Positions 1 to 64,000 of a DNA stretch of 64,000 nucleotides are shown in pieces. The stretch is from the NCBI RefSeq assembly GCF_000296695.1, contig NZ_BAFK01000017.1, positions 1 to 64,000 on the forward strand. Reading direction: 5' to 3'. Origin of the DNA: Rheinheimera nanhaiensis E407-8. Lineage in GTDB: Bacteria; Pseudomonadota; Gammaproteobacteria; Enterobacterales; Alteromonadaceae. Below the pieces are notes generated by a model, which saw only the letters and a program-made list of their open reading frames with translations, ran no database searches and was not told the DNA's origin. How positions within the stretch are numbered: the stretch's first letter is position 1; each line of letters starts with the position of its first letter. The position numbers were made by a program, and so were the translations under genes.

Positions 1-9
1 GAGCTCGTT

Positions 10-207
10 ATGTCTTTTGAGCAGTTTGAGACACTGAGTTTATGGCTTGGCCTGGGGATTTTGTATGTTTTTATCGTACTGGCTATTCACGACGTACTGA
101 AAAAAAGCAAGGCACCCAAACTGGGGCAATTCTTTGTCTGGCTGGTACTGTTTTTATCACCGGCGGTATTTATTATCAAAAGCATAGTGCCCTATTTTCT
201 TGAGTAG
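10..207 (+). CDS. DUF2788 family small membrane protein
   Basis: This is a 65-residue protein with two hydrophobic stretches, at about residues 10-27 and 40-60, separated by a short basic loop (KKSKAPK). That is the layout of the DUF2788 family of small inner-membrane proteins. No biochemical role is established for the family. It sits 13 bp before ybfE and then flavodoxin, an order I associate with Shewanella and relatives, so the three are probably co-transcribed. The start is only 9 bases from the window edge, so its promoter cannot be seen. Confidence 0.8.
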   Translation: MSFEQFETLSLWLGLGILYVFIVLAIHDVLKKSKAPKLGQFFVWLVLFLSPAVFIIKSIVPYFLE

Positions 208-220
208 TAAGGTTGGTTAA

Positions 221-493
221 ATGGCGAAGATTGCCACTGATCGCACTACGATTGATTTGTTTGCACAGGATAAGCGCCCGGGTCGGCCAAAAACCAACCC
301 TCTGCCCCGGGAAGAGCAACTGAAACTGAATAAGCGCAACCAGATCAAGCGTGATCGCAGTAAAGGCTTAAAACGCATTGAGTTTAAAGTGTCCGACCAA
401 CTGTATAACGCCTTAAGTCAGCAGGCTGAGCAAGCCAACCTGACCCGCAGCGCGTATATAGAGCAGATTCTGACGCAAGTTTTAACCAGGTAA
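221..493 (+). CDS. ybfE: LexA-regulated protein, YbfE family, ribbon-helix-helix type
   Basis: This 90-residue protein has a basic N-terminal half (DKRPGRPKTNPLPREEQ, then KRNQIKRDRSKGLKR). The C-terminal half has a ribbon-helix-helix look: strand RIEFKVSD followed by helices around LYNALSQQAEQ and TRSAYIEQILTQVL. This matches the YbfE family, which is annotated as LexA-regulated in enterics and lies beside fldA there as well. DNA binding is inferred from the fold. An SOS role here is not shown; I did not identify a clear LexA box upstream. It lies 14 bp before fldA. Confidence 0.8.
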   Translation: MAKIATDRTTIDLFAQDKRPGRPKTNPLPREEQLKLNKRNQIKRDRSKGLKRIEFKVSDQLYNALSQQAEQANLTRSAYIEQILTQVLTR

Positions 494-507
494 GAAGGTT
501 AGATTGA

Positions 508-1038
508 ATGGCAACTGTAGGCATTTTTTTCGGTAGTGATACCGGTAACACTGAACATATCGCCAAGATGATCCAGAAAGAGCTGGGTAAACACTTGTTT
601 GACGTGCGCGATATCGCCAAAAGCAGCAAAGAAGATATCGCTGCGTTTGATTTATTGCTGCTGGGTATTCCTACCTGGTATTACGGCGAAGCCCAGTGCG
701 ACTGGGATGATTTTTTCCCGGAGCTGGAAAACATCGACTTTAACAACAAGCTGGTGGCCATTTTTGGCTGTGGTGATCAGGAAGACTATGCTGAGTATTT
801 CCTCGATGCGATGGGCACGCTGCGCGATATTATCGAGCCTAAAGGCGCCATCATTGTTGGTCACTGGCCTACCGCAGGCTACAACTTTGTGGCATCTAAG
901 GCCCTGGTAGATGATAAGCATTTTATCGGCCTGGGCATAGACGAAGACCGCCAGCCAGAGCTGACCGAGCAGCGGGTTAAGCAGTGGTGTAAACAAATTT
1001 ACGACGAGATGAGCCTAAAAGAGTTCGAAGGGTTGTAA
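508..1038 (+). CDS. fldA: Flavodoxin FldA
   Basis: This is a 176-residue long-chain flavodoxin, a soluble FMN electron carrier feeding reductive enzymes such as IspG/IspH, BioB and MetH activation. The FMN phosphate loop is GSDTGNTE at residues 9-16. The isoalloxazine loops are PTWYYGE (about 55-61) and GCGDQEDYAEYF (about 87-98). The length and the extra beta-strand insertion fit the long-chain class. It is the last gene of the DUF2788-ybfE-fldA cluster and ends at a strong terminator. fur lies about 670 bp downstream on the same strand, beyond an opposing gene. Confidence 0.97.
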   Translation: MATVGIFFGSDTGNTEHIAKMIQKELGKHLFDVRDIAKSSKEDIAAFDLLLLGIPTWYYGEAQCDWDDFFPELENIDFNNKLVAIFGCGDQEDYAEYFLDAMGTLRDIIEPKGAIIVGHWPTAGYNFVASKALVDDKHFIGLGIDEDRQPELTEQRVKQWCKQIYDEMSLKEFEGL

Positions 1039-1045
1039 TACAGAG

Positions 1046-1071
1046 AAACCGGCAGTTTGCCGGTTTTTTTA
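1046..1071. terminator. Rho-independent terminator after fldA
   Basis: The inverted repeat AAACCGGCA / TGCCGGTTT is followed by a T run. It lies between convergent fldA and the DUF4442 gene and may serve both directions. Confidence 0.8.
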
Positions 1072-1080
1072 TTCGCGCTA

Positions 1081-1551
1081 TTAGCCTGGCCGGTATTTGG
1101 CTTTTTTGCGTACATATAAAGTGCGGTTTACTTCAGCGACGATCTGGCCAGTGTGGTCTTTAATATGCACCAGAAACTGCGGAAAATGCTTGTCGCCCGA
1201 CTCGGTGGCCGCTTTAATGGCATCCACGCTGGCATCTGACAGCCAAAACTCAGCGCTGAGACGGCCTTTACCCGGCTTAATAAAGTCGATATCGGCTTGC
1301 TTGTCCCACACCAGATACTCTTTGCCCAGCGCGCCCATCAGCATTAATGGGTATATAGGATCGGTCATCGCAAACATGCTGCCACCAAACTGAGTGCTAT
1401 TAATGTTGCGCGTCCAGGGCCGGGCTTTTAATTCTACCCGGCAGTAGTGGTAGTCGTTGCCAAGCTCTACCACTTTAATGCCGGGAAAAAAGAACGGTGG
1501 CCAAAAGTTTAATAAGTGCCGCATTACAGCGGGGTTAAATGCCCATTTCAT
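1081..1551 (-). CDS. DUF4442 domain protein, hotdog-fold thioesterase-like
   Basis: This 156-residue protein has the features of DUF4442 proteins, which adopt a hotdog thioesterase-like fold. A central segment, NSTQFGGSMFAMTDPIYPLM, occupies the place of the helix that carries the active site in such folds. It is followed by a conserved KPGKGRLSAEFWLSD region. The substrate is unknown; acyl-CoA thioesterase activity is only suggested by the fold. It is monocistronic, convergent with fldA and divergent from fur. Confidence 0.75.
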   Translation of the reverse strand: MKWAFNPAVMRHLLNFWPPFFFPGIKVVELGNDYHYCRVELKARPWTRNINSTQFGGSMFAMTDPIYPLMLMGALGKEYLVWDKQADIDFIKPGKGRLSAEFWLSDASVDAIKAATESGDKHFPQFLVHIKDHTGQIVAEVNRTLYVRKKAKYRPG

Positions 1552-1709
1552 CTAAAATACTCTGGTATGACCTGTTTTACCTATTGTACTTTGCTGTGTT
1601 CTGCACACAAGTGGCGACAGGCTTAACCGCTTAACTATTTTTGCCATTTCATTCTGTGGCTAATGTCTTTATAATCTTTGGCATATCAAATTTACGAGTA
1701 TCGATAGCT

Positions 1710-2150
1710 ATGTCAGATCACAACAGCGAATTACGTAAAGCCGGCCTTAAAGTGACATTGCCGCGGGTAAAAATTCTGGAGATCCTGCAGGATCCGAAGA
1801 ATCAACACATCAGTGCCGAAGACGTATACAAGCTGTTACTGGAAATTGGCGAAGACATAGGTCTGGCTACGGTATACCGGGTACTTAACCAGTTTGATGA
1901 TGCCGGCATTTTAACCCGCCACCACTTTGAAGGCGGCAAATCGGTATTTGAACTGACCGGCGGCAGCCACCACGATCATCTGGTGTGCCTGAAGTGCGGC
2001 AAGGTGATTGAGTTTGAAGACGACGTGATTGAAGCCAAGCAACTGGAAATTGCCGAGAAAAACGGCATTAAGCTGACCCATCACAGCCTGTACCTGTACG
2101 GCGAGTGTAAAGATACTGTGCAGTGTAAGAAAAATAGTGAAGCCAACTAA
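1710..2150 (+). CDS. fur: Ferric uptake regulator Fur
   Basis: This is a 146-residue iron-responsive repressor. The N-terminal winged helix includes RKAGLKVTLPRVKILEIL and GLATVYRVLNQF, the Fur recognition helix. The metal-binding region has the HHDHLVCLKCG cluster with the first CxxC pair, and a second cysteine pair in YGECKDTVQC. I place the start at the ATG at 1710, because MSDHNSELRKAG matches the usual Fur N-terminus. The upstream in-frame start at 1641 would add 23 residues with no family equivalent. A hairpin terminator follows the stop. Confidence 0.97.
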   Translation: MSDHNSELRKAGLKVTLPRVKILEILQDPKNQHISAEDVYKLLLEIGEDIGLATVYRVLNQFDDAGILTRHHFEGGKSVFELTGGSHHDHLVCLKCGKVIEFEDDVIEAKQLEIAEKNGIKLTHHSLYLYGECKDTVQCKKNSEAN

Positions 2151-2167
2151 GGCTGACTAACACAAAC

Positions 2168-2196
2168 AAAAGGCACCCTCAGGTGCCTTTTGTTTT
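2168..2196 (+). terminator. Terminator after fur
   Basis: AAAAGGCACC and GGTGCCTTTT form a ten-base stem with a short loop, followed by GTTTT. It lies between convergent fur and the acetyltransferase gene. Confidence 0.8.
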
Positions 2197-2220
2197 AACA
2201 CCTCGCAGGTAGTAACCTGC

Positions 2221-2718
2221 TTAAACAGCTGCGCTGTTAATACGCGCCATACACAAGGCGCTGACATAGTTACCGTACTGAAAAGCAAAATCTGACAGCT
2301 CGGCTTCCACTTCAAAACCAAAGCGCTCGTATAAGGCTATGGCGACTTCGTTGCTGCTGTACACCGTAAGCTCCAACCGGCGGATATTCAGCCATTGATC
2401 AGACAGCTCTAACGCTGAGCGCAGCAATGCCGAGCCAATACCCTGGCCCTGATAATCTTCTGCCACGCCCATGCCCAGCTCGGCCACATGCCGGCGTCTG
2501 GGGTTTTGACACACCTGCAGCCCCAACTGCCCCACTACTTTGCCCTCAAGCTCGGCCACCAGGTTATAGAAACCCGCACCGGCGTTATACAACCTTTGCC
2601 AGTTCGCTACCGGCTGATAAGGCAGTTGTAGCGTATTGGCATACACACTGGGCTGGTCGTAAATAGCTTTAATGGCATCAATATCAGCAGGTTCAGCATG
2701 GCGGATCAGAACGGGCAT
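2221..2718 (-). CDS. GNAT family N-acetyltransferase, YhhY/AaaT-like
   Basis: This 165-residue acetyltransferase has the acetyl-CoA pyrophosphate loop EDYQGQGIGSALL (GNAT motif A, about residues 88-100). It also has a C-terminal LTVYSSNEVAIALYERFGF motif B. Overall it resembles E. coli YhhY/AaaT, an amino-acid N-acetyltransferase: compare the N-terminal IRHAEPADIDAIKAIYDQPSVYANTLQ and the central PRRRHVAELGMGV. The acceptor substrate cannot be decided from sequence. It is a single gene, convergent with fur. Confidence 0.85.
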   Translation of the reverse strand: MPVLIRHAEPADIDAIKAIYDQPSVYANTLQLPYQPVANWQRLYNAGAGFYNLVAELEGKVVGQLGLQVCQNPRRRHVAELGMGVAEDYQGQGIGSALLRSALELSDQWLNIRRLELTVYSSNEVAIALYERFGFEVEAELSDFAFQYGNYVSALCMARINSAAV

Positions 2719-2829
2719 AGCGGCTTCCTTGTAATGGTCGGTGTTTATCTTAAGCGGCTAACAGCTAAAGCAACAAGAGGCAGGCATAAAAAAGCCGGCA
2801 TGACGCCGGCTAATATCATAAGCTGCGCT

Positions 2830-3756
2830 TTACAGCTGCTGCTCCAGCTCTGGCAGCACAGTAAATAAATCGGCCACCAGACCGTAATCAGCTACCTGGA
2901 AAATCGGCGCTTCGGCGTCTTTGTTAATGGCAACGATCACTTTAGAGTCTTTCATACCGGCCAAATGCTGAATGGCGCCGGAAATGCCGACCGCGATATA
3001 CAGTTCAGGCGCGACGATTTTACCGGTTTGTCCAACCTGCATATCGTTTGGCACAAAGCCGGCATCGACAGCTGCGCGTGAGGCGCCAATAGCCGCGCCC
3101 AGTTTATCGGCAATACCGTTTAACAGCGCAAAGTTCTCGCCATTTTGCATACCACGACCGCCGGAAATTACCACCCGCGCCGCGGTCAGCTCTGGCCGCT
3201 CTGATTTGGTCAGCTCTGCACTGACAAAGGCTGAAACGCCAAGATCGTGTACTGCAGATAGTGCTTCCACTGGTGCCGCGTTACCGATTTTAGCAGCGGC
3301 AAAGGCAGCCGGACGTACCGTCAGCACCTTAATTGCATCGGCGGATTTTACGGTGGCGATGGCATTACCGGCATAAATCGGCCGCACAAAGGTGTCGGCG
3401 CTTTCAATGGCAATCACATCGGAGATTTGCGCCACATCTAACAGTGCCGCCACCCGTGGCAGGAAGTTTTTACCTGTGGTGGTGGCCGCCGTTAAAATAT
3501 GGCTGTAGTTTTTGCCCAGCTCAGCAACCAACGCAGCGATATTTTCTGCCAGCTGATGTTCGTATGCGGCATTGTCAGCCACTAATACTTTGTCAACACC
3601 GGCAATGGTTGCCGCTTCATTGGCTGCTGCGGCGCAGTTAAAGCCTGCGACCAGAACAGTGATATCTGCACCAATGGCTGTTGCTGCCTGTACGACTTTA
3701 TGCGTTTCCGCTTTCAGGCTCTGATTGTTATGTTCTGCAATGAGTAAAATCGCCAT
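2830..3756 (-). CDS. etfA: Electron transfer flavoprotein subunit alpha
   Basis: This 308-residue FAD-binding ETF subunit takes electrons from acyl-CoA dehydrogenases. The C-terminal FAD domain shows [15 protein letters not shown] (about 195-209) and the signature [20 protein letters not shown] (about 242-261), then [18 protein letters not shown]. The start ATG overlaps the last base of etfB, so the two are translationally coupled. Electrons pass to the ETF:quinone oxidoreductase encoded divergently upstream. The shared intergenic region has LiuR-like operators, which suggests control with branched-chain amino-acid and fatty-acid oxidation. Confidence 0.96.
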
Positions 3757-4505
3757 TAGATCACCTTCGCTTCATGCTTTAATTTATCAACCAGCTCTGC
3801 TACCGACTCAACTTTAATACCGCCCTGACGTACGGCTGGCGCTGTAACTTTAAGCACGCTTACCGCCGAGCTCAGCGACACGCCATAGCTGTCGGCGGCT
3901 TTAACCTCTAATGGTTTTTTCTTTGCTTTCATAATATTGGGCAAGGAGGCATAACGCGGCTCGTTTAAACGCAGATCGGTAGATACCACCGCTGGCAATG
4001 TCAGCTGTACGGTTTGCAAACCACCGTCTATTTCCCGGGTTACCGCGACTTTACCAGCAGATAAGGTAACTTTTGATGCAAAGGTCCCCTGCCCCATGCC
4101 GGTCAGTGCCGCCAGCATTTGGCCGGTTTGGTTGTTATCGGAATCAATCGCCTGCTTGCCTAAAATCACCAGGCCTGGCTGCTCATCTGCCACTACCTTG
4201 GCCAGCAACTTTGCTACCTGCAGTGAATCCAGGTTTAGCTCAGTGTCAATATGCAGCGCACGGTCGGCACCCAGTGCCAGTGCGGTACGCAGCTGTTCTT
4301 GCACAGCACTGCTACCGATTGATACCACCACCACTTCAGTGGCGCTACCGGCTTCTTTTAATCTGACGGCTTCTTCTACGGCGATCTCACAAAACGGGTT
4401 TAAGGCCATTTTGACGTTCGTGAGGTCGACCCCCGTCTGGTCGGCTTTTACCCGCACTTTTACGTTGTAGTCTATTACCCGTTTTACCGGTACCAGTATT
4501 TTCAT
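3756..4505 (-). CDS. etfB: Electron transfer flavoprotein subunit beta
   Basis: This 249-residue AMP-binding subunit is the partner of EtfA. It starts [20 protein letters not shown] and contains the family region [18 protein letters not shown] (about 37-54). The nucleotide-binding stretch [20 protein letters not shown] lies around 117-136, and the EtfB signature [20 protein letters not shown] follows it. It is the first gene of an etfBA operon facing away from the ETF-QO gene. Both subunits are full length. Confidence 0.96.
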
Positions 4506-4550
4506 AAGTTCCTCGTTCTTGTGCCGTGCCCTGCCATAACATCTGCCAGG

Positions 4551-4566
4551 TTTACGTTAAGGTAAA
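4551..4566. promoter_or_regulatory. LiuR-like operator 1
   Basis: TTTACGTTAAGGTAAA is a near-perfect 16-bp palindrome. It resembles the LiuR (MerR-type) consensus TTTACGTnnACGTAAA described by comparative genomics in gammaproteobacteria, where etf genes are predicted regulon members. It lies in the etfB/ETF-QO divergent promoter region. Confidence 0.5.
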
Positions 4567-4602
4567 GCTATAATAGGTTATTGAGCGTCAATCTACTTAC
4601 TG

Positions 4603-4618
4603 TTGACGTTAACGTCAA
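4603..4618. promoter_or_regulatory. LiuR-like operator 2
   Basis: TTGACGTTAACGTCAA is a perfect 16-bp palindrome, 52 bp from operator 1 and upstream of the ETF-QO start. It shares the ACGTTAACGT core. It could be a second site for the same regulator; the regulator gene is not in the window. Confidence 0.45.
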
Positions 4619-4689
4619 CCTGCAATACCCTAAAGGCCCCGATAAAAGCGGCGTCTGCTGTAAATATTAAACTCCAAGAGGTCAGTGCT

Positions 4690-6339
4690 GTGGAAAGAGA
4701 ATCAATGGAATTCGATGTAGTGATTGTAGGCGCCGGCCCGGCCGGTTTAGCCACCGCGATCCGCTTAATGCAACAGGCAAAAGCCGCCAACACAGAACTG
4801 ACCGTGTGCGTCGTAGAAAAAGGCTCTGAAGTCGGCGCCCATATTTTATCCGGTGCCGTATTTGAACCGCGCGCATTAAACGAATTACTGCCCGACTGGC
4901 AGCAACACGGCGCTCCGCTAACGGCAGCAGTTAGTCAGGATGATATTTACCTGTTTAAAAATGCTGAGCAGGCCAGCAAACTACCGGGCTTTATGGTACC
5001 CAAAACCATGCATAACCACGGCAACTATATCGTCTCTGTTGCCAATTTATGTCGCTGGCTGGCGCAGCAGGCAGAGCAGTTGGGCGTGGAGATTTTCCCC
5101 GGTTTCGCTGCCAGCGAAGTGCTGCTGGAAGATAACGTGGTAAAAGGCATTCTGATTGGCGATATGGGGCTGGATAAAGACGGCAAGCCTAAAGACAGCT
5201 TTGTACCGGGCATGGAGCTCAGGGCTAAATACACGGTATTTGCTGAAGGCTGTCGTGGCCATTTGGGCAAGCAGTTAATCAAACAGTTCGCTCTGGATGA
5301 AGGTAAATCACCGCAACATTACGCGCTGGGCTTTAAAGAAATATGGGACGTGCCTGCACAGCAGCATAAGCAAGGCTTAGTAGTACATTCCGCCGGCTGG
5401 CCGCTCACCAATGACACCAGCGGCGGCGGTTATTTGTACCATGCTGAGAACCAGCAAATTGTGGTAGGCCTGATTGTCGATTTAAACTACAGCAACCCAC
5501 ATTTAAGCCCGTTTGAAGAGTTTCAGCGTTACAAACAGCACCCGGTCATTAGCCAGTATCTGAAAGGCGGTAAGCGGGTGAGCTACGGTGCCCGCGCCAT
5601 CGCCAAAGGCGGTTTAAACAGCCTGCCTAAAATGAGCTTTAACGGTGGCTTACTGGTGGGTTGCGACGCCGGCACGCTAAACTTTGCCAAAATAAAAGGT
5701 AACCATACCGCAATGAAATCCGGCATGTTGGCGGCTGAAACCCTGTTTAGCGCCCTGTCACAAGGTGATGAAGGCGGTAACGATTTAACCGGCTTTGCCG
5801 AGGCGATTAAAAACAGCTGGCTGTACGATGAGCTATACCGCTCGCGTAATTTTGGCCCGGCACTGCATAAATTCGGCACCTTCTGGGGCGGTGCCTTTAA
5901 CACGCTGGAGCAAAACTGGTTTGGCGGCAAGCTGCCTTTTACCCTGAAAGACGACAGACCGGACCATGCCCAGTTAAAACTGGCCAGTGAAGCGCCGGTA
6001 ATAAACTACCCTAAGCCGGACAATGTGCTAAGTTTTGACCGCCTATCGTCAGTGTATTTATCTAACACTAATCATGAAGAAGAGCAGCCTTGTCATTTAA
6101 AACTCAAGGATGCGCTGATTCCCATTAACGTTAACCTGCCTAAATACAATGAACCGGCACAGCGTTACTGCCCGGCAGGTGTGTATGAAATTGTGCAGGA
6201 TGAAAACAACGAACCGCATTTTCACATTAATGCGCAGAACTGCATTCACTGTAAAACCTGCGATATTAAAGATCCGGCACAAAACATTACCTGGGTAACG
6301 CCGGAAGGTGCCGGCGGCCCGAACTACCCCAATATGTAA
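4690..6339 (+). CDS. etfD: Electron transfer flavoprotein-ubiquinone oxidoreductase
   Basis: This 549-residue membrane-associated enzyme moves electrons from reduced ETF to ubiquinone. It has an N-terminal FAD Rossmann motif (VVIVGAGPAGLATAIRL), a quinone-interaction domain in the middle, and a C-terminal [4Fe-4S] domain. The iron-sulfur ligands lie in RYCPAGVYE and in NCIHCKTCDIKDP. The family ending GGPNYPNM is intact. I chose GTG at 4690 because AAGAGGT lies about 8 bases upstream and VERESMEFD matches family N-termini. The alternatives are TTG 4603, which lies inside the operator, and ATG 4705. Confidence 0.95.
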   Translation: MERESMEFDVVIVGAGPAGLATAIRLMQQAKAANTELTVCVVEKGSEVGAHILSGAVFEPRALNELLPDWQQHGAPLTAAVSQDDIYLFKNAEQASKLPGFMVPKTMHNHGNYIVSVANLCRWLAQQAEQLGVEIFPGFAASEVLLEDNVVKGILIGDMGLDKDGKPKDSFVPGMELRAKYTVFAEGCRGHLGKQLIKQFALDEGKSPQHYALGFKEIWDVPAQQHKQGLVVHSAGWPLTNDTSGGGYLYHAENQQIVVGLIVDLNYSNPHLSPFEEFQRYKQHPVISQYLKGGKRVSYGARAIAKGGLNSLPKMSFNGGLLVGCDAGTLNFAKIKGNHTAMKSGMLAAETLFSALSQGDEGGNDLTGFAEAIKNSWLYDELYRSRNFGPALHKFGTFWGGAFNTLEQNWFGGKLPFTLKDDRPDHAQLKLASEAPVINYPKPDNVLSFDRLSSVYLSNTNHEEEQPCHLKLKDALIPINVNLPKYNEPAQRYCPAGVYEIVQDENNEPHFHINAQNCIHCKTCDIKDPAQNITWVTPEGAGGPNYPNM

Positions 6340-6546
6340 CGGCTATGTCTGGCCTGCTTAACACTAAGCAGGCCAACATTCTCTAAGCTATTGTTTTAGC
6401 TTGCGCTATTATTATGTCTCCTGCTCAATAATCTGCTTACTTTTTTCATTATTTGATTGCCTTAATTTTCTGCAGCAACTACCTTTAGTACTGACCGTTA
6501 TGCAATATTGTGCAGTAATGCCTCGACAGAGACAGGAAGTAGCCTA

Positions 6547-8748
6547 ATGACCAATAAAATAAAAACCGAGCTGACACCACAAGATGATGTAGTGGTGGTA
6601 AAAACCGCGCTAAAAAAATCCACGGCCTCTACGCTGCCACCGTCTTTTGCCAGTGACCGTTACATGTACTTTACCGAACGCGACCTGAACAAAATTCTGA
6701 CAAATTTAGATGCACTGCGTAGCAGCGTGTTTCCGGCGCCTAACCCGGATAATGAAATTCAAAGCCGTAAACAGCAGCATTTTCCATCGGTGTGTTTAAT
6801 TGGCTTGGGCCGCTGCGGTTCAAATATCGCGCTGGATGTGGCTTCACTGGTGTATAACGCGCGCAATTTCTACTTAAATGAATTTAATAACGAAGAAAAG
6901 CAAAACCGCGAGCAGGAATACCGGCCCATGCGCTGGATAAAACGCAGCCTGCATTTAGCCACTGAGCAAGCGATTAAGCCGGTGTTTTTAATTGAACCGC
7001 TGGTGATGTTAGGCGATTTGGACAAAGACATTGAAGGCCGCATTCGTTTTTCCCATAAAGGTGAAAAAAGCGGCTTTTTACATGACTACACCAAAATGAA
7101 AATTATGGATCTGTCTGAAGTGCATGCCGGTGGTGCCGGTAATGCGCCTATTCTGGGCCAATATCTGGCCAAGATTATCCTCAATAAAGACACCCAACGC
7201 TTTGCCAACGCCGATTGGAAGTTTATTCACTCCTACCTTATTGATTCTTGTGGCATTAAAGCTAACCAATCACGGCTGTATTTTTATATTTTCAGCGCCG
7301 GTGGTGGCACTGGCTCCGGGATGGCATCGGAGTTTGGCCTGGCGCAGCAATACGCGTACATGAGTAAAACCTTTGACACCCGGATGATGGCCGAAGATGA
7401 AGAAAACCGCGGTCATTCATTTGTGTTTGAACCTATATTTACCAGCGGTATTTGTATCCTGCCGAACATTTCAGACCATGGTGTTGAGATGTCAGAAGCA
7501 TTGCACATTAACGCCGGGCGCTTACTGTGTAAATATCTGGCCGAAGAGTGGGACTTCTCTTACAACTTTGATAACGAAGACAGCAGCGAGTCCAGCGTAA
7601 TGCACCGCATCCGGCCCTGGAATGCGATGATGCTGATCTCAAACGACATTATGCGCTACGCCGAAGAAACCGATGACGGCGGTATTCAGCATATTGATGT
7701 TAATGCCATGGAGAAGTACGCCAACCAGTACATCTCGCAGCAGATCTTTAATATCTTAACTGCCCAGGCGGTGACCACCGATTACGACGAAAACTATTTC
7801 CGCCGCGCCGGCATTGATATCGGTGAGACTATACGGCTGGATGCCAATGATTTATTTATGAGCCTGGCAGGCCCTGTTGCCGTAGCTTATGCCGAATCGG
7901 TGGTACCGACCGACAATGGCGGTGAAAAGCTTAAATTGTTTGATAAAGGCACGACGGGGCTGAATATCGACGATCTGTTTTTCCGCTCAATTGACTTACC
8001 ACATTTTAATAAGGTAACCCAGGCGATTGAAGGCATCAGCCTGCTGCCTATTGAATCGGGCCGCTACCGCGAAACCTTAGCCAACTATGTGAAAAACGGC
8101 TATAACGCAGGCGAGCTTAAAGATCTGCACTTCTTTAAAAACTGCTCGTCGGTGGTGTCTATCGTGTCGCTACCAAAAGACTATAAATTGTCTTACATGG
8201 ATTTAAACCGGCTGAAGTCCCACTTAAATGCGCTGTTCCCCAACACCACGTTAAAGCGTTATGCGCTGGTCATTGGCGCTTCTGCCAATATTTCACTTAC
8301 TACGCTGATCGTGAAAAGCCCTTGTCTGAGCGACGATTTCTTAACGCTGATTGTGGCCTTTATTAAGCGCTGCTTTGCCAAAGACAATTTCCGCTTTGAT
8401 GAGCAGCTCGATAAAGCCATGCTGGACTTTATCCGCGCCGACGAGTTTGATGAACAGCGGCTGGATGATATGCTGCATGAGTTTGAAAACCCGGCCAAAA
8501 TTCTCGATACCAACTGGTATGCCATTAAGCCGATGTACGAGAAAAAATACCGTGAGCTTATTCACAACAAAGACAAGTTTGTCTCGATTAACGATATTCG
8601 TTTAAGCCGTGACAGTGTGAAAAAGGCCATTAAATACCTGCGGGAAATTTACCGGCATAAAATCAGTAAAACCAAAGTTATATCGCTTAATAATACAGCG
8701 ACAAGCAAACAAAGCAGTAAAACGCCTCCTCAGAATGAGGAAAAGTAG
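6547..8748 (+). CDS. Tubulin/FtsZ-like GTPase-fold protein of unknown function
   Basis: This is a 733-residue protein. Near residues 82-95 it has a Rossmann-type start, CLIGLGRCGSNIALDV, comparable to the FtsZ T1 region. At about 249-259 it has FSAGGGTGSGMAS, an exact match to the tubulin/FtsZ signature [SAG]-G-G-T-G-[SA]-G. A possible T7-like NIDD lies near residue 473. The rest is not recognisable; there is no signal peptide or membrane segment, and the last 30 residues are polar. It is much longer than FtsZ, which fits the poorly studied bacterial tubulin-like (Tubulin_2) proteins. The start is the ATG with AGGAAGT 6 bases upstream. It is monocistronic between ETF-QO and a convergent reductase gene, with no phage genes nearby. 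Function unknown; polymerisation is only possible. Confidence 0.75.
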   Translation: MTNKIKTELTPQDDVVVVKTALKKSTASTLPPSFASDRYMYFTERDLNKILTNLDALRSSVFPAPNPDNEIQSRKQQHFPSVCLIGLGRCGSNIALDVASLVYNARNFYLNEFNNEEKQNREQEYRPMRWIKRSLHLATEQAIKPVFLIEPLVMLGDLDKDIEGRIRFSHKGEKSGFLHDYTKMKIMDLSEVHAGGAGNAPILGQYLAKIILNKDTQRFANADWKFIHSYLIDSCGIKANQSRLYFYIFSAGGGTGSGMASEFGLAQQYAYMSKTFDTRMMAEDEENRGHSFVFEPIFTSGICILPNISDHGVEMSEALHINAGRLLCKYLAEEWDFSYNFDNEDSSESSVMHRIRPWNAMMLISNDIMRYAEETDDGGIQHIDVNAMEKYANQYISQQIFNILTAQAVTTDYDENYFRRAGIDIGETIRLDANDLFMSLAGPVAVAYAESVVPTDNGGEKLKLFDKGTTGLNIDDLFFRSIDLPHFNKVTQAIEGISLLPIESGRYRETLANYVKNGYNAGELKDLHFFKNCSSVVSIVSLPKDYKLSYMDLNRLKSHLNALFPNTTLKRYALVIGASANISLTTLIVKSPCLSDDFLTLIVAFIKRCFAKDNFRFDEQLDKAMLDFIRADEFDEQRLDDMLHEFENPAKILDTNWYAIKPMYEKKYRELIHNKDKFVSINDIRLSRDSVKKAIKYLREIYRHKISKTKVISLNNTATSKQSSKTPPQNEEK

Positions 8749-8776
8749 ATTAAATAAGTACAGTGTTTTAACTGCT

Positions 8777-8811
8777 AAAAACAGACCCGCCAGCCGGGTC
8801 TGTTTTTTTAT
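8777..8811. terminator. Bidirectional terminator
   Basis: AAAAACAGACCCG and CGGGTCTGTTTTT form a long stem flanked by A and T runs on either side. It lies between the convergent tubulin-like and aldo/keto reductase genes and can serve both. Confidence 0.85.
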
Positions 8812-8816
8812 CTGCC

Positions 8817-9773
8817 TTAAGGTAAAGCGTGGCCACGCCGGCTAACGTACAGCTGATACCAATGCTCGCGGCTAAGGCTAATACCCACCGCCTCTGCGCA
8901 AGCAGCAATGCGTGCAGGCTTAGTGGTGCCAATAACCGGTTGCACGCGCCCTGGGTGTCGCATCAACCAGGCCAGCACTATGGCTTCACGGCTGCAGCTA
9001 TAGTGCTCAGCCAACTGGGCCACCAACAAGGCTGTCGCCTGATCTGTTGGCTGCGGCTGGTCACTGCTGTAACGGCCCTGCGCCAGGCTGCCCCAACTTT
9101 GTAGTTGCACACCGTGCAGCGCGCAATACTCCAGCGTGCCATAACCAAAATGATGCTGGGCACCTTGCGCCATACCGGTCAGCACGGTTTCTTCCAGCCA
9201 GTCGATGTCGGCCAGGCTCATTTGCAGCTGATTAACCAGCAGCGGCTGTGCCAGCGCTTGCTGCAAGTATTGCATTTGTGCCCAGCCCATATTGGACACG
9301 CCAAAATGCCTTACTTTGCCCTGCTGACACAGCTGCTCAAACGCCTGCGCTACTTCATCAGGCTGCATTAACGGATCGGGCCGGTGCAACAACAAAATAT
9401 CAAGATAATCCGTTTGTAAGCGACGCAGGCTTTGCTCAACACTTTGCATAATATAGGCCGCAGAAAAGTCATAACGGCCGGGCCCCTGTGCATCGGCAAA
9501 ACGGATGGCGCATTTGCTTTGAATAAACAGCTTGTCACGCTGCTGTGGTGCCTGTTTCAGATAATCACCGAACACTTGCTCGGCTTTGCCCAGGGTATAA
9601 ATGTCGGCATGGTCAAAAAAATTAATGCCGTGCTCCAGCGCGGCGTCTATGGCTGAAAACGCCTGCTGACGCTGCCCGGCTGTGGTGCTCTGGTTATCCC
9701 AGCTGCCGCCAAAACCCATACAGCCCAGCACCAGTCGGCTGATGCCGGGCAACTGTTTTGCTAATGCTAACAT
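8817..9773 (-). CDS. Aldo/keto reductase, YdhF-like
   Basis: This 318-residue cytosolic NADPH-dependent oxidoreductase has an AKR TIM barrel. The catalytic tetrad is visible: Asp and Tyr in FFDHADIYTLGKAEQVFG, Lys in FIQSKCAIR, and His in ILLLHRPDPL. The NADPH-binding end shows PVIGTTKPARIAAC. Overall it resembles E. coli YdhF. The substrate is unknown. The start is the ATG at 9773; the GTG one codon earlier is less likely. It is a single gene ending at a shared terminator. Confidence 0.9.
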   Translation of the reverse strand: MLALAKQLPGISRLVLGCMGFGGSWDNQSTTAGQRQQAFSAIDAALEHGINFFDHADIYTLGKAEQVFGDYLKQAPQQRDKLFIQSKCAIRFADAQGPGRYDFSAAYIMQSVEQSLRRLQTDYLDILLLHRPDPLMQPDEVAQAFEQLCQQGKVRHFGVSNMGWAQMQYLQQALAQPLLVNQLQMSLADIDWLEETVLTGMAQGAQHHFGYGTLEYCALHGVQLQSWGSLAQGRYSSDQPQPTDQATALLVAQLAEHYSCSREAIVLAWLMRHPGRVQPVIGTTKPARIAACAEAVGISLSREHWYQLYVSRRGHALP

Positions 9774-9869
9774 CACAATCTCTGTTGGTTAAAACAGCGC
9801 TCAGTGTAGCGAAAAAATGGCTAAACCCCTACACTATAGCCACTTTATGTTTTGGGATGAGCACAACCA

Positions 9870-10628
9870 ATGTCTGAACTGCCGCTATACCGGTTAAATA
9901 AATTTATCAGCGATACCGGCATTTGCTCGCGCCGTGAAGCCGACAAATATATCGAGCAGGGTCAGGTTAGTGTAAATGGATTAATTGCCAGCGTGGGCAC
10001 TAAAGTCAGCCGGCACGATACCGTACTGATTAACGGCAAACCGCTGCCAGATAAACCGAAACGGGTCTATCTGGCTTACCATAAGCCGGTTGGCATTACC
10101 TGCACCACAGAGCGACATATTCAGGGCAATATTATCGATGCGATTAAATATCCCCAGCGCATCTTTCCTATTGGCCGGCTGGATAAACCGTCAGAAGGCT
10201 TAATATTTCTGACCAATGATGGCGATATCGTTAATAAAATCCTGCGCGCGGGCAATGCGCACGACAAAGAATATGTGGTAACCGTGAATAAACCAATCAC
10301 AGAGCGTTTTATTCAGCAAATGAGCAAAGGCGTGCCAATATTAGACACTGTTACCCTGCCCTGTGTGGTGACGCAAAAATCGAAACAAAGCTTTAGCATC
10401 ATATTACAGCAAGGGCTAAACCGGCAGATCCGCCGCATGTGTGAATATCTGGGCTATGAGGTACAAACCTTAAAACGCACCCGCATTATGCATATCCGCC
10501 TGGCGGGGTTAAAAGCCGGCCAGTGGCGTCTGTTGGACGATATCGAAATAAAAATGCTGGAAGCGCAGTTATTGGACTCGAGTAAAACCGCCGGTTTTAC
10601 TGCCCCCGCCGATAGCTTTGAAGACTAA
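9870..10628 (+). CDS. rluF: 23S rRNA pseudouridine(2604) synthase RluF
   Basis: This is a 252-residue enzyme of the RsuA/RluB/E/F group. Residues 7-55 form an S4 RNA-binding domain (RLNKFISDTGICSRREADKY). The catalytic domain has PIGRLDKPSEGLIF with the catalytic Asp at 105, followed by RAGNAHDKEYVVTV, GVPILDTVTLPC and GLNRQIRRMCEYLGYEV. These blocks match RluF rather than RluB or RluE. It lacks the long basic C-terminal tail of the E. coli protein. It is 11 bp before the SLC13 gene and probably co-transcribed with it. Confidence 0.93.
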   Translation: MSELPLYRLNKFISDTGICSRREADKYIEQGQVSVNGLIASVGTKVSRHDTVLINGKPLPDKPKRVYLAYHKPVGITCTTERHIQGNIIDAIKYPQRIFPIGRLDKPSEGLIFLTNDGDIVNKILRAGNAHDKEYVVTVNKPITERFIQQMSKGVPILDTVTLPCVVTQKSKQSFSIILQQGLNRQIRRMCEYLGYEVQTLKRTRIMHIRLAGLKAGQWRLLDDIEIKMLEAQLLDSSKTAGFTAPADSFED

Positions 10629-10639
10629 CAGGCAGGCTA

Positions 10640-12079
10640 ATGAGCAGCATTAAATTGCCATTCTATGTAAATTTACTGGCCGGGCCGTTACTGTTTCTGG
10701 CCGTGCTATTTAGCGAGCCTCTGTTTGCCGGCATGTCGGATAACGCCTGGCTAATAACGGGGTTAACCGCCTGGATGGCCTGGTGGTGGATAACCGAGCC
10801 CGTGCCTATCCCGGTTACCGCTTTACTGCCAATAGTGTTGGTGCCGCTGCTCTCACTGGATAGCATCGGCAATGTCACCGCCCCCTACGCCCATCCGCTG
10901 ATCTTTTTGTTTCTCGGCGGCTTTATGTTGTCTATTGCTATGGAGCGTTGGAACCTACATAAACGTATCGCCTTGTGCACCATGCTGCTGGTAGGCAGTA
11001 AACCCAGTCAGCAAATTGCCGGCATTATGCTGGTCACCGCATTTTTATCCATGTGGATGTCAAACACCGCCACCGCCGTTATGATGCTGCCTATTGGCTT
11101 ATCTATTATTGCCATGCAGCAAGAGCAAGGCGTGACTGACGACAAGTTTGCCAAAGCCACCCTGCTGGCCATTGCCTATGCCGCCAGTATCGGCGGCGTT
11201 GCCACCCTGATTGGCACGCCGCCTAATGCGTTACTGGCAGCCTATCTTGAGCGTACTTATCAGATACAACTGAGCTTTAGCGACTGGATGTTATTTGGCG
11301 TGCCGCTGTCAGCCAGCCTGTTGCTGGTATGCTGGTTTTGGCTCACTCAGCTGCATTTTAAGCTCAATAGCAGCAAAGCCGTTGACACTAAAGCCTTGTA
11401 CCGGCAAAAACTGTCTGCCCTTGGCACTATGCAAAGCGCAGAGAAACTGGTGTTATTGATCTTCACTCTGGCCGCGCTTAGCTGGATGTGTCGCAGTCCA
11501 TTAAGCCGCCTGACGGGAATTGCCCTGGATGACACCTTAATTGCGATCTGTGCTGCCAGCTTGCTGTTTATTGTGCCGGTATCATTAAAAACCGGCCAGC
11601 GCATTTTACAATGGCAAGACTGCCAGCAATTACCCTGGGGCGTACTGCTGCTGTTTGGCGGCGGCCTGACCCTGGCCGGACAAATAGATAATTCTGGTTT
11701 ATCAGCCTATATCGCCGGGCAAATTGGTCAGCTGGGCCAGCTTAACTTGCTGCTGCTGATTGTACTGGTCACCACAGTCATTATCTTTTTAACCGAAATT
11801 ACCAGTAACACAGCAACCGCAGCGGCGTTCTTGCCACTGTTGGGGCCTGTCGCCGTATCGCTGAATGCACCTGCGGCTATGCTGGTGATCCCGGCGGCAG
11901 TGGCAGCCAGCTGCGCCTTTATGATGCCGGTGGCCACACCACCCAATGCAATTGTATTTGCCTCAGGCAAGCTGAAAATTATCGATATGGTAAAGGCCGG
12001 TCTGGTGCTTAATCTGGCAGGTATAGGCCTGATCACGCTGGCGGTGTGGTTTTTAGCCCAGCGCATTTTTACGTTTTAA
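10640..12079 (+). CDS. SLC13/DASS family sodium-coupled anion symporter
   Basis: This 479-residue inner-membrane carrier has about 11-12 hydrophobic segments. The DASS signatures are present twice. WMSNTATAVMMLPIG is followed by IGTPPNALLAAYLE in the first half. TEITSNTATAAAFLPLL with VATPPNAIVFASG fills the second half; these SNT motifs bind sodium and the substrate carboxylate in the family. Likely substrates are C4-dicarboxylates, citrate or sulfate, and sequence alone does not choose among them. It is the second gene after rluF. Confidence 0.88.
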   Translation: MSSIKLPFYVNLLAGPLLFLAVLFSEPLFAGMSDNAWLITGLTAWMAWWWITEPVPIPVTALLPIVLVPLLSLDSIGNVTAPYAHPLIFLFLGGFMLSIAMERWNLHKRIALCTMLLVGSKPSQQIAGIMLVTAFLSMWMSNTATAVMMLPIGLSIIAMQQEQGVTDDKFAKATLLAIAYAASIGGVATLIGTPPNALLAAYLERTYQIQLSFSDWMLFGVPLSASLLLVCWFWLTQLHFKLNSSKAVDTKALYRQKLSALGTMQSAEKLVLLIFTLAALSWMCRSPLSRLTGIALDDTLIAICAASLLFIVPVSLKTGQRILQWQDCQQLPWGVLLLFGGGLTLAGQIDNSGLSAYIAGQIGQLGQLNLLLLIVLVTTVIIFLTEITSNTATAAAFLPLLGPVAVSLNAPAAMLVIPAAVAASCAFMMPVATPPNAIVFASGKLKIIDMVKAGLVLNLAGIGLITLAVWFLAQRIFTF

Positions 12080-12120
12080 TGCTAATTTTCACGCTGTAAC
12101 GCGATGGACAAGCTGTTGAA

Positions 12121-12158
12121 AAACAAAAACGCAGCCATCAGGCTGCGTTTTTGTTTGT
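12121..12158. terminator. Terminator shared by the SLC13 gene and the tRNA cluster
   Basis: AAACAAAAACGCAGCC, a four-base loop region and GGCTGCGTTTTTGTTT form a long hairpin with A and T flanks. It lies between two converging transcription units. Confidence 0.85.
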
Positions 12159-12159
12159 T

Positions 12160-12235
12160 TGGAGCGAGTAACGAGGTTCGAACTCGTGACCTCGACCTTG
12201 GCAAGGTCGCGCTCTACCAGCTGAGCTATACTCGC
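12160..12235 (-). tRNA. tRNA-Gly (anticodon GCC), copy 2
   Basis: This is a 76-nt gene including an encoded CCA end. The anticodon loop CTTGCCAA gives GCC. The D arm (AGCTCAGCTGGTAGAGC) and T arm (GAGTTCGAACTC) are complete. It is the last of four tRNA genes read leftward and is identical in body to the copy at 12486-12561. Confidence 0.97.
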
Positions 12236-12256
12236 ATAAATCTGGTTAGTGTCTAA

Positions 12257-12343
12257 TGGTGCCCGGGGCCGGACTTGAACCGGCACGGGGTTTCCCCCGA
12301 GGGATTTTAAATCCCTTGTGTCTACCGATTTCACCACCCGGGC
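12257..12343 (-). tRNA. tRNA-Leu (anticodon TAA)
   Basis: This is an 87-nt class II tRNA with a long variable arm and encoded ACCA end. The anticodon loop TTTAAAA gives TAA. It closely resembles E. coli leuZ. The order gly-cys-leu next to pgsA-uvrC is conserved with enterics. Confidence 0.97.
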
Positions 12344-12381
12344 AGACAACTTTTCTGTGTAGCAACGTTTTAGCTATGTTA

Positions 12382-12455
12382 TGGAGGCGGGTCCCGGAGT
12401 CGAACCGAGGTGGACGGATTTGCAATCCGCTGCATGGCCACTCTGCCAACCCGCC
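12382..12455 (-). tRNA. tRNA-Cys (anticodon GCA)
   Basis: This is a 74-nt gene beginning GGCGGGTTGGCAGAG, with loop TTGCAAA giving GCA, T arm GGTTCGACTCC and an encoded TCCA end. Confidence 0.97.
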
Positions 12456-12485
12456 AAACAAGCAATTTATACTCTTTGTAAGAGT

Positions 12486-12561
12486 TGGAGCGAGTAACGA
12501 GGTTCGAACTCGTGACCTCGACCTTGGCAAGGTCGCGCTCTACCAGCTGAGCTATACTCGC
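12486..12561 (-). tRNA. tRNA-Gly (anticodon GCC), copy 1
   Basis: This is a 76-nt gene with encoded CCA, the first of the leftward gly-cys-leu-gly cluster. It lies downstream of pgsA and has the same sequence as the copy at 12160-12235. Confidence 0.97.
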
Positions 12562-12696
12562 ATGCTTTTGGCCATCTGCCTTAACACGAGACGCATTCTA
12601 CTGTTTTAATTGTGTCAGTCAATAATAAATTTTTTCTTTTACAACTGACTGATTAAAATTTGACTGCATTGGTTTAATTAGCAGCAAAAACAGCGA

Positions 12697-13251
12697 TTAA
12701 TGCACCAGATCGCGCCAGGCAGCCTTTAAATACACCGCCATAGACCACACCGTTAATACCGTAGCGACATAAAGCAGCAGCATACCGGCCGGCGTAAACC
12801 AACTGACCAGCCAGTGCTCTGGCCGCCAGATCAAACCAATTAATGCCAGCATTTGGGCAATGGTTTTATACTTGCCCAGATTGGACACAGCGACATTGGC
12901 CCGTTTACCCAATTCAGCCATCCATTCGCGTAGCGCTGAAATAACAATCTCCCGGCTAATCATAATAATGGCCGGTACCGTTACCCATAACGACAGGCTA
13001 TCGACAGCAATCAGTACCAGCGCCACAGCCACCATCACTTTATCGGCGACCGGATCTAAAAAGGCACCAAAAGGCGTAGATTGCTGTAACCGCCGGGCCA
13101 GGTAACCGTCCAGCGCATCGGTAATAGCGGCTAAGCAAAACACAAAAGCAGCCCAAAAACGGGCATGTTCAATACCAGAATAAAAACAAAGAATAAAAAC
13201 CGGAATTAAGCACAGGCGAAACAGGGTTAACAGATTGGGGATATTCCACAT
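12697..13251 (-). CDS. pgsA: CDP-diacylglycerol--glycerol-3-phosphate 3-phosphatidyltransferase
   Basis: This 184-residue inner-membrane enzyme makes phosphatidylglycerol phosphate, the first committed step to phosphatidylglycerol and cardiolipin. The CDP-alcohol phosphotransferase motif DGx2ARx8Gx3Dx3D is intact: D48, G49, A52, R53, G62, D66 and D70, in DGYLARRL and GAFLDPVAD. The hydrophobic segments fit 5-6 membrane helices. It lies between uvrC upstream and the tRNA cluster downstream, the same order as in E. coli. Confidence 0.97.
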
Positions 13252-13284
13252 CTTAGAATTCTCTACAGCATCTATGCCGCTATG

Positions 13285-15102
13285 CTACTTGTTATGACAG
13301 GCTTGGTAAATCTTTTCTGCCTGCGCCTTGGATATACCGGGTACCGAGCTTAATTCGGCCACAGAAGCCCGCATTACGCCTTGCAAACCACCTAAATATT
13401 GCAACAATGCCTGCCGGCGTTTCTCGCCAATACCTTTTACTTGCTGCAGCGGGCTTTGTAACATGGCCTTCCCCCTTTTACTACGATGCCCGGTAATAGC
13501 AAAGCGGTGCGCTTCATCTCGAATCTGTTGAATTAAATGCAGTGCCGGCGCATCATCGGCCAGGTTAATACTGCGCCCGGAGTGTGCCAGTATCAGTGTC
13601 TCCAACCCTGGCTTACGGCTGGGGCCTTTCGCCACCCCAACCAACAGCGGCATTTTCTCGTGCGGCCAGCTGCTAAAAAAGTCAGTCGCCACGCCCAGCT
13701 GCCCTTTACCACCGTCAATAAAAATGACGTCAGGTATCGTTTCCAGCTCTTGCAGCTTGCCGTAACGTTTCTCCAGCGCAAAACGCATAGCGCCATAGTC
13801 ATCACCAGCAGTAACACCGGTGACATTATAACGCCGGTACTGCGCCTTATTTGGCCCCTGACCGTCGAATACCACACAAGATGCGATAGTCGCCTGCCCC
13901 ATGGTATGGCTGATATCAAAACATTCCATTCGCGTGATGGGCATCGCCAATTGCAGCAGCTGTTGCAATTGCTGATATCGCAGCGTCATTTTTTCACTCA
14001 GTGACTGTTTAGTATCGCAGGACAACTGGGCGTTCTTCTGCGCCAGGCTTAAATACTGCGCTTTTTCACCGCGCTGGGCATAGGTTAATTTCACCTTACG
14101 CCCGGCCACTTCACTGATTGCCTGCTCTACCTCAGCGTGCTCGGCCAGCTTTTTGCCAATGATAATGTCCCGCGGCGTCTGCTGTGCACCATAGCCATCC
14201 AGGTAAAACTGCAACAAAAACGCGGTAAGAATTTCATCTTCACTGGTGTCGCTGGGCACCTTAGGAAAATAAGCCTTACTGCCCAGCACCTTTTGCTCAC
14301 GGACAAACAGCACATGCACTGCAGCAACTCCGTGCGAATAGGCAAAGCCTATCACGTCCATCTCGTCGTGCTCGCCACTGACGCTTTGCTGCTCCTGCAC
14401 TTTTCTAAGCGCAATGATTTTATCGCGTAGCTGGGCGGCGTGTTCAAACTGCAACTGCTCGCTGGCAGCGCTCATCTGCTGCACCAAATCATCAATAACC
14501 TGCTGGTCCTTACCTTGTAAGAACAAGCTGGCCAGCTTTACCTGCTGCTGATAATCCTCATCAGATATTTTGCCAACACAGGGTGCAGAGCACAGTTTGA
14601 GCTGATATTGCAGACAAGGCCGGGTACGCGCGCGGTAAAAACCGTCTTCGCACTGGCGGATAGGAAATATTTTCTGCAGCGTTTTCAGGCTTTGCCATAC
14701 TGCGCTGGCGTTAGGATAAGGGCCAAAATACTGGCCTGCTGTTTTACGTGGCCCGCGATGAGAGCTAATGCGCGGGTGTTTATGGTCACTGATCAAAATA
14801 TAGGGATAAGATTTATCATCCCGCAGCAGCACGTTATAGCGCGGCATAAATTGTTTGATCAGGTTATTTTCCAGGATCAGCGCTTCGGTTTCGCTGTGTG
14901 TCAGAGTGAACTCGATGTGCGCTATCTGGCTGACCAGAGAGCGGGTCTTCACACTGTCGACCTGAACACGGAAATAACTGCTTAGCCTGGCGCGTAAATC
15001 TTTGGCTTTACCGACATAAATAACCTGCTGGCCGGTGTTTAACATACGATAAACACCGGGTTGTCGTGGTACTTTGGCTAAAAAGGCTTTGGCGTCAAAC
15101 AT
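13285..15102 (-). CDS. uvrC: Excinuclease ABC subunit C
   Basis: This 605-residue dual-incision nuclease acts in nucleotide excision repair. The N-terminal GIY-YIG nuclease has GVYRM and VIYVGKAKDLRARLSSYF (about 17-46). A UVR domain lies near residues 200-235, and the cysteine cluster PCLQYQLKLCSAPCVG precedes it. The C-terminal RNase H-like nuclease includes ECFDISHTMG and VIFIDGGKGQLG, followed by tandem helix-hairpin-helix motifs (VKGIGEKRRQALL, VPGISKAQAEKI). The start overlaps the last base of uvrY, so the pair is co-translated, as in many gammaproteobacteria. Confidence 0.98.
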   Translation of the reverse strand: MFDAKAFLAKVPRQPGVYRMLNTGQQVIYVGKAKDLRARLSSYFRVQVDSVKTRSLVSQIAHIEFTLTHSETEALILENNLIKQFMPRYNVLLRDDKSYPYILISDHKHPRISSHRGPRKTAGQYFGPYPNASAVWQSLKTLQKIFPIRQCEDGFYRARTRPCLQYQLKLCSAPCVGKISDEDYQQQVKLASLFLQGKDQQVIDDLVQQMSAASEQLQFEHAAQLRDKIIALRKVQEQQSVSGEHDEMDVIGFAYSHGVAAVHVLFVREQKVLGSKAYFPKVPSDTSEDEILTAFLLQFYLDGYGAQQTPRDIIIGKKLAEHAEVEQAISEVAGRKVKLTYAQRGEKAQYLSLAQKNAQLSCDTKQSLSEKMTLRYQQLQQLLQLAMPITRMECFDISHTMGQATIASCVVFDGQGPNKAQYRRYNVTGVTAGDDYGAMRFALEKRYGKLQELETIPDVIFIDGGKGQLGVATDFFSSWPHEKMPLLVGVAKGPSRKPGLETLILAHSGRSINLADDAPALHLIQQIRDEAHRFAITGHRSKRGKAMLQSPLQQVKGIGEKRRQALLQYLGGLQGVMRASVAELSSVPGISKAQAEKIYQACHNK

Positions 15103-15746
15103 CAGGCTTTAGCGATGTCGATCATTCCGTGGCGCAGGGCAAGGTGCGTCAGTTCAACATCCCCACTGATGGCCAGCTTTTCAAACATGCGATAGCGATA
15201 AGAATTTACCGTTTTGGCGCTGACATTAAGCTGCTCAGCGATGTCGGTCACTTTTTGTCCCTGGGTGATCATCATCATGATCTGTAATTCACGATCAGAT
15301 AAGTCATCAAACGGGTTAGCACTGTGGTTATTCACTTTATTCAGTGCCATTTTCTGTGCAACTTCATCAGAGATATGCCGCACGCCGGAGTACACCTTAC
15401 GGATAGCCGCCACCATTTCACGCGGGGGGGAATTTTTTGAAATAAAACCCGCCGCGCCCAGTTGCATTACCTTAGTGGGTACCGGTTCTTCACAGGACAC
15501 TGACAGTGCCAGTACCTTGATATCCGGACAGTAATGCAAAATGCGCTTGGTTGCTGTCATACCGCCCATGCCGGGCATATTCATATCCATCAGCACGACA
15601 TCGGGTTCGTGTTGACGGCAAAATTGCAGTGCTTCTTCGCCAGAGCCAGCTTCGCCTATCACCTTGATACCGCGCTCATCCATTAGTATGCGACTGATCC
15701 CAGTTCGTACAAGCTCGTGGTCATCAACTAACAGAACGTTAATCAA
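15102..15746 (-). CDS. uvrY: Response regulator UvrY/GacA/VarA
   Basis: This 214-residue two-component regulator partners the BarA/GacS kinase and acts on Csr small RNAs. The receiver domain has the acidic pocket DD at 8-9, phospho-acceptor Asp54 in VLMDMNMPGMGG, and Lys in ISKNSPPREM. The C-terminal LuxR-type helix-turn-helix is LSDRELQIMMMITQG with VTDIAEQLNVSAKTVNSYR. It is followed directly by uvrC. The kinase gene is not in the window. Confidence 0.96.
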   Translation of the reverse strand: MINVLLVDDHELVRTGISRILMDERGIKVIGEAGSGEEALQFCRQHEPDVVLMDMNMPGMGGMTATKRILHYCPDIKVLALSVSCEEPVPTKVMQLGAAGFISKNSPPREMVAAIRKVYSGVRHISDEVAQKMALNKVNNHSANPFDDLSDRELQIMMMITQGQKVTDIAEQLNVSAKTVNSYRYRMFEKLAISGDVELTHLALRHGMIDIAKA

Positions 15747-15956
15747 TTTCGCTTCTCCGCTTCACTGGTTTTTAGAATTATTATTGAGGTTTAGCATAGC
15801 CGAGCAACGCCACTTTTGCTAACCCTAATATGCCGATAATATCAGTTTTGACCGGTTGCTGTGCAGTGTGCCAGAAAGGTTAACATTATGAAACTAAAGT
15901 TTAGTTAACAGGCGATAAAAATAGAGGTTTTGTTGATCTTAAGGCTGGCTGTAACG
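15747..15956. other. Intergenic region upstream of uvrY
   Basis: About 210 bp between tRNA-Ser and uvrY. It must hold the uvrY promoter. I see no ORF, hairpin terminator or clear operator in it. Confidence 0.4.
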
Positions 15957-16047
15957 TGGCGGAGGGAGAGAGATTCGAACTCTCGGTGGGCTATTAACCC
16001 ACGCCGGTTTTCAAGACCGGTGCATTAAACCGCTCTGCCATCCCTCC
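15957..16047 (-). tRNA. tRNA-Ser (anticodon TGA), copy 2
   Basis: This is a 91-nt class II tRNA with encoded GCCA end. The loop CTTGAAAA gives TGA, the variable arm is long, and the T arm is GAGTTCGAATCTC. It is identical to the copy at 16229-16319. Confidence 0.97.
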
Positions 16048-16203
16048 GCGTTACAGGGCGCATATTAAAAACAGCCTGCGGCTTTGTAAAGGGCTTTTTT
16101 GTCAATTTTAACCGTTTGCCTAGTAAATCAACAACAAAGCCAGTATTTAAACAAATTTAACCCGGCAACCCCCTGGCTGCCTGACCCATTTCGCTAAAAA
16201 CAA

Positions 16204-16227
16204 AAAACCACCGCTAGGGTGGTTTTA
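16204..16227 (-). terminator. Terminator between the two tRNA-Ser genes
   Basis: On the minus strand AACCACC, loop CTAGC, GGTGGTT and a T run form a hairpin just downstream of the first tRNA-Ser. The second copy therefore probably has its own promoter. Confidence 0.75.
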
Positions 16228-16228
16228 A

Positions 16229-16319
16229 TGGCGGAGGGAGAGAGATTCGAACTCTCGGTGGGCTATTAACCCACGCCGGTTTTCAAGACCGGTGCATTAA
16301 ACCGCTCTGCCATCCCTCC
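16229..16319 (-). tRNA. tRNA-Ser (anticodon TGA), copy 1
   Basis: This is a 91-nt gene with encoded CCA and the same sequence as 15957-16047. It starts the leftward pair and is followed by its own hairpin terminator. Confidence 0.97.
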
Positions 16320-16481
16320 GGCGACGCGTATATTAATCAGTTAACCTGATAAAAGAAAGCATTTAATTAAAAAAAATGTCAGGACAATGAAAATATGGCG
16401 CCAGGTACTGGTCTGAACGGAACTTCCTGCGTATTATGCTGCCAAAGCAATCAATAAACCTATGTATCAGGAGAACATAAC

Positions 16482-17150
16482 ATGTCATACAGAGATACAA
16501 CTACCCTCAGTACCGCCGGACGCAGTATTGAAGTAAACAAAGTACTGCGTAACACCTATTTTCTGCTGGCAATGACACTGACATTCAGTGCCGTAGCTGC
16601 AGGTATTGCCATGGCGATGAATATGTCACCTGTGATGTCACTGGTGTTTTTCGTTGCGGGCTTCATCACCCTGTTTATCGTTAACAAAAAGGCCGACAGC
16701 GCCAGCGGTATCTTTTGGGTATTCGCCTTTACCGGCCTGATGGGGGCCTCCCTTGGCCCTATGCTGAACCACTACGCTAGCCTGGCCAATGGTCCGGCGC
16801 TCATTATGCAAGCACTTGGCGGTACAGCATTGATTTTCTTCAGCTTGTCAGCTTATGCCTTAACCACCCGCAAAGACTTCTCTTTTATGGGCGGTTTTTT
16901 AATGGTTGGCTTAATTGTGGTGTTGGTTGCAGCACTGGCGAATATCTTTTTAGCTATTCCAGCCCTGAGCCTGACCATCAGTGCCGTAATTATTTTGCTG
17001 ATGTCGGCGCTTATCCTGTTTGATACCAGTCGTATTATCCACGGCGGTGAGACAAACTACATTCGCGCCACGGTAGGCTTGTACCTGAATGTGTTTAACA
17101 TTTTCGTTAACCTGCTGCAGTTATTGGGCGTGTTTGGCGGTGATGACTAA
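16482..17150 (+). CDS. yccA: Bax inhibitor-1/YccA family membrane protein
   Basis: This 222-residue inner-membrane protein has seven hydrophobic segments and the BI-1 family end ILFDTSRIIHGGETNYIRATVGLYLN. E. coli YccA modulates the FtsH protease. The start ATG is preceded by AGGAG about 8 bases upstream. The tus genes follow after a terminator. A yccA-tusE neighbourhood is also found in enterics. Confidence 0.93.
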   Translation: MSYRDTTTLSTAGRSIEVNKVLRNTYFLLAMTLTFSAVAAGIAMAMNMSPVMSLVFFVAGFITLFIVNKKADSASGIFWVFAFTGLMGASLGPMLNHYASLANGPALIMQALGGTALIFFSLSAYALTTRKDFSFMGGFLMVGLIVVLVAALANIFLAIPALSLTISAVIILLMSALILFDTSRIIHGGETNYIRATVGLYLNVFNIFVNLLQLLGVFGGDD

Positions 17151-17185
17151 GCGCCAGGCTTTGCCTTAACAGCGATATTCGCTAA

Positions 17186-17213
17186 AATGCCCCGCTCGCC
17201 GGGGCATTTTTTA
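17186..17213 (+). terminator. Terminator after yccA
   Basis: ATGCCCC, a seven-base loop and GGGGCAT followed by a T run, placed 35-60 bases after the yccA stop. Confidence 0.8.
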
Positions 17214-17254
17214 TTGCGGGCTCATATTCAAGGCTTTTAATCCAGGACAACAGC

Positions 17255-17617
17255 ATGGCACGACTTGGCCTATTGATAACTTCAGATTGCTTTGCCAGCC
17301 AGACACTGAGCAGTGTGCTGTGTTTTGCCAAAGCCGCGCTGGCACAGGGCCATCAGCTTGATCATGTATTTTTATATCAGGATGCCGTTTACGCAGTCGC
17401 TGCAGAGCAAGACTTGCCGGCTGACGAGCCCGATGTCAGCGCTGAGCTGTGCCAGTTTTGTCAGCAGCAGCAAATAGACTTACTGTTTTGTGTTACTGCT
17501 GCCGAAAAGCGCGGCGTTATAAGCCCAAGCCGCCCGGCTAAAGCGGGCTATATCGCGGCCGGCCTGGCCGAGTTTGCCATGCGCCAGGCCAATATTGATA
17601 AATTGGTGCAATTTTAA
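17255..17617 (+). CDS. tusD: Sulfurtransferase complex subunit TusD
   Basis: This 120-residue DsrE-like subunit of TusBCD takes persulfide from TusA on the way to 2-thiolation of tRNA wobble uridine by MnmA. The catalytic Cys is at position 79 in LLFCVTAAEKRGV, matching E. coli TusD Cys78. The final VQF ending is also conserved. Its stop overlaps the tusC start, so the genes are translationally coupled. Confidence 0.93.
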   Translation: MARLGLLITSDCFASQTLSSVLCFAKAALAQGHQLDHVFLYQDAVYAVAAEQDLPADEPDVSAELCQFCQQQQIDLLFCVTAAEKRGVISPSRPAKAGYIAAGLAEFAMRQANIDKLVQF

Positions 17618-17973
17618 TGGCGAATATTTTACTGCTACAACACCATAGCCCTTTTAGCAGCAGCCATGGCCGCGAAGCACTGGATCTGGCGTTGGCACTG
17701 GCGGCGGTTGAGCATAATGTCAGCATCTTGTTTAGCGGAGATGCGGTATATCAGCTGCTGCCAACAGCCACTCATGCCGACTTTAAGCTAAAAGCGTATC
17801 CGCGCAGTTTTGCCTTATTTGAGCTGTATGATATTCATCAGGTGTATGTGTGCCAGCCATCGCTACAGCAACGTGGCATTAGCGTTGACCAGTTAAGTCT
17901 TGCTGTTACAGCACTGGCGCCAGTGGCGCAAGCGGCGCTGATGGCAGAGCAACATCAGGTAATTGGTAGCTAA
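17617..17973 (+). CDS. tusC: Sulfurtransferase complex subunit TusC
   Basis: This 118-residue structural DsrF-like subunit of the TusBCD heterohexamer contains HGREALDLALALAAVEHNVSILF (residues about 18-40) and a FKLYP-like KLKAYPRSFALFELYDI segment typical of TusC. It overlaps tusD and tusB by one base on each side. Confidence 0.92.
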   Translation: MANILLLQHHSPFSSSHGREALDLALALAAVEHNVSILFSGDAVYQLLPTATHADFKLKAYPRSFALFELYDIHQVYVCQPSLQQRGISVDQLSLAVTALAPVAQAALMAEQHQVIGS

Positions 17974-18242
17974 TGAAACTTATATCACTGATAAATCCGC
18001 TCACTGACTTTAATGAACTTGCAGCGCTGTGTACGCCGGCTGATGCCTTGTTATTGCGCCAGGATGCCGTGTATTTATGCTTACGGGCAAACGTGCAATG
18101 GCCGGTTAGCCAGTGTTATGCACTGGATATTGATGTACAAAGCCGCAATATCACCGTGCCGGACAGTGTGCAGCTGATAAATGCCGCGCAGTGGGTTGAG
18201 CTGGTAGTGCAAGCAGAGGTAAACCTGTTATGGCCGAGCTGA
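17973..18242 (+). CDS. tusB: Sulfurtransferase complex subunit TusB
   Basis: This 89-residue DsrH-like small subunit has the features of the family: [15 protein letters not shown] near residues 23-37 and a C-terminal [13 protein letters not shown]. Its 3' end overlaps the tusE start by 13 bases. Confidence 0.9.
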
Positions 18243-18565
18243 TTGTTGGCAACCAGCATTTGCCGCTGGATAAACACGGTTATCTGTTACAGTTAACCGA
18301 TTGGAACGAACAGGTCGCGCTGGCATTTGCCGCACTGGAAAATATTACCCTTAGCGAAGCGCACTGGGAAGTGGTGCATTTTGTCCGCCAGTTTTATCTG
18401 CAATTTCATACCTCACCGGCAATACGCATACTGGTAAAAGCCATGGCGCAACAACTGGGGCCGGAAAAAGGTAACAGCAAATACCTGTTTATGTTATTTC
18501 CACAAGGCCCGGCTAAACAAGCGACACGTATTGCCGGTTTACCCAAGCCCGCTAAGTGCCTCTAG
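18230..18565 (+). CDS. tusE: Sulfur relay protein TusE (DsrC family)
   Basis: This 111-residue acceptor of persulfide from TusD delivers sulfur to MnmA. DsrC family features are [18 protein letters not shown] and the C-terminal [10 protein letters not shown], with the conserved penultimate Cys at position 110. The second cysteine used by true dissimilatory DsrC is absent (QATRIAG in its place). That argues for the tRNA thiolation role rather than sulfite reduction. Confidence 0.95.
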
Positions 18566-18607
18566 CTGCGCTTACATAGCGTGTTATTACCTAAAACGTG
18601 AACGGCG

Positions 18608-18757
18608 TTAGCCAAAGGCATCTGTCACTATGCTGATAATGGCTTCCAGCGTCACGATAGCAAAGACTGCTACTATGCCAACTATAATGGCCCAATATAT
18701 TGAACGCATCAGCGCCGGATTGGTTTGCTTCAGGCTTTTACGTGGTTTGGCGGCCAT
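18608..18757 (-). CDS. Small single-pass membrane protein, unknown
   Basis: This 49-residue ORF begins MAAKPRKSLKQTNPALM. One hydrophobic helix follows, from about residue 19 to 43 (SIYWAIIVGIVAVFAIV), and the protein ends DAFG. The ATG has AGGG-type purines (AGGGATAGGG) upstream. A basic start and a single helix suggest an N-in inner-membrane peptide. It lies between convergent tusE and a strong terminator that separates it from serS. I do not recognise a named family. The RBS, spacing and composition support a real gene. Confidence 0.6.
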   Translation of the reverse strand: MAAKPRKSLKQTNPALMRSIYWAIIVGIVAVFAIVTLEAIISIVTDAFG

Positions 18758-18805
18758 GCCCTATCCCTGCGCCGACATCATAATGCCATTAGTATAGACA
18801 GCAAT

Positions 18806-18842
18806 AAAAAGCCCCGGCAAACCTGATCTGCCGGGGCTTTTT
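18806..18842. terminator. Bidirectional terminator upstream of the small membrane ORF and downstream of serS
   Basis: AAAAAGCCCCGGCA, a short loop and TGCCGGGGCTTTTT form a long GC-rich stem flanked by A and T runs. It most naturally ends leftward serS transcription. Confidence 0.85.
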
Positions 18843-18892
18843 AGTTAATTTCAGCTAACGGATGTATTTTTCGCCCCATTAGTCAAATTTAG

Positions 18893-20555
<1,663 letters not shown>

Positions 20556-20562
<7 letters not shown>

Positions 20563-21902
20563 GGTTCATCCCGCTGCTTTGTACTTTGCGCGTCTAATTC
20601 TCGCAGGTAGCGCAGTTTTTCTGCCAGCTGCTTTTCCATACCACGCTCGCTTGGCTGATAAAAGCGCTGGCCACGAAGCTCGACCGGTAAATAACGCTCG
20701 CCGGCGGCATAAGCACCGGGCTCATCATGAGCATAGCGATAACCTTTCCCCATCCCCAGCTGCTGCATTAACGCCGTTGGTGCGTTACGCAAATGCATCG
20801 GCACCTCATACGCTGGCTGATCGCTGACCAGTTGCTTTAACTGGTTAAAAGCGCTGTATACCGCGTTACTTTTCGGTGCCAGCGCCAGATAAACCGCGGC
20901 TTGCGCAATGGCGCGCTCGCCCTCGGCCGACCCAACCCGCTCAAAGGTATCCCAGGCATTCAGTGCCAGCGTTAAGGCGCGCGGATCGGCATTGCCAATA
21001 TCTTCACTGGCAATGGCCAGTAAGCGGCGGGCAACATACAAAGGGTCACCACCGCCAGCCAGAATACGGCAGTACCAGTACAGTGCCGCATCGGGATCCG
21101 AGCCGCGTACTGACTTGTGAAAAGCGGATATCAGGTCATAAAACATATCACCCTGATTATCAAAGCCAGGCAACTGGCGCGGCATTAACTGTTTTAACGT
21201 CTGCACACTGATGGTGGTGGCCTGGCCCTCAGTGTTGTTAAGCTCAGCCGCTTGTTCAAGTAAATTCAGCAGCCGGCGCGCATCCCCCGCGGCCAGCTGT
21301 AACAATAAAGCTCTGGCGGCATCGTCTAACTGCACCTGCTGTTGGCCTAAGCCACGCTCGGCATCGGTTAATGCCTGTTGTAACACCTGGCCTAATTCAG
21401 CCTCAGTCAGGCTTTTTAGCACACAGACACGGGCGCGTGACAAAATAGCGTTATTTAGCGCAAACGACGGGTTTTCGGTGGTGGCACCGATAAAAATAAT
21501 AGTGCCATCTTCAATATGGGGTAAAAACGCATCCTGCTGGCTTTTGTTAAAGCGGTGCACTTCATCGACAAACAGCAGAGTGCGCTGCGAATATTGCTGC
21601 TGGCGCTGCTGCGCTTGAGAAATGGCGTCGCGGATCTCTTTAATGCCCGACGTTACGGCCGACAGCTTAATAATAGCGGCATCGGCATGGCTGGCAATCA
21701 CCTCGGCCAGCGTGGTCTTGCCGGTGCCAGGCGGCCCCCATAAAATAAGTGAAAACACCCGGCCGGCTTCTATGGCTTTTCGCAGTGCAGTAGCTGGCCC
21801 CACCAGATGCTGCTGGCCGACATATTCGTGCAGATCGCGCGGCCGCATTCTTGCCGCCAGCGGGCGAAAATCGTCACTAAAATTAAACGGCAATGAAGTC
21901 AC
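20556..21902 (-). CDS. rarA: Replication-associated recombination protein A (RarA/MgsA)
   Basis: This 448-residue AAA+ ATPase acts at stalled replication forks and is related to clamp loaders and Werner-interacting protein. Walker A is GPPGTGKTT at 56-64, Walker B is [10 protein letters not shown] near 109-118, and sensor 1 is [11 protein letters not shown]. The C-terminal domain contains [16 protein letters not shown] and the MgsA tetramerisation region. It lies 5 bp after lolA in the conserved ftsK-lolA-rarA order. Confidence 0.97.
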
Positions 21903-21907
21903 GGTAA

Positions 21908-22519
21908 TTATCGCTGGCGCTGATCGTCAATATCAGTATGCTCTGGTGGCACAAACTGAAACAAACTGTCGTCCAGGGTAACGTTCAGCTGCATCAGGGT
22001 AAAGTTAAACTCGCTTTGCTGCTTATTCACGTCTAACACCTGCATGGCAGAGAGTGCATCGCCGGAAAAACGCAGTGTCAGTTGCTTTACCGGGCTATCG
22101 GCCTGCTTGGCGGTAATGACAAACTGCTCTGCCTGCTGGGTCACCTCGTACTGCGCCCACAGTTCGGGTTTGGTTGAGGTTAACAGCACAAAGGGCGTAC
22201 GGTTAACTTCAGTGGCTGCATCATAAATGGTCAGCTGCTCCAGCGCTTCGTTATAAAACCACAGGCTTTGACCATCACCGATAAATAAATTGGCCTCAGG
22301 CTCGGTGGTTTCAAAGCGAAAACGCGCGGGCTGTTTAATTAACAGCTCGCCTTTACCCTGCTGCAATAACTGGCCATCATGGTCCACTACCCGTTGCTCA
22401 AAACTGGCGGCAAAGCTTTTAATGGTGGCCAGTTTACGCTGCAAGGTACTCTCGGCAGTTTGCGCCAGCACCGGCACACTGGCACACAACATCAGGCTTA
22501 GAACAACACGCGCTAACAT
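21908..22519 (-). CDS. lolA: Outer-membrane lipoprotein carrier protein LolA
   Basis: This 203-residue periplasmic chaperone ferries lipoproteins from LolCDE to LolB. The signal peptide is about residues 1-19 ([20 protein letters not shown]). The mature part has the LolA beginning [17 protein letters not shown] and the hydrophobic-cavity strands [19 protein letters not shown]. It starts one base after ftsK ends. Confidence 0.95.
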
Positions 22520-22520
22520 T

Positions 22521-24992
22521 TTAATATCCCTTAGGTGGCGGTGGCGCCATCACTTCACGGTTACCATTATGGCCGGGGCCACTGACAATACCACTGTGCT
22601 CCATCTGCTCAACCAGACGGGCGGCACGGTTATAGCCGATACGAAACTTACGCTGCACACCCGACACTGAGGCGCGTCGACTTTCGGTAACAAAGGCTAC
22701 CGCCTGATCATACAGCGGATCAGCCTCGCCATCTTCACCCTCTAAGGTTTCGCCGGGCAGCAAATTCTCTTCGGTGGTTTCACCGCTTAAAATCTCAGGT
22801 ATGTAGTTGGGGCGACCGCGTTTTTTCCAATCAGCTACCACAGCATGCACTTCATGGTCATCCACAAAGGCACCGTGCACCCGGGTTGGCACGCCTGAGC
22901 CGGGCGGCAAATACAGCATATCGCCCTGGCCTAACAAGCTCTCAGCACCCTGCTGATCTAAAATGGTGCGCGAGTCTATCTTCGACGACACCTGAAAGGC
23001 GATACGGGTGGGTATATTGGCTTTAATCAAGCCGGTGATGACATCGACCGATGGCCGCTGTGTCGCCAGGATTAAATGAATACCGGCCGCCCGCGCTTTT
23101 TGCGCGATACGGGCAATCAGCTCTTCAACCTTTTTACCGACAATCATCATCATGTCGGCAAATTCATCTATTACCACCACGATAGCCGGCAGTTTTTCCA
23201 ACAGCGGCGCTTCGGTACGCATATCGTCTGATGGCCGCCATAACGGATCTTTTAACGGCGTACCATCAGCAAGCGCTTCTTTTACCTTAGCGTTATAACC
23301 CTTTAAGTTACGCACGCCCAGTGCCGACATCAGCTTATAGCGGCGCTCCATCTCACCGACACACCAGCGCAGGCCGTTAGCGGCATCTTTCATATCGGTG
23401 ACCACTTCGGTCAGCAAATGCGGTATGCCCTCGTAAATCGACAGCTCGAGCATTTTCGGGTCAATCATTAAAAAGCGCACATCGTCGGGCGTTGATTTGT
23501 ACAGTAAGCTACAAATCATCACATTCACGCCCACCGATTTACCCGAGCCTGTGGTACCAGCCACCAGCAGGTGCGGCATTTTGGCTAAATCGGCTACCAC
23601 TGACTTACCGGCAATATCTTTACCCAGCACCATGGTCAGCGCCGATTTTGACTGCTCAAACACCTCATCGCCAATGACTTCAGATAAGCGCACAATTTCA
23701 CGGTGCTGGTTTGGCAGCTCCAGGCCGATAAAGGACTTACCTGGTATCACTTCTACCACCCGCACACTGATAGCGGATAACGAGCGGGCTAAATCTTTGG
23801 CTAAACCGGTAATTTTACTGACCTTAACGCCCGGTGCTAAATCAAGCTCAAACCGGGTAACCACCGGCCCCGGGTGCACCCCCACGACTTTGGCTTCGAC
23901 GTTAAAATCCAGCAGCTTGGCTTCTACCAGCCGTGATACCCGCTCTAAATCGGCCGGATCTATCGGGTTAGTGGCTTTATCCGGGCGGTCAAGCAGTGCC
24001 AATGAAGGCAGTTCATCTAACTGATGCGACACTTCCTGGCTGTCATCTTCTTCTTCACTGCCAAGGCTTGCCATCAGCTCGTCTTCGGCCTCTGGTGGTA
24101 AATCCAGTTGTTGCAGCGTATCGGCCCAGCGCGCGTTATCCGGCTCATCTATGGCACTGAATGACAAGGCTTCATCGGCCAGGGTATCCACACTGTAAAA
24201 GGCTTTAGCCTGGGTTTTTACATCCAGCGGCGTTATCGGCAGGCTGTCTGACACTGTCTTAACAGGTTGCGGTTTTGGCAAAGTTTTGCTTAGCGGCGCC
24301 TCTGTACGGGCAGTTTTCGCTATTGCTACAGGCTCAAGGTCCGCCTCTTCTTCAGCAAAAGGGTCATAGTCGTCAGCCTGGCGTGCTTTTAGCCTGGCCG
24401 GCACGCTTATCACAAACTGCACCGCAGTATAACAGGCTGCGCCCAGCGCATCGGCGACTGTTAGCCAGGAGATGCCGGTCATCAGGGTTAAGCCGGTGGC
24501 AAAACCGCACAGCAGCAGCAACACGGTACCAATAAAATTAAACGCCGGCAGCAGCGCACCAGACACGACATCGCCAATTACACCGCCAGAAGAAAAATAA
24601 TAGATGTCGTTAAAATTCATACTGCTAATGGCGGTAGCGCTTAATAACGTCAGTACCAGGCCAATCAGCCGCAAACCCAGGATCAGGTAATCCAGGCTCA
24701 TCACATGATGAAAGCGTTTAAACAACAAATAGCCGGCAAAGGCGACTAAAAACGGCAGTAAGTAGGCTATCCAGCCAAAACTAAACAGTAACAAATCAGC
24801 CAGCCAGGCACCGACCGGCCCGGCATAATTGTGCACGCTGTGCTGATAACCGGTTTGCGACCAGCTGGGATCGGCCGGGTCGAACGTTAACAAGGCCAAC
24901 AATAAAAACAGGGCAAAGCCGGTAAACAGAATTAACCCGACTTCCAGCAAACGCTGTACCCCATTTAATGGAAAATAAGCTCGGTTTTGCAA
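22521..24992 (-). CDS. ftsK: DNA translocase FtsK
   Basis: This 823-residue septal DNA pump coordinates chromosome dimer resolution with division. The N-terminal part has four to five membrane segments (about 18-180), then a short acidic linker of about 180-330 that is much shorter than in E. coli. The motor has Walker [16 protein letters not shown] near residue 475 and Walker [14 protein letters not shown]. The C-terminal gamma winged helix ([20 protein letters not shown]) reads KOPS sequences. The best start is TTG at 24992; a GGGTAGGG stretch lies upstream. Confidence 0.97.
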
Positions 24993-25120
24993 ATGAAATG
25001 CCCTACCCTTTTATCGTTATAGTGGTGCAAGCGCAAACTGTTGTTAAGATACCAGAGACAGTGTAAAAGTGCATCCGTGAAGCATGGCTGAACCGCCAAT
25101 TAGCAGTTAAATGCCAGCCG

Positions 25121-25609
25121 CTAACTGCTGATCGCCACAAAAGTGGTTTGCTTCACCTCTTCCATTACCACATAGGTGCGGCTTTCACGCACACTGGGTA
25201 AGCGCAGCAGGGTTTCTCCCAATAGCTCACGGTAGGCCGCCATATTGGCCACCCGGGTTTTTAACAGAAAGTCGAAACTGCCCGAGACCAGATGGCACTC
25301 CTGAATTTCTTGGAGCTTTTGTACCGCTTTACTAAATTCGTCAAAATCTTCCGGCGAGGTTTTGCTTAAGGTAATTTCGACAAACACCAGCAAAGCAGCA
25401 CCCACTTTATGTGGGTCAACCTGGGCGGTATAGCCTAAAATAACCCCTTCAGCTTCCAGCTTGCGTACCCGCTCCAGGCAAGGTGTCGGGCTTAGGCCAA
25501 CCCTGCGCGCCAGCTCAACATTGGCCAGGCGGCCGTCTTGCTGTAGCTCGGCAAGTATTTTGCGGTCAATTCTATCTAACTTCTTGATACTTTTACTTAA
25601 AGAATACAT
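25121..25609 (-). CDS. lrp: Leucine-responsive regulatory protein Lrp
   Basis: This 162-residue global regulator of amino-acid metabolism has an N-terminal helix-turn-helix (LANVELARRVGLSPTPCLER, about 28-47) and a C-terminal RAM domain. The RAM domain contains the nearly invariant EIQECHLVSGSFDFLLKTRV and RTYVVMEEVKQT. It matches E. coli Lrp closely through both domains. It is upstream of ftsK, as in E. coli, and divergent from alanine dehydrogenase, a classical Lrp-type target. The shared 148-bp AT-rich region probably carries binding sites for it. Confidence 0.96.
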   Translation of the reverse strand: MYSLSKSIKKLDRIDRKILAELQQDGRLANVELARRVGLSPTPCLERVRKLEAEGVILGYTAQVDPHKVGAALLVFVEITLSKTSPEDFDEFSKAVQKLQEIQECHLVSGSFDFLLKTRVANMAAYRELLGETLLRLPSVRESRTYVVMEEVKQTTFVAISS

Positions 25610-25757
25610 AGCAGCGTAAAAAATTGCTTTTTATATTTAAACAGAATTTTGCACTACCAAAGCGCATTAAAACAAGCATTAATTCTATATATTTAGCAGT
25701 ATACTGCGCACAAATTTTACCTTGGCCAACCAAAACCTGATAAAAGGGCATAAAAAC

Positions 25758-26876
25758 ATGATTATTGGCGTACCAAAAGAGATTAAAAACCACGAATACC
25801 GTGTTGGCATGACACCGGCCAGCGTGCGTGAACTGATTAACCACAAGCACAGCGTGATTGTTGAGACTAATGCCGGTATCGGTATCGGTTTCACCGACGA
25901 AGACTACACCGCTGCGGGTGCCACTGTGGTTGCCACTGCCGCTGAAGTGTTTGCCAAAGCCGACATGATAGTGAAAGTAAAAGAGCCACAGGCTGTTGAG
26001 CGCGCCATGCTGCGTGAAGATCAGATCCTGTTCACCTACCTGCATTTAGCACCGGATTTGCCACAGACTGAAGATCTGATCAAATCAAAAGCCGTTTGTA
26101 TCGCTTATGAAACCGTTACCGATAGCCGTGGTGGTTTACCGCTGTTAGCACCTATGTCAGAAGTAGCCGGCCGTATGTCTATTCAGGCCGGTGCCCGTGC
26201 GCTGGAGAAATCCTGTGCTGGCCGTGGCATGCTGTTAGGTGGCGTACCGGGCGTAGCGCCGGCCAAAGTAGTGGTGATCGGTGGTGGTATGGTAGGTACT
26301 AATGCTGCGCAAATGGCGCTGGGTTTAGGTGCAGATGTGACCGTACTGGATCGCAGTGTTGATGTACTGCGCCGTATCAATGCCCAGTTTAACGGTGCGG
26401 TCAAAGCCATATACTCGACCGCTGACGCGCTGGAGCAGGAAGTGCTGGCGGCCGACTTAGTCATCGGTGGTGTACTGGTGCCAGGTGCTGCCGCGCCTAA
26501 GCTGGTGACTAAAGATCATATCAAACGGATGAAACCAGGCTCTGCTATCGTGGATGTGGCGATTGACCAGGGTGGTTGTGTGGAAACCTCTAAACCTACT
26601 ACCCACGCCGACCCAACCTATATTGTGGATGACGTAGTACACTACTGCGTTGCCAACATGCCAGGTGCGGTACCACGCACGTCAACCTTTGCCTTAAATA
26701 ACGCCACGCTGCCGTTTATTATTCGTCTGGCCAATAAAGGCTACAAACAAGCTTTACTGGACGACGCCCATTTAATGAATGGCCTGAACGTGATGCACGG
26801 TAAAGTGACCAATCAAAGTGTGGCCGAAGCCTTAGGTTTTGCCTTCGTTGAACCCAAAAGTTTATTAATTGCTTAA
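25758..26876 (+). CDS. ald: Alanine dehydrogenase
   Basis: This 372-residue NAD-dependent enzyme interconverts alanine with pyruvate and ammonia. The N-terminus MIIGVPKEIKNHEYRVGMTP carries the substrate-binding Arg. The catalytic Lys and His lie in MIVKVKEPQ and in LFTYLHLAP. The NAD Rossmann motif VVVIGGGMVGTNAAQMALG lies near 169-187. I place the start at ATG 25758, with AAGGG upstream, rather than the in-frame 25722, which adds residues before the invariant start. It is divergent from lrp. Confidence 0.97.
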   Translation: MIIGVPKEIKNHEYRVGMTPASVRELINHKHSVIVETNAGIGIGFTDEDYTAAGATVVATAAEVFAKADMIVKVKEPQAVERAMLREDQILFTYLHLAPDLPQTEDLIKSKAVCIAYETVTDSRGGLPLLAPMSEVAGRMSIQAGARALEKSCAGRGMLLGGVPGVAPAKVVVIGGGMVGTNAAQMALGLGADVTVLDRSVDVLRRINAQFNGAVKAIYSTADALEQEVLAADLVIGGVLVPGAAAPKLVTKDHIKRMKPGSAIVDVAIDQGGCVETSKPTTHADPTYIVDDVVHYCVANMPGAVPRTSTFALNNATLPFIIRLANKGYKQALLDDAHLMNGLNVMHGKVTNQSVAEALGFAFVEPKSLLIA

Positions 26877-26904
26877 TGTTCAATAAATAAGCAACTTGCT
26901 TAAC

Positions 26905-26928
26905 AGGCCGCTGCAGCGGCCTTTTTTA
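26905..26928 (+). terminator. Terminator after ald
   Basis: AGGCCGCTGCAGCGGCCT is a perfect inverted repeat followed by a T run. Confidence 0.85.
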
Positions 26929-27186
26929 TTGCTGGTAGTTTTTTATTTGTCTGACAACGGTTTATTTGCATTTTACTATATACATTCGCTGCAGACCTGT
27001 TATAGTGCTCTCCGGCCTGTAAAGCAGACCTATGTAACAAAATGTTTATGAACACTTCGCTACACAGCTTCATTGTAAGTCATGTCCTGAAGATTCACGC
27101 ACGTTTGGCCGCATAAGTAAGGTAACAGTCAGGCTAAAAGCGCAATTAAGCGTCAATTAGTTTATTAAAATTTTTAGGAGTCATTC
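26929..27186 (+). promoter_or_regulatory. Promoter and long 5' leader of the cold-shock gene
   Basis: No ORF is visible in this 258-bp stretch. It is AT-rich near 26940-27000, then runs through a leader of perhaps 120-180 nt to the RBS (TTTTTAGGAGTCATTC). A long structured leader is typical of cspA-type genes, whose mRNA folding controls cold induction. The exact transcription start cannot be read from sequence. Confidence 0.45.
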
Positions 27187-27396
27187 ATGGCTAAAGTAAC
27201 TGGTGTAGTTAAGTGGTTCAACGCTGATAAAGGTTTCGGTTTCATCACTCAGGACAACGGCGGCGCAGACGCTTTTGTTCACTTCCGTGCAATCCAGACT
27301 GAAGGTTACAAAACCTTAAACGAAGGTCAGCGCGTATCGTTCGAAATCGAACAAGGCCAAAAAGGCCCACAAGCTGCTAACGTTACTGTACTGTAA
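27187..27396 (+). CDS. Cold-shock protein, CspA family
   Basis: This 69-residue single cold-shock domain binds single-stranded RNA or DNA as a chaperone. RNP1 is KGFGFI (15-20) and RNP2 is AFVHF (29-33), in the usual five-strand barrel length. A strong AGGAG lies 7 bases before the ATG. Codon use is strongly biased, as in highly expressed genes. Which Csp paralogue it is cannot be decided. Confidence 0.95.
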
Positions 27397-27410
27397 TTTA
27401 AGCGCTTGCT

Positions 27411-27440
27411 AAAAAAAGGACACTCAGGTGTCCTTTTTTA
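27411..27440. terminator. Terminator after the cold-shock gene
   Basis: AAAGGACAC, loop TCAG and GTGTCCTTT with A and T runs on both sides. It lies between convergent genes and may act both ways. Confidence 0.8.
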
Positions 27441-27466
27441 TTGGCTGCCATTTAGCCGTAGTCACA

Positions 27467-27715
27467 TTACGCTTTCTGTTCTCTGACAAAAGCGATATCG
27501 GCAAACCCCATACGGGCAAACTCCTGCTGGCGGTAATTTTTAACCGCAGCACCGCGTTTGGCTGTCATGGCTACCTGTTGCTCCATTGCTAAAAAGCGGG
27601 TTAAATCTATGCCCTCAGCGGCCGCCACCGCCTCATACATATCGCGGTGTTTATCATAGCTAAAGTTAATCACTTTACGCTGTTTATTAAAGCTGTAACT
27701 AATTTGTCTGGCCAT
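27467..27715 (-). CDS. Conserved hypothetical protein, 82 residues
   Basis: I do not recognise this gene. It is a small, soluble, basic protein with no signal or membrane segment. It begins MARQISYSFNKQRKVINFSYD, where two short beta strands seem likely, and is helical afterwards (DLTRFLAMEQQVAM). Its start overlaps the 3' end of the EamA permease gene by 17 bases, so it is the last member of a three-gene leftward operon with the permease and an acyltransferase. Confidence 0.6.
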   Translation of the reverse strand: MARQISYSFNKQRKVINFSYDKHRDMYEAVAAAEGIDLTRFLAMEQQVAMTAKRGAAVKNYRQQEFARMGFADIAFVREQKA

Positions 27716-28559
27716 GCAGCGCCTCTTTGCCGTTTGTACACAATTTACAGGATAGCACCAGCAGCACTGAACCTAGCGCCAGGGTACTGATATTTTCCTG
27801 CCGGTTCCACAGCAGAATGTTTACCACTAAGCCCGCCGGGATCAGCATATTATTCATCACCGCCAGTACACCACTACTCACTTGGGTGGCACCTTTATTC
27901 CACCAGTAATAACCGCCGCCAGAAGCCACCAGGCCAAGCCATAACAGCACTGACCACTGCACGTTGCTTTGCGGATAATTACCAGCGCCAAGCAGCCACC
28001 AGGCAGGCACTGCAATAAACAAAGCGCCAAGATAAAACCAGCCAAACAACTGGTGTTGTTGTACGGCTATCGGCTGCTGTGCTATCAACCGCTTGTACCC
28101 CACCTGGCCGATGGCAAAACACAGGTTAGCGCCCTGCACCACGGCAAAGCCCAACCAGTAATCACTGCTTAGGCCCTGATAACGCATAATGGCCGCGGCC
28201 AGCACGGCCAAAACAGCCGCCAGTAAAAACCGCAACTGAAAGCGCCCGGCCAGTAAGTCGTGCAGTAAGGTGATATACACCGGGGTAAAGATGGTAAATA
28301 CCAGCACTTCAGGCACGCTTAACAGCAAAAAGGACTGATAGTAGAACAGATACATCAGCCCCAGTTGCACTGCGCCAAGTAGCATTAACTTAGCCACCAG
28401 CACCAACGGCTGTGGCCGTAAGAAAGGTAAAAACACCAGCAGCGCCAGTAGTACCCGGCTTAGTACGGCAAAATAGGCATCTACCTGCCCGGCCAGATAA
28501 ACGCCAATTAAGCTAAACGAAAACGCCCACAGCAGTGTGACGGCAATCAGATAGCTCAC
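27699..28559 (-). CDS. EamA/DMT family permease
   Basis: This 286-residue inner-membrane protein has about ten hydrophobic helices arranged as two EamA repeats. It has the usual short polar loops and a GGGYYWWNKGATQVSSG segment before the last helices. Such drug/metabolite transporters export or import amino acids and metabolites; the substrate is unknown. The gene overlaps the acyltransferase gene by four bases upstream and the 82-residue ORF downstream. Confidence 0.85.
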   Translation of the reverse strand: MSYLIAVTLLWAFSFSLIGVYLAGQVDAYFAVLSRVLLALLVFLPFLRPQPLVLVAKLMLLGAVQLGLMYLFYYQSFLLLSVPEVLVFTIFTPVYITLLHDLLAGRFQLRFLLAAVLAVLAAAIMRYQGLSSDYWLGFAVVQGANLCFAIGQVGYKRLIAQQPIAVQQHQLFGWFYLGALFIAVPAWWLLGAGNYPQSNVQWSVLLWLGLVASGGGYYWWNKGATQVSSGVLAVMNNMLIPAGLVVNILLWNRQENISTLALGSVLLVLSCKLCTNGKEALHGQTN

Positions 28560-29779
28560 TGGCTGCTCTCTTTATCTGACGTTAGGGGCTGCTGTGACGT
28601 TAGGGGCTGCTGTAAGGCTAACTGTTGCTGTTTCACAAGAGGCGCGGCATACAAGGCGCTAAGCATTGGTGCGGCACTGGCCGGTAGCTGCTGCAAACGC
28701 TGCTGCCACAGCTCGGCGACTTTTTCGCTGATGTCACTGTGTTGCTGGCCGGCGGCTAAATAGTTTACCGGATATAAGCGGTACTGCTGCCAAATTTGCT
28801 GGTCAATCAGGCTGGCCAGCTGCTCCGGCTCGGCCGGAATATCGGTTAAGGGTTTACCAAAGGCAACATGCACCCTGCCCTTAAAACCAACAATGCCTTT
28901 GATAATACTGTCGATATCTTCAAACTCGCCTTTTTGATACGAGCCCTGGGTTTGTTTTTGCCACAGCTCGTTTATTTTATCGATATCGCAAGGGTCGTAC
29001 TCATAAGACAGGCACACCGGCACGATATTCAGCCCGGCCATATAGCTGGCAAAGTCTTCACCGCGCTTTTTGCCTTCCATATAGAACATCTTCAGGATAG
29101 CAGGATCGGTTTGATCGTTGCCGTCTTTGGCGCGGCCCTCTTTTTGCGCGATCCAAATAGCATGTTGCTCTGACAGTGACTGCTTAATGTAGCCGGACAG
29201 CTGCGATAAGTTTTTCAGCATCTCACGCGGGCCTTTCGCGCCACGTTTGACGATAAAACTTTTGTTTAACTTCATCAGCTCAGTGGCACAGGGTTTACGC
29301 AGCAAGTTATCACCAATGGCAATACGTACCGTATCAAAACCATGGTGATGCAAGCACCAGTTAACCAGTGCCGGATCCATGGCGATGTCACGGTGGTTTG
29401 ACACAAACAAATAGGCCTTACCCGGCGTTAACTGCTCAATGCCCGACACACTGACATTATTGGTGGTGCTGTCAATCATGCGGTCCATAAAACCAGCCAC
29501 TTGCTGCTGTACCGCCAATACCGTGGTCAACTTAGCCCAGCGCCGTTTTAAGGCAAACTTCACCAGCGGTGATAACAGCCAGCCAAAAGGGCCGGATAAA
29601 TGCGGAAAGCGATAATGTAAAATGGCCTGAATAAATTCATCATCGGCAATTAAGCGGGCTATAGCCGGTGCCACTTCATCATCATTGTAAGGCCGGATAT
29701 CGGCAAAAAGATCTTGGTCTGACACAACAATCACTACGTAAATTAGCCAACAAGCGCCACATTTTACTGGCTTAAACAA
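28556..29779 (-). CDS. Glycerolphosphate acyltransferase-like protein (PlsC/PlsB superfamily)
   Basis: This protein is 407 residues from the first start; an internal GTG giving VSDQDLFADIRPYNDD is also plausible. The acyltransferase core has VSNHRDIAMDP (about 127-136), FIVKRGAKGPREML, IWIAQKEGRAKDG as motif III, and PVCLSYEYDP as motif IV. The catalytic His is followed by Asp at +2 and +6, not in the canonical H-x4-D spacing. The C-terminus carries two exact 18-bp repeats encoding QQPLTS. It probably acylates lysophosphatidate or a related lipid at the inner membrane. It heads the operon with the EamA permease. Confidence 0.75.
   Translation of the reverse strand: MFKPVKCGACWLIYVVIVVSDQDLFADIRPYNDDEVAPAIARLIADDEFIQAILHYRFPHLSGPFGWLLSPLVKFALKRRWAKLTTVLAVQQQVAGFMDRMIDSTTNNVSVSGIEQLTPGKAYLFVSNHRDIAMDPALVNWCLHHHGFDTVRIAIGDNLLRKPCATELMKLNKSFIVKRGAKGPREMLKNLSQLSGYIKQSLSEQHAIWIAQKEGRAKDGNDQTDPAILKMFYMEGKKRGEDFASYMAGLNIVPVCLSYEYDPCDIDKINELWQKQTQGSYQKGEFEDIDSIIKGIVGFKGRVHVAFGKPLTDIPAEPEQLASLIDQQIWQQYRLYPVNYLAAGQQHSDISEKVAELWQQRLQQLPASAAPMLSALYAAPLVKQQQLALQQPLTSQQPLTSDKESSQ
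28578..28613. repeat. Two tandem 18-bp repeats inside the acyltransferase gene
   Basis: GACGTTAGGGGCTGCTGT occurs twice head to tail (28578-28595 and 28596-28613). Being a multiple of three, it keeps the frame and adds one QQPLTS unit near the C-terminus. Confidence 0.9.
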
Positions 29780-29927
29780 AATTCACCAGCAAAGATACAT
29801 AATTGTTTCTGCCAGAATGCGGATCGCGCCCAGCCAACATAACAGTACAGCGCTTTATCGCAACCAGGTTGCCGCGAGCATTCGCTGTGCTGACAATAAC
29901 GCCAACACCAACTAAGGGATTAACACC

Positions 29928-31430
29928 ATGCGAAAACTTCTTACTGCCGCCGGCTTACTGTTAAGTTTTGTCAGTAGCGCCAGCAGCTTTACCGTTAACT
30001 TTACCAGCCAGGCGCCGGCTAACAGCGACACCTTGCTGATGCTGGTAGCCAGCAATACGCCGCTAACCGATGCCGGCCTTAAACAACTGGCCGACAGCGA
30101 AAATTTCAGCGGTAACAGCGGCCAGCACTTACATTACCTGAAACCCGCCTCGCCTTTTGAACGCTATCAGCGCCTGATGCTGGTTGGCGCTGGCAATGCC
30201 AGCGAGCACAGTGCCAGCAAAGCGGCTTTTATTGGTGGCGATATTGCCAGGCTATTAAGTAAGTCTGCGGCAAAACAGGTGGTTATTGATACCAGCGCCC
30301 TTAACAGCAGCTTAAGCGACACTGAGCTTGCTGCCCAACTGGCGTTTGGCGCTAACCTGGCCAGCTACAAGTTTAACCGTTATCTGAGTAATGCAACCGA
30401 ACCGACGTTGCCGGCGCTGCATTTTGTCGTGTCGGATGAAAAAGCCGCGCAGCGGCGGCACCAGCAATTAACTGCCGTTGCCAATGGTGTGCGCCTGGCG
30501 CGTGATTTAACCAACGAGCCGGCCATGGGTTTGGCACCAGCCACCTTTGCCGCCAAAGCGTTAGAGCTGAAAAAGCTGGGCGTTAAAGTAACGGTATTGG
30601 ATGAAAAAGCGCTGGAGAAAAACAACATGGGCGCCATTTTAGCCGTAGGCCGTGGCAGCGCCCGCCCACCGCGGCTAGTCATAGCGCACTGGCAAGGCAG
30701 CCAGCAGGCACCGCTGGCCATTGTCGGTAAAGGCATAACCTTTGACACCGGCGGCTATAACCTGAAAACCCAGGCTGACTCTATTATTCGTATGACCAGT
30801 GATATGGCAGGCGCCGCTGCGGCACTGGGAACCGTGGCAGCGCTGGCAGAGCAAAAAGCGCCGGTGAATGTCGTAGCGCTGCTGGCCCTGGCCGAGAATA
30901 TGATTTCCGACCGGGCTTATCTGCCGGGCGATGTGATTAACACTGCTGCCGGTTTAAGCGTAGAGATCATCAATACCGACGCCGAAGGCCGGCTGGTGAT
31001 GGCTGACGCGCTCTGGTATGCCGAAAACACCTTAAAGCCACGCGCTATTGTTGATATCGCCACCCTGACCGGCGCTAAAGTTACCGCCTTGGGGGCTTAT
31101 TATGCCGGCTTGCTTACCCAGCATGAGCCGCTGGCACTGCAGCTGCAGCAAGCTGCCGACAGCGTAAACGAGAAACTCTGGCGCTTGCCACTGAGCGACG
31201 ACATGCGCCCTGAGCTAAAAAGCAGGATTGCCGATTTGCGTAATACCGGTAGCAGCGCCGGTGCATCTACCGCAGCACTTTTTTTACAGCAGTTTGTAAA
31301 AAATACGCCTTTTGCGCATATCGACATTGCCGGTAATGCACTTACCGGCAGCAGTAAAGGTATTACGCCGGAAGGCGCAACCGGCTTTGGTGTACAGCTG
31401 TTAACAGAATGGGCGTTAACCCAGCCGTAA
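29928..31430 (+). CDS. Exported leucyl aminopeptidase, M17 family
   Basis: This 500-residue metallo-aminopeptidase has a Sec signal peptide at about 1-21 (MRKLLTAAGLLLSFVSSASS). That places it in the periplasm or outside, unlike cytosolic PepA. Family blocks are GKGITFDTGGYNLK with the metal-binding Lys/Asp, MTSDMAGAAAALG, and the signature NTDAEGRLVMADAL. The C-terminal GNALTGSSKGITPEGATGFG is also typical. It is monocistronic with about 150 bp of upstream region, and probably releases N-terminal amino acids from imported or secreted peptides. Confidence 0.92.
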   Translation: MRKLLTAAGLLLSFVSSASSFTVNFTSQAPANSDTLLMLVASNTPLTDAGLKQLADSENFSGNSGQHLHYLKPASPFERYQRLMLVGAGNASEHSASKAAFIGGDIARLLSKSAAKQVVIDTSALNSSLSDTELAAQLAFGANLASYKFNRYLSNATEPTLPALHFVVSDEKAAQRRHQQLTAVANGVRLARDLTNEPAMGLAPATFAAKALELKKLGVKVTVLDEKALEKNNMGAILAVGRGSARPPRLVIAHWQGSQQAPLAIVGKGITFDTGGYNLKTQADSIIRMTSDMAGAAAALGTVAALAEQKAPVNVVALLALAENMISDRAYLPGDVINTAAGLSVEIINTDAEGRLVMADALWYAENTLKPRAIVDIATLTGAKVTALGAYYAGLLTQHEPLALQLQQAADSVNEKLWRLPLSDDMRPELKSRIADLRNTGSSAGASTAALFLQQFVKNTPFAHIDIAGNALTGSSKGITPEGATGFGVQLLTEWALTQP

Positions 31431-31476
31431 GGCGTGTATACCCCGCCCACTTCTGCCTGAGGCAGTACTTGTTGCC

Positions 31477-32349
31477 TCAGGCCCACATTACCGCAATGGC
31501 CGCCAGTACAATTAGCAGTAAGCCCCAATGGTCAGCGCGTTGTAGCCTTTCTTTAAACACCAGCGCTGAAATCAGTAGCATAAACAGCACTTCTATTTGC
31601 CCCAGAGTTTTTACCAGCGCCACCGATTCCAGACTCATCGCGGTGAACCAGCCGACAGAGCCAACACAGCTGCAGACACTCACCGCCAGCGTCAGTTTCG
31701 GCCGCTGCCACAGCGCGGCTAAAGTCGGTCGCTCGGATAGCAGTATATAAACGGTTAAAATCAGCGTTTGCAGCAGAATAACCAGCAGCAATACCCAGGC
31801 GGCGCCATGAGGGAAAGGCAACCCCAGCACCAGGCTGGCCTGACGCACCCACAACGATGTCAGCGCAAACGCCAAACCACTTAACAAGCCAAGCAGTAAT
31901 ACCGGCCAGGATAACTGACGCCAGCTGGCACCACTGAGCAAAAATACCGCCACCGCGCCAAGCCCCACCCCACACCAGGCCAGCAAACTTAGCGACTCAC
32001 TAAAAAACGCCACGCCAAGTACCGCTGCTAAGATGGCTTCACTTTTCGCCAGGCCGGCGCCAATAGCATAGTTTCGTAGTTTAAACAACTTAACCATCAG
32101 CGCTGTGGCCAGTATTTGTGCCAGCGCCGCCGCGATAATAAAACCGGTAAACGGCAAGCTGAATTCAGGCCATGCCACCGGCTGCCACTGATATAAACTA
32201 AACAGATAGATGGCCGCCAGCGGCGATGCCCATAAAAACCGCGCCAGCGTCACCCCGGCAATACTGACCTCTTTGCTAAGTTGTTTTTGAAATGCATTAC
32301 GCCAGGCCTGCATAAACGCAGCCAGCAAGGTAAAGGGGATCCACAGCAC
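31477..32349 (-). CDS. EamA/DMT family permease
   Basis: This 290-residue protein has ten hydrophobic helices in two EamA repeats, including MLWIPFTLLAAFMQAWRNAF at the start and VKTLGQIEVLFMLLISALVF before the last helices. The family exports metabolites or amino acids; the substrate is unknown. It is convergent with the aminopeptidase gene and has its own upstream region. Confidence 0.82.
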   Translation of the reverse strand: MLWIPFTLLAAFMQAWRNAFQKQLSKEVSIAGVTLARFLWASPLAAIYLFSLYQWQPVAWPEFSLPFTGFIIAAALAQILATALMVKLFKLRNYAIGAGLAKSEAILAAVLGVAFFSESLSLLAWCGVGLGAVAVFLLSGASWRQLSWPVLLLGLLSGLAFALTSLWVRQASLVLGLPFPHGAAWVLLLVILLQTLILTVYILLSERPTLAALWQRPKLTLAVSVCSCVGSVGWFTAMSLESVALVKTLGQIEVLFMLLISALVFKERLQRADHWGLLLIVLAAIAVMWA

Positions 32350-32435
32350 AATAACAGACTCTGTAAGACGTAAAGATGGCTAGGATATCAAGGCAGCAGC
32401 CAACTGGATAGCAGCTAAAAGCGATAGTGAGTATA

Positions 32436-32464
32436 CAGAGGGCTAATTAGCGCTAGCCCTCTGA
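32436..32464 (-). terminator. Possible hairpin terminator after the DUF4382 gene
   Basis: CAGAGGGCTA and TAGCCCTCTG form a ten-base stem downstream of the lipoprotein stop. No good T run follows on the minus strand, so the call is tentative. Confidence 0.4.
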
Positions 32465-32477
32465 ATTTTCGGCCTTG

Positions 32478-33443
32478 TTACTCAGTAAAGTTAAGCTCTA
32501 CTGCAGTGTTGCTGGCGGGGATCTGAACATTTTGCGTTTGCAAAAACTCAATCGGATCTGCCGCTTCAGGGTCGTCGCTAACATCACAGCTTAACGCCGC
32601 GGTGTAACTGTCAGCATCAATATAGCCAATGCTGTAGTTATACTCGCTGACACCATCAAAATACACATTGGTACTGGCATAAGGCTGGTAGGTATTATCA
32701 CCGCCGTTATCAGACAGTTCTGCTATGGGGCGGTCAGCGCCCTGATACAGATACACGGTTGCTACCGGCAGCGACGCATCGGCTGGCGCCACAGTACAAT
32801 TGTTGTTGGTCAGGATAATTTCATCAACCTGGCCGGTTAAATGGCCAATTTCACTGTTATTTACCAGCCTTAAGCCGGTGGGTTTTAACAGGTAACCATT
32901 TTGGCCCGGTGGGTTCACCATAGCTTTGCGCAGGTCAAACTCCAGGGTGTAGTTAAAAGTACCACCGGCCGATAAGGTCACGCCGCCCAGTTTCAGTTCA
33001 TTAGACGGTACCCGCAGTGGCTCGCGCATACCGTCTTCCAGTTCAACATAGCTGCCCTCTGCAATTTCCAACCGCAGCTGGCCATAATTGCCGGCTTCAA
33101 ATTCAGCGCCGGTGACTAATGCCTCAGACTTAGCGCCATCTAACAACAGCAAATCGATACCGCGGGTATTGGGGATCACATTGCCCTGGCCATCCCGGCA
33201 ATTGTCATTCGCTTCAGCGGCAACATCATCATCGCCTATGGTAAAGCTCTGACTACCAACGCCATTGCCGCTAAGTTCTATTTCGTTAAAGCAAACCATC
33301 ACCACTTTAGCGCCATTTACCGGCGCATCGCTTACGCCCAGGCTAAATTTGGCAAACATAGGTTCAGTGTCAGACGAACCGCCACAAGCGGATAAAACCG
33401 TTACCGACGCAACCACTGCGCTGGCTAAGAGTGCTTTTTTCAT
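32478..33443 (-). CDS. DUF4382 domain lipoprotein
   Basis: This 321-residue protein has a lipoprotein signal, MKKALLASAVVASVTVLSAC, with the lipobox Cys at 20, then a flexible GGSSDTEP. The region ASLGVSDAPV-like (FSLGVSDAPVNGAKVVMVCF) and TRGIDLLLLDG belongs to the DUF4382 immunoglobulin-like domain. It probably sits on the outer membrane or periplasmic face. Function unknown. I start at ATG 33443 because GGAGGG lies just upstream. The upstream start at 33461 would place MEGNI before the signal. Confidence 0.85.
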   Translation of the reverse strand: MKKALLASAVVASVTVLSACGGSSDTEPMFAKFSLGVSDAPVNGAKVVMVCFNEIELSGNGVGSQSFTIGDDDVAAEANDNCRDGQGNVIPNTRGIDLLLLDGAKSEALVTGAEFEAGNYGQLRLEIAEGSYVELEDGMREPLRVPSNELKLGGVTLSAGGTFNYTLEFDLRKAMVNPPGQNGYLLKPTGLRLVNNSEIGHLTGQVDEIILTNNNCTVAPADASLPVATVYLYQGADRPIAELSDNGGDNTYQPYASTNVYFDGVSEYNYSIGYIDADSYTAALSCDVSDDPEAADPIEFLQTQNVQIPASNTAVELNFTE

Positions 33444-33597
33444 TATGTTACCCTCCATCAACTCTGCCTAAGTTATAACAAGCCAGCCTGAACCACTACT
33501 TAATCAGTCGCTTCACTACTGGCTTTGGCGAAAATTGCGCCAGTCAGGTAATACAGCATTGCATTCTGGCCGGGAATCATTATGATACGCCCTACGT

Positions 33598-33674
33598 CGG
33601 TACGTAGCGCAGCTTGGTAGCGCACTGTCATGGGGTGTCAGGGGTCGGAGGTTCAAATCCTCTCGTACCGACCA
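33598..33674 (+). tRNA. tRNA-Pro (anticodon GGG)
   Basis: This is a 77-nt gene with encoded ACCA. The D arm is AGCGCAGCTTGGTAGCGC, and the anticodon loop ATGGGGT gives GGG, as in E. coli proL including the unusual 32/38 loop bases. The T arm is GGAGGTTCAAATCCTC. The AT-rich accessory region begins right after its 3' end. Confidence 0.97.
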
Positions 33675-34260
33675 TTTTTGCTCAAACCCTTATATCTATT
33701 GACTTACACAGTCGCCATCTCTAAAAATACATTCATTTAGAACTGCTGAAACCTCTGGTTTACGTCACTTCCTGGGGCACGTTCAGCTCTGTTTACGTTT
33801 TAGAACGGTTGCTACCGATTATCACGGCTTGGTTTGAATAGCCGCTTAACCTCAAGAAAAGCAACTCAGCTCCAGCAGCAGGACAGGTAGGACTATAGGG
33901 GGATAAACGCACGCAAATGATTGAGAATGTGCTCAAATTTTCCTGGTGAAAATTTTATCAAAATTAATATTTTAAAGATTGCTACTCTCTAAAAGCAAAA
34001 GAGAACTTAGAGCTCTGTAGCATGTTCAGTACGAGACCTAGATATGAGCATAGATTATGTATAAGCCCTATGTAACTTGGTCAGAATGTTTAAATTTTTT
34101 TCGTAATTACCAAAGCGCTGTGAGTAATCAACCACTTGAGAACACTTGATTTTTTCGTTAATCTCGACGTAAGTTCAAATATCAACGATTTAGCGTAAGG
34201 GAGAGTACACGCTGTTCATTTTAATTTAATGTTAAAAAGAATAATTTAAGAGAATTATAG
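33675..34260. other. AT-rich gap between tRNA-Pro and the restriction-modification locus
   Basis: This 586-bp stretch has no ORF I would call and no integrase remnant. Its composition is clearly more AT-rich than the host genome, with runs such as AAATTTTATCAAAATTAA. It probably includes the promoter of the downstream methyltransferase gene. I searched by eye for a copy of the tRNA 3' end further right as an attachment site and did not find one. Confidence 0.5.
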
Positions 34261-36156
34261 ATGTCTTCAAAAAACGAAAGAAAAACGGAAAACCTCGTTC
34301 GAGACAAACTGCGTGAGTATGGATATTATGAGCCTGAAAATGGCATAACTATAGAAGAACAGAAGTCTGAAATTGCAAAAATTAAGACCTTGTTATCCAA
34401 AGCAAGCAAGAACGCCAAAGGCAACGCCGGTTATCCCGAATTTATTATATCAAACAGAAAAGATACATCATTTTTGATTGTTTTCGAGTGCAAACCGGAT
34501 GTTAAGAAACACCAAAGTCCGACGTTCGATAAGCCAGTTGAATATGCTGTTGATGGTGCTTTGCATTACGCTAAACATCTTGCTAAGCAATACACGGTTT
34601 TGGCCGTAGCAGTTAGCGGCTCCACTGCGAGCGCCATGAAAGTATCAAACTTTCTAGTTCCAGCAGGCAGTACTGAAACTAAAGAGCTTGTTAACGAAAG
34701 CGGCGCTTCAGTTCAAGACATTATATCTTACGATGACTACTACAGACTGGCATCTTTCGACCCAGATGTTGCAAGGAAACGCCACTCTGATCTGCTTGCT
34801 TTTTCGAAAGAACTCCACGAACTGATTTGGACTAAGGCAAAGATCTCCGAAGAAGACAAGCCTCTTTTGGTTAGTGGCACCCTGATTGCTCTGATGAACG
34901 CACCTTTCATGAAGACATTTGGCTCGCTACCTGCTGAAGATATTCAGGAATCCTGGCTACTCGCAATCAAGAAGGAGCTAGACAAGGCAGATATTCCGCA
35001 AGCCAAAAAAGACACCATGCTACAACCATACTCAACAATTGCAGTACATCCAAATCTTGGTGAGCCTGACAGTAAAACAGCTAAAGAATATCCTGACGGC
35101 GTTTTCAAAGAAATCATTATGCGAATCTGTGATAACGTCTGGCCATACATAAACGTCTATCATGATTTTGATGTTGTTGGACAATTTTACGGCGAGTTCC
35201 TGAAATATACTGCCGGCGATAAGAAAGCACTTGGCATAGTCCTAACCCCTAGACATGTTGCTGAGTTGTTTTCATTGATCGCAAATGTCGGACCAGAGTC
35301 AAAAGTCCTCGATATCTGCGCAGGTACTGGAGGCTTTCTTATCTCCGCGATGCAACACATGCTCAAAAAGGCGGTCACAGAGGAAGAACGTTCTGACATT
35401 AAAAAGAATCGTCTACTAGGCATAGAGAATAATCCCAAGATGTTTGCTTTGGCCGCAAGTAACATGATTCTTCGCGGTGATGGTAAAGCAAACCTTCATC
35501 AAGCTAGCTGCTTTGACGATGCCGTAATCAAGGCCATTAAAAAGCTGAAGCCTAATGTTGGAATGCTAAATCCTCCGTACGCTCAATCAAAAAGCGACGC
35601 AGAGTTGCACGAACTTTACTTCGTTAAGCAGATGTTAGATTGCTTGGAATCAGGCGCAATTGGTATCGCAATTGTTCCAATATCTTGTGCGATTGCACCA
35701 AATCCAGTTCGAGAAGAGTTGATGAAACATCACACTCTAGATGCTGTGATGTCGATGCCACAGGAGTTATTTTATCCGGTTGGAACTGTCACCTGCATTA
35801 TGGTGTGGATTGCTGGTAAACCTCATGCAAAATCAAGTCGAAAAACTTGGTTTGGTTATTGGCGAGATGATGGATTTGTGAAGACTAAACACAAGGGGCG
35901 AATAGACCAGAATGAAGTATGGCCATCTATCCGCGACCGCTGGGTCGAAATGTATCGCAATCGCGAAGTACACCCCGGTGAAAGCGTAACCCAAAAAGTC
36001 ACAGAGCTTGATGAGTGGTGCGCAGAAGCTTATATGGAAACAGATTACAGCAAACTCACTCGAGAGGATTTTGAGATTGTTGTGAAAAATTATGCAATTT
36101 ATAGACTACTTGGTAGCCAGTTAACTGGTGGAGGAGAAGATGGTTCCTCTGAGTGA
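34261..36156 (+). CDS. BcgI-like fused nuclease and N6-adenine DNA methyltransferase
   Basis: This 631-residue protein has three parts. Residues 1-150 resemble a type I HsdR-like nuclease, with GYPEFII (P59, E60) and VFECK (E76, K78) as a PD-ExK-type core. Residues 150-310 form a helical connector. Residues about 310-600 are a gamma-class N6-adenine methyltransferase with SAM motif I VLDICAGTGGFLISAM (near 347) and catalytic NPPY at 437-440. Length, domain order and a following specificity gene match the A subunit of type IIB BcgI. Such enzymes methylate adenine in a bipartite site and cut on both sides of it. AT-rich codon use unlike the neighbours points to transfer. Confidence 0.82.
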   Translation: MSSKNERKTENLVRDKLREYGYYEPENGITIEEQKSEIAKIKTLLSKASKNAKGNAGYPEFIISNRKDTSFLIVFECKPDVKKHQSPTFDKPVEYAVDGALHYAKHLAKQYTVLAVAVSGSTASAMKVSNFLVPAGSTETKELVNESGASVQDIISYDDYYRLASFDPDVARKRHSDLLAFSKELHELIWTKAKISEEDKPLLVSGTLIALMNAPFMKTFGSLPAEDIQESWLLAIKKELDKADIPQAKKDTMLQPYSTIAVHPNLGEPDSKTAKEYPDGVFKEIIMRICDNVWPYINVYHDFDVVGQFYGEFLKYTAGDKKALGIVLTPRHVAELFSLIANVGPESKVLDICAGTGGFLISAMQHMLKKAVTEEERSDIKKNRLLGIENNPKMFALAASNMILRGDGKANLHQASCFDDAVIKAIKKLKPNVGMLNPPYAQSKSDAELHELYFVKQMLDCLESGAIGIAIVPISCAIAPNPVREELMKHHTLDAVMSMPQELFYPVGTVTCIMVWIAGKPHAKSSRKTWFGYWRDDGFVKTKHKGRIDQNEVWPSIRDRWVEMYRNREVHPGESVTQKVTELDEWCAEAYMETDYSKLTREDFEIVVKNYAIYRLLGSQLTGGGEDGSSE

Positions 36157-36643
36157 CATATTTGAAATATCCTATGGCCATTCACTAGAGTTGAATCGCT
36201 TGTCGCTAATGAGCAGAGACAGAGGGGGTGTCCCCTTCGTTTCAAGGAAAATGGGTGATAACGGTATTTCAGCTTACGTATCACCGATTGAAGGCGTCAG
36301 GCCAGCTCCAGCTGGAGAGTTAACGTGCGCATTGAGCGGTAATGGTGTGCTATCAACCTTTTTACAAGAAGCTCCGTTCTATACAGGATTTCACGTAGCA
36401 AGGCTAAAGCCTTTGGTGAAATTGACGAAAGAGCAACTTCTTTATTATTGTGCATGTATTGCTTCGAACAGATATCGTTTCAGCTACGGACGACAAGCTA
36501 ACAGAACACTCAAAAACATCTTGGTGCCGGCGATAGACGAGATACCTGCTTATGTAACGCAAATAAACATCAGACAATATGATGGTTGCGGAACGCCTGC
36601 GAGTCACAAACCTCAACCTGACCTGGTCACTGACAAATGGTGA
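36140..36643 (+). pseudogene. Specificity (S) subunit, N-terminal half, ended by in-frame TGA
   Basis: This 167-residue first target-recognition domain belongs to a BcgI-B/HsdS-like subunit. It begins VPLSDIFEISYGHSLELNRL and ends its domain with LTKEQLLYYCACIASNRYRFSYGRQANRTLKNILVPA, split by the usual TRD layout. The ATG at 36140 has GGAGGAG upstream and overlaps the methyltransferase gene by 17 bases. Reading stops at TGA 36641-36643, directly after TDKW, and the second TRD continues in the same frame. The intact gene would have been about 320 residues, close to BcgI B. It is either inactivated or makes a half-length subunit. Confidence 0.72.
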
Positions 36644-37102
36644 GAATTTAAGTTATCTGACTTATTTGATATCCGGAAAGGCTTACGACTAACAAAGGCT
36701 GACATGCTGCCAGGTAAATTGCCATACGTTGGAGCATCTGAAACTACAAACGGCGTTACAGCGTACATTGGACAACAGCACATTCACAAAGGCGGAACCA
36801 TTAGCGTGAGTTACAATGGCTCTGTAGCTGAAGCATTTTACCAACCAGTAGAGTACTGGGCCACTGACGATGTTAACGTGCTTTACCCAAAAGACTTTAC
36901 CCTCACCCCAGCTGCAGCGTTGTTTATTTGCACTATCATAAAAATGGAAAAATACCGTTTTAACTATGGTAGAAAATGGCATTTGGAGCGTATGCGGGAT
37001 TCAATTATCAGATTGCCTGTCACAGCCACAGGCATGCCTAATTGGGATTTCATGGAACAGTATATTAAGACTCTGCCTTATAGCTCGCAAATCTATTCAT
37101 AA
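36644..37102 (+). pseudogene. Specificity (S) subunit, C-terminal half, same frame
   Basis: This second target-recognition domain follows the TGA without frame change. It starts EFKLSDLFDIRKGLRL, has LPYVGASETTNGVTAYIG, and ends in the same pattern as TRD1 (CTIIKMEKYRFNYGRKWHLE, then a Pro-Trp linker). FKLSDLFDI is where the second half of such S proteins normally begins, usually after a Trp and one more residue. Here that residue codon is TGA. Its first internal ATG is at 36704, inside the TRD, and has no good RBS, so independent translation is doubtful. A read-through product would be complete. Confidence 0.7.
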
Positions 37103-37231
37103 GTAATTTAATACACAGCTCGCTAAGATGAATTAGGTAGCCCTTTAAGCACAAAAATTGATTTTGCTAAATCGTGCAAAGCGGCCTCCAGCTAGCCCGA
37201 GATATTCATTAAATATAATCCTTTACTACCC

Positions 37232-37252
37232 AAAATCCCCGCTTTTGCGGGG
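37232..37252 (-). terminator. Minus-strand hairpin left of the chemoreceptor remnant
   Basis: On the minus strand CCCCGC, loop AAAA and GCGGGG are followed by ATTTTG. It lies just downstream of the decayed chemoreceptor fragment and could be its old terminator. Confidence 0.5.
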
Positions 37253-37261
37253 GCAGCTGTT

Positions 37262-37352
37262 CAATTTTAAACCACTTTAGGCTTTGCTTTGCGCCATAGA
37301 ATTCACGGTGTTTGCAGAGTCCTGCTGAATACACTGAATACGTGTGTTGATA
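37262..37352 (-). pseudogene. Remnant of a methyl-accepting chemotaxis protein gene
   Basis: Read on the minus strand, this gives INTRIQCIQQDSANTVNSM and then AQSKA, a stop, and SGLKL. The intact chemoreceptor at 41037-42740 has [25 protein letters not shown] and a C-terminus SGFKL. The DNA matches base for base along about 65 bp with scattered substitutions. The segment that should separate the two parts is deleted. It is therefore a decayed copy of a related gene's 3' end, in the same orientation, about 4 kb from the intact one. Confidence 0.7.
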
Positions 37353-37470
37353 GGCCTTCGTTCAGCGAATTCAAGCAAGCACATTTTAAATGAAATTATT
37401 TTGTAACCATTGTGTTATAAAAGCAAGTCATGTATGCTGCGCAAGTTAAATTGATACAGGGAGGTTGGAA

Positions 37471-38658
37471 ATGAGCTGGATACATACTGGTAAGACTCAG
37501 GCGTTTAATTACACTGGCCTGGATAAAAATATGTCACAGGAACATGGCATTCGGCTACCAGCTCAATACCTTGTCAATAAATGGCAACTGACTCATCAGG
37601 CATTGTTGATGCTGGCCAGTCTGAACGATTATGACCAGCAGCAGGTCATGAAAGAGATTGAATATGTTACCCGTTACCCAAGCACAACCTACTCTACCAA
37701 GCACAGTTTAAACCCGTTCCGTCGTATCTACCGCACCCGGTATCCGTTTCGTAGTTACCATTATTTAATTGAATATCGCACGGCGGCCAATGGTCAGGTT
37801 GTGATTGATGAAATATTTTTTGATAAAACTCTGGCTGGCGAAAAAACCAATACTGCAGCCGAGCGCACCATGCTATATCATATAGGTAGAGACGCTAACC
37901 AACGTTATGATCAAGCGAAAGATGAGAGGGGTATCGACGCTTTAGGTCTCTCAGTACAAAATATCGAACCAACCAATCAGGTTCGCACCGAGCATGCTGC
38001 GGTAAATGGCATGTTGAACGATTTAAATAAAGCAGCCTGGTTAATGGGCGTGCATGCCCAGACGGCTTATAGCTCGGATACGATATCCGCCTATACGTTG
38101 TTTCATAACCCCACTGATGGCGGTATGTTAGACCTGACAGAGTGTTTATTTGATAAACTTAGCCGCACTAAATCCCATAATGCGCAATATATAGCTGCGG
38201 TGCTGGCACAAGTGCAACAGCAAGGCAGGTCTGTAAAATGGGTAGTGCATAGCCAGGGCGCGATTATTTTTAATGCCGCATTATTACATTACCGGGCGCA
38301 TTATGGTGGCCGCTTAAACCTGCAACAGTTGGCGATACATGGTAGTGGCGCAAATGTACAACGACTAACCAGTATGGCCAGTGGCTTAGGTATAAAAGTT
38401 AACGCCGTAAGAAATAACCCCTTTGATCTGGTACCCAATATAGCAGGTGGTAACGATTTATCACCCAGCAGTTTATGCCGTAGCTTAAAATTCTGCGGTT
38501 TGGTATTTGGCCCAAACTCAGGCCCAGGTGTAAGCCCACATACGTTGCCTTATCTCGGCATCGAAACTTACAGGCAGCAATTATGGATGTTGGGTAATCA
38601 TAAAAAAGCGGCACAGGTACAACGATATATTCAGATGCATGCAGGTAAGGTTCGCTAA
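37471..38658 (+). CDS. Alpha/beta-hydrolase-like protein with ParE-like N-terminal region
   Basis: I do not recognise a named family for this 395-residue protein. Its C-terminal half has a plausible Ser-Asp-His triad in the canonical order: Ser261 in WVVHSQGAI, Asp319 in NPFDLVPN, and His357 in SPHTLPYLGIETY. That pattern is seen in lipase-like hydrolases. Its first part (about 60-125) has a RelE/ParE-like strand pattern: FRRIYRTRYPFRSYHYLIEY then QVVIDEIFFDK. No signal peptide or membrane helix is seen. AGGGAGG sits 6 bases before ATG 37471, which makes the upstream TTG at 37465 unlikely. It overlaps the next gene by one base. A toxin or effector hydrolase is my inference. Confidence 0.6.
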   Translation: MSWIHTGKTQAFNYTGLDKNMSQEHGIRLPAQYLVNKWQLTHQALLMLASLNDYDQQQVMKEIEYVTRYPSTTYSTKHSLNPFRRIYRTRYPFRSYHYLIEYRTAANGQVVIDEIFFDKTLAGEKTNTAAERTMLYHIGRDANQRYDQAKDERGIDALGLSVQNIEPTNQVRTEHAAVNGMLNDLNKAAWLMGVHAQTAYSSDTISAYTLFHNPTDGGMLDLTECLFDKLSRTKSHNAQYIAAVLAQVQQQGRSVKWVVHSQGAIIFNAALLHYRAHYGGRLNLQQLAIHGSGANVQRLTSMASGLGIKVNAVRNNPFDLVPNIAGGNDLSPSSLCRSLKFCGLVFGPNSGPGVSPHTLPYLGIETYRQQLWMLGNHKKAAQVQRYIQMHAGKVR

Positions 38659-39497
38659 TGGGCTTAGTTAAAAATGTGTGGCAGGGTTTTGCCGGTGGGC
38701 CAGATTTAAATCGCCAGCAAACACACCGGTTTTTACTAGAAGATATTCAGGTGCAAGTGCGCTTGCCGCATTCTAATGTCGAAACCATAGCATCACCACG
38801 TCTTGTTAATTTTCCTTATAAAACGCCGGGCTGGTTTGAACGTAATATGGAACAACAAAGACAACATTATTACGTGCATTTGCAAACTCGCTGCTGGTTT
38901 TATATGTTCCCTTTACTACGTTTTGGCGATGGTGAACTAGGCCACTTATTTTGTTCTCTCTGGCTAAAACGGGTTCCGTCTGACGTAAATGCATTAGATC
39001 GGCAACAATTGGCTGACTACCTTATTCGCGAATATGATGAACATTATAACGCCGAAATAACACGGGATGATTCCTGCGAACAAGCTAGGGGGGTGAATAC
39101 CCGTACCAGACAAAAGATTCGCGCTGAAGCAGAATTAGCTGCCTCCAGAGGGTCTACCAGCCGGTTAGATAATCTTGAAAAACATATTGCCTTATCCATT
39201 AATTACCCACCTCTGGAACCAGCAAAAATCATTACAATACATGGTATGGAATGGGTGTCTTATGTAGACAAACCCTTTCCTGCTTCATTAAGAGGGGTAG
39301 ATTATTACTGCCTGCCGTTGAGCGAACAATTTTGCTTTGCAATTAGCTTTACACTGTACGCCCCTGGGTACGGCAATAAGCGCTGGCTTAAACACGCCAA
39401 AGCGACCCAACAAATGGTGCTGGATAGTTTAAAAGTAAGCTCGGTCGATAATACATCTGATAACCTGCTGGTTCATACGGTCAACAAGGCAGAGTAA
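38658..39497 (+). CDS. Unknown protein, first of two tandem paralogues
   Basis: I do not recognise this 279-residue protein. It begins MGLVKNVWQGFAGGPDLNRQ and shares this start, the FLLEDIQVQVRLP strand, a PLLRFGDGELG core, LWLKRVPS, EYDEHYN and a PLEPAKIITIHGMEWVSY block with the gene that follows. There is no signal peptide or membrane helix; it looks like a soluble cytoplasmic protein rich in aromatic residues. The TAATG overlap with the hydrolase gene implies coupled translation and probably a matched amount. An immunity or accessory role for the hydrolase is an inference from layout only. Confidence 0.6.
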   Translation: MGLVKNVWQGFAGGPDLNRQQTHRFLLEDIQVQVRLPHSNVETIASPRLVNFPYKTPGWFERNMEQQRQHYYVHLQTRCWFYMFPLLRFGDGELGHLFCSLWLKRVPSDVNALDRQQLADYLIREYDEHYNAEITRDDSCEQARGVNTRTRQKIRAEAELAASRGSTSRLDNLEKHIALSINYPPLEPAKIITIHGMEWVSYVDKPFPASLRGVDYYCLPLSEQFCFAISFTLYAPGYGNKRWLKHAKATQQMVLDSLKVSSVDNTSDNLLVHTVNKAE

Positions 39498-39499
39498 AG

Positions 39500-40321
39500 T
39501 TGCTAAAAAACTGGTGGCAGGGGTTCGCTGGTGGGCCCGATTTCAACCGCCTGCAAAAGCTCAGCTTTTTGCTGGAAGATTATTCTGTTCAGCTCACACT
39601 ACCTTACTCCAATATTAGCTCTGACGAGCCACCAAAGCAGGTTAATTACCCGTTTCACTCTAACGGCTGGGTTGAGCAATACCAGCAACAGAAAGATCAG
39701 CACAAATATGTGTCCATACACACTGAGGGTTGGTGCTACTTAGCCCCCCTATTACGTTTTGATGGCGGCGAGTACGGCTGGCTGTGGTTAAGCGTCTGGT
39801 TAAAGAAAGTACCAGACGGTATTGATGCGCTTGACCGCCAAGCGCTCGCCCAGCATGTGATTAACGAGCATGATCAGCATTACAACTCTGTTGCAGTTGG
39901 CGCGGAGGGCGAATACGGCCTTGGCCACAATACCGAAATTGAGCTAGAACTGAAAGAATATGCAGAGCTTCGCGCATCCCGAGGTTCACCATTTACTGAA
40001 GAACGCTACCGCGACGAGCTACAAGGCCGGATCAACAATTATGGTTACCCTCCACTACAACCAGCAAAACTAATTACCCTGCAAGGTTTTGAGTGGGTGT
40101 TTTATCAGGAAAAGTACGACCGGCACCCAACCCGAACAGACTTTTACTGCCTGCCGCTTAGCAGCAAGTTTTACCTTACGCTTGGTTTCAAACACCGGGT
40201 TGATAATGCCGGCGAGAAATCCTGGCAGAAAGATGCGGAAAATGCCCAGCAAAAAATATTAGACAAATTGAATGTCTCAGTTATGTTTGACAAGGCAGTG
40301 TTGGTAAATTCATCAGTATAA
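39500..40321 (+). CDS. Unknown protein, second of two tandem paralogues
   Basis: This 273-residue soluble protein is a diverged copy of the upstream gene. Shared blocks are WWQGFAGGPDFNRLQ, FLLEDYSVQLTLPYSNI, PLLRFDGGEYGWLWLSVWLK, INEHDQHYN and YPPLQPAKLITLQGFEWVFY. It starts at TTG 39500, two bases after the previous stop, which implies coupling in the same operon. Function unknown. Tandem copies are common for immunity proteins that follow polymorphic effectors, but no VgrG, Hcp, PAAR or secretion gene lies within the window. Confidence 0.6.
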   Translation: MLKNWWQGFAGGPDFNRLQKLSFLLEDYSVQLTLPYSNISSDEPPKQVNYPFHSNGWVEQYQQQKDQHKYVSIHTEGWCYLAPLLRFDGGEYGWLWLSVWLKKVPDGIDALDRQALAQHVINEHDQHYNSVAVGAEGEYGLGHNTEIELELKEYAELRASRGSPFTEERYRDELQGRINNYGYPPLQPAKLITLQGFEWVFYQEKYDRHPTRTDFYCLPLSSKFYLTLGFKHRVDNAGEKSWQKDAENAQQKILDKLNVSVMFDKAVLVNSSV

Positions 40322-40374
40322 AAATGCAACCTGTTTAAGCATTTCAAACTAGGCGCTGGGTACTGGTTTCAGTT

Positions 40375-40410
40375 AAAAACAAAGCCTCGCTAATGCGAGG
40401 CTTTGTTTTT
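40375..40410. terminator. Terminator closing the three-gene unit
   Basis: AAAAACAAAGCCTCGC and GCGAGGCTTTGTTTTT form a long perfect stem with a four-base loop. It lies between convergent units and can act both ways. Confidence 0.85.
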
Positions 40411-40458
40411 CAGCGCTTAATAAGCAGAGCGACAGTTTTGCTTGGGGAGATAACGCCA

Positions 40459-40929
40459 TTAAAAGCTATTTAACTGCTCTGTTAGCCGGTCTATTTCTAC
40501 GTCTATTGCTCTGATATCAGTATCGTACTGGGTAGCCACCGCCGCCATTTCTTTGGACAGGCTTTCTTGCCATACCGCGCCAGCCAGGTTGTTGGCAGAA
40601 CGCTGCTTCGAGTTTTTCAGCTTAGCTAATTTTTCATCACGCTCGGCCTGTTTATTGGTTTTATCCGATTTCAGCCGGTTAATGGCTATTTGCATATCAC
40701 GCTTTTTAATTGACTCACTCAGCCTATCGATAGTGGCCGCGGCGCTGCTGGCTTGCTTGGCCTCTGCTGCCGGCAATGAAGGCTGAGGCTGATCTGTTGC
40801 ATAAGCGGTCACTTCCGCATCTTCGCTACACGGTAGCTGACTGTAGGTAACAACGCCGTCAACCTCACATTTATACACCTTGGCTGATACAAAAAACGGC
40901 AGCAACAAAACAATTAACACCGGCTTCAT
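40459..40929 (-). CDS. Exported DUF4124-type protein with coiled coil
   Basis: This 156-residue protein has a signal peptide at about 1-16 (MKPVLIVLLLPFFVSA). A DUF4124-like module follows (KVYKCEVDGVVTYSQLPC, with two Cys likely to pair). A charged helix of about 60 residues (ESIKKRDMQIAINRLKSDK and onwards) probably forms a coiled coil. I start at ATG 40929, which has AAGGAAATT upstream. The longer ORF from 41016 would bury the signal peptide. Periplasmic; function unknown. Confidence 0.72.
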   Translation of the reverse strand: MKPVLIVLLLPFFVSAKVYKCEVDGVVTYSQLPCSEDAEVTAYATDQPQPSLPAAEAKQASSAAATIDRLSESIKKRDMQIAINRLKSDKTNKQAERDEKLAKLKNSKQRSANNLAGAVWQESLSKEMAAVATQYDTDIRAIDVEIDRLTEQLNSF

Positions 40930-41036
40930 CTTAATTTCCTTAACATTAACGTAAAGCCATAATAGATAATTAGGTACAAAATTGCATCCTAAAACATGGA
41001 ATCCATCGTTTTTCAATGTCTGGTTATTTTTACGGC

Positions 41037-42740
41037 TTACAACTTAAAGCCGCTGAGCGATGTTTTCATTTCGCTGGCCATCTGCCGCAGTTGCTGGCTG
41101 GCGGTGGATAACTCTGCAGATTTTGCCGTAGTGCTTTCTACAGCGTTAGCGATATTCTCCATGTTCTCGTTAATGGTGCCAGATACCACGGCTAACTCTT
41201 CAGTGGCACTGGCCAGCTGATCGTTTACGTCAGTAATGCTGGATACCGCCGCGTTAATCCGGCTTAACGCTGCATTGGCTTGCTGCGAGCATTGAATGGT
41301 TTGCTCGGTTTCCGTTTTACTTTGTGCCATCGATTCAACGGCGTTTGCCGAGTCTTGCTGTATACCCTGAATACGCTGGTTAATATCCTGCGTAGAGGCC
41401 TGAGAGCGGCTGGCCAGAGTACGAACCTCGTCAGCTACCACAGCAAAACCACGGCCCATTTCGCCGGCGCGGGCCGCTTCTATTGCCGCATTTAGCGCAA
41501 GTAGGTTAGTTTGCTCGGCGATAGCGCCGATCACATCGGTGACCGCACCGACTTCTTCACCCCGCTTCGATAACTGGGCAATTACCTCGGACACTTGCTC
41601 TAACTTCAGTTTCAGCGCATCGATGGCACTGATCGTTTGCTGCACTGATGTTACCCCGCTTTGGGTTTCCTGATCAGCATCCCGTGCGGCTTTAGCTGCG
41701 GTGGTGGCGCTGCGCGCCATATCCTCACAGGTCGCTGTCATTTCATTAACGGCAGTGGCAACCTGCGCCGTCTGATCCATCACACTTTGCAGTATTTGCT
41801 GGGTATGCTGGCTGGTATCATCCAGCGCTTCAGATTGCTGCGCCAGTTGCTCGGCCATCGCCTGCTGCTTACCGATAATGCCTCTTAACTGTGCTACTAA
41901 GCCACTAAGCGCCGCCAGCAAACTGTCGTTATCATTGCTGGCCAGATTAAACTGCACCGAAAAATCGCCTGCTGCCACCTGTTGCACCAGCGCTTTGGTG
42001 CTGGCTACCTCGCCGCCCAGTGCCTGCAGCAGCCAGCGGCGGATATACAACGACATGCCGACCGTCAACACGACAACCAGCAGCACCACCAGACTGATTT
42101 GCGTTGCCACCGCCCAAAATGCCGCATTCACATCATCAATATAGATGCCGGAGCCTAACACCCAGCCCCAGTTGTCGTCTTTAGCCACGTACGATAGCTT
42201 GGTGTAACGTTCTTCTGTCACTCCGCCGCCTTTTAACGGCTTAGGCCACTGATACTCGACAAACCCATTGCCGTAGCGGTTTATTACATCAACAAAACTG
42301 ACGAACAAGTTGGCATTGGCCAGGCTTTGCTGCTGGCTGCCATCGCGGTTACGCATTAGGGTGGCGTGATTAAAGTTTGGCCTATCCAGCACAGTGCCAT
42401 CCAGCGCCGGTACGGTCGGGTGCATTATCATCTTTGGAATGGGCCGGCCAGTGTCGTTGATCCAGATATATTCGGTGCCGTCGTAGCGAATGGCCTTTAT
42501 CGCCGCCATCGCTTGTTGCTGCGCCTGCTCCTGGCTTAAACTGCCGTTTTGTTGCAGCGCCTGGTAATGCTTTAGGATACTCAGGCCGCTATCAATAACC
42601 GCTACCACGCGATCTTCGCGCCCTTCTATCAAACTGTGTTGCAGTGCACTCAGCGCCACCATCGCCAGCACCATAAAGCCGGTTAAGGCCAGAACAGAGA
42701 TGCTGAGCAAGCGCCCGCCTACCGTTTGCCAAATTGCCAT
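41037..42740 (-). CDS. Methyl-accepting chemotaxis protein with a Cache sensor
   Basis: This chemoreceptor has about 567 residues. An N-terminal membrane helix is followed by a periplasmic single-Cache domain ([31 protein letters not shown]), a second membrane helix ([19 protein letters not shown]), a HAMP-like region, and a long cytoplasmic coiled coil. The hairpin tip signature is [20 protein letters not shown], followed by [17 protein letters not shown]. It ends SGFKL without a CheR-binding pentapeptide. Ligand unknown; single-Cache receptors often bind small carboxylates. The start is ATG 42740 or 42752. A decayed relative lies at 37262-37352. Confidence 0.92.
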
Positions 42741-42908
42741 AATGCTACCCATGAGTTGTTATTAAAATTTTTTGATTGCCAACAAAACTTGCTTTATAGC
42801 AAGTAGTTAGCAGTTGTTACTCAGCATAGACGGCGCTTTGGTTTTTGTCACACCTTGTAATTAACGGCAAGGCAAGGTAGAACAGTATTGTCATTAACGG
42901 AGGGGCTT

Positions 42909-44576
42909 ATGTTGGCGCTACGACACCTGATTATTACTGTGTTATGGCTAAGCTTTGCGGTGCAAGCCGCCCAGGGCAATGATGGCCGCGGTGCAGTTGC
43001 TTCACCCGACCGCTATGGTGCCGACACTGCAGAGCTTATTTTACGCCAGGGTGGCAATGCGGTAGATGCCGCTGTAGCAACCGCCTTTACCCTGGCGGTT
43101 ACCTACCCCGAAGCTGGCAATATAGGTGGTGGCGGCTTTATGACGCTGTGGTTTGACGGCAAGCCCTACTTTTTAGATTACCGCGAAACGGCGCCGGCTA
43201 AAGCCCACCCTGATATGTATTTGGATGCCGATAAACAGCTTATTCCTAACCTTAGCCTTATTGGCCATCTGGCCAGTGGTGTGCCGGGCACCGTGATGGG
43301 GCTGTGGCAGGCACACAAGCGCTTTGGCAGCTTGCCCTGGGCAGAGCTGCTAAAGCCTGCCATTGGCTATGCTAAAAACGGCTTTATCGTAGCAGAAAAC
43401 CAATATCAATACCGGGCAGACTTACTGCAACAACTGGAAGGCAAAACCAATTTTGCCCGCTATTTTGCCCGCATGCAGGCCGGACAGAATTTTACCCAAC
43501 CAGAGCTGGCCGCCACCCTAACCCGCATTGCCAAAGAAGGCCCGACAGATTTTTATCAGGGTGAAACCGCCAGGCTTATTGCGGCGCAAATGCAGCGCGG
43601 CGGCGGCCTTATCACGTTGGACGATTTAGCCGGCTATAAAGCAGGCTGGCGCGAGCCCATTATTACCCCCTGGCGTGGTAAACAGCTGGTGACGACAGCA
43701 CCACCTAGCTCAGGTGGCATAGCGCTTAGCCAGCTATTAGGCTTAAAGCAGCGTTTGGCAGCGCATTTTGACGGCGTTGCCCTTAACAGTGCGCAGTATG
43801 TGCATTTAATTGCCGAAATTGAAAAGCGTGTCTTTGCCGACCGTGCCGACTATTTGGGCGACCCTGACTTTACTTCAGTGCCACAGCAACAACTGTTAGA
43901 TGCCGCCTATCTGGATAAACGCGCCAGTGAGATTAACCCCAAACAGCTATCCGCTACCGCTGCAGTAAAACCCGGCCTGGAAGGGTATCACACCACCCAT
44001 TTTTCTATCTTAGACAAGCAAGGTAATGCGGTATCCAATACCTACACTTTAAACCTGGACTTTGGCAGCGGTGTGGTGGTGGAAGGTGCCGGTTTTTTAC
44101 TGAACAACGAAATGGATGACTTCTCGGCCAAGACTGGCGTGCCCAATGCCTTTGGCGTAGTGGGTAGTGACGCTAATGCCATCGCGCCGGGTAAACGGAT
44201 GTTATCGTCAATGACACCCAGCCTGCTGGTGAATGATGAGCAGGTAGAGCTGGTAATTGGCACGCCGGGCGGCTCGACCATTTTTACCTCAATATTTCAG
44301 GTGATCACTAACCTGTATGACTATCAGCTGTCATTACAGGATGCGGTTGCCGCGCCGCGGTTTCATCACCAATTGCTGCCAGAGCACCAAATTACTATGG
44401 AGCCTTATGCGCCATTACTACCCGAGGTGCAGCAGGCCTTACAGCAGCAAGGTTATAACCTGTACACACAAAGCTGGAGCCTGGGCGATATTCAGGCAAT
44501 ACGGGTAACAGGCACAGAAGTGGAGGCTGTGGCCGATCCGCGCTCACGCGGTGTGGCGCGCGTATTTAGTTACTAA
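42909..44576 (+). CDS. ggt: Gamma-glutamyltransferase
   Basis: This 555-residue periplasmic precursor hydrolyses glutathione or transfers its gamma-glutamyl group. The signal peptide is about 1-19. Family blocks are GGNAVDAAVATAFTLAVTYP with GNIGGGGFM, and ETAPAKAHPDMY. The self-cleavage point is before Thr362 in HTTHFSILD, the nucleophile of the small subunit, followed by GNAVSNTYTLNLDFGSG and MLSSMTPSLL. I use ATG 42909 with GGAGGGG just upstream, not TTG 42888. It is monocistronic. Confidence 0.95.
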   Translation: MLALRHLIITVLWLSFAVQAAQGNDGRGAVASPDRYGADTAELILRQGGNAVDAAVATAFTLAVTYPEAGNIGGGGFMTLWFDGKPYFLDYRETAPAKAHPDMYLDADKQLIPNLSLIGHLASGVPGTVMGLWQAHKRFGSLPWAELLKPAIGYAKNGFIVAENQYQYRADLLQQLEGKTNFARYFARMQAGQNFTQPELAATLTRIAKEGPTDFYQGETARLIAAQMQRGGGLITLDDLAGYKAGWREPIITPWRGKQLVTTAPPSSGGIALSQLLGLKQRLAAHFDGVALNSAQYVHLIAEIEKRVFADRADYLGDPDFTSVPQQQLLDAAYLDKRASEINPKQLSATAAVKPGLEGYHTTHFSILDKQGNAVSNTYTLNLDFGSGVVVEGAGFLLNNEMDDFSAKTGVPNAFGVVGSDANAIAPGKRMLSSMTPSLLVNDEQVELVIGTPGGSTIFTSIFQVITNLYDYQLSLQDAVAAPRFHHQLLPEHQITMEPYAPLLPEVQQALQQQGYNLYTQSWSLGDIQAIRVTGTEVEAVADPRSRGVARVFSY

Positions 44577-44623
44577 GCTGATGTGTTGTTTATAGCAAGT
44601 GTGGTTATTACCCTGGCCTTAGG

Positions 44624-45442
44624 ATGTCGATAAAAACCGTATTACTTAGTATCACCCTGATGGGTAGCACACTGCCGGGCAGCGTAGTGCAAGCGGATGT
44701 GCTGGCTACCCAAGGCGTGCCCGCCGCCGTTACGGCAGTGACACTGCGCTTTTGTTACGAGGACAAACAGTTACTGCCTTATTACGCCGGTAACAGCGCT
44801 GCAATACCAGAGCAGCCCGGAGCCACCATTGAACACTTGCGCCGTGCCACCGCTGCCGCCGGGCTAACGCTGGAGCTGGTGCGTATGCCCTGGTTGCGCT
44901 GTCTGCAACAACTGGAAGACAACAGTGTTGATGCGCTGGTAGCCGCTTATGATAAGGACCGGGCCCATTTTACCCGTTACCCGACCCGGCCTGACGGCAC
45001 GGCGGATCCAGGCCGCGCCATTAATCAGCTGGGGCTGTGTCTGGCCTATCGCTTTGATAATAATCTGGCGGAAAAAATCAGTAGCCAAAGCGCCATTACG
45101 GTGTCACGACCGCTGGGCTATCGCCCTATTCCGTTTCCGGCCAATACGCTACTGGTTCCTGTGCATTCAGCCGAGCAAGCGCTGGAGTTGGTGGTGTCAG
45201 GCCGGGTTGATGCCACTACAGTGTTGTGTCAGCTCAATGGTGTTAATGCCCAAGAGCAGCATATCAACCGTATCCCCGTGCTACTACTTTACCCCCCACT
45301 GTATCAAAGTGATGGCTATCTGATGCTAAGCCAGGACTTTTATCAGCAGCATACACAGCATGCTGAACGCTTATGGCAGACGCTACCGGCCACGCTGGAT
45401 AAAAACCGCTATCTGCAATACCTGGACTATCCGTTTTATTAA
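44624..45442 (+). CDS. Periplasmic solute-binding-like protein
   Basis: This 272-residue protein has a signal peptide at about 1-24 and the two-lobe pattern of family 3 (amino-acid type) binding proteins. TLRFCYEDKQLLPYYAGN opens lobe one, LRRATAAAGLTLELVRMPWLRCLQQLEDNSVDALVAAY follows in pieces, and a VVSGRVDATTVLCQLNG segment lies in lobe two. No permease or ATPase gene is adjacent. In Alteromonadales such orphan proteins are common and may be sensory or unused for transport. The ligand is unknown. It is 47 bp after ggt, possibly co-transcribed. Confidence 0.75.
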   Translation: MSIKTVLLSITLMGSTLPGSVVQADVLATQGVPAAVTAVTLRFCYEDKQLLPYYAGNSAAIPEQPGATIEHLRRATAAAGLTLELVRMPWLRCLQQLEDNSVDALVAAYDKDRAHFTRYPTRPDGTADPGRAINQLGLCLAYRFDNNLAEKISSQSAITVSRPLGYRPIPFPANTLLVPVHSAEQALELVVSGRVDATTVLCQLNGVNAQEQHINRIPVLLLYPPLYQSDGYLMLSQDFYQQHTQHAERLWQTLPATLDKNRYLQYLDYPFY

Positions 45443-45912
45443 CGGCTGTTCAATGCTTTATGCTCTTTGTGTAATAACCAGTAAGTTACCCCTAACGCTA
45501 ACACAGTGACCGCTACTGCCAAAATGTACTCTGCCGACATTTTTTCTACATCAAGCACGATCACTTTACGCGCAATAGCCATTAATGCCGTGGCAACCAC
45601 TAACTTAACCGGAAAGTCGTTAGACTCCAGGTATAAGCGGATGTTAATAAATATCTCTATTGCTATCAGCACCGCCATAAAGGCACCGAAGGTGTAGAAA
45701 ATATCGTTAATATTGAGCAAGAACATCGGCGGTGTCATCAGCCGCTGATACAAAACATAAAGTACGTCGCCAATACCCCAAATAATGACCGCTACCATCA
45801 ACACAGCTAATACACGAACACATTGCCGGATAACGCTGTGCAGATGAGTAATAAGTGGATCGATATGCTCTTCAGGTAATTCTTTGTGTTGTTGATTTTT
45901 ATTATCTGTCAT
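45439..45912 (-). CDS. psiE: Phosphate-starvation-inducible protein PsiE family
   Basis: This 157-residue inner-membrane protein has four hydrophobic segments and the PsiE pattern: INDIFYTFGAFMAVLIAIEI, IFINIRLYLE and FPVKLVVATALMAIARKVIV. In E. coli psiE is under PhoB and cAMP-CRP control, and its molecular role is unknown. It overlaps the 3' end of the convergent binding-protein gene by four bases. Confidence 0.85.
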   Translation of the reverse strand: MTDNKNQQHKELPEEHIDPLITHLHSVIRQCVRVLAVLMVAVIIWGIGDVLYVLYQRLMTPPMFLLNINDIFYTFGAFMAVLIAIEIFINIRLYLESNDFPVKLVVATALMAIARKVIVLDVEKMSAEYILAVAVTVLALGVTYWLLHKEHKALNSR

Positions 45913-46026
45913 CCTCTACTCTCCATTAATGTCTGCCTTGCTCACCAGGCTGTACTAAAGCCTTATTGCCGCCGGATGGTTATTTTGTCATGGTTGCCAT
46001 AGCGTAGTTTATTTTCAGGAGTCACC

Positions 46027-47025
46027 ATGCCACGTTACGTACTTGCAGCTCTGCTCTTTGCTGCCACGTCTCAGCCTTTGGCTGCAGATACCGACACCCT
46101 GCCCAAACTGACATTGCAGCCAAACATTACCCTATCAGGTCTCTCAAGTGGCGCTTATATGGCGGGTCAATACCACCTGGCCTTTGCTGAACAGGTTGAC
46201 GGTGTCGCCATGCTGGCGGCCGGCCCGGTGTATTGTGCGCAGAATAGTCTGGGCCTGGCGCTAGAGCATTGTTTTAACAAGGCGAGCAGCGCACCCGACA
46301 TGACTGCGATCAATAGCTATTTAAAAGACCAGCAGAACAACGGCAACCTGGCTCCAGTGACAGCGCTACAACAGGATAAAGTATGGATTTTTCACGGTAG
46401 CAAAGACGCCACTGTTTATCCAGGTCTGGCTGTGACGCTACAAAAGCAATATCAGCAATGGCTGGCCGAGCATAATATTGCCTTAGTGAACGACAAAGCT
46501 TTTGGCCATACCTTCCCCACTGATCGCACAGATTTAGGCCACTGCGTGGTGTCCGAGCCACCTTTTCTTGCCAGTTGCACTTATGATGCGGCCGGCGAAT
46601 TGTTAACCTTTTTGCTGGGTAAGCAAAACCCGAAAAGCAGCCGCGCTGCAGGACAACTGCTCAAATTGGATCAACATAAATTATCAACGGCTGCGCAAAA
46701 CACACTGGCGCAAACCGGCTATTTGTATGTGCCGGCAAGTTGTGCCGATGGCCAAAGTTGTCGCTTGCATGTCAGCTTCCACGGCTGTAAACAAAATGCC
46801 GATAGCGTTGGCGAGGCTTTTGTCACCGGCACTGGCCTGAATCAGTATGCTGACACAAACCAGCTGGTGGTGTTTTACCCGCAAACCCGTGCCAGTAACA
46901 TTAACCCCTTTAACCCCAATGCCTGCTGGGACTGGTGGGGCTACACCGGGCCAGATTATGCCACCCGTAGTGGCGCACAGCTAAGTGCGGTGCAACAAAT
47001 AGTCAATAAGCTGCTGGCCAACTAA
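46027..47025 (+). CDS. Exported PHB-depolymerase-like esterase
   Basis: This 332-residue serine hydrolase has a signal peptide at 1-20 (MPRYVLAALLFAATSQPLAA). The lipase box is GLSSG at 38-42 with nucleophile Ser40 in LSGLSSGAYMAGQYH. It lies unusually near the N-terminus, as in one class of extracellular polyhydroxybutyrate depolymerases. A later VSFHGCKQNADSVGE and YPQTRASNINPFNPNACWDW support the poly(3-hydroxybutyrate) depolymerase group. There is no C-terminal substrate-binding domain, so short soluble esters or oligomers may be the real substrate. Confidence 0.82.
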   Translation: MPRYVLAALLFAATSQPLAADTDTLPKLTLQPNITLSGLSSGAYMAGQYHLAFAEQVDGVAMLAAGPVYCAQNSLGLALEHCFNKASSAPDMTAINSYLKDQQNNGNLAPVTALQQDKVWIFHGSKDATVYPGLAVTLQKQYQQWLAEHNIALVNDKAFGHTFPTDRTDLGHCVVSEPPFLASCTYDAAGELLTFLLGKQNPKSSRAAGQLLKLDQHKLSTAAQNTLAQTGYLYVPASCADGQSCRLHVSFHGCKQNADSVGEAFVTGTGLNQYADTNQLVVFYPQTRASNINPFNPNACWDWWGYTGPDYATRSGAQLSAVQQIVNKLLAN

Positions 47026-48302
47026 ACCAGAGCGATACTGATAACACCGGCGCTAACAATTGCCGCCGTTGCCAGCAGCACTTTATTGGCCAGCGCCCGT
47101 GCGCCCAAGGTGTACACCAGCGCACATTTCACCACGGTATTACTCAGCGCCGCTATGGTAATAGCCACAGCGGCTGTCGTCAGGCCCTCAGCAGCTTGGC
47201 GGCCATATTCGGACATTGACAAGGTAATGGCATCAACGTCAGTTAAACCGGCTACCGCGGCCAGCAGATACAAGCCCTCTTCTGCGGCGTAGTGTTCGGT
47301 GAGTTTTACCAGCAGCAAAATTGCCGCAAATAAGGCGCCGAACTTTATCGCGGCCAGCAAACTAAAGGGGTTGGTCACTTTTACCGAACTTTGCTGTGGT
47401 GCCTGATAGCGCCGGCTGCCATGCCAGTAAAACACCGCGGCCATCACTGCTGTGGTACACGCCATCACGCTAAATGGCAGCCACAGTGCTGCCAGCAGCG
47501 GTTTAAATACGATAGTTACAGTAACCATCACGCGGATAAACATCACCAGCCAGGCCAACAGTAAACCACTGGCCTGGGTATCGGCCGCCAGCGAATCGCT
47601 CTCAACTTTACTGCTGCGGGCAAAGCTTAGCGTTACGGCGGTAGACGACGCCAGGCCGCCGCTGATGCCGGTAACCACAGCACCATGCGCTGCGCCCAGC
47701 CAGCGCACAGCGACATAACCGAGCAGCGACATAGACGAAATCAGGATCACCAGCAGCCACAGTTTGTAGGGGTTAAGCGCTTGCCAGGGATCTACCGGCG
47801 TATTGGGCAATAGCGGCAACACAATAAAGCTGGCGATCAGCAGCTTTAAACCGGCATACAAATCGTCCATGCCAATTTTGTTTACCAGCCCATGCAGCGG
47901 TTGTTTAAAGGTTAAAATCGCCGAGGTCAGAATGCCCAGCATTACCGCCAGCTCAGCATAACCAAACATTGCCGCACCACCGAGCAAGGTGACCGTAATG
48001 GCGCTGATTTCACTGGTTAAGCCCAGCGAGTTGGGGCTATTACGATTTTCCAGCACATAGGCGATTAACACCGCCAACGCGACGACCAATACCGTCACTA
48101 CGAACAACCAGGATGACTGCATATGCAGTGACAACCAGGCCGACACCGCGCCCGCCTGGGCAAACAGAATATAAGTACGCAGGCCGCCAAAACTGTTTGG
48201 GTGCTCGTCGCGGCGGTGTTTCTCCCGCTCAATACCTACCAGGGCGCCAAGCAGTAGCGCGATAACAAAATTTTGTATCATCGCAAAATCAAATGCCGAC
48301 AT
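47022..48302 (-). CDS. MgtC/SapB N-terminal plus DUF4010 membrane protein
   Basis: This 426-residue inner-membrane protein has about twelve hydrophobic segments. The first 130 residues carry the MgtC-type pattern (ALLLGALVGIEREKHRRDE, FGGLRTYILFAQAGAVSAWL). The rest is DUF4010, with GYVAVRWLGAAHGAVVTGIS and GLTDVDAITLSMSEYGRQA. The role is unknown; acid or magnesium stress has been proposed for MgtC domains. I start at ATG 48302; the longer ORF from 48338 adds 12 residues without family support. It overlaps the 3' end of the esterase gene. Confidence 0.83.
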   Translation of the reverse strand: MSAFDFAMIQNFVIALLLGALVGIEREKHRRDEHPNSFGGLRTYILFAQAGAVSAWLSLHMQSSWLFVVTVLVVALAVLIAYVLENRNSPNSLGLTSEISAITVTLLGGAAMFGYAELAVMLGILTSAILTFKQPLHGLVNKIGMDDLYAGLKLLIASFIVLPLLPNTPVDPWQALNPYKLWLLVILISSMSLLGYVAVRWLGAAHGAVVTGISGGLASSTAVTLSFARSSKVESDSLAADTQASGLLLAWLVMFIRVMVTVTIVFKPLLAALWLPFSVMACTTAVMAAVFYWHGSRRYQAPQQSSVKVTNPFSLLAAIKFGALFAAILLLVKLTEHYAAEEGLYLLAAVAGLTDVDAITLSMSEYGRQAAEGLTTAAVAITIAALSNTVVKCALVYTLGARALANKVLLATAAIVSAGVISIALV

Positions 48303-48454
48303 CGTTTGTAAACTCAACCATTTAGCTCGCTTTACCACAGCATAGCGCAGTTTTTTGTGTCATGGCATAGCCGCGCCGGCAAAAGCCGTTAATTGAGCTG
48401 CATGGCACTTCAGGGTACACTCGCCCACCAGTTCGCACGCAGTGAGACAACCTT

Positions 48455-49003
48455 ATGGCGCTGAAAGCCACCGTATTTAAAGTGCAGTTACAAATCGCCG
48501 ACATGGAGCGGCATTACTATCAAAGCCATAGCCTGACGCTGGCCCAGCACCCGTCAGAGAATAACGAGCGCATGATGGTGCGCCTGCTGGCATTTGCCTT
48601 AAATGCGAGTGATAGCTTAAGTTTTACCAAAGGGCTAAGCGCTGAAGATGACGAGCCGGAGCTGTGGGATAAAAGTTTAAGCGGTGACATCAACCTGTGG
48701 GTAGAATTTGGCCAAAGTGATGAGAAATGGTTGCGCAAGGCAGCCGGCCGGGCCAGGCAGGTCCAGCTATTTTGTTATGGTGGCCGCAGTGTGCCGGTGT
48801 GGTGGAAACAAAATGAACAAGCGCTGCAGCGCTATCAAAACCTCAGCGTGCTGGAGATCAGCGAAACCTCGGTAGCTGAGATGGCCAAACTGGTTAACCG
48901 CACTATGCAGCTGCAGTGCAATATCAGCGACGGCCAAATATGGTTATCCGACGCTGAGCACAGTGTATTAATAGAGCCGCTGTGGTTAAAAAAGGCCGGC
49001 TAA
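48455..49003 (+). CDS. yaeQ: YaeQ family protein
   Basis: This 182-residue protein has a PD-ExK-like fold and is close to E. coli YaeQ along its length: start MALKATVFKVQLQIADMERH, LTLAQHPSENNERMMVRLLA, INLWVEFGQSDEKWLRKAA, and VPVWWKQNEQALQRYQNLSV. YaeQ was once linked to suppression of rfaH mutants. The nuclease-like residues are partly kept, but activity is unproven. It is a single gene. Confidence 0.92.
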   Translation: MALKATVFKVQLQIADMERHYYQSHSLTLAQHPSENNERMMVRLLAFALNASDSLSFTKGLSAEDDEPELWDKSLSGDINLWVEFGQSDEKWLRKAAGRARQVQLFCYGGRSVPVWWKQNEQALQRYQNLSVLEISETSVAEMAKLVNRTMQLQCNISDGQIWLSDAEHSVLIEPLWLKKAG

Positions 49004-49011
49004 CGACGGGC

Positions 49012-49587
49012 TTAACCTAAACGCGGGTCGCTTACGGCAACGCCCGGCTGCTGACTGTTGGCCGCGACAAAGGCTAACAGCGCCGGGTAATCATCCAGCT
49101 CAACCAACTGGCGAAACAGGGTCCAGTCAATCAGGCTGTACAGCGCCATGCTAACGTAGTGCCACTGACTAAACTCGCTATTGGCTGCCTGCTGCTCTAA
49201 CACATAAAGACAGGTAGCAACCCGCTCTTTTTGCAGGTCAAAAAACAACTTATCTTCGCTGGTATCAAAGCCGCTGCGGCTGCATTGTAATAGCATTACC
49301 AGCGAATCATTTACCGCGTTAATCACCGTCAGCTGGTTTTCCTGATACCAGCTAAGCGCGGTTAAACCCAGTTGCGCGGCCAGGTAGCGGTAGATCACGC
49401 CGGAGTCGAAAATCACCTCGCCGTCATGCTCCAGCATCGGAATGCGCAGCGTCGGGTTAATGGCAGCCAGGGTTTGCCGGTCTTGCCCGGCAAAAATATT
49501 CAGATTGATAAAATCATGCGGCTTATCGGCCAGTAACAAGCGGATCCGTCTGACATAGGGTGAAGTTTGTGAGCCATAAAGTTTCAT
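49012..49587 (-). CDS. Glutathione S-transferase family protein
   Basis: This 191-residue protein has an N-terminal thioredoxin-fold GST domain: MKLYGSQTSPYVRRIRLLLA with Ser/Thr near the usual catalytic site, RIPMLEHDGEVIFDSGVIYR with the cis-Pro and the Glu/Asp-Ser glutathione-binding pair. An all-helical C-terminal domain follows. The substrate is unknown. It overlaps the EamA permease gene by four bases, so the two are an operon. Confidence 0.88.
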   Translation of the reverse strand: MKLYGSQTSPYVRRIRLLLADKPHDFINLNIFAGQDRQTLAAINPTLRIPMLEHDGEVIFDSGVIYRYLAAQLGLTALSWYQENQLTVINAVNDSLVMLLQCSRSGFDTSEDKLFFDLQKERVATCLYVLEQQAANSEFSQWHYVSMALYSLIDWTLFRQLVELDDYPALLAFVAANSQQPGVAVSDPRLG

Positions 49588-50480
49588 TGCGTCTCCTTTG
49601 CCGGGGTAAAAAGTGCAGTAATACGAAAACCGGTTACCAGCATAGTACCGATAATAACAATAGCGGCGCCAAATAGCGTATGCCAGCCGACCGCTTCATG
49701 CAAAAACAGGTGCCCCCACAACACACCAAATACCGGAATTAAAAAGGTTACGCTAAGCGTTGGTGTGGCGCCAAGGTCTTGCACCAGACGAAAATACAGC
49801 AAATACGCCACACCGGTGCAAAGCACACCCAGTGCCAGCACGGCTAACAGGCTGGTCGCGGCAGGTTCAGCCACCGGGGGCGGGATAAACCATAACAAAG
49901 GCAAAAGCCACAGGCTGGCCGCCCACATACTGCCATGAGCGTTACTAAAGGCCGGCACCGGTTTGGCTTGCCGTGTATACCAGGTAGCTATGCCATAACA
50001 GCAAGCGGCCGCCGCTGCGGCCACTAATGCCCACACACTGCTTTTGTCTGTTACGGTGCCGTCAAACCCCACCAGGATACCAACCCCTGTGATACCAAGC
50101 AGCAGACCTGCTGCCAGCCTGAGCGACATAGGTTGACGAAAGAACAGCCAGCCAATAATAGCGCCCCACAGCGGTGCCGTGGCGTTGAGCACGGCCAGTA
50201 AGGAGGCGGTCAGGCTTTGCGCCGCATAGGCAAATAACAAAAACGGCAAGGCCGTGTTAAAAAAGCTCAGCAGCAAATAGTGTACGGCATATTGCCTGAG
50301 CGGCAAACGTTGCTTTAGCGCCAGCGCAACCAGCGCTAAAAACACTGACGCCATAAATACCCGGCCAAACATCAGCCAGGCCGGCCCCAGCTCTGGCACA
50401 CCCAGACGCATAAACAAAAAAGACGCGCCCCAGATAGCAGCCAGTAACACTAACCGCAAAATACTTGCTGCACTCACCAA
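49584..50480 (-). CDS. EamA/DMT family permease
   Basis: This 298-residue protein has ten hydrophobic helices in two EamA repeats. WGASFLFMRLGVPELGPAWL lies in the first helices, TASLLAVLNATAPLWGAIIG in the middle, and VTFLIPVFGVLWGHLFLHE near the end, all typical of this group. It is a probable exporter of amino acids or metabolites. The operon with a GST gene might suggest detoxification, but this is not shown. Confidence 0.87.
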   Translation of the reverse strand: MVSAASILRLVLLAAIWGASFLFMRLGVPELGPAWLMFGRVFMASVFLALVALALKQRLPLRQYAVHYLLLSFFNTALPFLLFAYAAQSLTASLLAVLNATAPLWGAIIGWLFFRQPMSLRLAAGLLLGITGVGILVGFDGTVTDKSSVWALVAAAAAACCYGIATWYTRQAKPVPAFSNAHGSMWAASLWLLPLLWFIPPPVAEPAATSLLAVLALGVLCTGVAYLLYFRLVQDLGATPTLSVTFLIPVFGVLWGHLFLHEAVGWHTLFGAAIVIIGTMLVTGFRITALFTPAKETQ

Positions 50481-50524
50481 CCGCTTCCTGTTTTACTACC
50501 GCCTGACACAGCCTGTAACACCAC

Positions 50525-52633
50525 TTATCGGTATAACCAAAACCACACTGCCGCAGCGGCTAACACCAGCAGCAGGATAATTAAGCCCCAGGGCTGTTTT
50601 TTCTCGGCAAAGGGATCAGTCATCGTGCGTTTGGCGCCTTTGGGTAACGTGGCCAGCCCTGTTAACGAGGCACCAAAAGGCACATTAATACGCGCCCGGG
50701 TGTTTACTGCCCAACCGTTTGCATCAAGTAAAGGCCCCAGGTTACGCCGGCGCAATGTCATGTAAGCCATCAGCATAGATGGACAGGAGATCAAAAGCAT
50801 AACGCCCAGCAGCACCAACGGCACTTGCCATAAAGGTAAAGCAAACAGGCCAGACACTATCGCCGCTAATGCCGTGCCCAAGGCGCCCACTGCCAGGCCG
50901 ATAGCAGCAAAAATACCGGCAAACTTGGCAATATCAAAACTGCTGGCGCCCGCTGCTGGCGCTGCTGCAATATCCGCCGTGGTTTTAGACTCGATATCTT
51001 TATCCCGGCTGGCGGCAAATTTTTGTAGCTGTGTTTCAATAAAGGCCGCCACCCTTTTATAGGGTGACCAAAATGCCTGGCGGATACTCACCGGTTGCGC
51101 GACAACTTTAGTTACGCTGGCTTTCCAGTCCCGCCCCTGGCGGTCATAAAATACGCCGTTACGCCCGGGCACCATTAATTCATCCACATCGCCACCGGTT
51201 AAAGCGGCGACGATATTCACCGGTGCTTCACCGCTGCGCACACAACTGCAGTACACCAGATAACAACCACTAAACGGCGCCATAGTGGCATGCCGGGCCT
51301 GATCGTTAACATAGAGCACCAGCTCACAGCTACGCTGGTCCAGATACAGGGTACCCGCCTGGAAAATCGCCTTCTGGTGGCCTTGATAGAAATCACTCAG
51401 CGAAACAAAGTTGCGCAGCAAAGTCACCAGATAACGCTGAAAATGCACTAATCGCTCGGCATTATCGACATTATCGGCAAAGGTTTTTTCCGCTTTATCA
51501 GCAACTATCAAGGCTTCTAAACGCGAGGCAAGATCCGAGTTGATGATCTGCTGCAACCGCGCTGTCGGCAGCTGGTGTAAGGCAGAGTCAGGCTTGCTGG
51601 CCTGCCAGGCGCGCCAGCTGGCGAGCTGGGCAGAAATAGCCGCCCAGTCGGCATACTGCAGGCTGTCAGTGTCTTTGCCCAGTAACGGCTGAACCACCTT
51701 AGTGCTAAATTGGGCTATGGCGCCGGCCCAGGCCGGGTTTACGCCGCTGCCAAGCGGTAAAGGCCGCTCTGGTGCCACTTCTGCTAACGGTAAGGCGGCG
51801 ATATCGCTATCTGCGCTGGCAACGGCACGGTTGGCCAACACTGCATAAACGCCGGCTTCAGGGTTAAGTGCCGGTGTGGCCCGGCTATCAAACGCGGCTA
51901 ACTGACAGCGGACAAAAAAGTCATCTATTTTGGCCTGCACTTGCTCAAAGGCGGCGACGGCATCAGCCGTCGCGCTGCCTAATGGATGCAGCTCGGTGGA
52001 GCCGGCCTCACCGGCCTGATGCCAGTCGACGATGGCCTTAGCATCGGACATAAAACCGGCCAACAGGGTTTCATCCACACCCAGGCCACCGCTGCGATCC
52101 GCCACGCCACCGGTCACACTGACAATATCCGTGATCAGCTGTTTCACTTCTTCATCGTCGGTCAGCTCGGCCATCACAACGCCATCACCGTTAAAATGGT
52201 CGGCCGAAAATAGCCGGGCTTTGTCGGCAAAGTCTTCAGTTTGCAGTAAATCTTGCGCGGTTTTGCCACTGTATTGCAGCACACGCTGGGCGGCGGTTTT
52301 AAGCGCCTGCCCCTCTTCGTCCTGATCATTGATGGCTGACAGCGGCACGCCAGGGCTTTGAAACATCAGATCGGCATCCAGCAGACGCTGGCAGCACCAA
52401 CGCACAGCAGATTGCACTTCAGGGATCCGCACCTGGCCATCGCCATCGCTGTCTAATAGCGCCAGGGTGCGGTTGTCAAACTCCAGCCCGGTGGTCGGGC
52501 AGTTAAGCACGGTCCACAGCTTGGGATCTAACTCGCTTAAGTGTTGTAAGTCTGCCCCGCGCTCCAGCGCCACCTGATCAAAACCACCACTGCGAAAAAA
52601 ATGCCATTTATGTTGATTTTCGTTCACTGACAT
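50525..52633 (-). CDS. Large EF-hand protein with C-terminal membrane anchor, unknown
   Basis: This 702-residue protein begins with a mostly soluble part. A canonical EF-hand loop lies at 61-72 (DSDGDGQVRIPE), and a degenerate one near 145-156 (DHFNGDGVVMAE). A GQVRIPEVQSAVRWCCQRL helix follows the first loop. The C-terminal 150 residues hold two to three hydrophobic segments (FAGIFAAIGLAVGALGTAL, LWQVPLVLLGVMLLISCPSM, LIILLLVLAAAAVWFWLYR). The bulk of the protein should be cytoplasmic with the anchor at the end. I do not recognise the family, and function is unknown. Calcium binding by the first loop is likely. Upstream region and stop are clean. Confidence 0.72.
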   Translation of the reverse strand: MSVNENQHKWHFFRSGGFDQVALERGADLQHLSELDPKLWTVLNCPTTGLEFDNRTLALLDSDGDGQVRIPEVQSAVRWCCQRLLDADLMFQSPGVPLSAINDQDEEGQALKTAAQRVLQYSGKTAQDLLQTEDFADKARLFSADHFNGDGVVMAELTDDEEVKQLITDIVSVTGGVADRSGGLGVDETLLAGFMSDAKAIVDWHQAGEAGSTELHPLGSATADAVAAFEQVQAKIDDFFVRCQLAAFDSRATPALNPEAGVYAVLANRAVASADSDIAALPLAEVAPERPLPLGSGVNPAWAGAIAQFSTKVVQPLLGKDTDSLQYADWAAISAQLASWRAWQASKPDSALHQLPTARLQQIINSDLASRLEALIVADKAEKTFADNVDNAERLVHFQRYLVTLLRNFVSLSDFYQGHQKAIFQAGTLYLDQRSCELVLYVNDQARHATMAPFSGCYLVYCSCVRSGEAPVNIVAALTGGDVDELMVPGRNGVFYDRQGRDWKASVTKVVAQPVSIRQAFWSPYKRVAAFIETQLQKFAASRDKDIESKTTADIAAAPAAGASSFDIAKFAGIFAAIGLAVGALGTALAAIVSGLFALPLWQVPLVLLGVMLLISCPSMLMAYMTLRRRNLGPLLDANGWAVNTRARINVPFGASLTGLATLPKGAKRTMTDPFAEKKQPWGLIILLLVLAAAAVWFWLYR

Positions 52634-52843
52634 CGTTTTCTCTCCCTGATATTAAAAGTTAACTGAGCATAATGCACAGTTATTACATTTACCACGCAGC
52701 CAACCCGTTGATGCAGAATTTTTGCGCACAGCTGTTGCCAAGCTATGCAACTTTATTGCATAATCATCCCGCTTCATTTTTGCTTTATAGCTTTTGGCCC
52801 ACGCTTTGCGTGGGCTTTTTACTTTCAGCCACTTAAGATGGTG

Positions 52844-53434
52844 TTAGCCTTTATCATCATGGCCAATACGGCTTGCTACCGCACCGGTTTGTTGCTGATA
52901 TTTCGCATCGGTTCTTTTGTTGTAAGGTCGCGCTGCCGGTCCGGTCATTAACTCAAAATTCAGTGCACCAATTTTCATTTTCGGTCTAAGCGCCAGCGGC
53001 AATTTACCGCTGTTGTAGAACTCCAGCACGATATTACCCGACCAGCCCGGATCGATACGGTGAGCGGTAACATGCACCATTAAGCCTAAGCGGGCTAATG
53101 ATGAGCGGCCATCCAGCCAACCGACTATATCATCCGGTAACGTTACCGACTCCAGCGTCATCGCCAGCGCCAGCTCGCCCGGGTGCAGAATAAACTTATC
53201 GCCATCGGCAATGTAAATCTCATCGCTCATCACGCTGTTCAGCGCTTTGTCGACTTCGGCGCGGGGGCCGCTTAAATCGATATAAGGCGCGGCATGGGCC
53301 TGAAACACGCGGAACTTATTACCCAGGCGAATATCGACGCTGACACCGCTTATCATGTCGGTGTCAGGCATAGGTGCAATGCTAATTTTACCTTCGGCTA
53401 AATAGCGCTCTATATCACGGTCACACAGTCTCAT
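52844..53434 (-). CDS. dcd: dCTP deaminase
   Basis: This 196-residue homotrimeric enzyme turns dCTP into dUTP for thymidylate synthesis. Conserved blocks are [39 protein letters not shown] with the catalytic Arg/Ser, and [19 protein letters not shown] with the catalytic Glu. The C-terminal PYNKR closes the active site. It starts one base after apbC ends, with spacing suggesting co-transcription. Confidence 0.97.
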
Positions 53435-53435
53435 T

Positions 53436-54500
53436 CTAATCGTCCGTTATGATAATTTCAGGTTGGCGGCGCTGTTGCGCACTGGTCTGCCAATGCAGCG
53501 CCAGCATAATTTGCTGGCCGATTGTACGGTAAATTTGCGCCACTGGCTGCTGTTTTAACACCACCGGCACACCGGCATCCGCCTGCTCGCGGATGTGCTT
53601 TTGTAGCGGCAATTGTCCCAGCACCGGCACCTGATAGCGCTCTGCCAGCGCCACACCGCCATCAGTGCCGAAAATATCATCCTGTGCGCCGCACTGGCTG
53701 CACTGGTAAAAGCTCATGTTCTCCACCAGGCCCAGCAGCGCAATATTCACCTGACGAAACATGCTAATGGCTTTTTGTGCATCGGCCAGCGCCACATCCT
53801 GTGGTGTGGTGACCACTATGGCCGCAGTAACCGGCAGCTTTTGTGCCATCGTCAGCTGAATATCGCCGGTGCCCGGCGGCATATCAACAATTAAATAATC
53901 CAGCTCTGGCCACAGGGTTTCATTTAACAGTTGCAGCAACGCCTGACTGGCCATAGGCCCACGCCAGACTGACGCCTGCTGCGGGTCAACTAAAAAACCT
54001 ATTGATTGCACATACACACCGTGGGCAAACTTAGGCTGCATCAGCTTATTATCCGGCGAGCTGATTTTCTCGCCACTAAGCCCCAGCATAGTAGGAATAG
54101 ACGGGCCATAAATATCCGCATCCAGCAAGCCGACTTTAGCGCCTTCCAGCGCCAGGGCAGCGGCAATATTCACGGCCGTGGTCGATTTACCAACACCGCC
54201 TTTGCCGGACGCCACCAGAATGATCTGTTTAATGCGGTTAAACACCGGCGCGATATCCAGCTCATAGCTTAGCTGTAAGGCGCAGCTAAAACCGGCCTCT
54301 GTCAGCGCCTGCTGCAGTGGCTGCCGGATTGACAACAGCGGCAGTTGCAAACTTAACTGCAGGGTGTTTTTTTCCATCCTGGCGCTATGCAGCAACAGAG
54401 ATAACGGCACACCGCTGCCCGGCAGTTGCCATTGTTGCAACAACTGTTGTAACGCTTCCGGCAGCACTTGCGCTTGGTTTGCTTTAAACCAGTTAAACAT
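53436..54500 (-). CDS. apbC: Iron-sulfur cluster carrier ATPase ApbC/Mrp
   Basis: This 354-residue P-loop ATPase delivers Fe-S clusters. The deviant Walker A is [20 protein letters not shown] near 118-137, the switch segment [18 protein letters not shown] follows, and the cluster-binding CSQC is in [12 protein letters not shown]. The first 95 residues are a diverged MIP18-like domain. I start at ATG 54500 with AAAGGTG upstream. The ORF from 54566 reaches into the metG promoter and lacks family support. It is divergent from metG, as in E. coli. Confidence 0.95.
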
Positions 54501-54631
54501 CAGCACCTTTCCAATTTCAGAGTTAACGCGTTTTTTTGCCCAATCCGCTGCTTGGCGGGTGCGCAACGATGACGGCTAGTGTATCATTTAGCGAAATTTT
54601 TTCAGTTATTTATGCAAAAGAGCACCGCTTA

Positions 54632-56689
54632 ATGTCGACACGGAAAATACTGGTAACCAGCGCTTTACCCTATGCCAATGGCCCTATCCATTTAGGCCAT
54701 TTACTGGAATATATTCAAACCGATATCTGGGCTCGCTTTCAAAAAGCACGCGGCCACCAGTGTTACTACGTTTGCGCCGACGATGCCCACGGCACGCCTA
54801 TTATGCTTAAAGCGCAGGAGCAAGGCATTACGCCCGAGCAAATGATTGCCAAAACCAATGTTGAACATCAGGCGGATTTTGCCGGTTTCGCTATCGGCTT
54901 TGACAATTACTACTCGACCCACAGTGAGGAAAACCGTCAGTTTGCCAGCCAGATCTACAACAAACTCAATGATGGCGGTTACATTAAGCGCAAGACCATC
55001 AGCCAGCTGTTTGACCCGGAAAAGCAGATGTTTTTGCCCGACCGCTTTGTTAAAGGCGACTGCCCCAAATGTGGTGCGCTGGATCAAAACGGCGACAGCT
55101 GCGATGTCTGCGGCGCCACTTACAGCCCGACTGAAGTCAAGAACGCCCGTTCAGTGGTATCAGGCGCTACGCCGGTACTAAAAGACTCTGAGCATTACTT
55201 CTTTGACTTGCCGGCCTTTGGTCAAATGCTGCAAGACTGGACCCGTAGCGGCAGTTTGCAGGATGAGATGGCCAATAAACTGCAGGAATGGTTTAAAGAC
55301 GGCCTGCAAATGTGGGACATCAGCCGTGATGCGCCCTATTTTGGCTTTGAAATTCCAGGCGCACCGGGCAAGTTTTTCTATGTTTGGTTAGATGCGCCTA
55401 TTGGCTACCTGGCCAGTTTTAAAAACTTCTGCGATAAAACCGGCATTAACTTTGATGAGTTCTGGCGCCTAGACTCTGACGCCGAGGTGTATCACTTTAT
55501 CGGCAAAGACATTATTTATTTCCACAGCCTGTTCTGGCCCGCCATGCTGCACGGCGCCGGCTTTAGAAAACCCAATGCGATTTATGCGCACGGCTTTGTT
55601 ACCGTTAATGGCGCTAAAATGTCCAAGTCGCGCGGTACCTTTATTAAAGCCCGCACCTATCTGGATCATTTAAACCCGGAATACCTGCGCTACTACTTTG
55701 CCTCTAAACTGACCAGTGGCATTACTGATCTGGACTTAAACCTGGATGACTTCAGCCAGAAGGTAAATGCCGATCTGGTGGGTAAAGTGGTCAATATTGC
55801 CAGCCGCTGCGCCAGTTTTATTACTAAGCGTTTTGATGGCAAGCTGTCAGCCGCTGTTGCTGAACCTGCGCTGCTCGCTGAATTCGTCGCTATGGGCGAC
55901 AGCATTGCCGACAGCTTTGAAAAGCGTGAATTTGCCCGCGCGATCCGCGATATTATGGCGCTGGCCGATAAAGCCAACCAATATATTGATGCCAAGGCGC
56001 CCTGGGTGCTGGTAAAAGATGAGAGCAAACAGCAAGAAGCGCATGATGTCTGCTCGATGGGCATTAACCTGTTCCGCGTCCTGATGCACTACTTAAAACC
56101 GGTATTACCGCTGATGGCATCCGAGACCGAAGCCTTTTTAAACAGCACCCTTTGCTGGAACACTTACCAGCAACCGCTGCTAAACCATGCCGTTAACCCG
56201 TTTAAAGCGCTGATGCAGCGGGTTGATCCGCTGAAAGTGCAAGCCATGCTGGAGGCATCAAAAGATAACCTGCAACCGCAAACCAGCACTAAACCGGTAG
56301 CTGAACAGGCCGCTAAAACTGATACCAAAGCCGCAGCCAGTGCACGCGAGCCGATTAGCGAAACCATCAGCATTGATGATTTTGCCAAAATTGACCTGCG
56401 GGTAGCGAAAATTATTAAAGCTGACGCCGTTGAAGGCGCGGATAAACTGGTGCAGCTACAGCTGGATATCGGTGGCGGTGAAGTCCGTCAGGTATTTGCC
56501 GGCATTAAAGCGGCCTATGCACCAGAGCAGCTGGAAGGTCGTTTAACGGTGATGGTAGCCAATTTAGCGCCACGTAAAATGCGCTTTGGTTTATCTGAAG
56601 GCATGGTGCTGGCAGCCGGCCCCGGCGGCAGTGATATTTTTATCCTGTCACCGGATGACGGTGCTACACCAGGTATGCGGGTAAAATAA
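54632..56689 (+). CDS. metG: Methionyl-tRNA synthetase
   Basis: This 685-residue class I synthetase has HIGH as PIHLGHL near the start, a zinc-knuckle connective region ([18 protein letters not shown]), and KMSKS in [13 protein letters not shown]-terminal tRNA-binding/dimerisation domain ([19 protein letters not shown] to the end) makes this the long form. I start at ATG 54632, since [17 protein letters not shown] is the family N-terminus. The ORF from 54536 is upstream sequence. It is divergent from apbC. Confidence 0.98.
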
Positions 56690-56693
56690 TACG

Positions 56694-56721
56694 CAGGCAG
56701 CCTTGGCTGCCTGTATTTTTT
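56694..56721 (+). terminator. Terminator after metG
   Basis: CAGGCAGCC, a two-base loop and GGCTGCCTG followed by TATTTTTT, just after the metG stop. Confidence 0.8.
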
Positions 56722-56734
56722 AAAAAGGCAACGG

Positions 56735-58207
56735 ATGTCCGGCAAACACCCCTATCGCAGTTTTAGCGCATTATTTTTAACCACCCTATTGATGCTGGTG
56801 GCCCAGGGCAGTTTATCGACCTACCTGGGCTTATCGCTGGCGCAGCAGAATGTCGATTCCACCTGGATAGGTGCGCTGATGTCCTGCTATTACCTCGGGC
56901 TGGTGCTGGGCTCTAAGCTGGGCCATAAAGTGATAGCCCGGGTCGGTCATATTCGCGCCTTTGTCGCCAGTGCGGCCATTGTCAGCACCTGCGCGATGAG
57001 CCATGTGCTGATAGACGAACTGGCTATCTGGCTGGTACTGCGGGTAGTGGTTGGCATGGGCATGATGTGTCAGTACATGGTGCTGGAAAGCTGGCTCAAT
57101 GAGCAAACCGAAAGCTCACAGCGCGGCACCGTGTTCGCCTTTTATATGATTACCTCTTACCTTGGCATGATCGGCGGCCAGGCTATGTTAAGCCAGTTTC
57201 CTGAGCTTGGCACAGCGCCGCTGCTGATCATCAGTATGTGTTATTCGCTGTGCATAGTGCCGATAGCCCTGACCCGGCGCATTCACCCGGCGCCACTGCA
57301 ACCGGCACCACTGCAAATATTCATCTTCTGGAAAAAAGTACCGCAGTCACTTACCGCTATTACCGTGGCCGGCATGATGGCCGGCTCGTTTTACGGCCTG
57401 GCACCGGCCTATGCTGCCAGCAAAGGTATGAGTACAGAGCAGGTTACCTTGTTTATGTCGGTGACGATACTGGCCGGTTTGCTGGCACAGTGGCCGATGG
57501 GCAAAATTTCTGACCGCATTCCGCGCAGCCGCATTTTACGCTTTAATGCTGCGGTACTGACCATCCTGACGTTGTTAATTGCGCTGCTGCCGCTATCAGG
57601 CTTACTGCTGCTGTTCGCTACTTTTTGCTATGGCATTCTGGCCTTTACGCTGTATCCGATTGCTTCGGCTTTTGCTAACCAAAATGTCGAGCAAAATGAT
57701 CGGGTGGCGCTGTCTGCCACCGTATTACTGACTTTTGGTTTGGGTGCCTGTTTTGGCCCGCTGCTGGCCTCAGCCCTGATGCAGCTGATTGGCCCATCTA
57801 TGCTGTATGCTTTTATCAGTTGCTGTGCTTTTGCGCTGTTCTTACGCCTGCTACGGGTAAATTACACGCAAAAGCAAGTGAAGCGCATGATGGACGAGCA
57901 GCAAAATGCCCAGTTTAAAATGGGCTCGGGCGATTTAGTCTCCTCACCACTGGCCGCTGCGCTGGACCCGCGGGTGGACGAAGAAGTGGTGCTGGCACAA
58001 ATGCATGATGAAGAATATCAGGCTGCACGCCAGCAAGTGCCGGCCGGCTATGATGAAGATGTCGAGCTTGATAAAAGTGATGACAGTTTTGAGCAGGTTG
58101 ATGCTGACGGCTCAAAAGCCAACAAACCGGTGGACGACAGCTCGTTGACGGACAGCTCTGATGACACTAGCCCAAAGGCCGATAAGCAGGCTAAACAACA
58201 AACCTGA
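56735..58207 (+). CDS. MFS transporter, YcaD-like
   Basis: This 490-residue protein has twelve hydrophobic segments over the first 390 residues, with the MFS loop pattern LGSKLGHKVIARVGHIRAF after helix 2 and MGKISDRIPRSRI after helix 8. The N-terminal half resembles E. coli YcaD. The last 90 residues form an acidic polar tail (about 14 Asp in the last 60), which is not usual for the family and should be cytoplasmic. The substrate is unknown. Confidence 0.85.
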   Translation: MSGKHPYRSFSALFLTTLLMLVAQGSLSTYLGLSLAQQNVDSTWIGALMSCYYLGLVLGSKLGHKVIARVGHIRAFVASAAIVSTCAMSHVLIDELAIWLVLRVVVGMGMMCQYMVLESWLNEQTESSQRGTVFAFYMITSYLGMIGGQAMLSQFPELGTAPLLIISMCYSLCIVPIALTRRIHPAPLQPAPLQIFIFWKKVPQSLTAITVAGMMAGSFYGLAPAYAASKGMSTEQVTLFMSVTILAGLLAQWPMGKISDRIPRSRILRFNAAVLTILTLLIALLPLSGLLLLFATFCYGILAFTLYPIASAFANQNVEQNDRVALSATVLLTFGLGACFGPLLASALMQLIGPSMLYAFISCCAFALFLRLLRVNYTQKQVKRMMDEQQNAQFKMGSGDLVSSPLAAALDPRVDEEVVLAQMHDEEYQAARQQVPAGYDEDVELDKSDDSFEQVDADGSKANKPVDDSSLTDSSDDTSPKADKQAKQQT

Positions 58208-58232
58208 CGGCGATAGCCGCTGTCAGCAGCGG

Positions 58233-59702
58233 CTAGTTGTTGTGTATGACCACTTTATTCCACAGGTTTTGGTTTTTCACGTAAGAGAAATACTCATCCG
58301 GATGCCAGCACTTGGGCAGCAGCGGCATATTTTTACGCTCTTCAAAGTTTGATACCAGCTTGCTGAGTATCTCCAGCAGGCGCTCTTCACTGATTTTTTC
58401 CAGCTTTTTGCGTGCCGGCGGATAATACAGGTTGTTCTCGACACTGATAATGCAGCCCTGGGCCGACACGTTATAAGTCAGGTTGCGCGTTACCATACGG
58501 CAGATGGGCTGGCGAATATCAGCCGGATACAGGCCGGTAACTATGGCATATTCGTAACGGTCCAGATCCTGCCGGTCAGAGTCTTTCGGAATATAAGTTA
58601 CGCCAAAGCCCTGCGGAAACACGCCGGTAATGGCCAGCAGTGCTTCAACCGCGACTTTACTGTAAATGCCTTTTTCTACGCCTTTCTCTAACACCAGCGC
58701 CACCTTGGGTAAGGTGTCATAGGCATAACTGCTTTTAGTCGACAGCACCACTGAAGTGTAAATTTGCGGGATTTTTAACAGGTTGCCAATACCATGCTCA
58801 GGCTTAATGGCATTTTTTAGCAGCATAACGACAAAGTTTTGCCGCTCGGCCTCCAGCTTCAGATGCTGCTCGCGCTCCTGCTTCGAGTTACCGGTATATT
58901 TTTCCAGCCCCAGGCCCTGCACCACGTATTTCAGGCTTTCCCGATAGCTGATTTGCAACAGCGCTACCCGCTCATCATTATCTAATACCCGAAACTCATC
59001 AGCCTTACCATCCGGGCCTTTTAAAATCAGTTGGGCGTCGGGATGACAAGTGCCAATGTCCTGTAGCAGGCCTGCCATCAACAGTGGCAACTGTACATCA
59101 TCCCGAAACGGGTGATACTCATCTTTTAGCGCTTTTTTGCCTTTGCTGGCATCCAGCCGCTGCTGCACGTAAGCATTATTCAGCTCGCCATCGGCCAAGA
59201 GTTTATCCAGCAGGCGCAGTGATAAAATGGCCTTGTACAGATGTTTACTTTTCTGGTTGCTGGCTGCAATCTGCTTACCTTCGGTGGGCGACAACAATTG
59301 GATAGTGCCCAGCAGCTTGGCGCTGAGCATATTGGTTTCTTCCACCGACTCGCCCTGACACAGCTCCAGAATATCGCGGCACAGCCGTTTTAGCGCCGCC
59401 ATACGCACGCTGGCTTCTTCTTCTCTGGCCTGGGTAAACGTTTGCTGCTCGGTTTGCGCCTGCTTTAAATTACGTTCGACCAACGCCAGATCGCGCTGAC
59501 TTACCTGCTGCTGACGGCCCTCGAACAACATGACCTGCTGCGCCAGCTCGGTTTTTTCGGCTTGCTGTGCCAGCGTTTGCTGAAAATACAAGGCCGCCTG
59601 CTCATATACCGAGTCGGCGACCGGCGTTGCGTCATAAATGCGGTTAATCAGTACGCTGACTGCCTTACTGTATGTTGATTTACCAATACTTCCTAATGTC
59701 AT
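58233..59702 (-). CDS. Degenerate HD-GYP-like protein
   Basis: This 489-residue soluble protein has an N-terminal helical part with a coiled coil near 45-115, rich in Gln and Glu. The C-terminal part looks like an HD-GYP phosphodiesterase that lost its metal ligands. Where HD-GYP has a His-Asp pair this has AGLLQDIGT (Gln-Asp), and there is no GYP. The later YDTLPKVALVLEKGVEKGIYS and VFPQGFGVTYIPK follow the HD-GYP end pattern. It may bind c-di-GMP or act as a scaffold without hydrolysis. The start is uncertain; ATG 59702 is preferred over 59759. Confidence 0.6.
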   Translation of the reverse strand: MTLGSIGKSTYSKAVSVLINRIYDATPVADSVYEQAALYFQQTLAQQAEKTELAQQVMLFEGRQQQVSQRDLALVERNLKQAQTEQQTFTQAREEEASVRMAALKRLCRDILELCQGESVEETNMLSAKLLGTIQLLSPTEGKQIAASNQKSKHLYKAILSLRLLDKLLADGELNNAYVQQRLDASKGKKALKDEYHPFRDDVQLPLLMAGLLQDIGTCHPDAQLILKGPDGKADEFRVLDNDERVALLQISYRESLKYVVQGLGLEKYTGNSKQEREQHLKLEAERQNFVVMLLKNAIKPEHGIGNLLKIPQIYTSVVLSTKSSYAYDTLPKVALVLEKGVEKGIYSKVAVEALLAITGVFPQGFGVTYIPKDSDRQDLDRYEYAIVTGLYPADIRQPICRMVTRNLTYNVSAQGCIISVENNLYYPPARKKLEKISEERLLEILSKLVSNFEERKNMPLLPKCWHPDEYFSYVKNQNLWNKVVIHNN

Positions 59703-59781
59703 TCGGGCCGGGTGTCCTGCATATGTCAAAGATAAAACGCACTTACTCAGTTTACCCAAGCGTTGCGATTTTGCCAGTAAA

Positions 59782-60777
59782 TCAGAATGTTAACACAAGC
59801 TTACCAATAGTCGTATTGCTGGCCATTAACTGATGTGCCTGCTCTGCCTGTTGCCAGGGAAACTGTTGCTGCAATACCGGCGCTATCTCGCGCTGCGCCA
59901 GCGCTTTGCCAAAGCTTTGGCTAAAGGCCTGAGTCAGGTTGGCTTTATAACGGTTACTGCGGTTACGCAAGGTTGAGCAAATCAGCAGGCCGCGGCGTTT
60001 AAATAGCGCGGCCAGATCCAAAGACGATACCTCACGTCCGCCCATCATGGCATAAACTACCAGTTTGGCGTCCATCGCCAGCAAGGGAATTTCCCGGCTA
60101 ATATACTCCCCGGCTACCGGATCCAGAATAAGCTGAATACCGTCCGGCCACTGCTGTGCCAATACCTGCTCAAAGGCTGCACTCTGGTAGTTAATGGCAA
60201 TATCCGCACCTAATTGACGACAGGCCTCAAGTTTGCTGTCGCTGCTAGCCGTAACAGCCACCTGCGCGCCCAGCGCTTTGGCCAGTTGAATAGCGGCCGT
60301 GCCAACACCACTGGCGCCGGCATGAATAAGCACGCGCTGACTGCTTTGCACATTGCCAATAGTAGATAACAGCTGATATGCGGTTAAAAACACCTCTGCT
60401 GTGGCAGCCGCTTCCGCCATCGAATAGCCATGAGGCAGCGCCATCGCATGGCCGGCCTGCATCAGCGCATATTCGGCATAGCCGCCACCGTTTACCAGGC
60501 CAAACACTGCTTTGCCAAGCCAACTTTTATGCAAAGGCCCGGCTGCCGCCACTATGCCTGCTACTTCCAACCCCAGGAGCGGGCTGTCATTGGCCGGTGG
60601 TGGGTATAAACCGCGGCGCTGCATTAAATCGGCCCGGTTAATGCCGGCGGCGGCGACTTTTATCAGCAGCTGATCGGGCCCGGGCTCAGGCGTTGCCAGC
60701 AGCTGCGTTTGCAGCATACTGTGTTTACCCGGATTGACTACCTGTATTGCCTGCATCATTGCCGGTATTGTTGCCAA
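59782..60777 (-). CDS. NAD(P)H quinone oxidoreductase, PIG3 family
   Basis: This 331-residue medium-chain dehydrogenase lacks zinc ligands. The N-terminal GroES-like domain has AAAGINRADLMQRRGLYPPP, characteristic of the PIG3/TP53I3 quinone oxidoreductase family. The NADPH fold has VLIHAGASGVGTAAIQLAKA and GADIAINYQ. It may act on quinones. The start is TTG 60777, supported by AGGAG six bases before it. An ATG at 60759 lacks an RBS. Confidence 0.87.
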   Translation of the reverse strand: MATIPAMMQAIQVVNPGKHSMLQTQLLATPEPGPDQLLIKVAAAGINRADLMQRRGLYPPPANDSPLLGLEVAGIVAAAGPLHKSWLGKAVFGLVNGGGYAEYALMQAGHAMALPHGYSMAEAAATAEVFLTAYQLLSTIGNVQSSQRVLIHAGASGVGTAAIQLAKALGAQVAVTASSDSKLEACRQLGADIAINYQSAAFEQVLAQQWPDGIQLILDPVAGEYISREIPLLAMDAKLVVYAMMGGREVSSLDLAALFKRRGLLICSTLRNRSNRYKANLTQAFSQSFGKALAQREIAPVLQQQFPWQQAEQAHQLMASNTTIGKLVLTF

Positions 60778-60892
60778 GGTATGCTCCTGCTGTTTATCTG
60801 TGCCACGCGCTAACTAAGACAAATTCTACTTTAGCTTTGGCCGGCGCTTCTCTACAATGCGGCCTTTAGTCTAGCACAGTGTAAAAAAGTCA

Positions 60893-62107
60893 ATGAACAA
60901 GCCAGCACACCCAGCCGCTATGCCCAGCCTGACGCTACAGGATAGCCGCGAAAAATCGTTAAAACGCCAGCATCCGTGGATTTTCTCTAAAGCCGTGCAC
61001 AAGGTTCATGGTAACCCTGCCGATGGCCAGACGGTGGCAGTATACAGCAGCAAAGGCGACTGGTTGTGCTACGCCGCTTACAGTAGCCAGTCACAAATTC
61101 GTGCCCGTGCCTGGAGCTTTGCACAAACTGAGGTGATTGACGAGGTGTTTTTTCAGCGCCGCATTGCCCGCGCCTGGCAGCTGCGCACCGAGCTATATGA
61201 TTTAACTGACACCACTGGCCTTAGAGTGGTTGCCGCTGAATCTGACGGCCTACCCGGCGTAACCATTGATAAATACGACACTATTTTAGTTTGTCAGCTG
61301 CTTTCAGCCGGTGCTGATGCCTGGCGCGATGCTATTGTCAAAGCGCTGGTAGCGCTGTTTCCCGGCCACAGCATTTATGAGCGCTCTGATGTCGATGTGC
61401 GCAAAAAAGAAGGGCTGCAGCCTACTACCGGTTGGCTGCACTTACCGCGCCAGACTGGCGAAGTGGTGATTAAAGAGCACGGTATGTCACTGCTGGTTGA
61501 TGTAATACAGGGCCACAAAACTGGTTTTTATCTGGATCAGCGCGCCAGCCGCGCCGCCGCTAAGCGTTATGCCAACAATAAAACCGTGCTTAATTGCTTT
61601 AGTTATACCGGCACCTTTGGCGTTGCCGCACTTCAAGGCGGTGCCCTGTCGGTGACCAATGCTGATCTCTCTGAGCTGGCACTTAACACAGCGCTTAAAA
61701 ATGCTGAATTAAACCAATTAGACTTAACCAAGATCGACAACGTCAGGTTTGACGTATTTAAACTGCTTCGCCAGTACCGGGAACAGGGTAAGCAGTTTGA
61801 TATGGTGATACTCGATCCGCCAAAATTTGCTGAAAGCAAAGCCCAGTTAATGGGCGCCTGTCGCGGTTACAAAGATATCAATATGGTGGCGATGCAGATT
61901 GTTAAACCCGGTGGCTTGCTGCTGACGTTTTCCTGCTCTGGTTTGATGGAAGACAGTCTGTTTCAGAAAATCGTTGCCGACGCCGCGCTTGACGCCAAAC
62001 GCGATTGTTTATTTATCGAAAAACTCAGCCAGGACAGCGACCACCCTGTCGCCAGTTTTTACCCCGAGGGCAGTTACTTAAAAGGCCTGGTGTGTAAGAT
62101 CTACTAA
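60893..62107 (+). CDS. rlmI: 23S rRNA m5C1962 methyltransferase RlmI
   Basis: This 404-residue enzyme methylates C1962 of 23S rRNA. An N-terminal PUA domain ([17 protein letters not shown]) binds RNA. The Rossmann methyltransferase has [16 protein letters not shown] as motif I and [15 protein letters not shown] as motif IV. The catalytic Cys lies in [38 protein letters not shown] is also typical. It is divergent from the quinone oxidoreductase gene. Confidence 0.93.
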
Positions 62108-62176
62108 CCCTGCTTATTTGGCGCTGGCAGTACCTTGCGTTAAGCTAACGCCACTAAACACTATTGGAGGAACCTG

Positions 62177-62746
62177 ATGAAAGTATTCACGATTGCACTG
62201 GCACTGGCCAGCAGCGGTGCCCTGGCCACTAACTGGCAGTTAGACAATAGCCAGTCGGCGTTACATTTTGTTTCGGTAAAAAATGATGTGGTAGCAGAAA
62301 CGCACCGCTTCAAGCAGCTAAGCGGCCAGTGGGATGGCAGCAAGGTGGAAATCAGCATAGCGGTAAACAGCATGGATACGCAGATCCCTATTCGCGATGA
62401 GCGGATCTGGCAATATGTGTTAAACGCCGGGCAATTTACTGCCATCAGCGTAACAGCGCCGCTGGCATCAGATAAGCTGGATAATCTTTCAGTAGGCCAG
62501 TCTAGCGTGCATACAGTGCCGCTGAATGTGAACATAGCCGGCCAAACCAACGAGCTGAGCGCACAAGTACGTATTACCCGCTTAACGGATAAAAGCCTGC
62601 AGGCCAGCACAGAAACACCGGTTATGCTAAACACTAACAGCTTTAATTTGGCTGCCGGTGTGGCCAGGCTGCAGGAGCTGGCGGGGTTAAAACGTATCGA
62701 GCCATTAGTACCGGTAAGTTTTACCGTGCTGTTTAATCAGCAGTAG
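62177..62746 (+). CDS. Exported YceI-like protein
   Basis: This 189-residue protein has a signal peptide at about 1-18 (MKVFTIALALASSGALAT). The mature part starts with NWQLDNSQSALHFVSVKNDV and has the beta-barrel pattern of YceI-like lipocalin folds, which bind isoprenoid-type lipids. GGAGG precedes the ATG by 5 bases. The ligand is unknown. It is followed by a terminator. Confidence 0.78.
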   Translation: MKVFTIALALASSGALATNWQLDNSQSALHFVSVKNDVVAETHRFKQLSGQWDGSKVEISIAVNSMDTQIPIRDERIWQYVLNAGQFTAISVTAPLASDKLDNLSVGQSSVHTVPLNVNIAGQTNELSAQVRITRLTDKSLQASTETPVMLNTNSFNLAAGVARLQELAGLKRIEPLVPVSFTVLFNQQ

Positions 62747-62761
62747 TTGTCGCTTAACCAT

Positions 62762-62791
62762 AAAAAAAGCAGCCAAGGCTGCTTTTTTTAT
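62762..62791. terminator. Terminator after the YceI-like gene
   Basis: AAAAAAGCAGCC, loop AA and GGCTGCTTTTTT form a near-perfect stem with A and T flanks. It lies between convergent genes. Confidence 0.85.
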
Positions 62792-62811
62792 GGTTGTAAG
62801 GAGCTTCAGGC

Positions 62812-63111
62812 TTAGTTTAACTCCATAAAGGCCAGGCCCAGCTGATACAAATCTTCACTTTCCTGTGCGCAGCGCATCACCTTGGCCACGGCATCCAGTG
62901 GTGGAATGCTGGCATTGGCTGAGTCGAGCCGCACCCGAATCAGCGTGCCCATTTCCAGTGGTTCATCAATTTCAACCGCCATACCCGTAGCACTTAAATC
63001 ACGGCAAATACCATCAATAGTGCGGCCGGCTTCAGGATCGTTAATCAGCAGTTTTACGTCTGCGTTTACCATCATCCTGAAATAATGCCGGTTATCTCCT
63101 TTTGTTAACAT
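62812..63111 (-). CDS. PilZ domain protein
   Basis: This 99-residue single-domain c-di-GMP receptor has both nucleotide-binding motifs: RxxxR in NRHYFRMMV near residue 8, and DxSxxG in DLSATGMAVEI at about 43-53. A partner is not visible. It is short and monocistronic. Confidence 0.9.
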   Translation of the reverse strand: MLTKGDNRHYFRMMVNADVKLLINDPEAGRTIDGICRDLSATGMAVEIDEPLEMGTLIRVRLDSANASIPPLDAVAKVMRCAQESEDLYQLGLAFMELN

Positions 63112-63192
63112 AACGCCTCCCCAAGCGACAACAGCGTTAAGTTATAGAACTTTCCACTGTGACTGTAAAGCCTGCTGTCCAACATTACCGTA

Positions 63193-64000
63193 TTAGCCTT
63201 TAATGTCGGCCACCGCATGCAGCACCCGTTTTACGGATACCGGGTAAGCCGTGCCCAGCTGCTGCGCGTGCAGTGATACCTTAAGCTCCTGCAGCATCCA
63301 GTAAATAGCCTGCACAGGCTCAGGCAGCAGCTTGCTGCCGCTAAATTTGCCCAACAGCTTGTGATACGCGTCCTCTGCTTTTTGATACTCGTGCATCAAT
63401 AAACGGTCACGCTGGGGGTCGACCGGCAGTTTCTCCAGCCGTTTTTGCATTGCCTGCAGATAACGCAGTATGTCATCCAACCTGGCGGTGCCATGGCTGC
63501 TGACAAAGCCTTTAAATATAAGCTCGTCCAGCTGACGTTTAATATCGCCCTGCGACTGCACATGGGCCAAATCGACTTTACCTTTCAGCCGTTTTTGCAT
63601 GTCATGATACAGCGTCAGAATTTGCTCTACTTTTAATGCTATCGCCAGTACCGTATCGCCAAGCTCGGCGCGAACCAGCTCTTTTAGTGCACTAAACTCT
63701 GTCTCGGTTTGCGGCAGCGCCTGCTGGGCGACCAGCGCATCAACACCAGCGGCAATACAGTCGTCTATCAGCTCCAGCACCCGGCCAAAGGGGTTAAAAT
63801 AGAGCCCCAGTTTGGCTTTGTTCGGCAACGACTCCTGCAAATATTTCACCGGCGAGGGGATATTTAACAGCAATAAACGCCGAAGCCCCTGCTTGCTGGC
63901 ATGCAGCGCCTGCTGCGGGTTATCTAAAAGCTTAATCGCGACCGAGTCACGCTCGTCCACCAACGCCGGAAAGGCTTTAATCTCATAGCCAGCCTGCAGT
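63193..64000 (-). CDS. hrpA: ATP-dependent RNA helicase HrpA, C-terminal part (runs off the window)
   Basis: The visible 268 residues are the DUF3418 end of HrpA: YEIKAFPALVDERDSVAIKL, then NKAKLGLYFNPFGRVLELID, and the helical region to the stop. The open frame continues unbroken through the last base of the window, so the N-terminal helicase domains lie outside. HrpA is a DEAH helicase that rescues stalled or collided ribosomes in E. coli. Confidence 0.9.
   Translation of the reverse strand, partial: LQAGYEIKAFPALVDERDSVAIKLLDNPQQALHASKQGLRRLLLLNIPSPVKYLQESLPNKAKLGLYFNPFGRVLELIDDCIAAGVDALVAQQALPQTETEFSALKELVRAELGDTVLAIALKVEQILTLYHDMQKRLKGKVDLAHVQSQGDIKRQLDELIFKGFVSSHGTARLDDILRYLQAMQKRLEKLPVDPQRDRLLMHEYQKAEDAYHKLLGKFSGSKLLPEPVQAIYWMLQELKVSLHAQQLGTAYPVSVKRVLHAVADIKG

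Follow-up and report, generated by a model that had tools for sequence, protein, structure and literature searches.

A 733-residue tubulin/FtsZ-like protein of Rheinheimera nanhaiensis fits the FtsZl2 family and is encoded by a common, patchily distributed stand-alone gene

We found that a stand-alone gene on the plus strand of the window (the whole stretch of DNA that was analysed, 64,000 nucleotides of contig NZ_BAFK01000017.1 from Rheinheimera nanhaiensis E407-8) encodes a protein that fits FtsZl2, a family known since 2010, rather than a new family; its type member, PFL_1302, was compared by description only. The open reading frame and its translation place the gene at 6547..8748 with an ATG start and a product of 733 residues, exactly as given in the preliminary description of this DNA. 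The novelty implied there does not hold, as the features of the protein fit those of the published family. FtsZl2 goes back to a 2010 study by Makarova and Koonin, who searched for the GGGTG(S/T)G motif and typified the family by PFL_1302 (PMC2875224). Parts of that paper describe the family as confined to Proteobacteria, with no associated genes, no coiled coil, and a C-terminal region of ~ 300 residues without relatives (PMC2875224). The T6, H7, and T7 elements are said there to be conserved, and filaments are predicted, while the related FtsZl1 has a coiled coil and sits in operons with vWA, kinase, and GTPase genes (PMC2875224). A 2023 phylogeny leaves Tubulin_2-type FtsZ-like proteins aside, and the term 'FtsZl' is absent from its main text (PMC9871819). 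Another article considered as an FtsZl2 paper, PMC7327170, concerns the FtsZ L272E mutant instead, and no experimental work on FtsZl2 was recognised among the open-licence papers listed in literature searches. What is new over the 2010 description is the distribution of the gene, the signs of its transfer between orders, its empty sites, the lack of a shared neighbour, and strong purifying selection.

The gene is probably a single cistron. A Shine-Dalgarno-like AGGAAG, read from the sequence, lies at 6534..6539 (plus strand), 7 nt 5' of the ATG at 6547. Minimum-free-energy folding placed one hairpin at 6350..6375 (plus strand), inside the 207-bp gap that follows an upstream ETF-QO/FixC-like gene, and a second at 8778..8806 (plus strand), between the FtsZl2-type gene and a convergent aldo/keto reductase gene. 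The second hairpin is terminator-like, with 12 bp and a T-rich 3' arm; it was absent from the sites listed by a consensus scan. Two consensus promoters were found, against 4.1 expected. The neighbours examined encode Fur, a GNAT acetyltransferase, EtfA/EtfB-like and ETF-QO/FixC-like proteins (labels that combine matches below the NCBIfam cut-offs with our own reading), an aldo/keto reductase, RluF, a DASS transporter, and PgsA. None of these is a partition, phage, or division gene, in agreement with the preliminary description, and neither a defence nor an integrase gene was seen among the neighbours run through family searches. An ordinary ftsZ, after a gene that we labelled ftsA, lies elsewhere in the same genome; its product has 389 residues, so the earlier remark that the window protein is about twice as long as FtsZ is accurate. 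The maximum 19-residue hydropathy of the window protein is 1.49, and therefore no clear membrane span is indicated. The window also contains six tRNA genes on the minus strand, in clusters at 12163-12561 and 15960-16319, and a plus-strand ORF of 117 residues (12256-12609) that overlaps tRNA genes is probably spurious.

The case for a tubulin/FtsZ-type GTP site comes from three loops that lie in the same order as in tubulin. The T1 loop, LIGLGRCGSNI (residues 84-94, 6796..6828, plus strand), is invariant in alignment A1, and its IGLGRCGSN core at residues 85-93 begins 167 residues before GGGTGSG, close to the spacing of about 165 reported earlier. The T4 loop, GGGTGSG (residues 252-258, 7300..7320, plus strand), is invariant in both an 89-row family alignment and an alignment of 20 more diverse rows, and a T3-like loop, HAGGAGNAPILGQY (residues 193-206, 7123..7164, plus strand), is nearly invariant in both. 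IGLGRCGSN is likewise invariant across the 89 rows; in the 20 diverse rows seven of its nine positions show no change and two are nearly invariant. The coding pattern GGGTG[S/T]G has exactly two matches in the 3.99-Mb genome, the FtsZl2-type gene and ftsZ, while a reversed control pattern has none.

These loops were compared with FtsZ by column-permutation tests between a 58-row family profile and a 25-row FtsZ profile (drawn from 30 loci), in which the lowest attainable p value was 0.0033 (300 shuffles). T4 reached this floor in both tests, T1 gave p 0.0066 in one and 0.0033 in another with a chosen window, T3 gave p 0.02 against the FtsZ sequence GAGANPDIGR (chosen window), and T3-T4 together gave p 0.0033. 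Against beta-tubulin the values were 0.01 for T1, 0.0033 for T4, and 0.09 for T3 compared with GAGNNWAKGHY. All of these loop p values are optimistic, since the windows were picked after the motifs had been seen. When the whole protein was scanned against FtsZ, the T4 segment alone stood out, and the FtsZ T1 segment fitted best at residues 195-200 rather than at 84-93. HHalign of segments against FtsZ recovered the T3-T4 region alone (E 0.008, probability 4.8%). Local alignment of the whole GTPase core gave p 0.024 against FtsZ and 0.049 against beta-tubulin (40 shuffles). On these results the protein carries T1 and T4 loops of the tubulin/FtsZ type and probably a T3 loop, and it is likely, judging from sequence, that it binds GTP through them. 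The preliminary description was right in proposing such a site in a stand-alone gene, and the ordinary ftsZ lies elsewhere in the genome.

Family searches pointed in the same direction at lower scores. A search against Pfam Tubulin and Tubulin_2 had been suggested as a check: both models match all 20 diverse members, while the window protein itself falls below their cut-offs (Tubulin 19.4 bits against a cut-off of 33, E 0.0014; Tubulin_2 E 0.016, below the curated cut-off). The matches to the 20 members, obtained in a lax search with E values up to 10, are weak, with best E values of 0.0013 for Tubulin and 0.001 for Tubulin_2; DUF6562 matches 7 of the 20, and its best E of 0.00076 is slightly better than that of either. 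The FtsZ C-domain family was not among the Pfam matches of the window protein, NCBIfam, PADLOC, and PHROGs gave no meaningful match, and PDB sequence searches with the whole protein and its segments returned no FtsZ or tubulin chain. The earlier statement that the protein shows no similarity outside its GTPase core agrees with these searches. AlphaFold2 models were of low confidence both at full length (31 rows; mean pLDDT 32.4, pTM 0.20) and for residues 76-460 (48 rows; mean pLDDT 33.6, pTM 0.31), probably because the input rows differed too little from one another (77-97% identity to the first row). With the low-confidence 76-460 model, no tubulin was found among the best 50 of 57 Foldseek matches (best E 1.9) or among the 50 VIA-align matches listed (best Z 4.1), and we gave these outcomes no weight.

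Beyond T4, we placed two further elements by eye: a candidate helix H7, YANQYISQQIFNILTA (residues 391-406, 7717..7764, plus strand), and a candidate catalytic T7 loop, IRLDANDLFMSLAGP (residues 429-443, 7831..7875, plus strand), with acidic residues D432 and D435. The latter lies just before residues 440-490, where the preliminary description had suggested looking for it. In the 20-row diverse alignment (A3), A392-V409 as well as D432 and D435 are invariant, and the invariant stretches ANQYISQQIFN (392-402) and RLDANDL (430-436) resemble H7 and T7 to us. The candidate H7 is the top ungapped register for tubulin H7 (4.89 vs 4.45 for the next), the candidate T7 does not appear in the top five ungapped placements of tubulin T7, and gapped tests of the two reached no significance. 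Residues 391-443 as an H7-T7 unit and residues 525-600 as an FtsZ-like C-domain both gained no support from permutation against FtsZ (p 0.67 and 0.65). The corresponding H7-T7 and C-domain tests against alpha-tubulin gave p 0.40-0.82, and everything after T4 gave p 0.27 against beta-tubulin. In a whole-protein scan, the best fit of the alpha-tubulin H7-T7 segment started at residue 536 or 549, within the C-terminal region; two of the three gap settings gave p 0.033 and the remaining one 0.25. Neither placement was used as evidence, because this fit conflicts with 391-443 and no choice between them was possible. The C-terminal region itself (residues 456-733, 278 aa; 7912..8745, plus strand) belongs to no known family: none of the Pfam, NCBIfam, PADLOC, PHROGs, or PDB sequence searches gave it a meaningful match. 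Most of it is, like the core, strongly conserved; in the 20-row diverse alignment it has conserved blocks at about 529-611 and 647-704, and its last ~ 20 residues are variable.

Our proposed explanation is that the gene product is an FtsZl2 ortholog, a branch of the FtsZ/tubulin superfamily, that would bind GTP in the manner of tubulin. Subunits might then join head to tail into GTP-dependent filaments, in which an acidic pair contributed by one subunit, for which D432 and D435 are candidates, would complete the site of its neighbour; contact with a cargo or a membrane might be made by the C-terminal region peculiar to the family. We consider this explanation as a whole, including an optional role outside core division, reasonably probable. 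Polymerisation of FtsZl2 is its best hypothesis and the natural guess from the superfamily. The most serious alternative is a tubulin-fold GTPase that does not polymerise and acts as a switch or an enzyme, its own C-terminal region filling the place of the next subunit. Such a protein would account for a T7 loop and an FtsZ/tubulin C-domain that the permutation tests leave unconfirmed, for weak Pfam matches, and for ~ 280 C-terminal residues without known relatives. However, few parts of the protein are as invariant as the candidate H7 and T7 stretches, and parts of the 2010 paper report T6, H7, and T7 in FtsZl2 and predict filaments (PMC2875224), so that we regard a non-polymerising GTPase as unlikely, though well worth keeping in mind.

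The family is common and patchy. A peptide-pattern scan of genome contigs found 511 related encoding stretches, and the best 80 of the 511 are 77-94% identical over the aligned length. The titles of these 80 name, in our reading, gammaproteobacterial groups, and include Rheinheimera, Arsukibacterium, Alkalimonas, Alishewanella, Paraglaciecola, Cellvibrio, and Pseudomonas. Samples at four taxonomic levels, each counting the source genome itself, gave 21 matching genomes out of 31 for the genus, 25 out of 197 for the order (two as fragments only), 2 out of 369 for the class, and 10 out of 398 for the phylum (of which one has a fragmented copy and another a weak match of 24%). The family was also present in 130 of 199 genomes (one copy partial, one split) of a genus that we took to be Pseudomonas because the G611 copy is 92-95% identical to L036 and L041, two loci named as Pseudomonas. 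Fragmented copies aside, each matching genome has one copy. For G611, G836, and G932, all taken as Pseudomonas, the only motif-bearing frames above 200 residues are the FtsZl2-type family and FtsZ, which lends homology to PFL_1302 indirect support; G836 has four more motif matches in frames of 51-189 residues.

Members of 675-695 residues at L088, L100, and L101 lack most of the variable N-terminal extension, from which we place the start of the conserved protein near residue 38; the members at L089, L105, and L107 are shorter too. Four further copies look incomplete or interrupted: that at L109 (G734) is in five pieces with a gap of ~ 1 kb, that at L116 (G1081) consists of two C-terminal fragments, that at L114 (G843) matches profile positions 383-724 only, and that at L115 (G851) is split into two frames near residue 90.

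Comparison with congeners that lack the gene indicates that it comes and goes as a unit. The ETF-QO-like gene is present in all 10 sampled congeners without an FtsZl2-type gene, and an empty site was seen in eight of them, where it is followed by RluF in six (L161-L165, L170) and by the aldo/keto reductase in two (L171, L172). In L167 and L168, no window neighbour lies downstream of the ETF-QO-like gene within the flank examined. L166 and L169 belong to congeners that have a copy, but not at the window's site within the flank examined. Across lineages no common neighbour emerged, and every neighbour cluster is confined to 25 or fewer of the 69 charted loci (of 81, the other 12 having lost the gene in greedy ORF choice); high-GC loci in this chart include spurious ORFs.

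Sequence divergence suggests that the gene has also moved between orders. Identity of the protein to its counterparts in G611, G721, and G482 (taken as Pseudomonas) is 79-81%, compared with 64-65% for SerS and 62-63% for FtsZ, and we read this excess as transfer. For G980, of the same order, the value is 71.9% vs 74% for both SerS and FtsZ, and for G992 it is 64.3% vs 55% for FtsZ. A general claim that the protein is more conserved than FtsZ was dropped, being contradicted by G980 and by G990 (68.8% vs 76%). A 37-row tree, from a quick search and with several long branches, rejects monophyly of the same-order loci (p-AU 4.8e-46), and in it Cellvibrio nests within the Rheinheimera/Paraglaciecola group (SH-aLRT 94). 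The same-order grouping of named loci is our own, presumed from GTDB taxonomy; NCBI places Rheinheimera in Chromatiaceae. Purifying selection on the gene is strong: against the nearest relative dN is 0.037 and dS 1.35, with dS saturated in 8 of 10 pairs. This disfavours the degenerate GTPase that had been offered as one possibility.

The empty sites, the indications of transfer, and the patchiness of the distribution would also suit a gene for defence or stress that spreads on its own as a cassette. We consider this improbable, given that PADLOC returned no match, no defence or integrase gene was seen among the neighbours run through family searches, and within the order the evolutionary rate of the protein is close to those of SerS and FtsZ. 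Gain and loss as a unit could likewise point to a DNA-segregation or phage-derived filament resembling TubZ or PhuZ, stand-alone bacterial tubulin-like genes with a segregation-type role on plasmids and phages. Against this, tblastn searches of 72,556 plasmid records and 50,697 phage records found no match, no relative was confirmed among viral contigs, and there is no constant neighbour that might serve as an adapter, which makes such an origin very improbable. We give hardly any credence to a convergent GTP-site resemblance in another nucleotide-binding Rossmann family: AlphaFold2 gave no confident fold and T4 alone stands out in the whole-protein scan, but T1, T3, and T4 lie in tubulin order, each aligning above chance or nearly so, and all 20 members match both Tubulin and Tubulin_2, vs 7 of 20 for the next family, DUF6562.

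Returning to the FtsZl2 reading, the gain and loss of the gene as one unit, together with its absence from about a third of the sampled species of two genera, make it probable that the function is optional and self-contained rather than part of core division. The family is of interest as being both common and optional. If FtsZl2 polymerises, about two-thirds of the sampled, presumed Pseudomonas species would carry a filament protein besides FtsZ. More tentatively, many Pseudomonas and Rheinheimera could have in FtsZl2 an extra filament system driven by GTP, spread by horizontal transfer of one self-sufficient gene, with a C-terminal domain that resembles neither FtsZ's nor tubulin's and an optional job such as membrane shaping or positioning. 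The gene should be easy to delete in laboratory strains, because many relatives naturally lack it, and the question standing since 2010, whether FtsZl2 makes filaments and why, becomes directly testable.

Compared with known systems, the window protein shares its T1, T3, and T4 GTP-site loops with FtsZ, and differs from it in being nearly twice as long, in having a separate gene, and in that no FtsZ C-domain was detected. With eukaryotic tubulin it shares GGGTGSGM at T4 and a similar T1 (GRCGSN, vs GQCGNQ in beta-tubulin); nothing after T4 aligns above chance at the expected place. Unlike TubZ and PhuZ, it has no plasmid or phage relative that we found and no constant partner gene. Its divergent tubulin-like core, with weak matches of 20 of 20 members to Tubulin_2 (PF13809), recalls FtsZl1, yet no vWA, kinase, or GTPase gene occurs among the window neighbours run through family searches. 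The closest likeness is to FtsZl2, with which it shares the GGGTG(S/T)G and T1 motifs, a C-terminal orphan region of ~ 300 residues, the lack of constant neighbours, and the presence of an ordinary ftsZ in the same genome; from PFL_1302, compared by description only, no difference was found.
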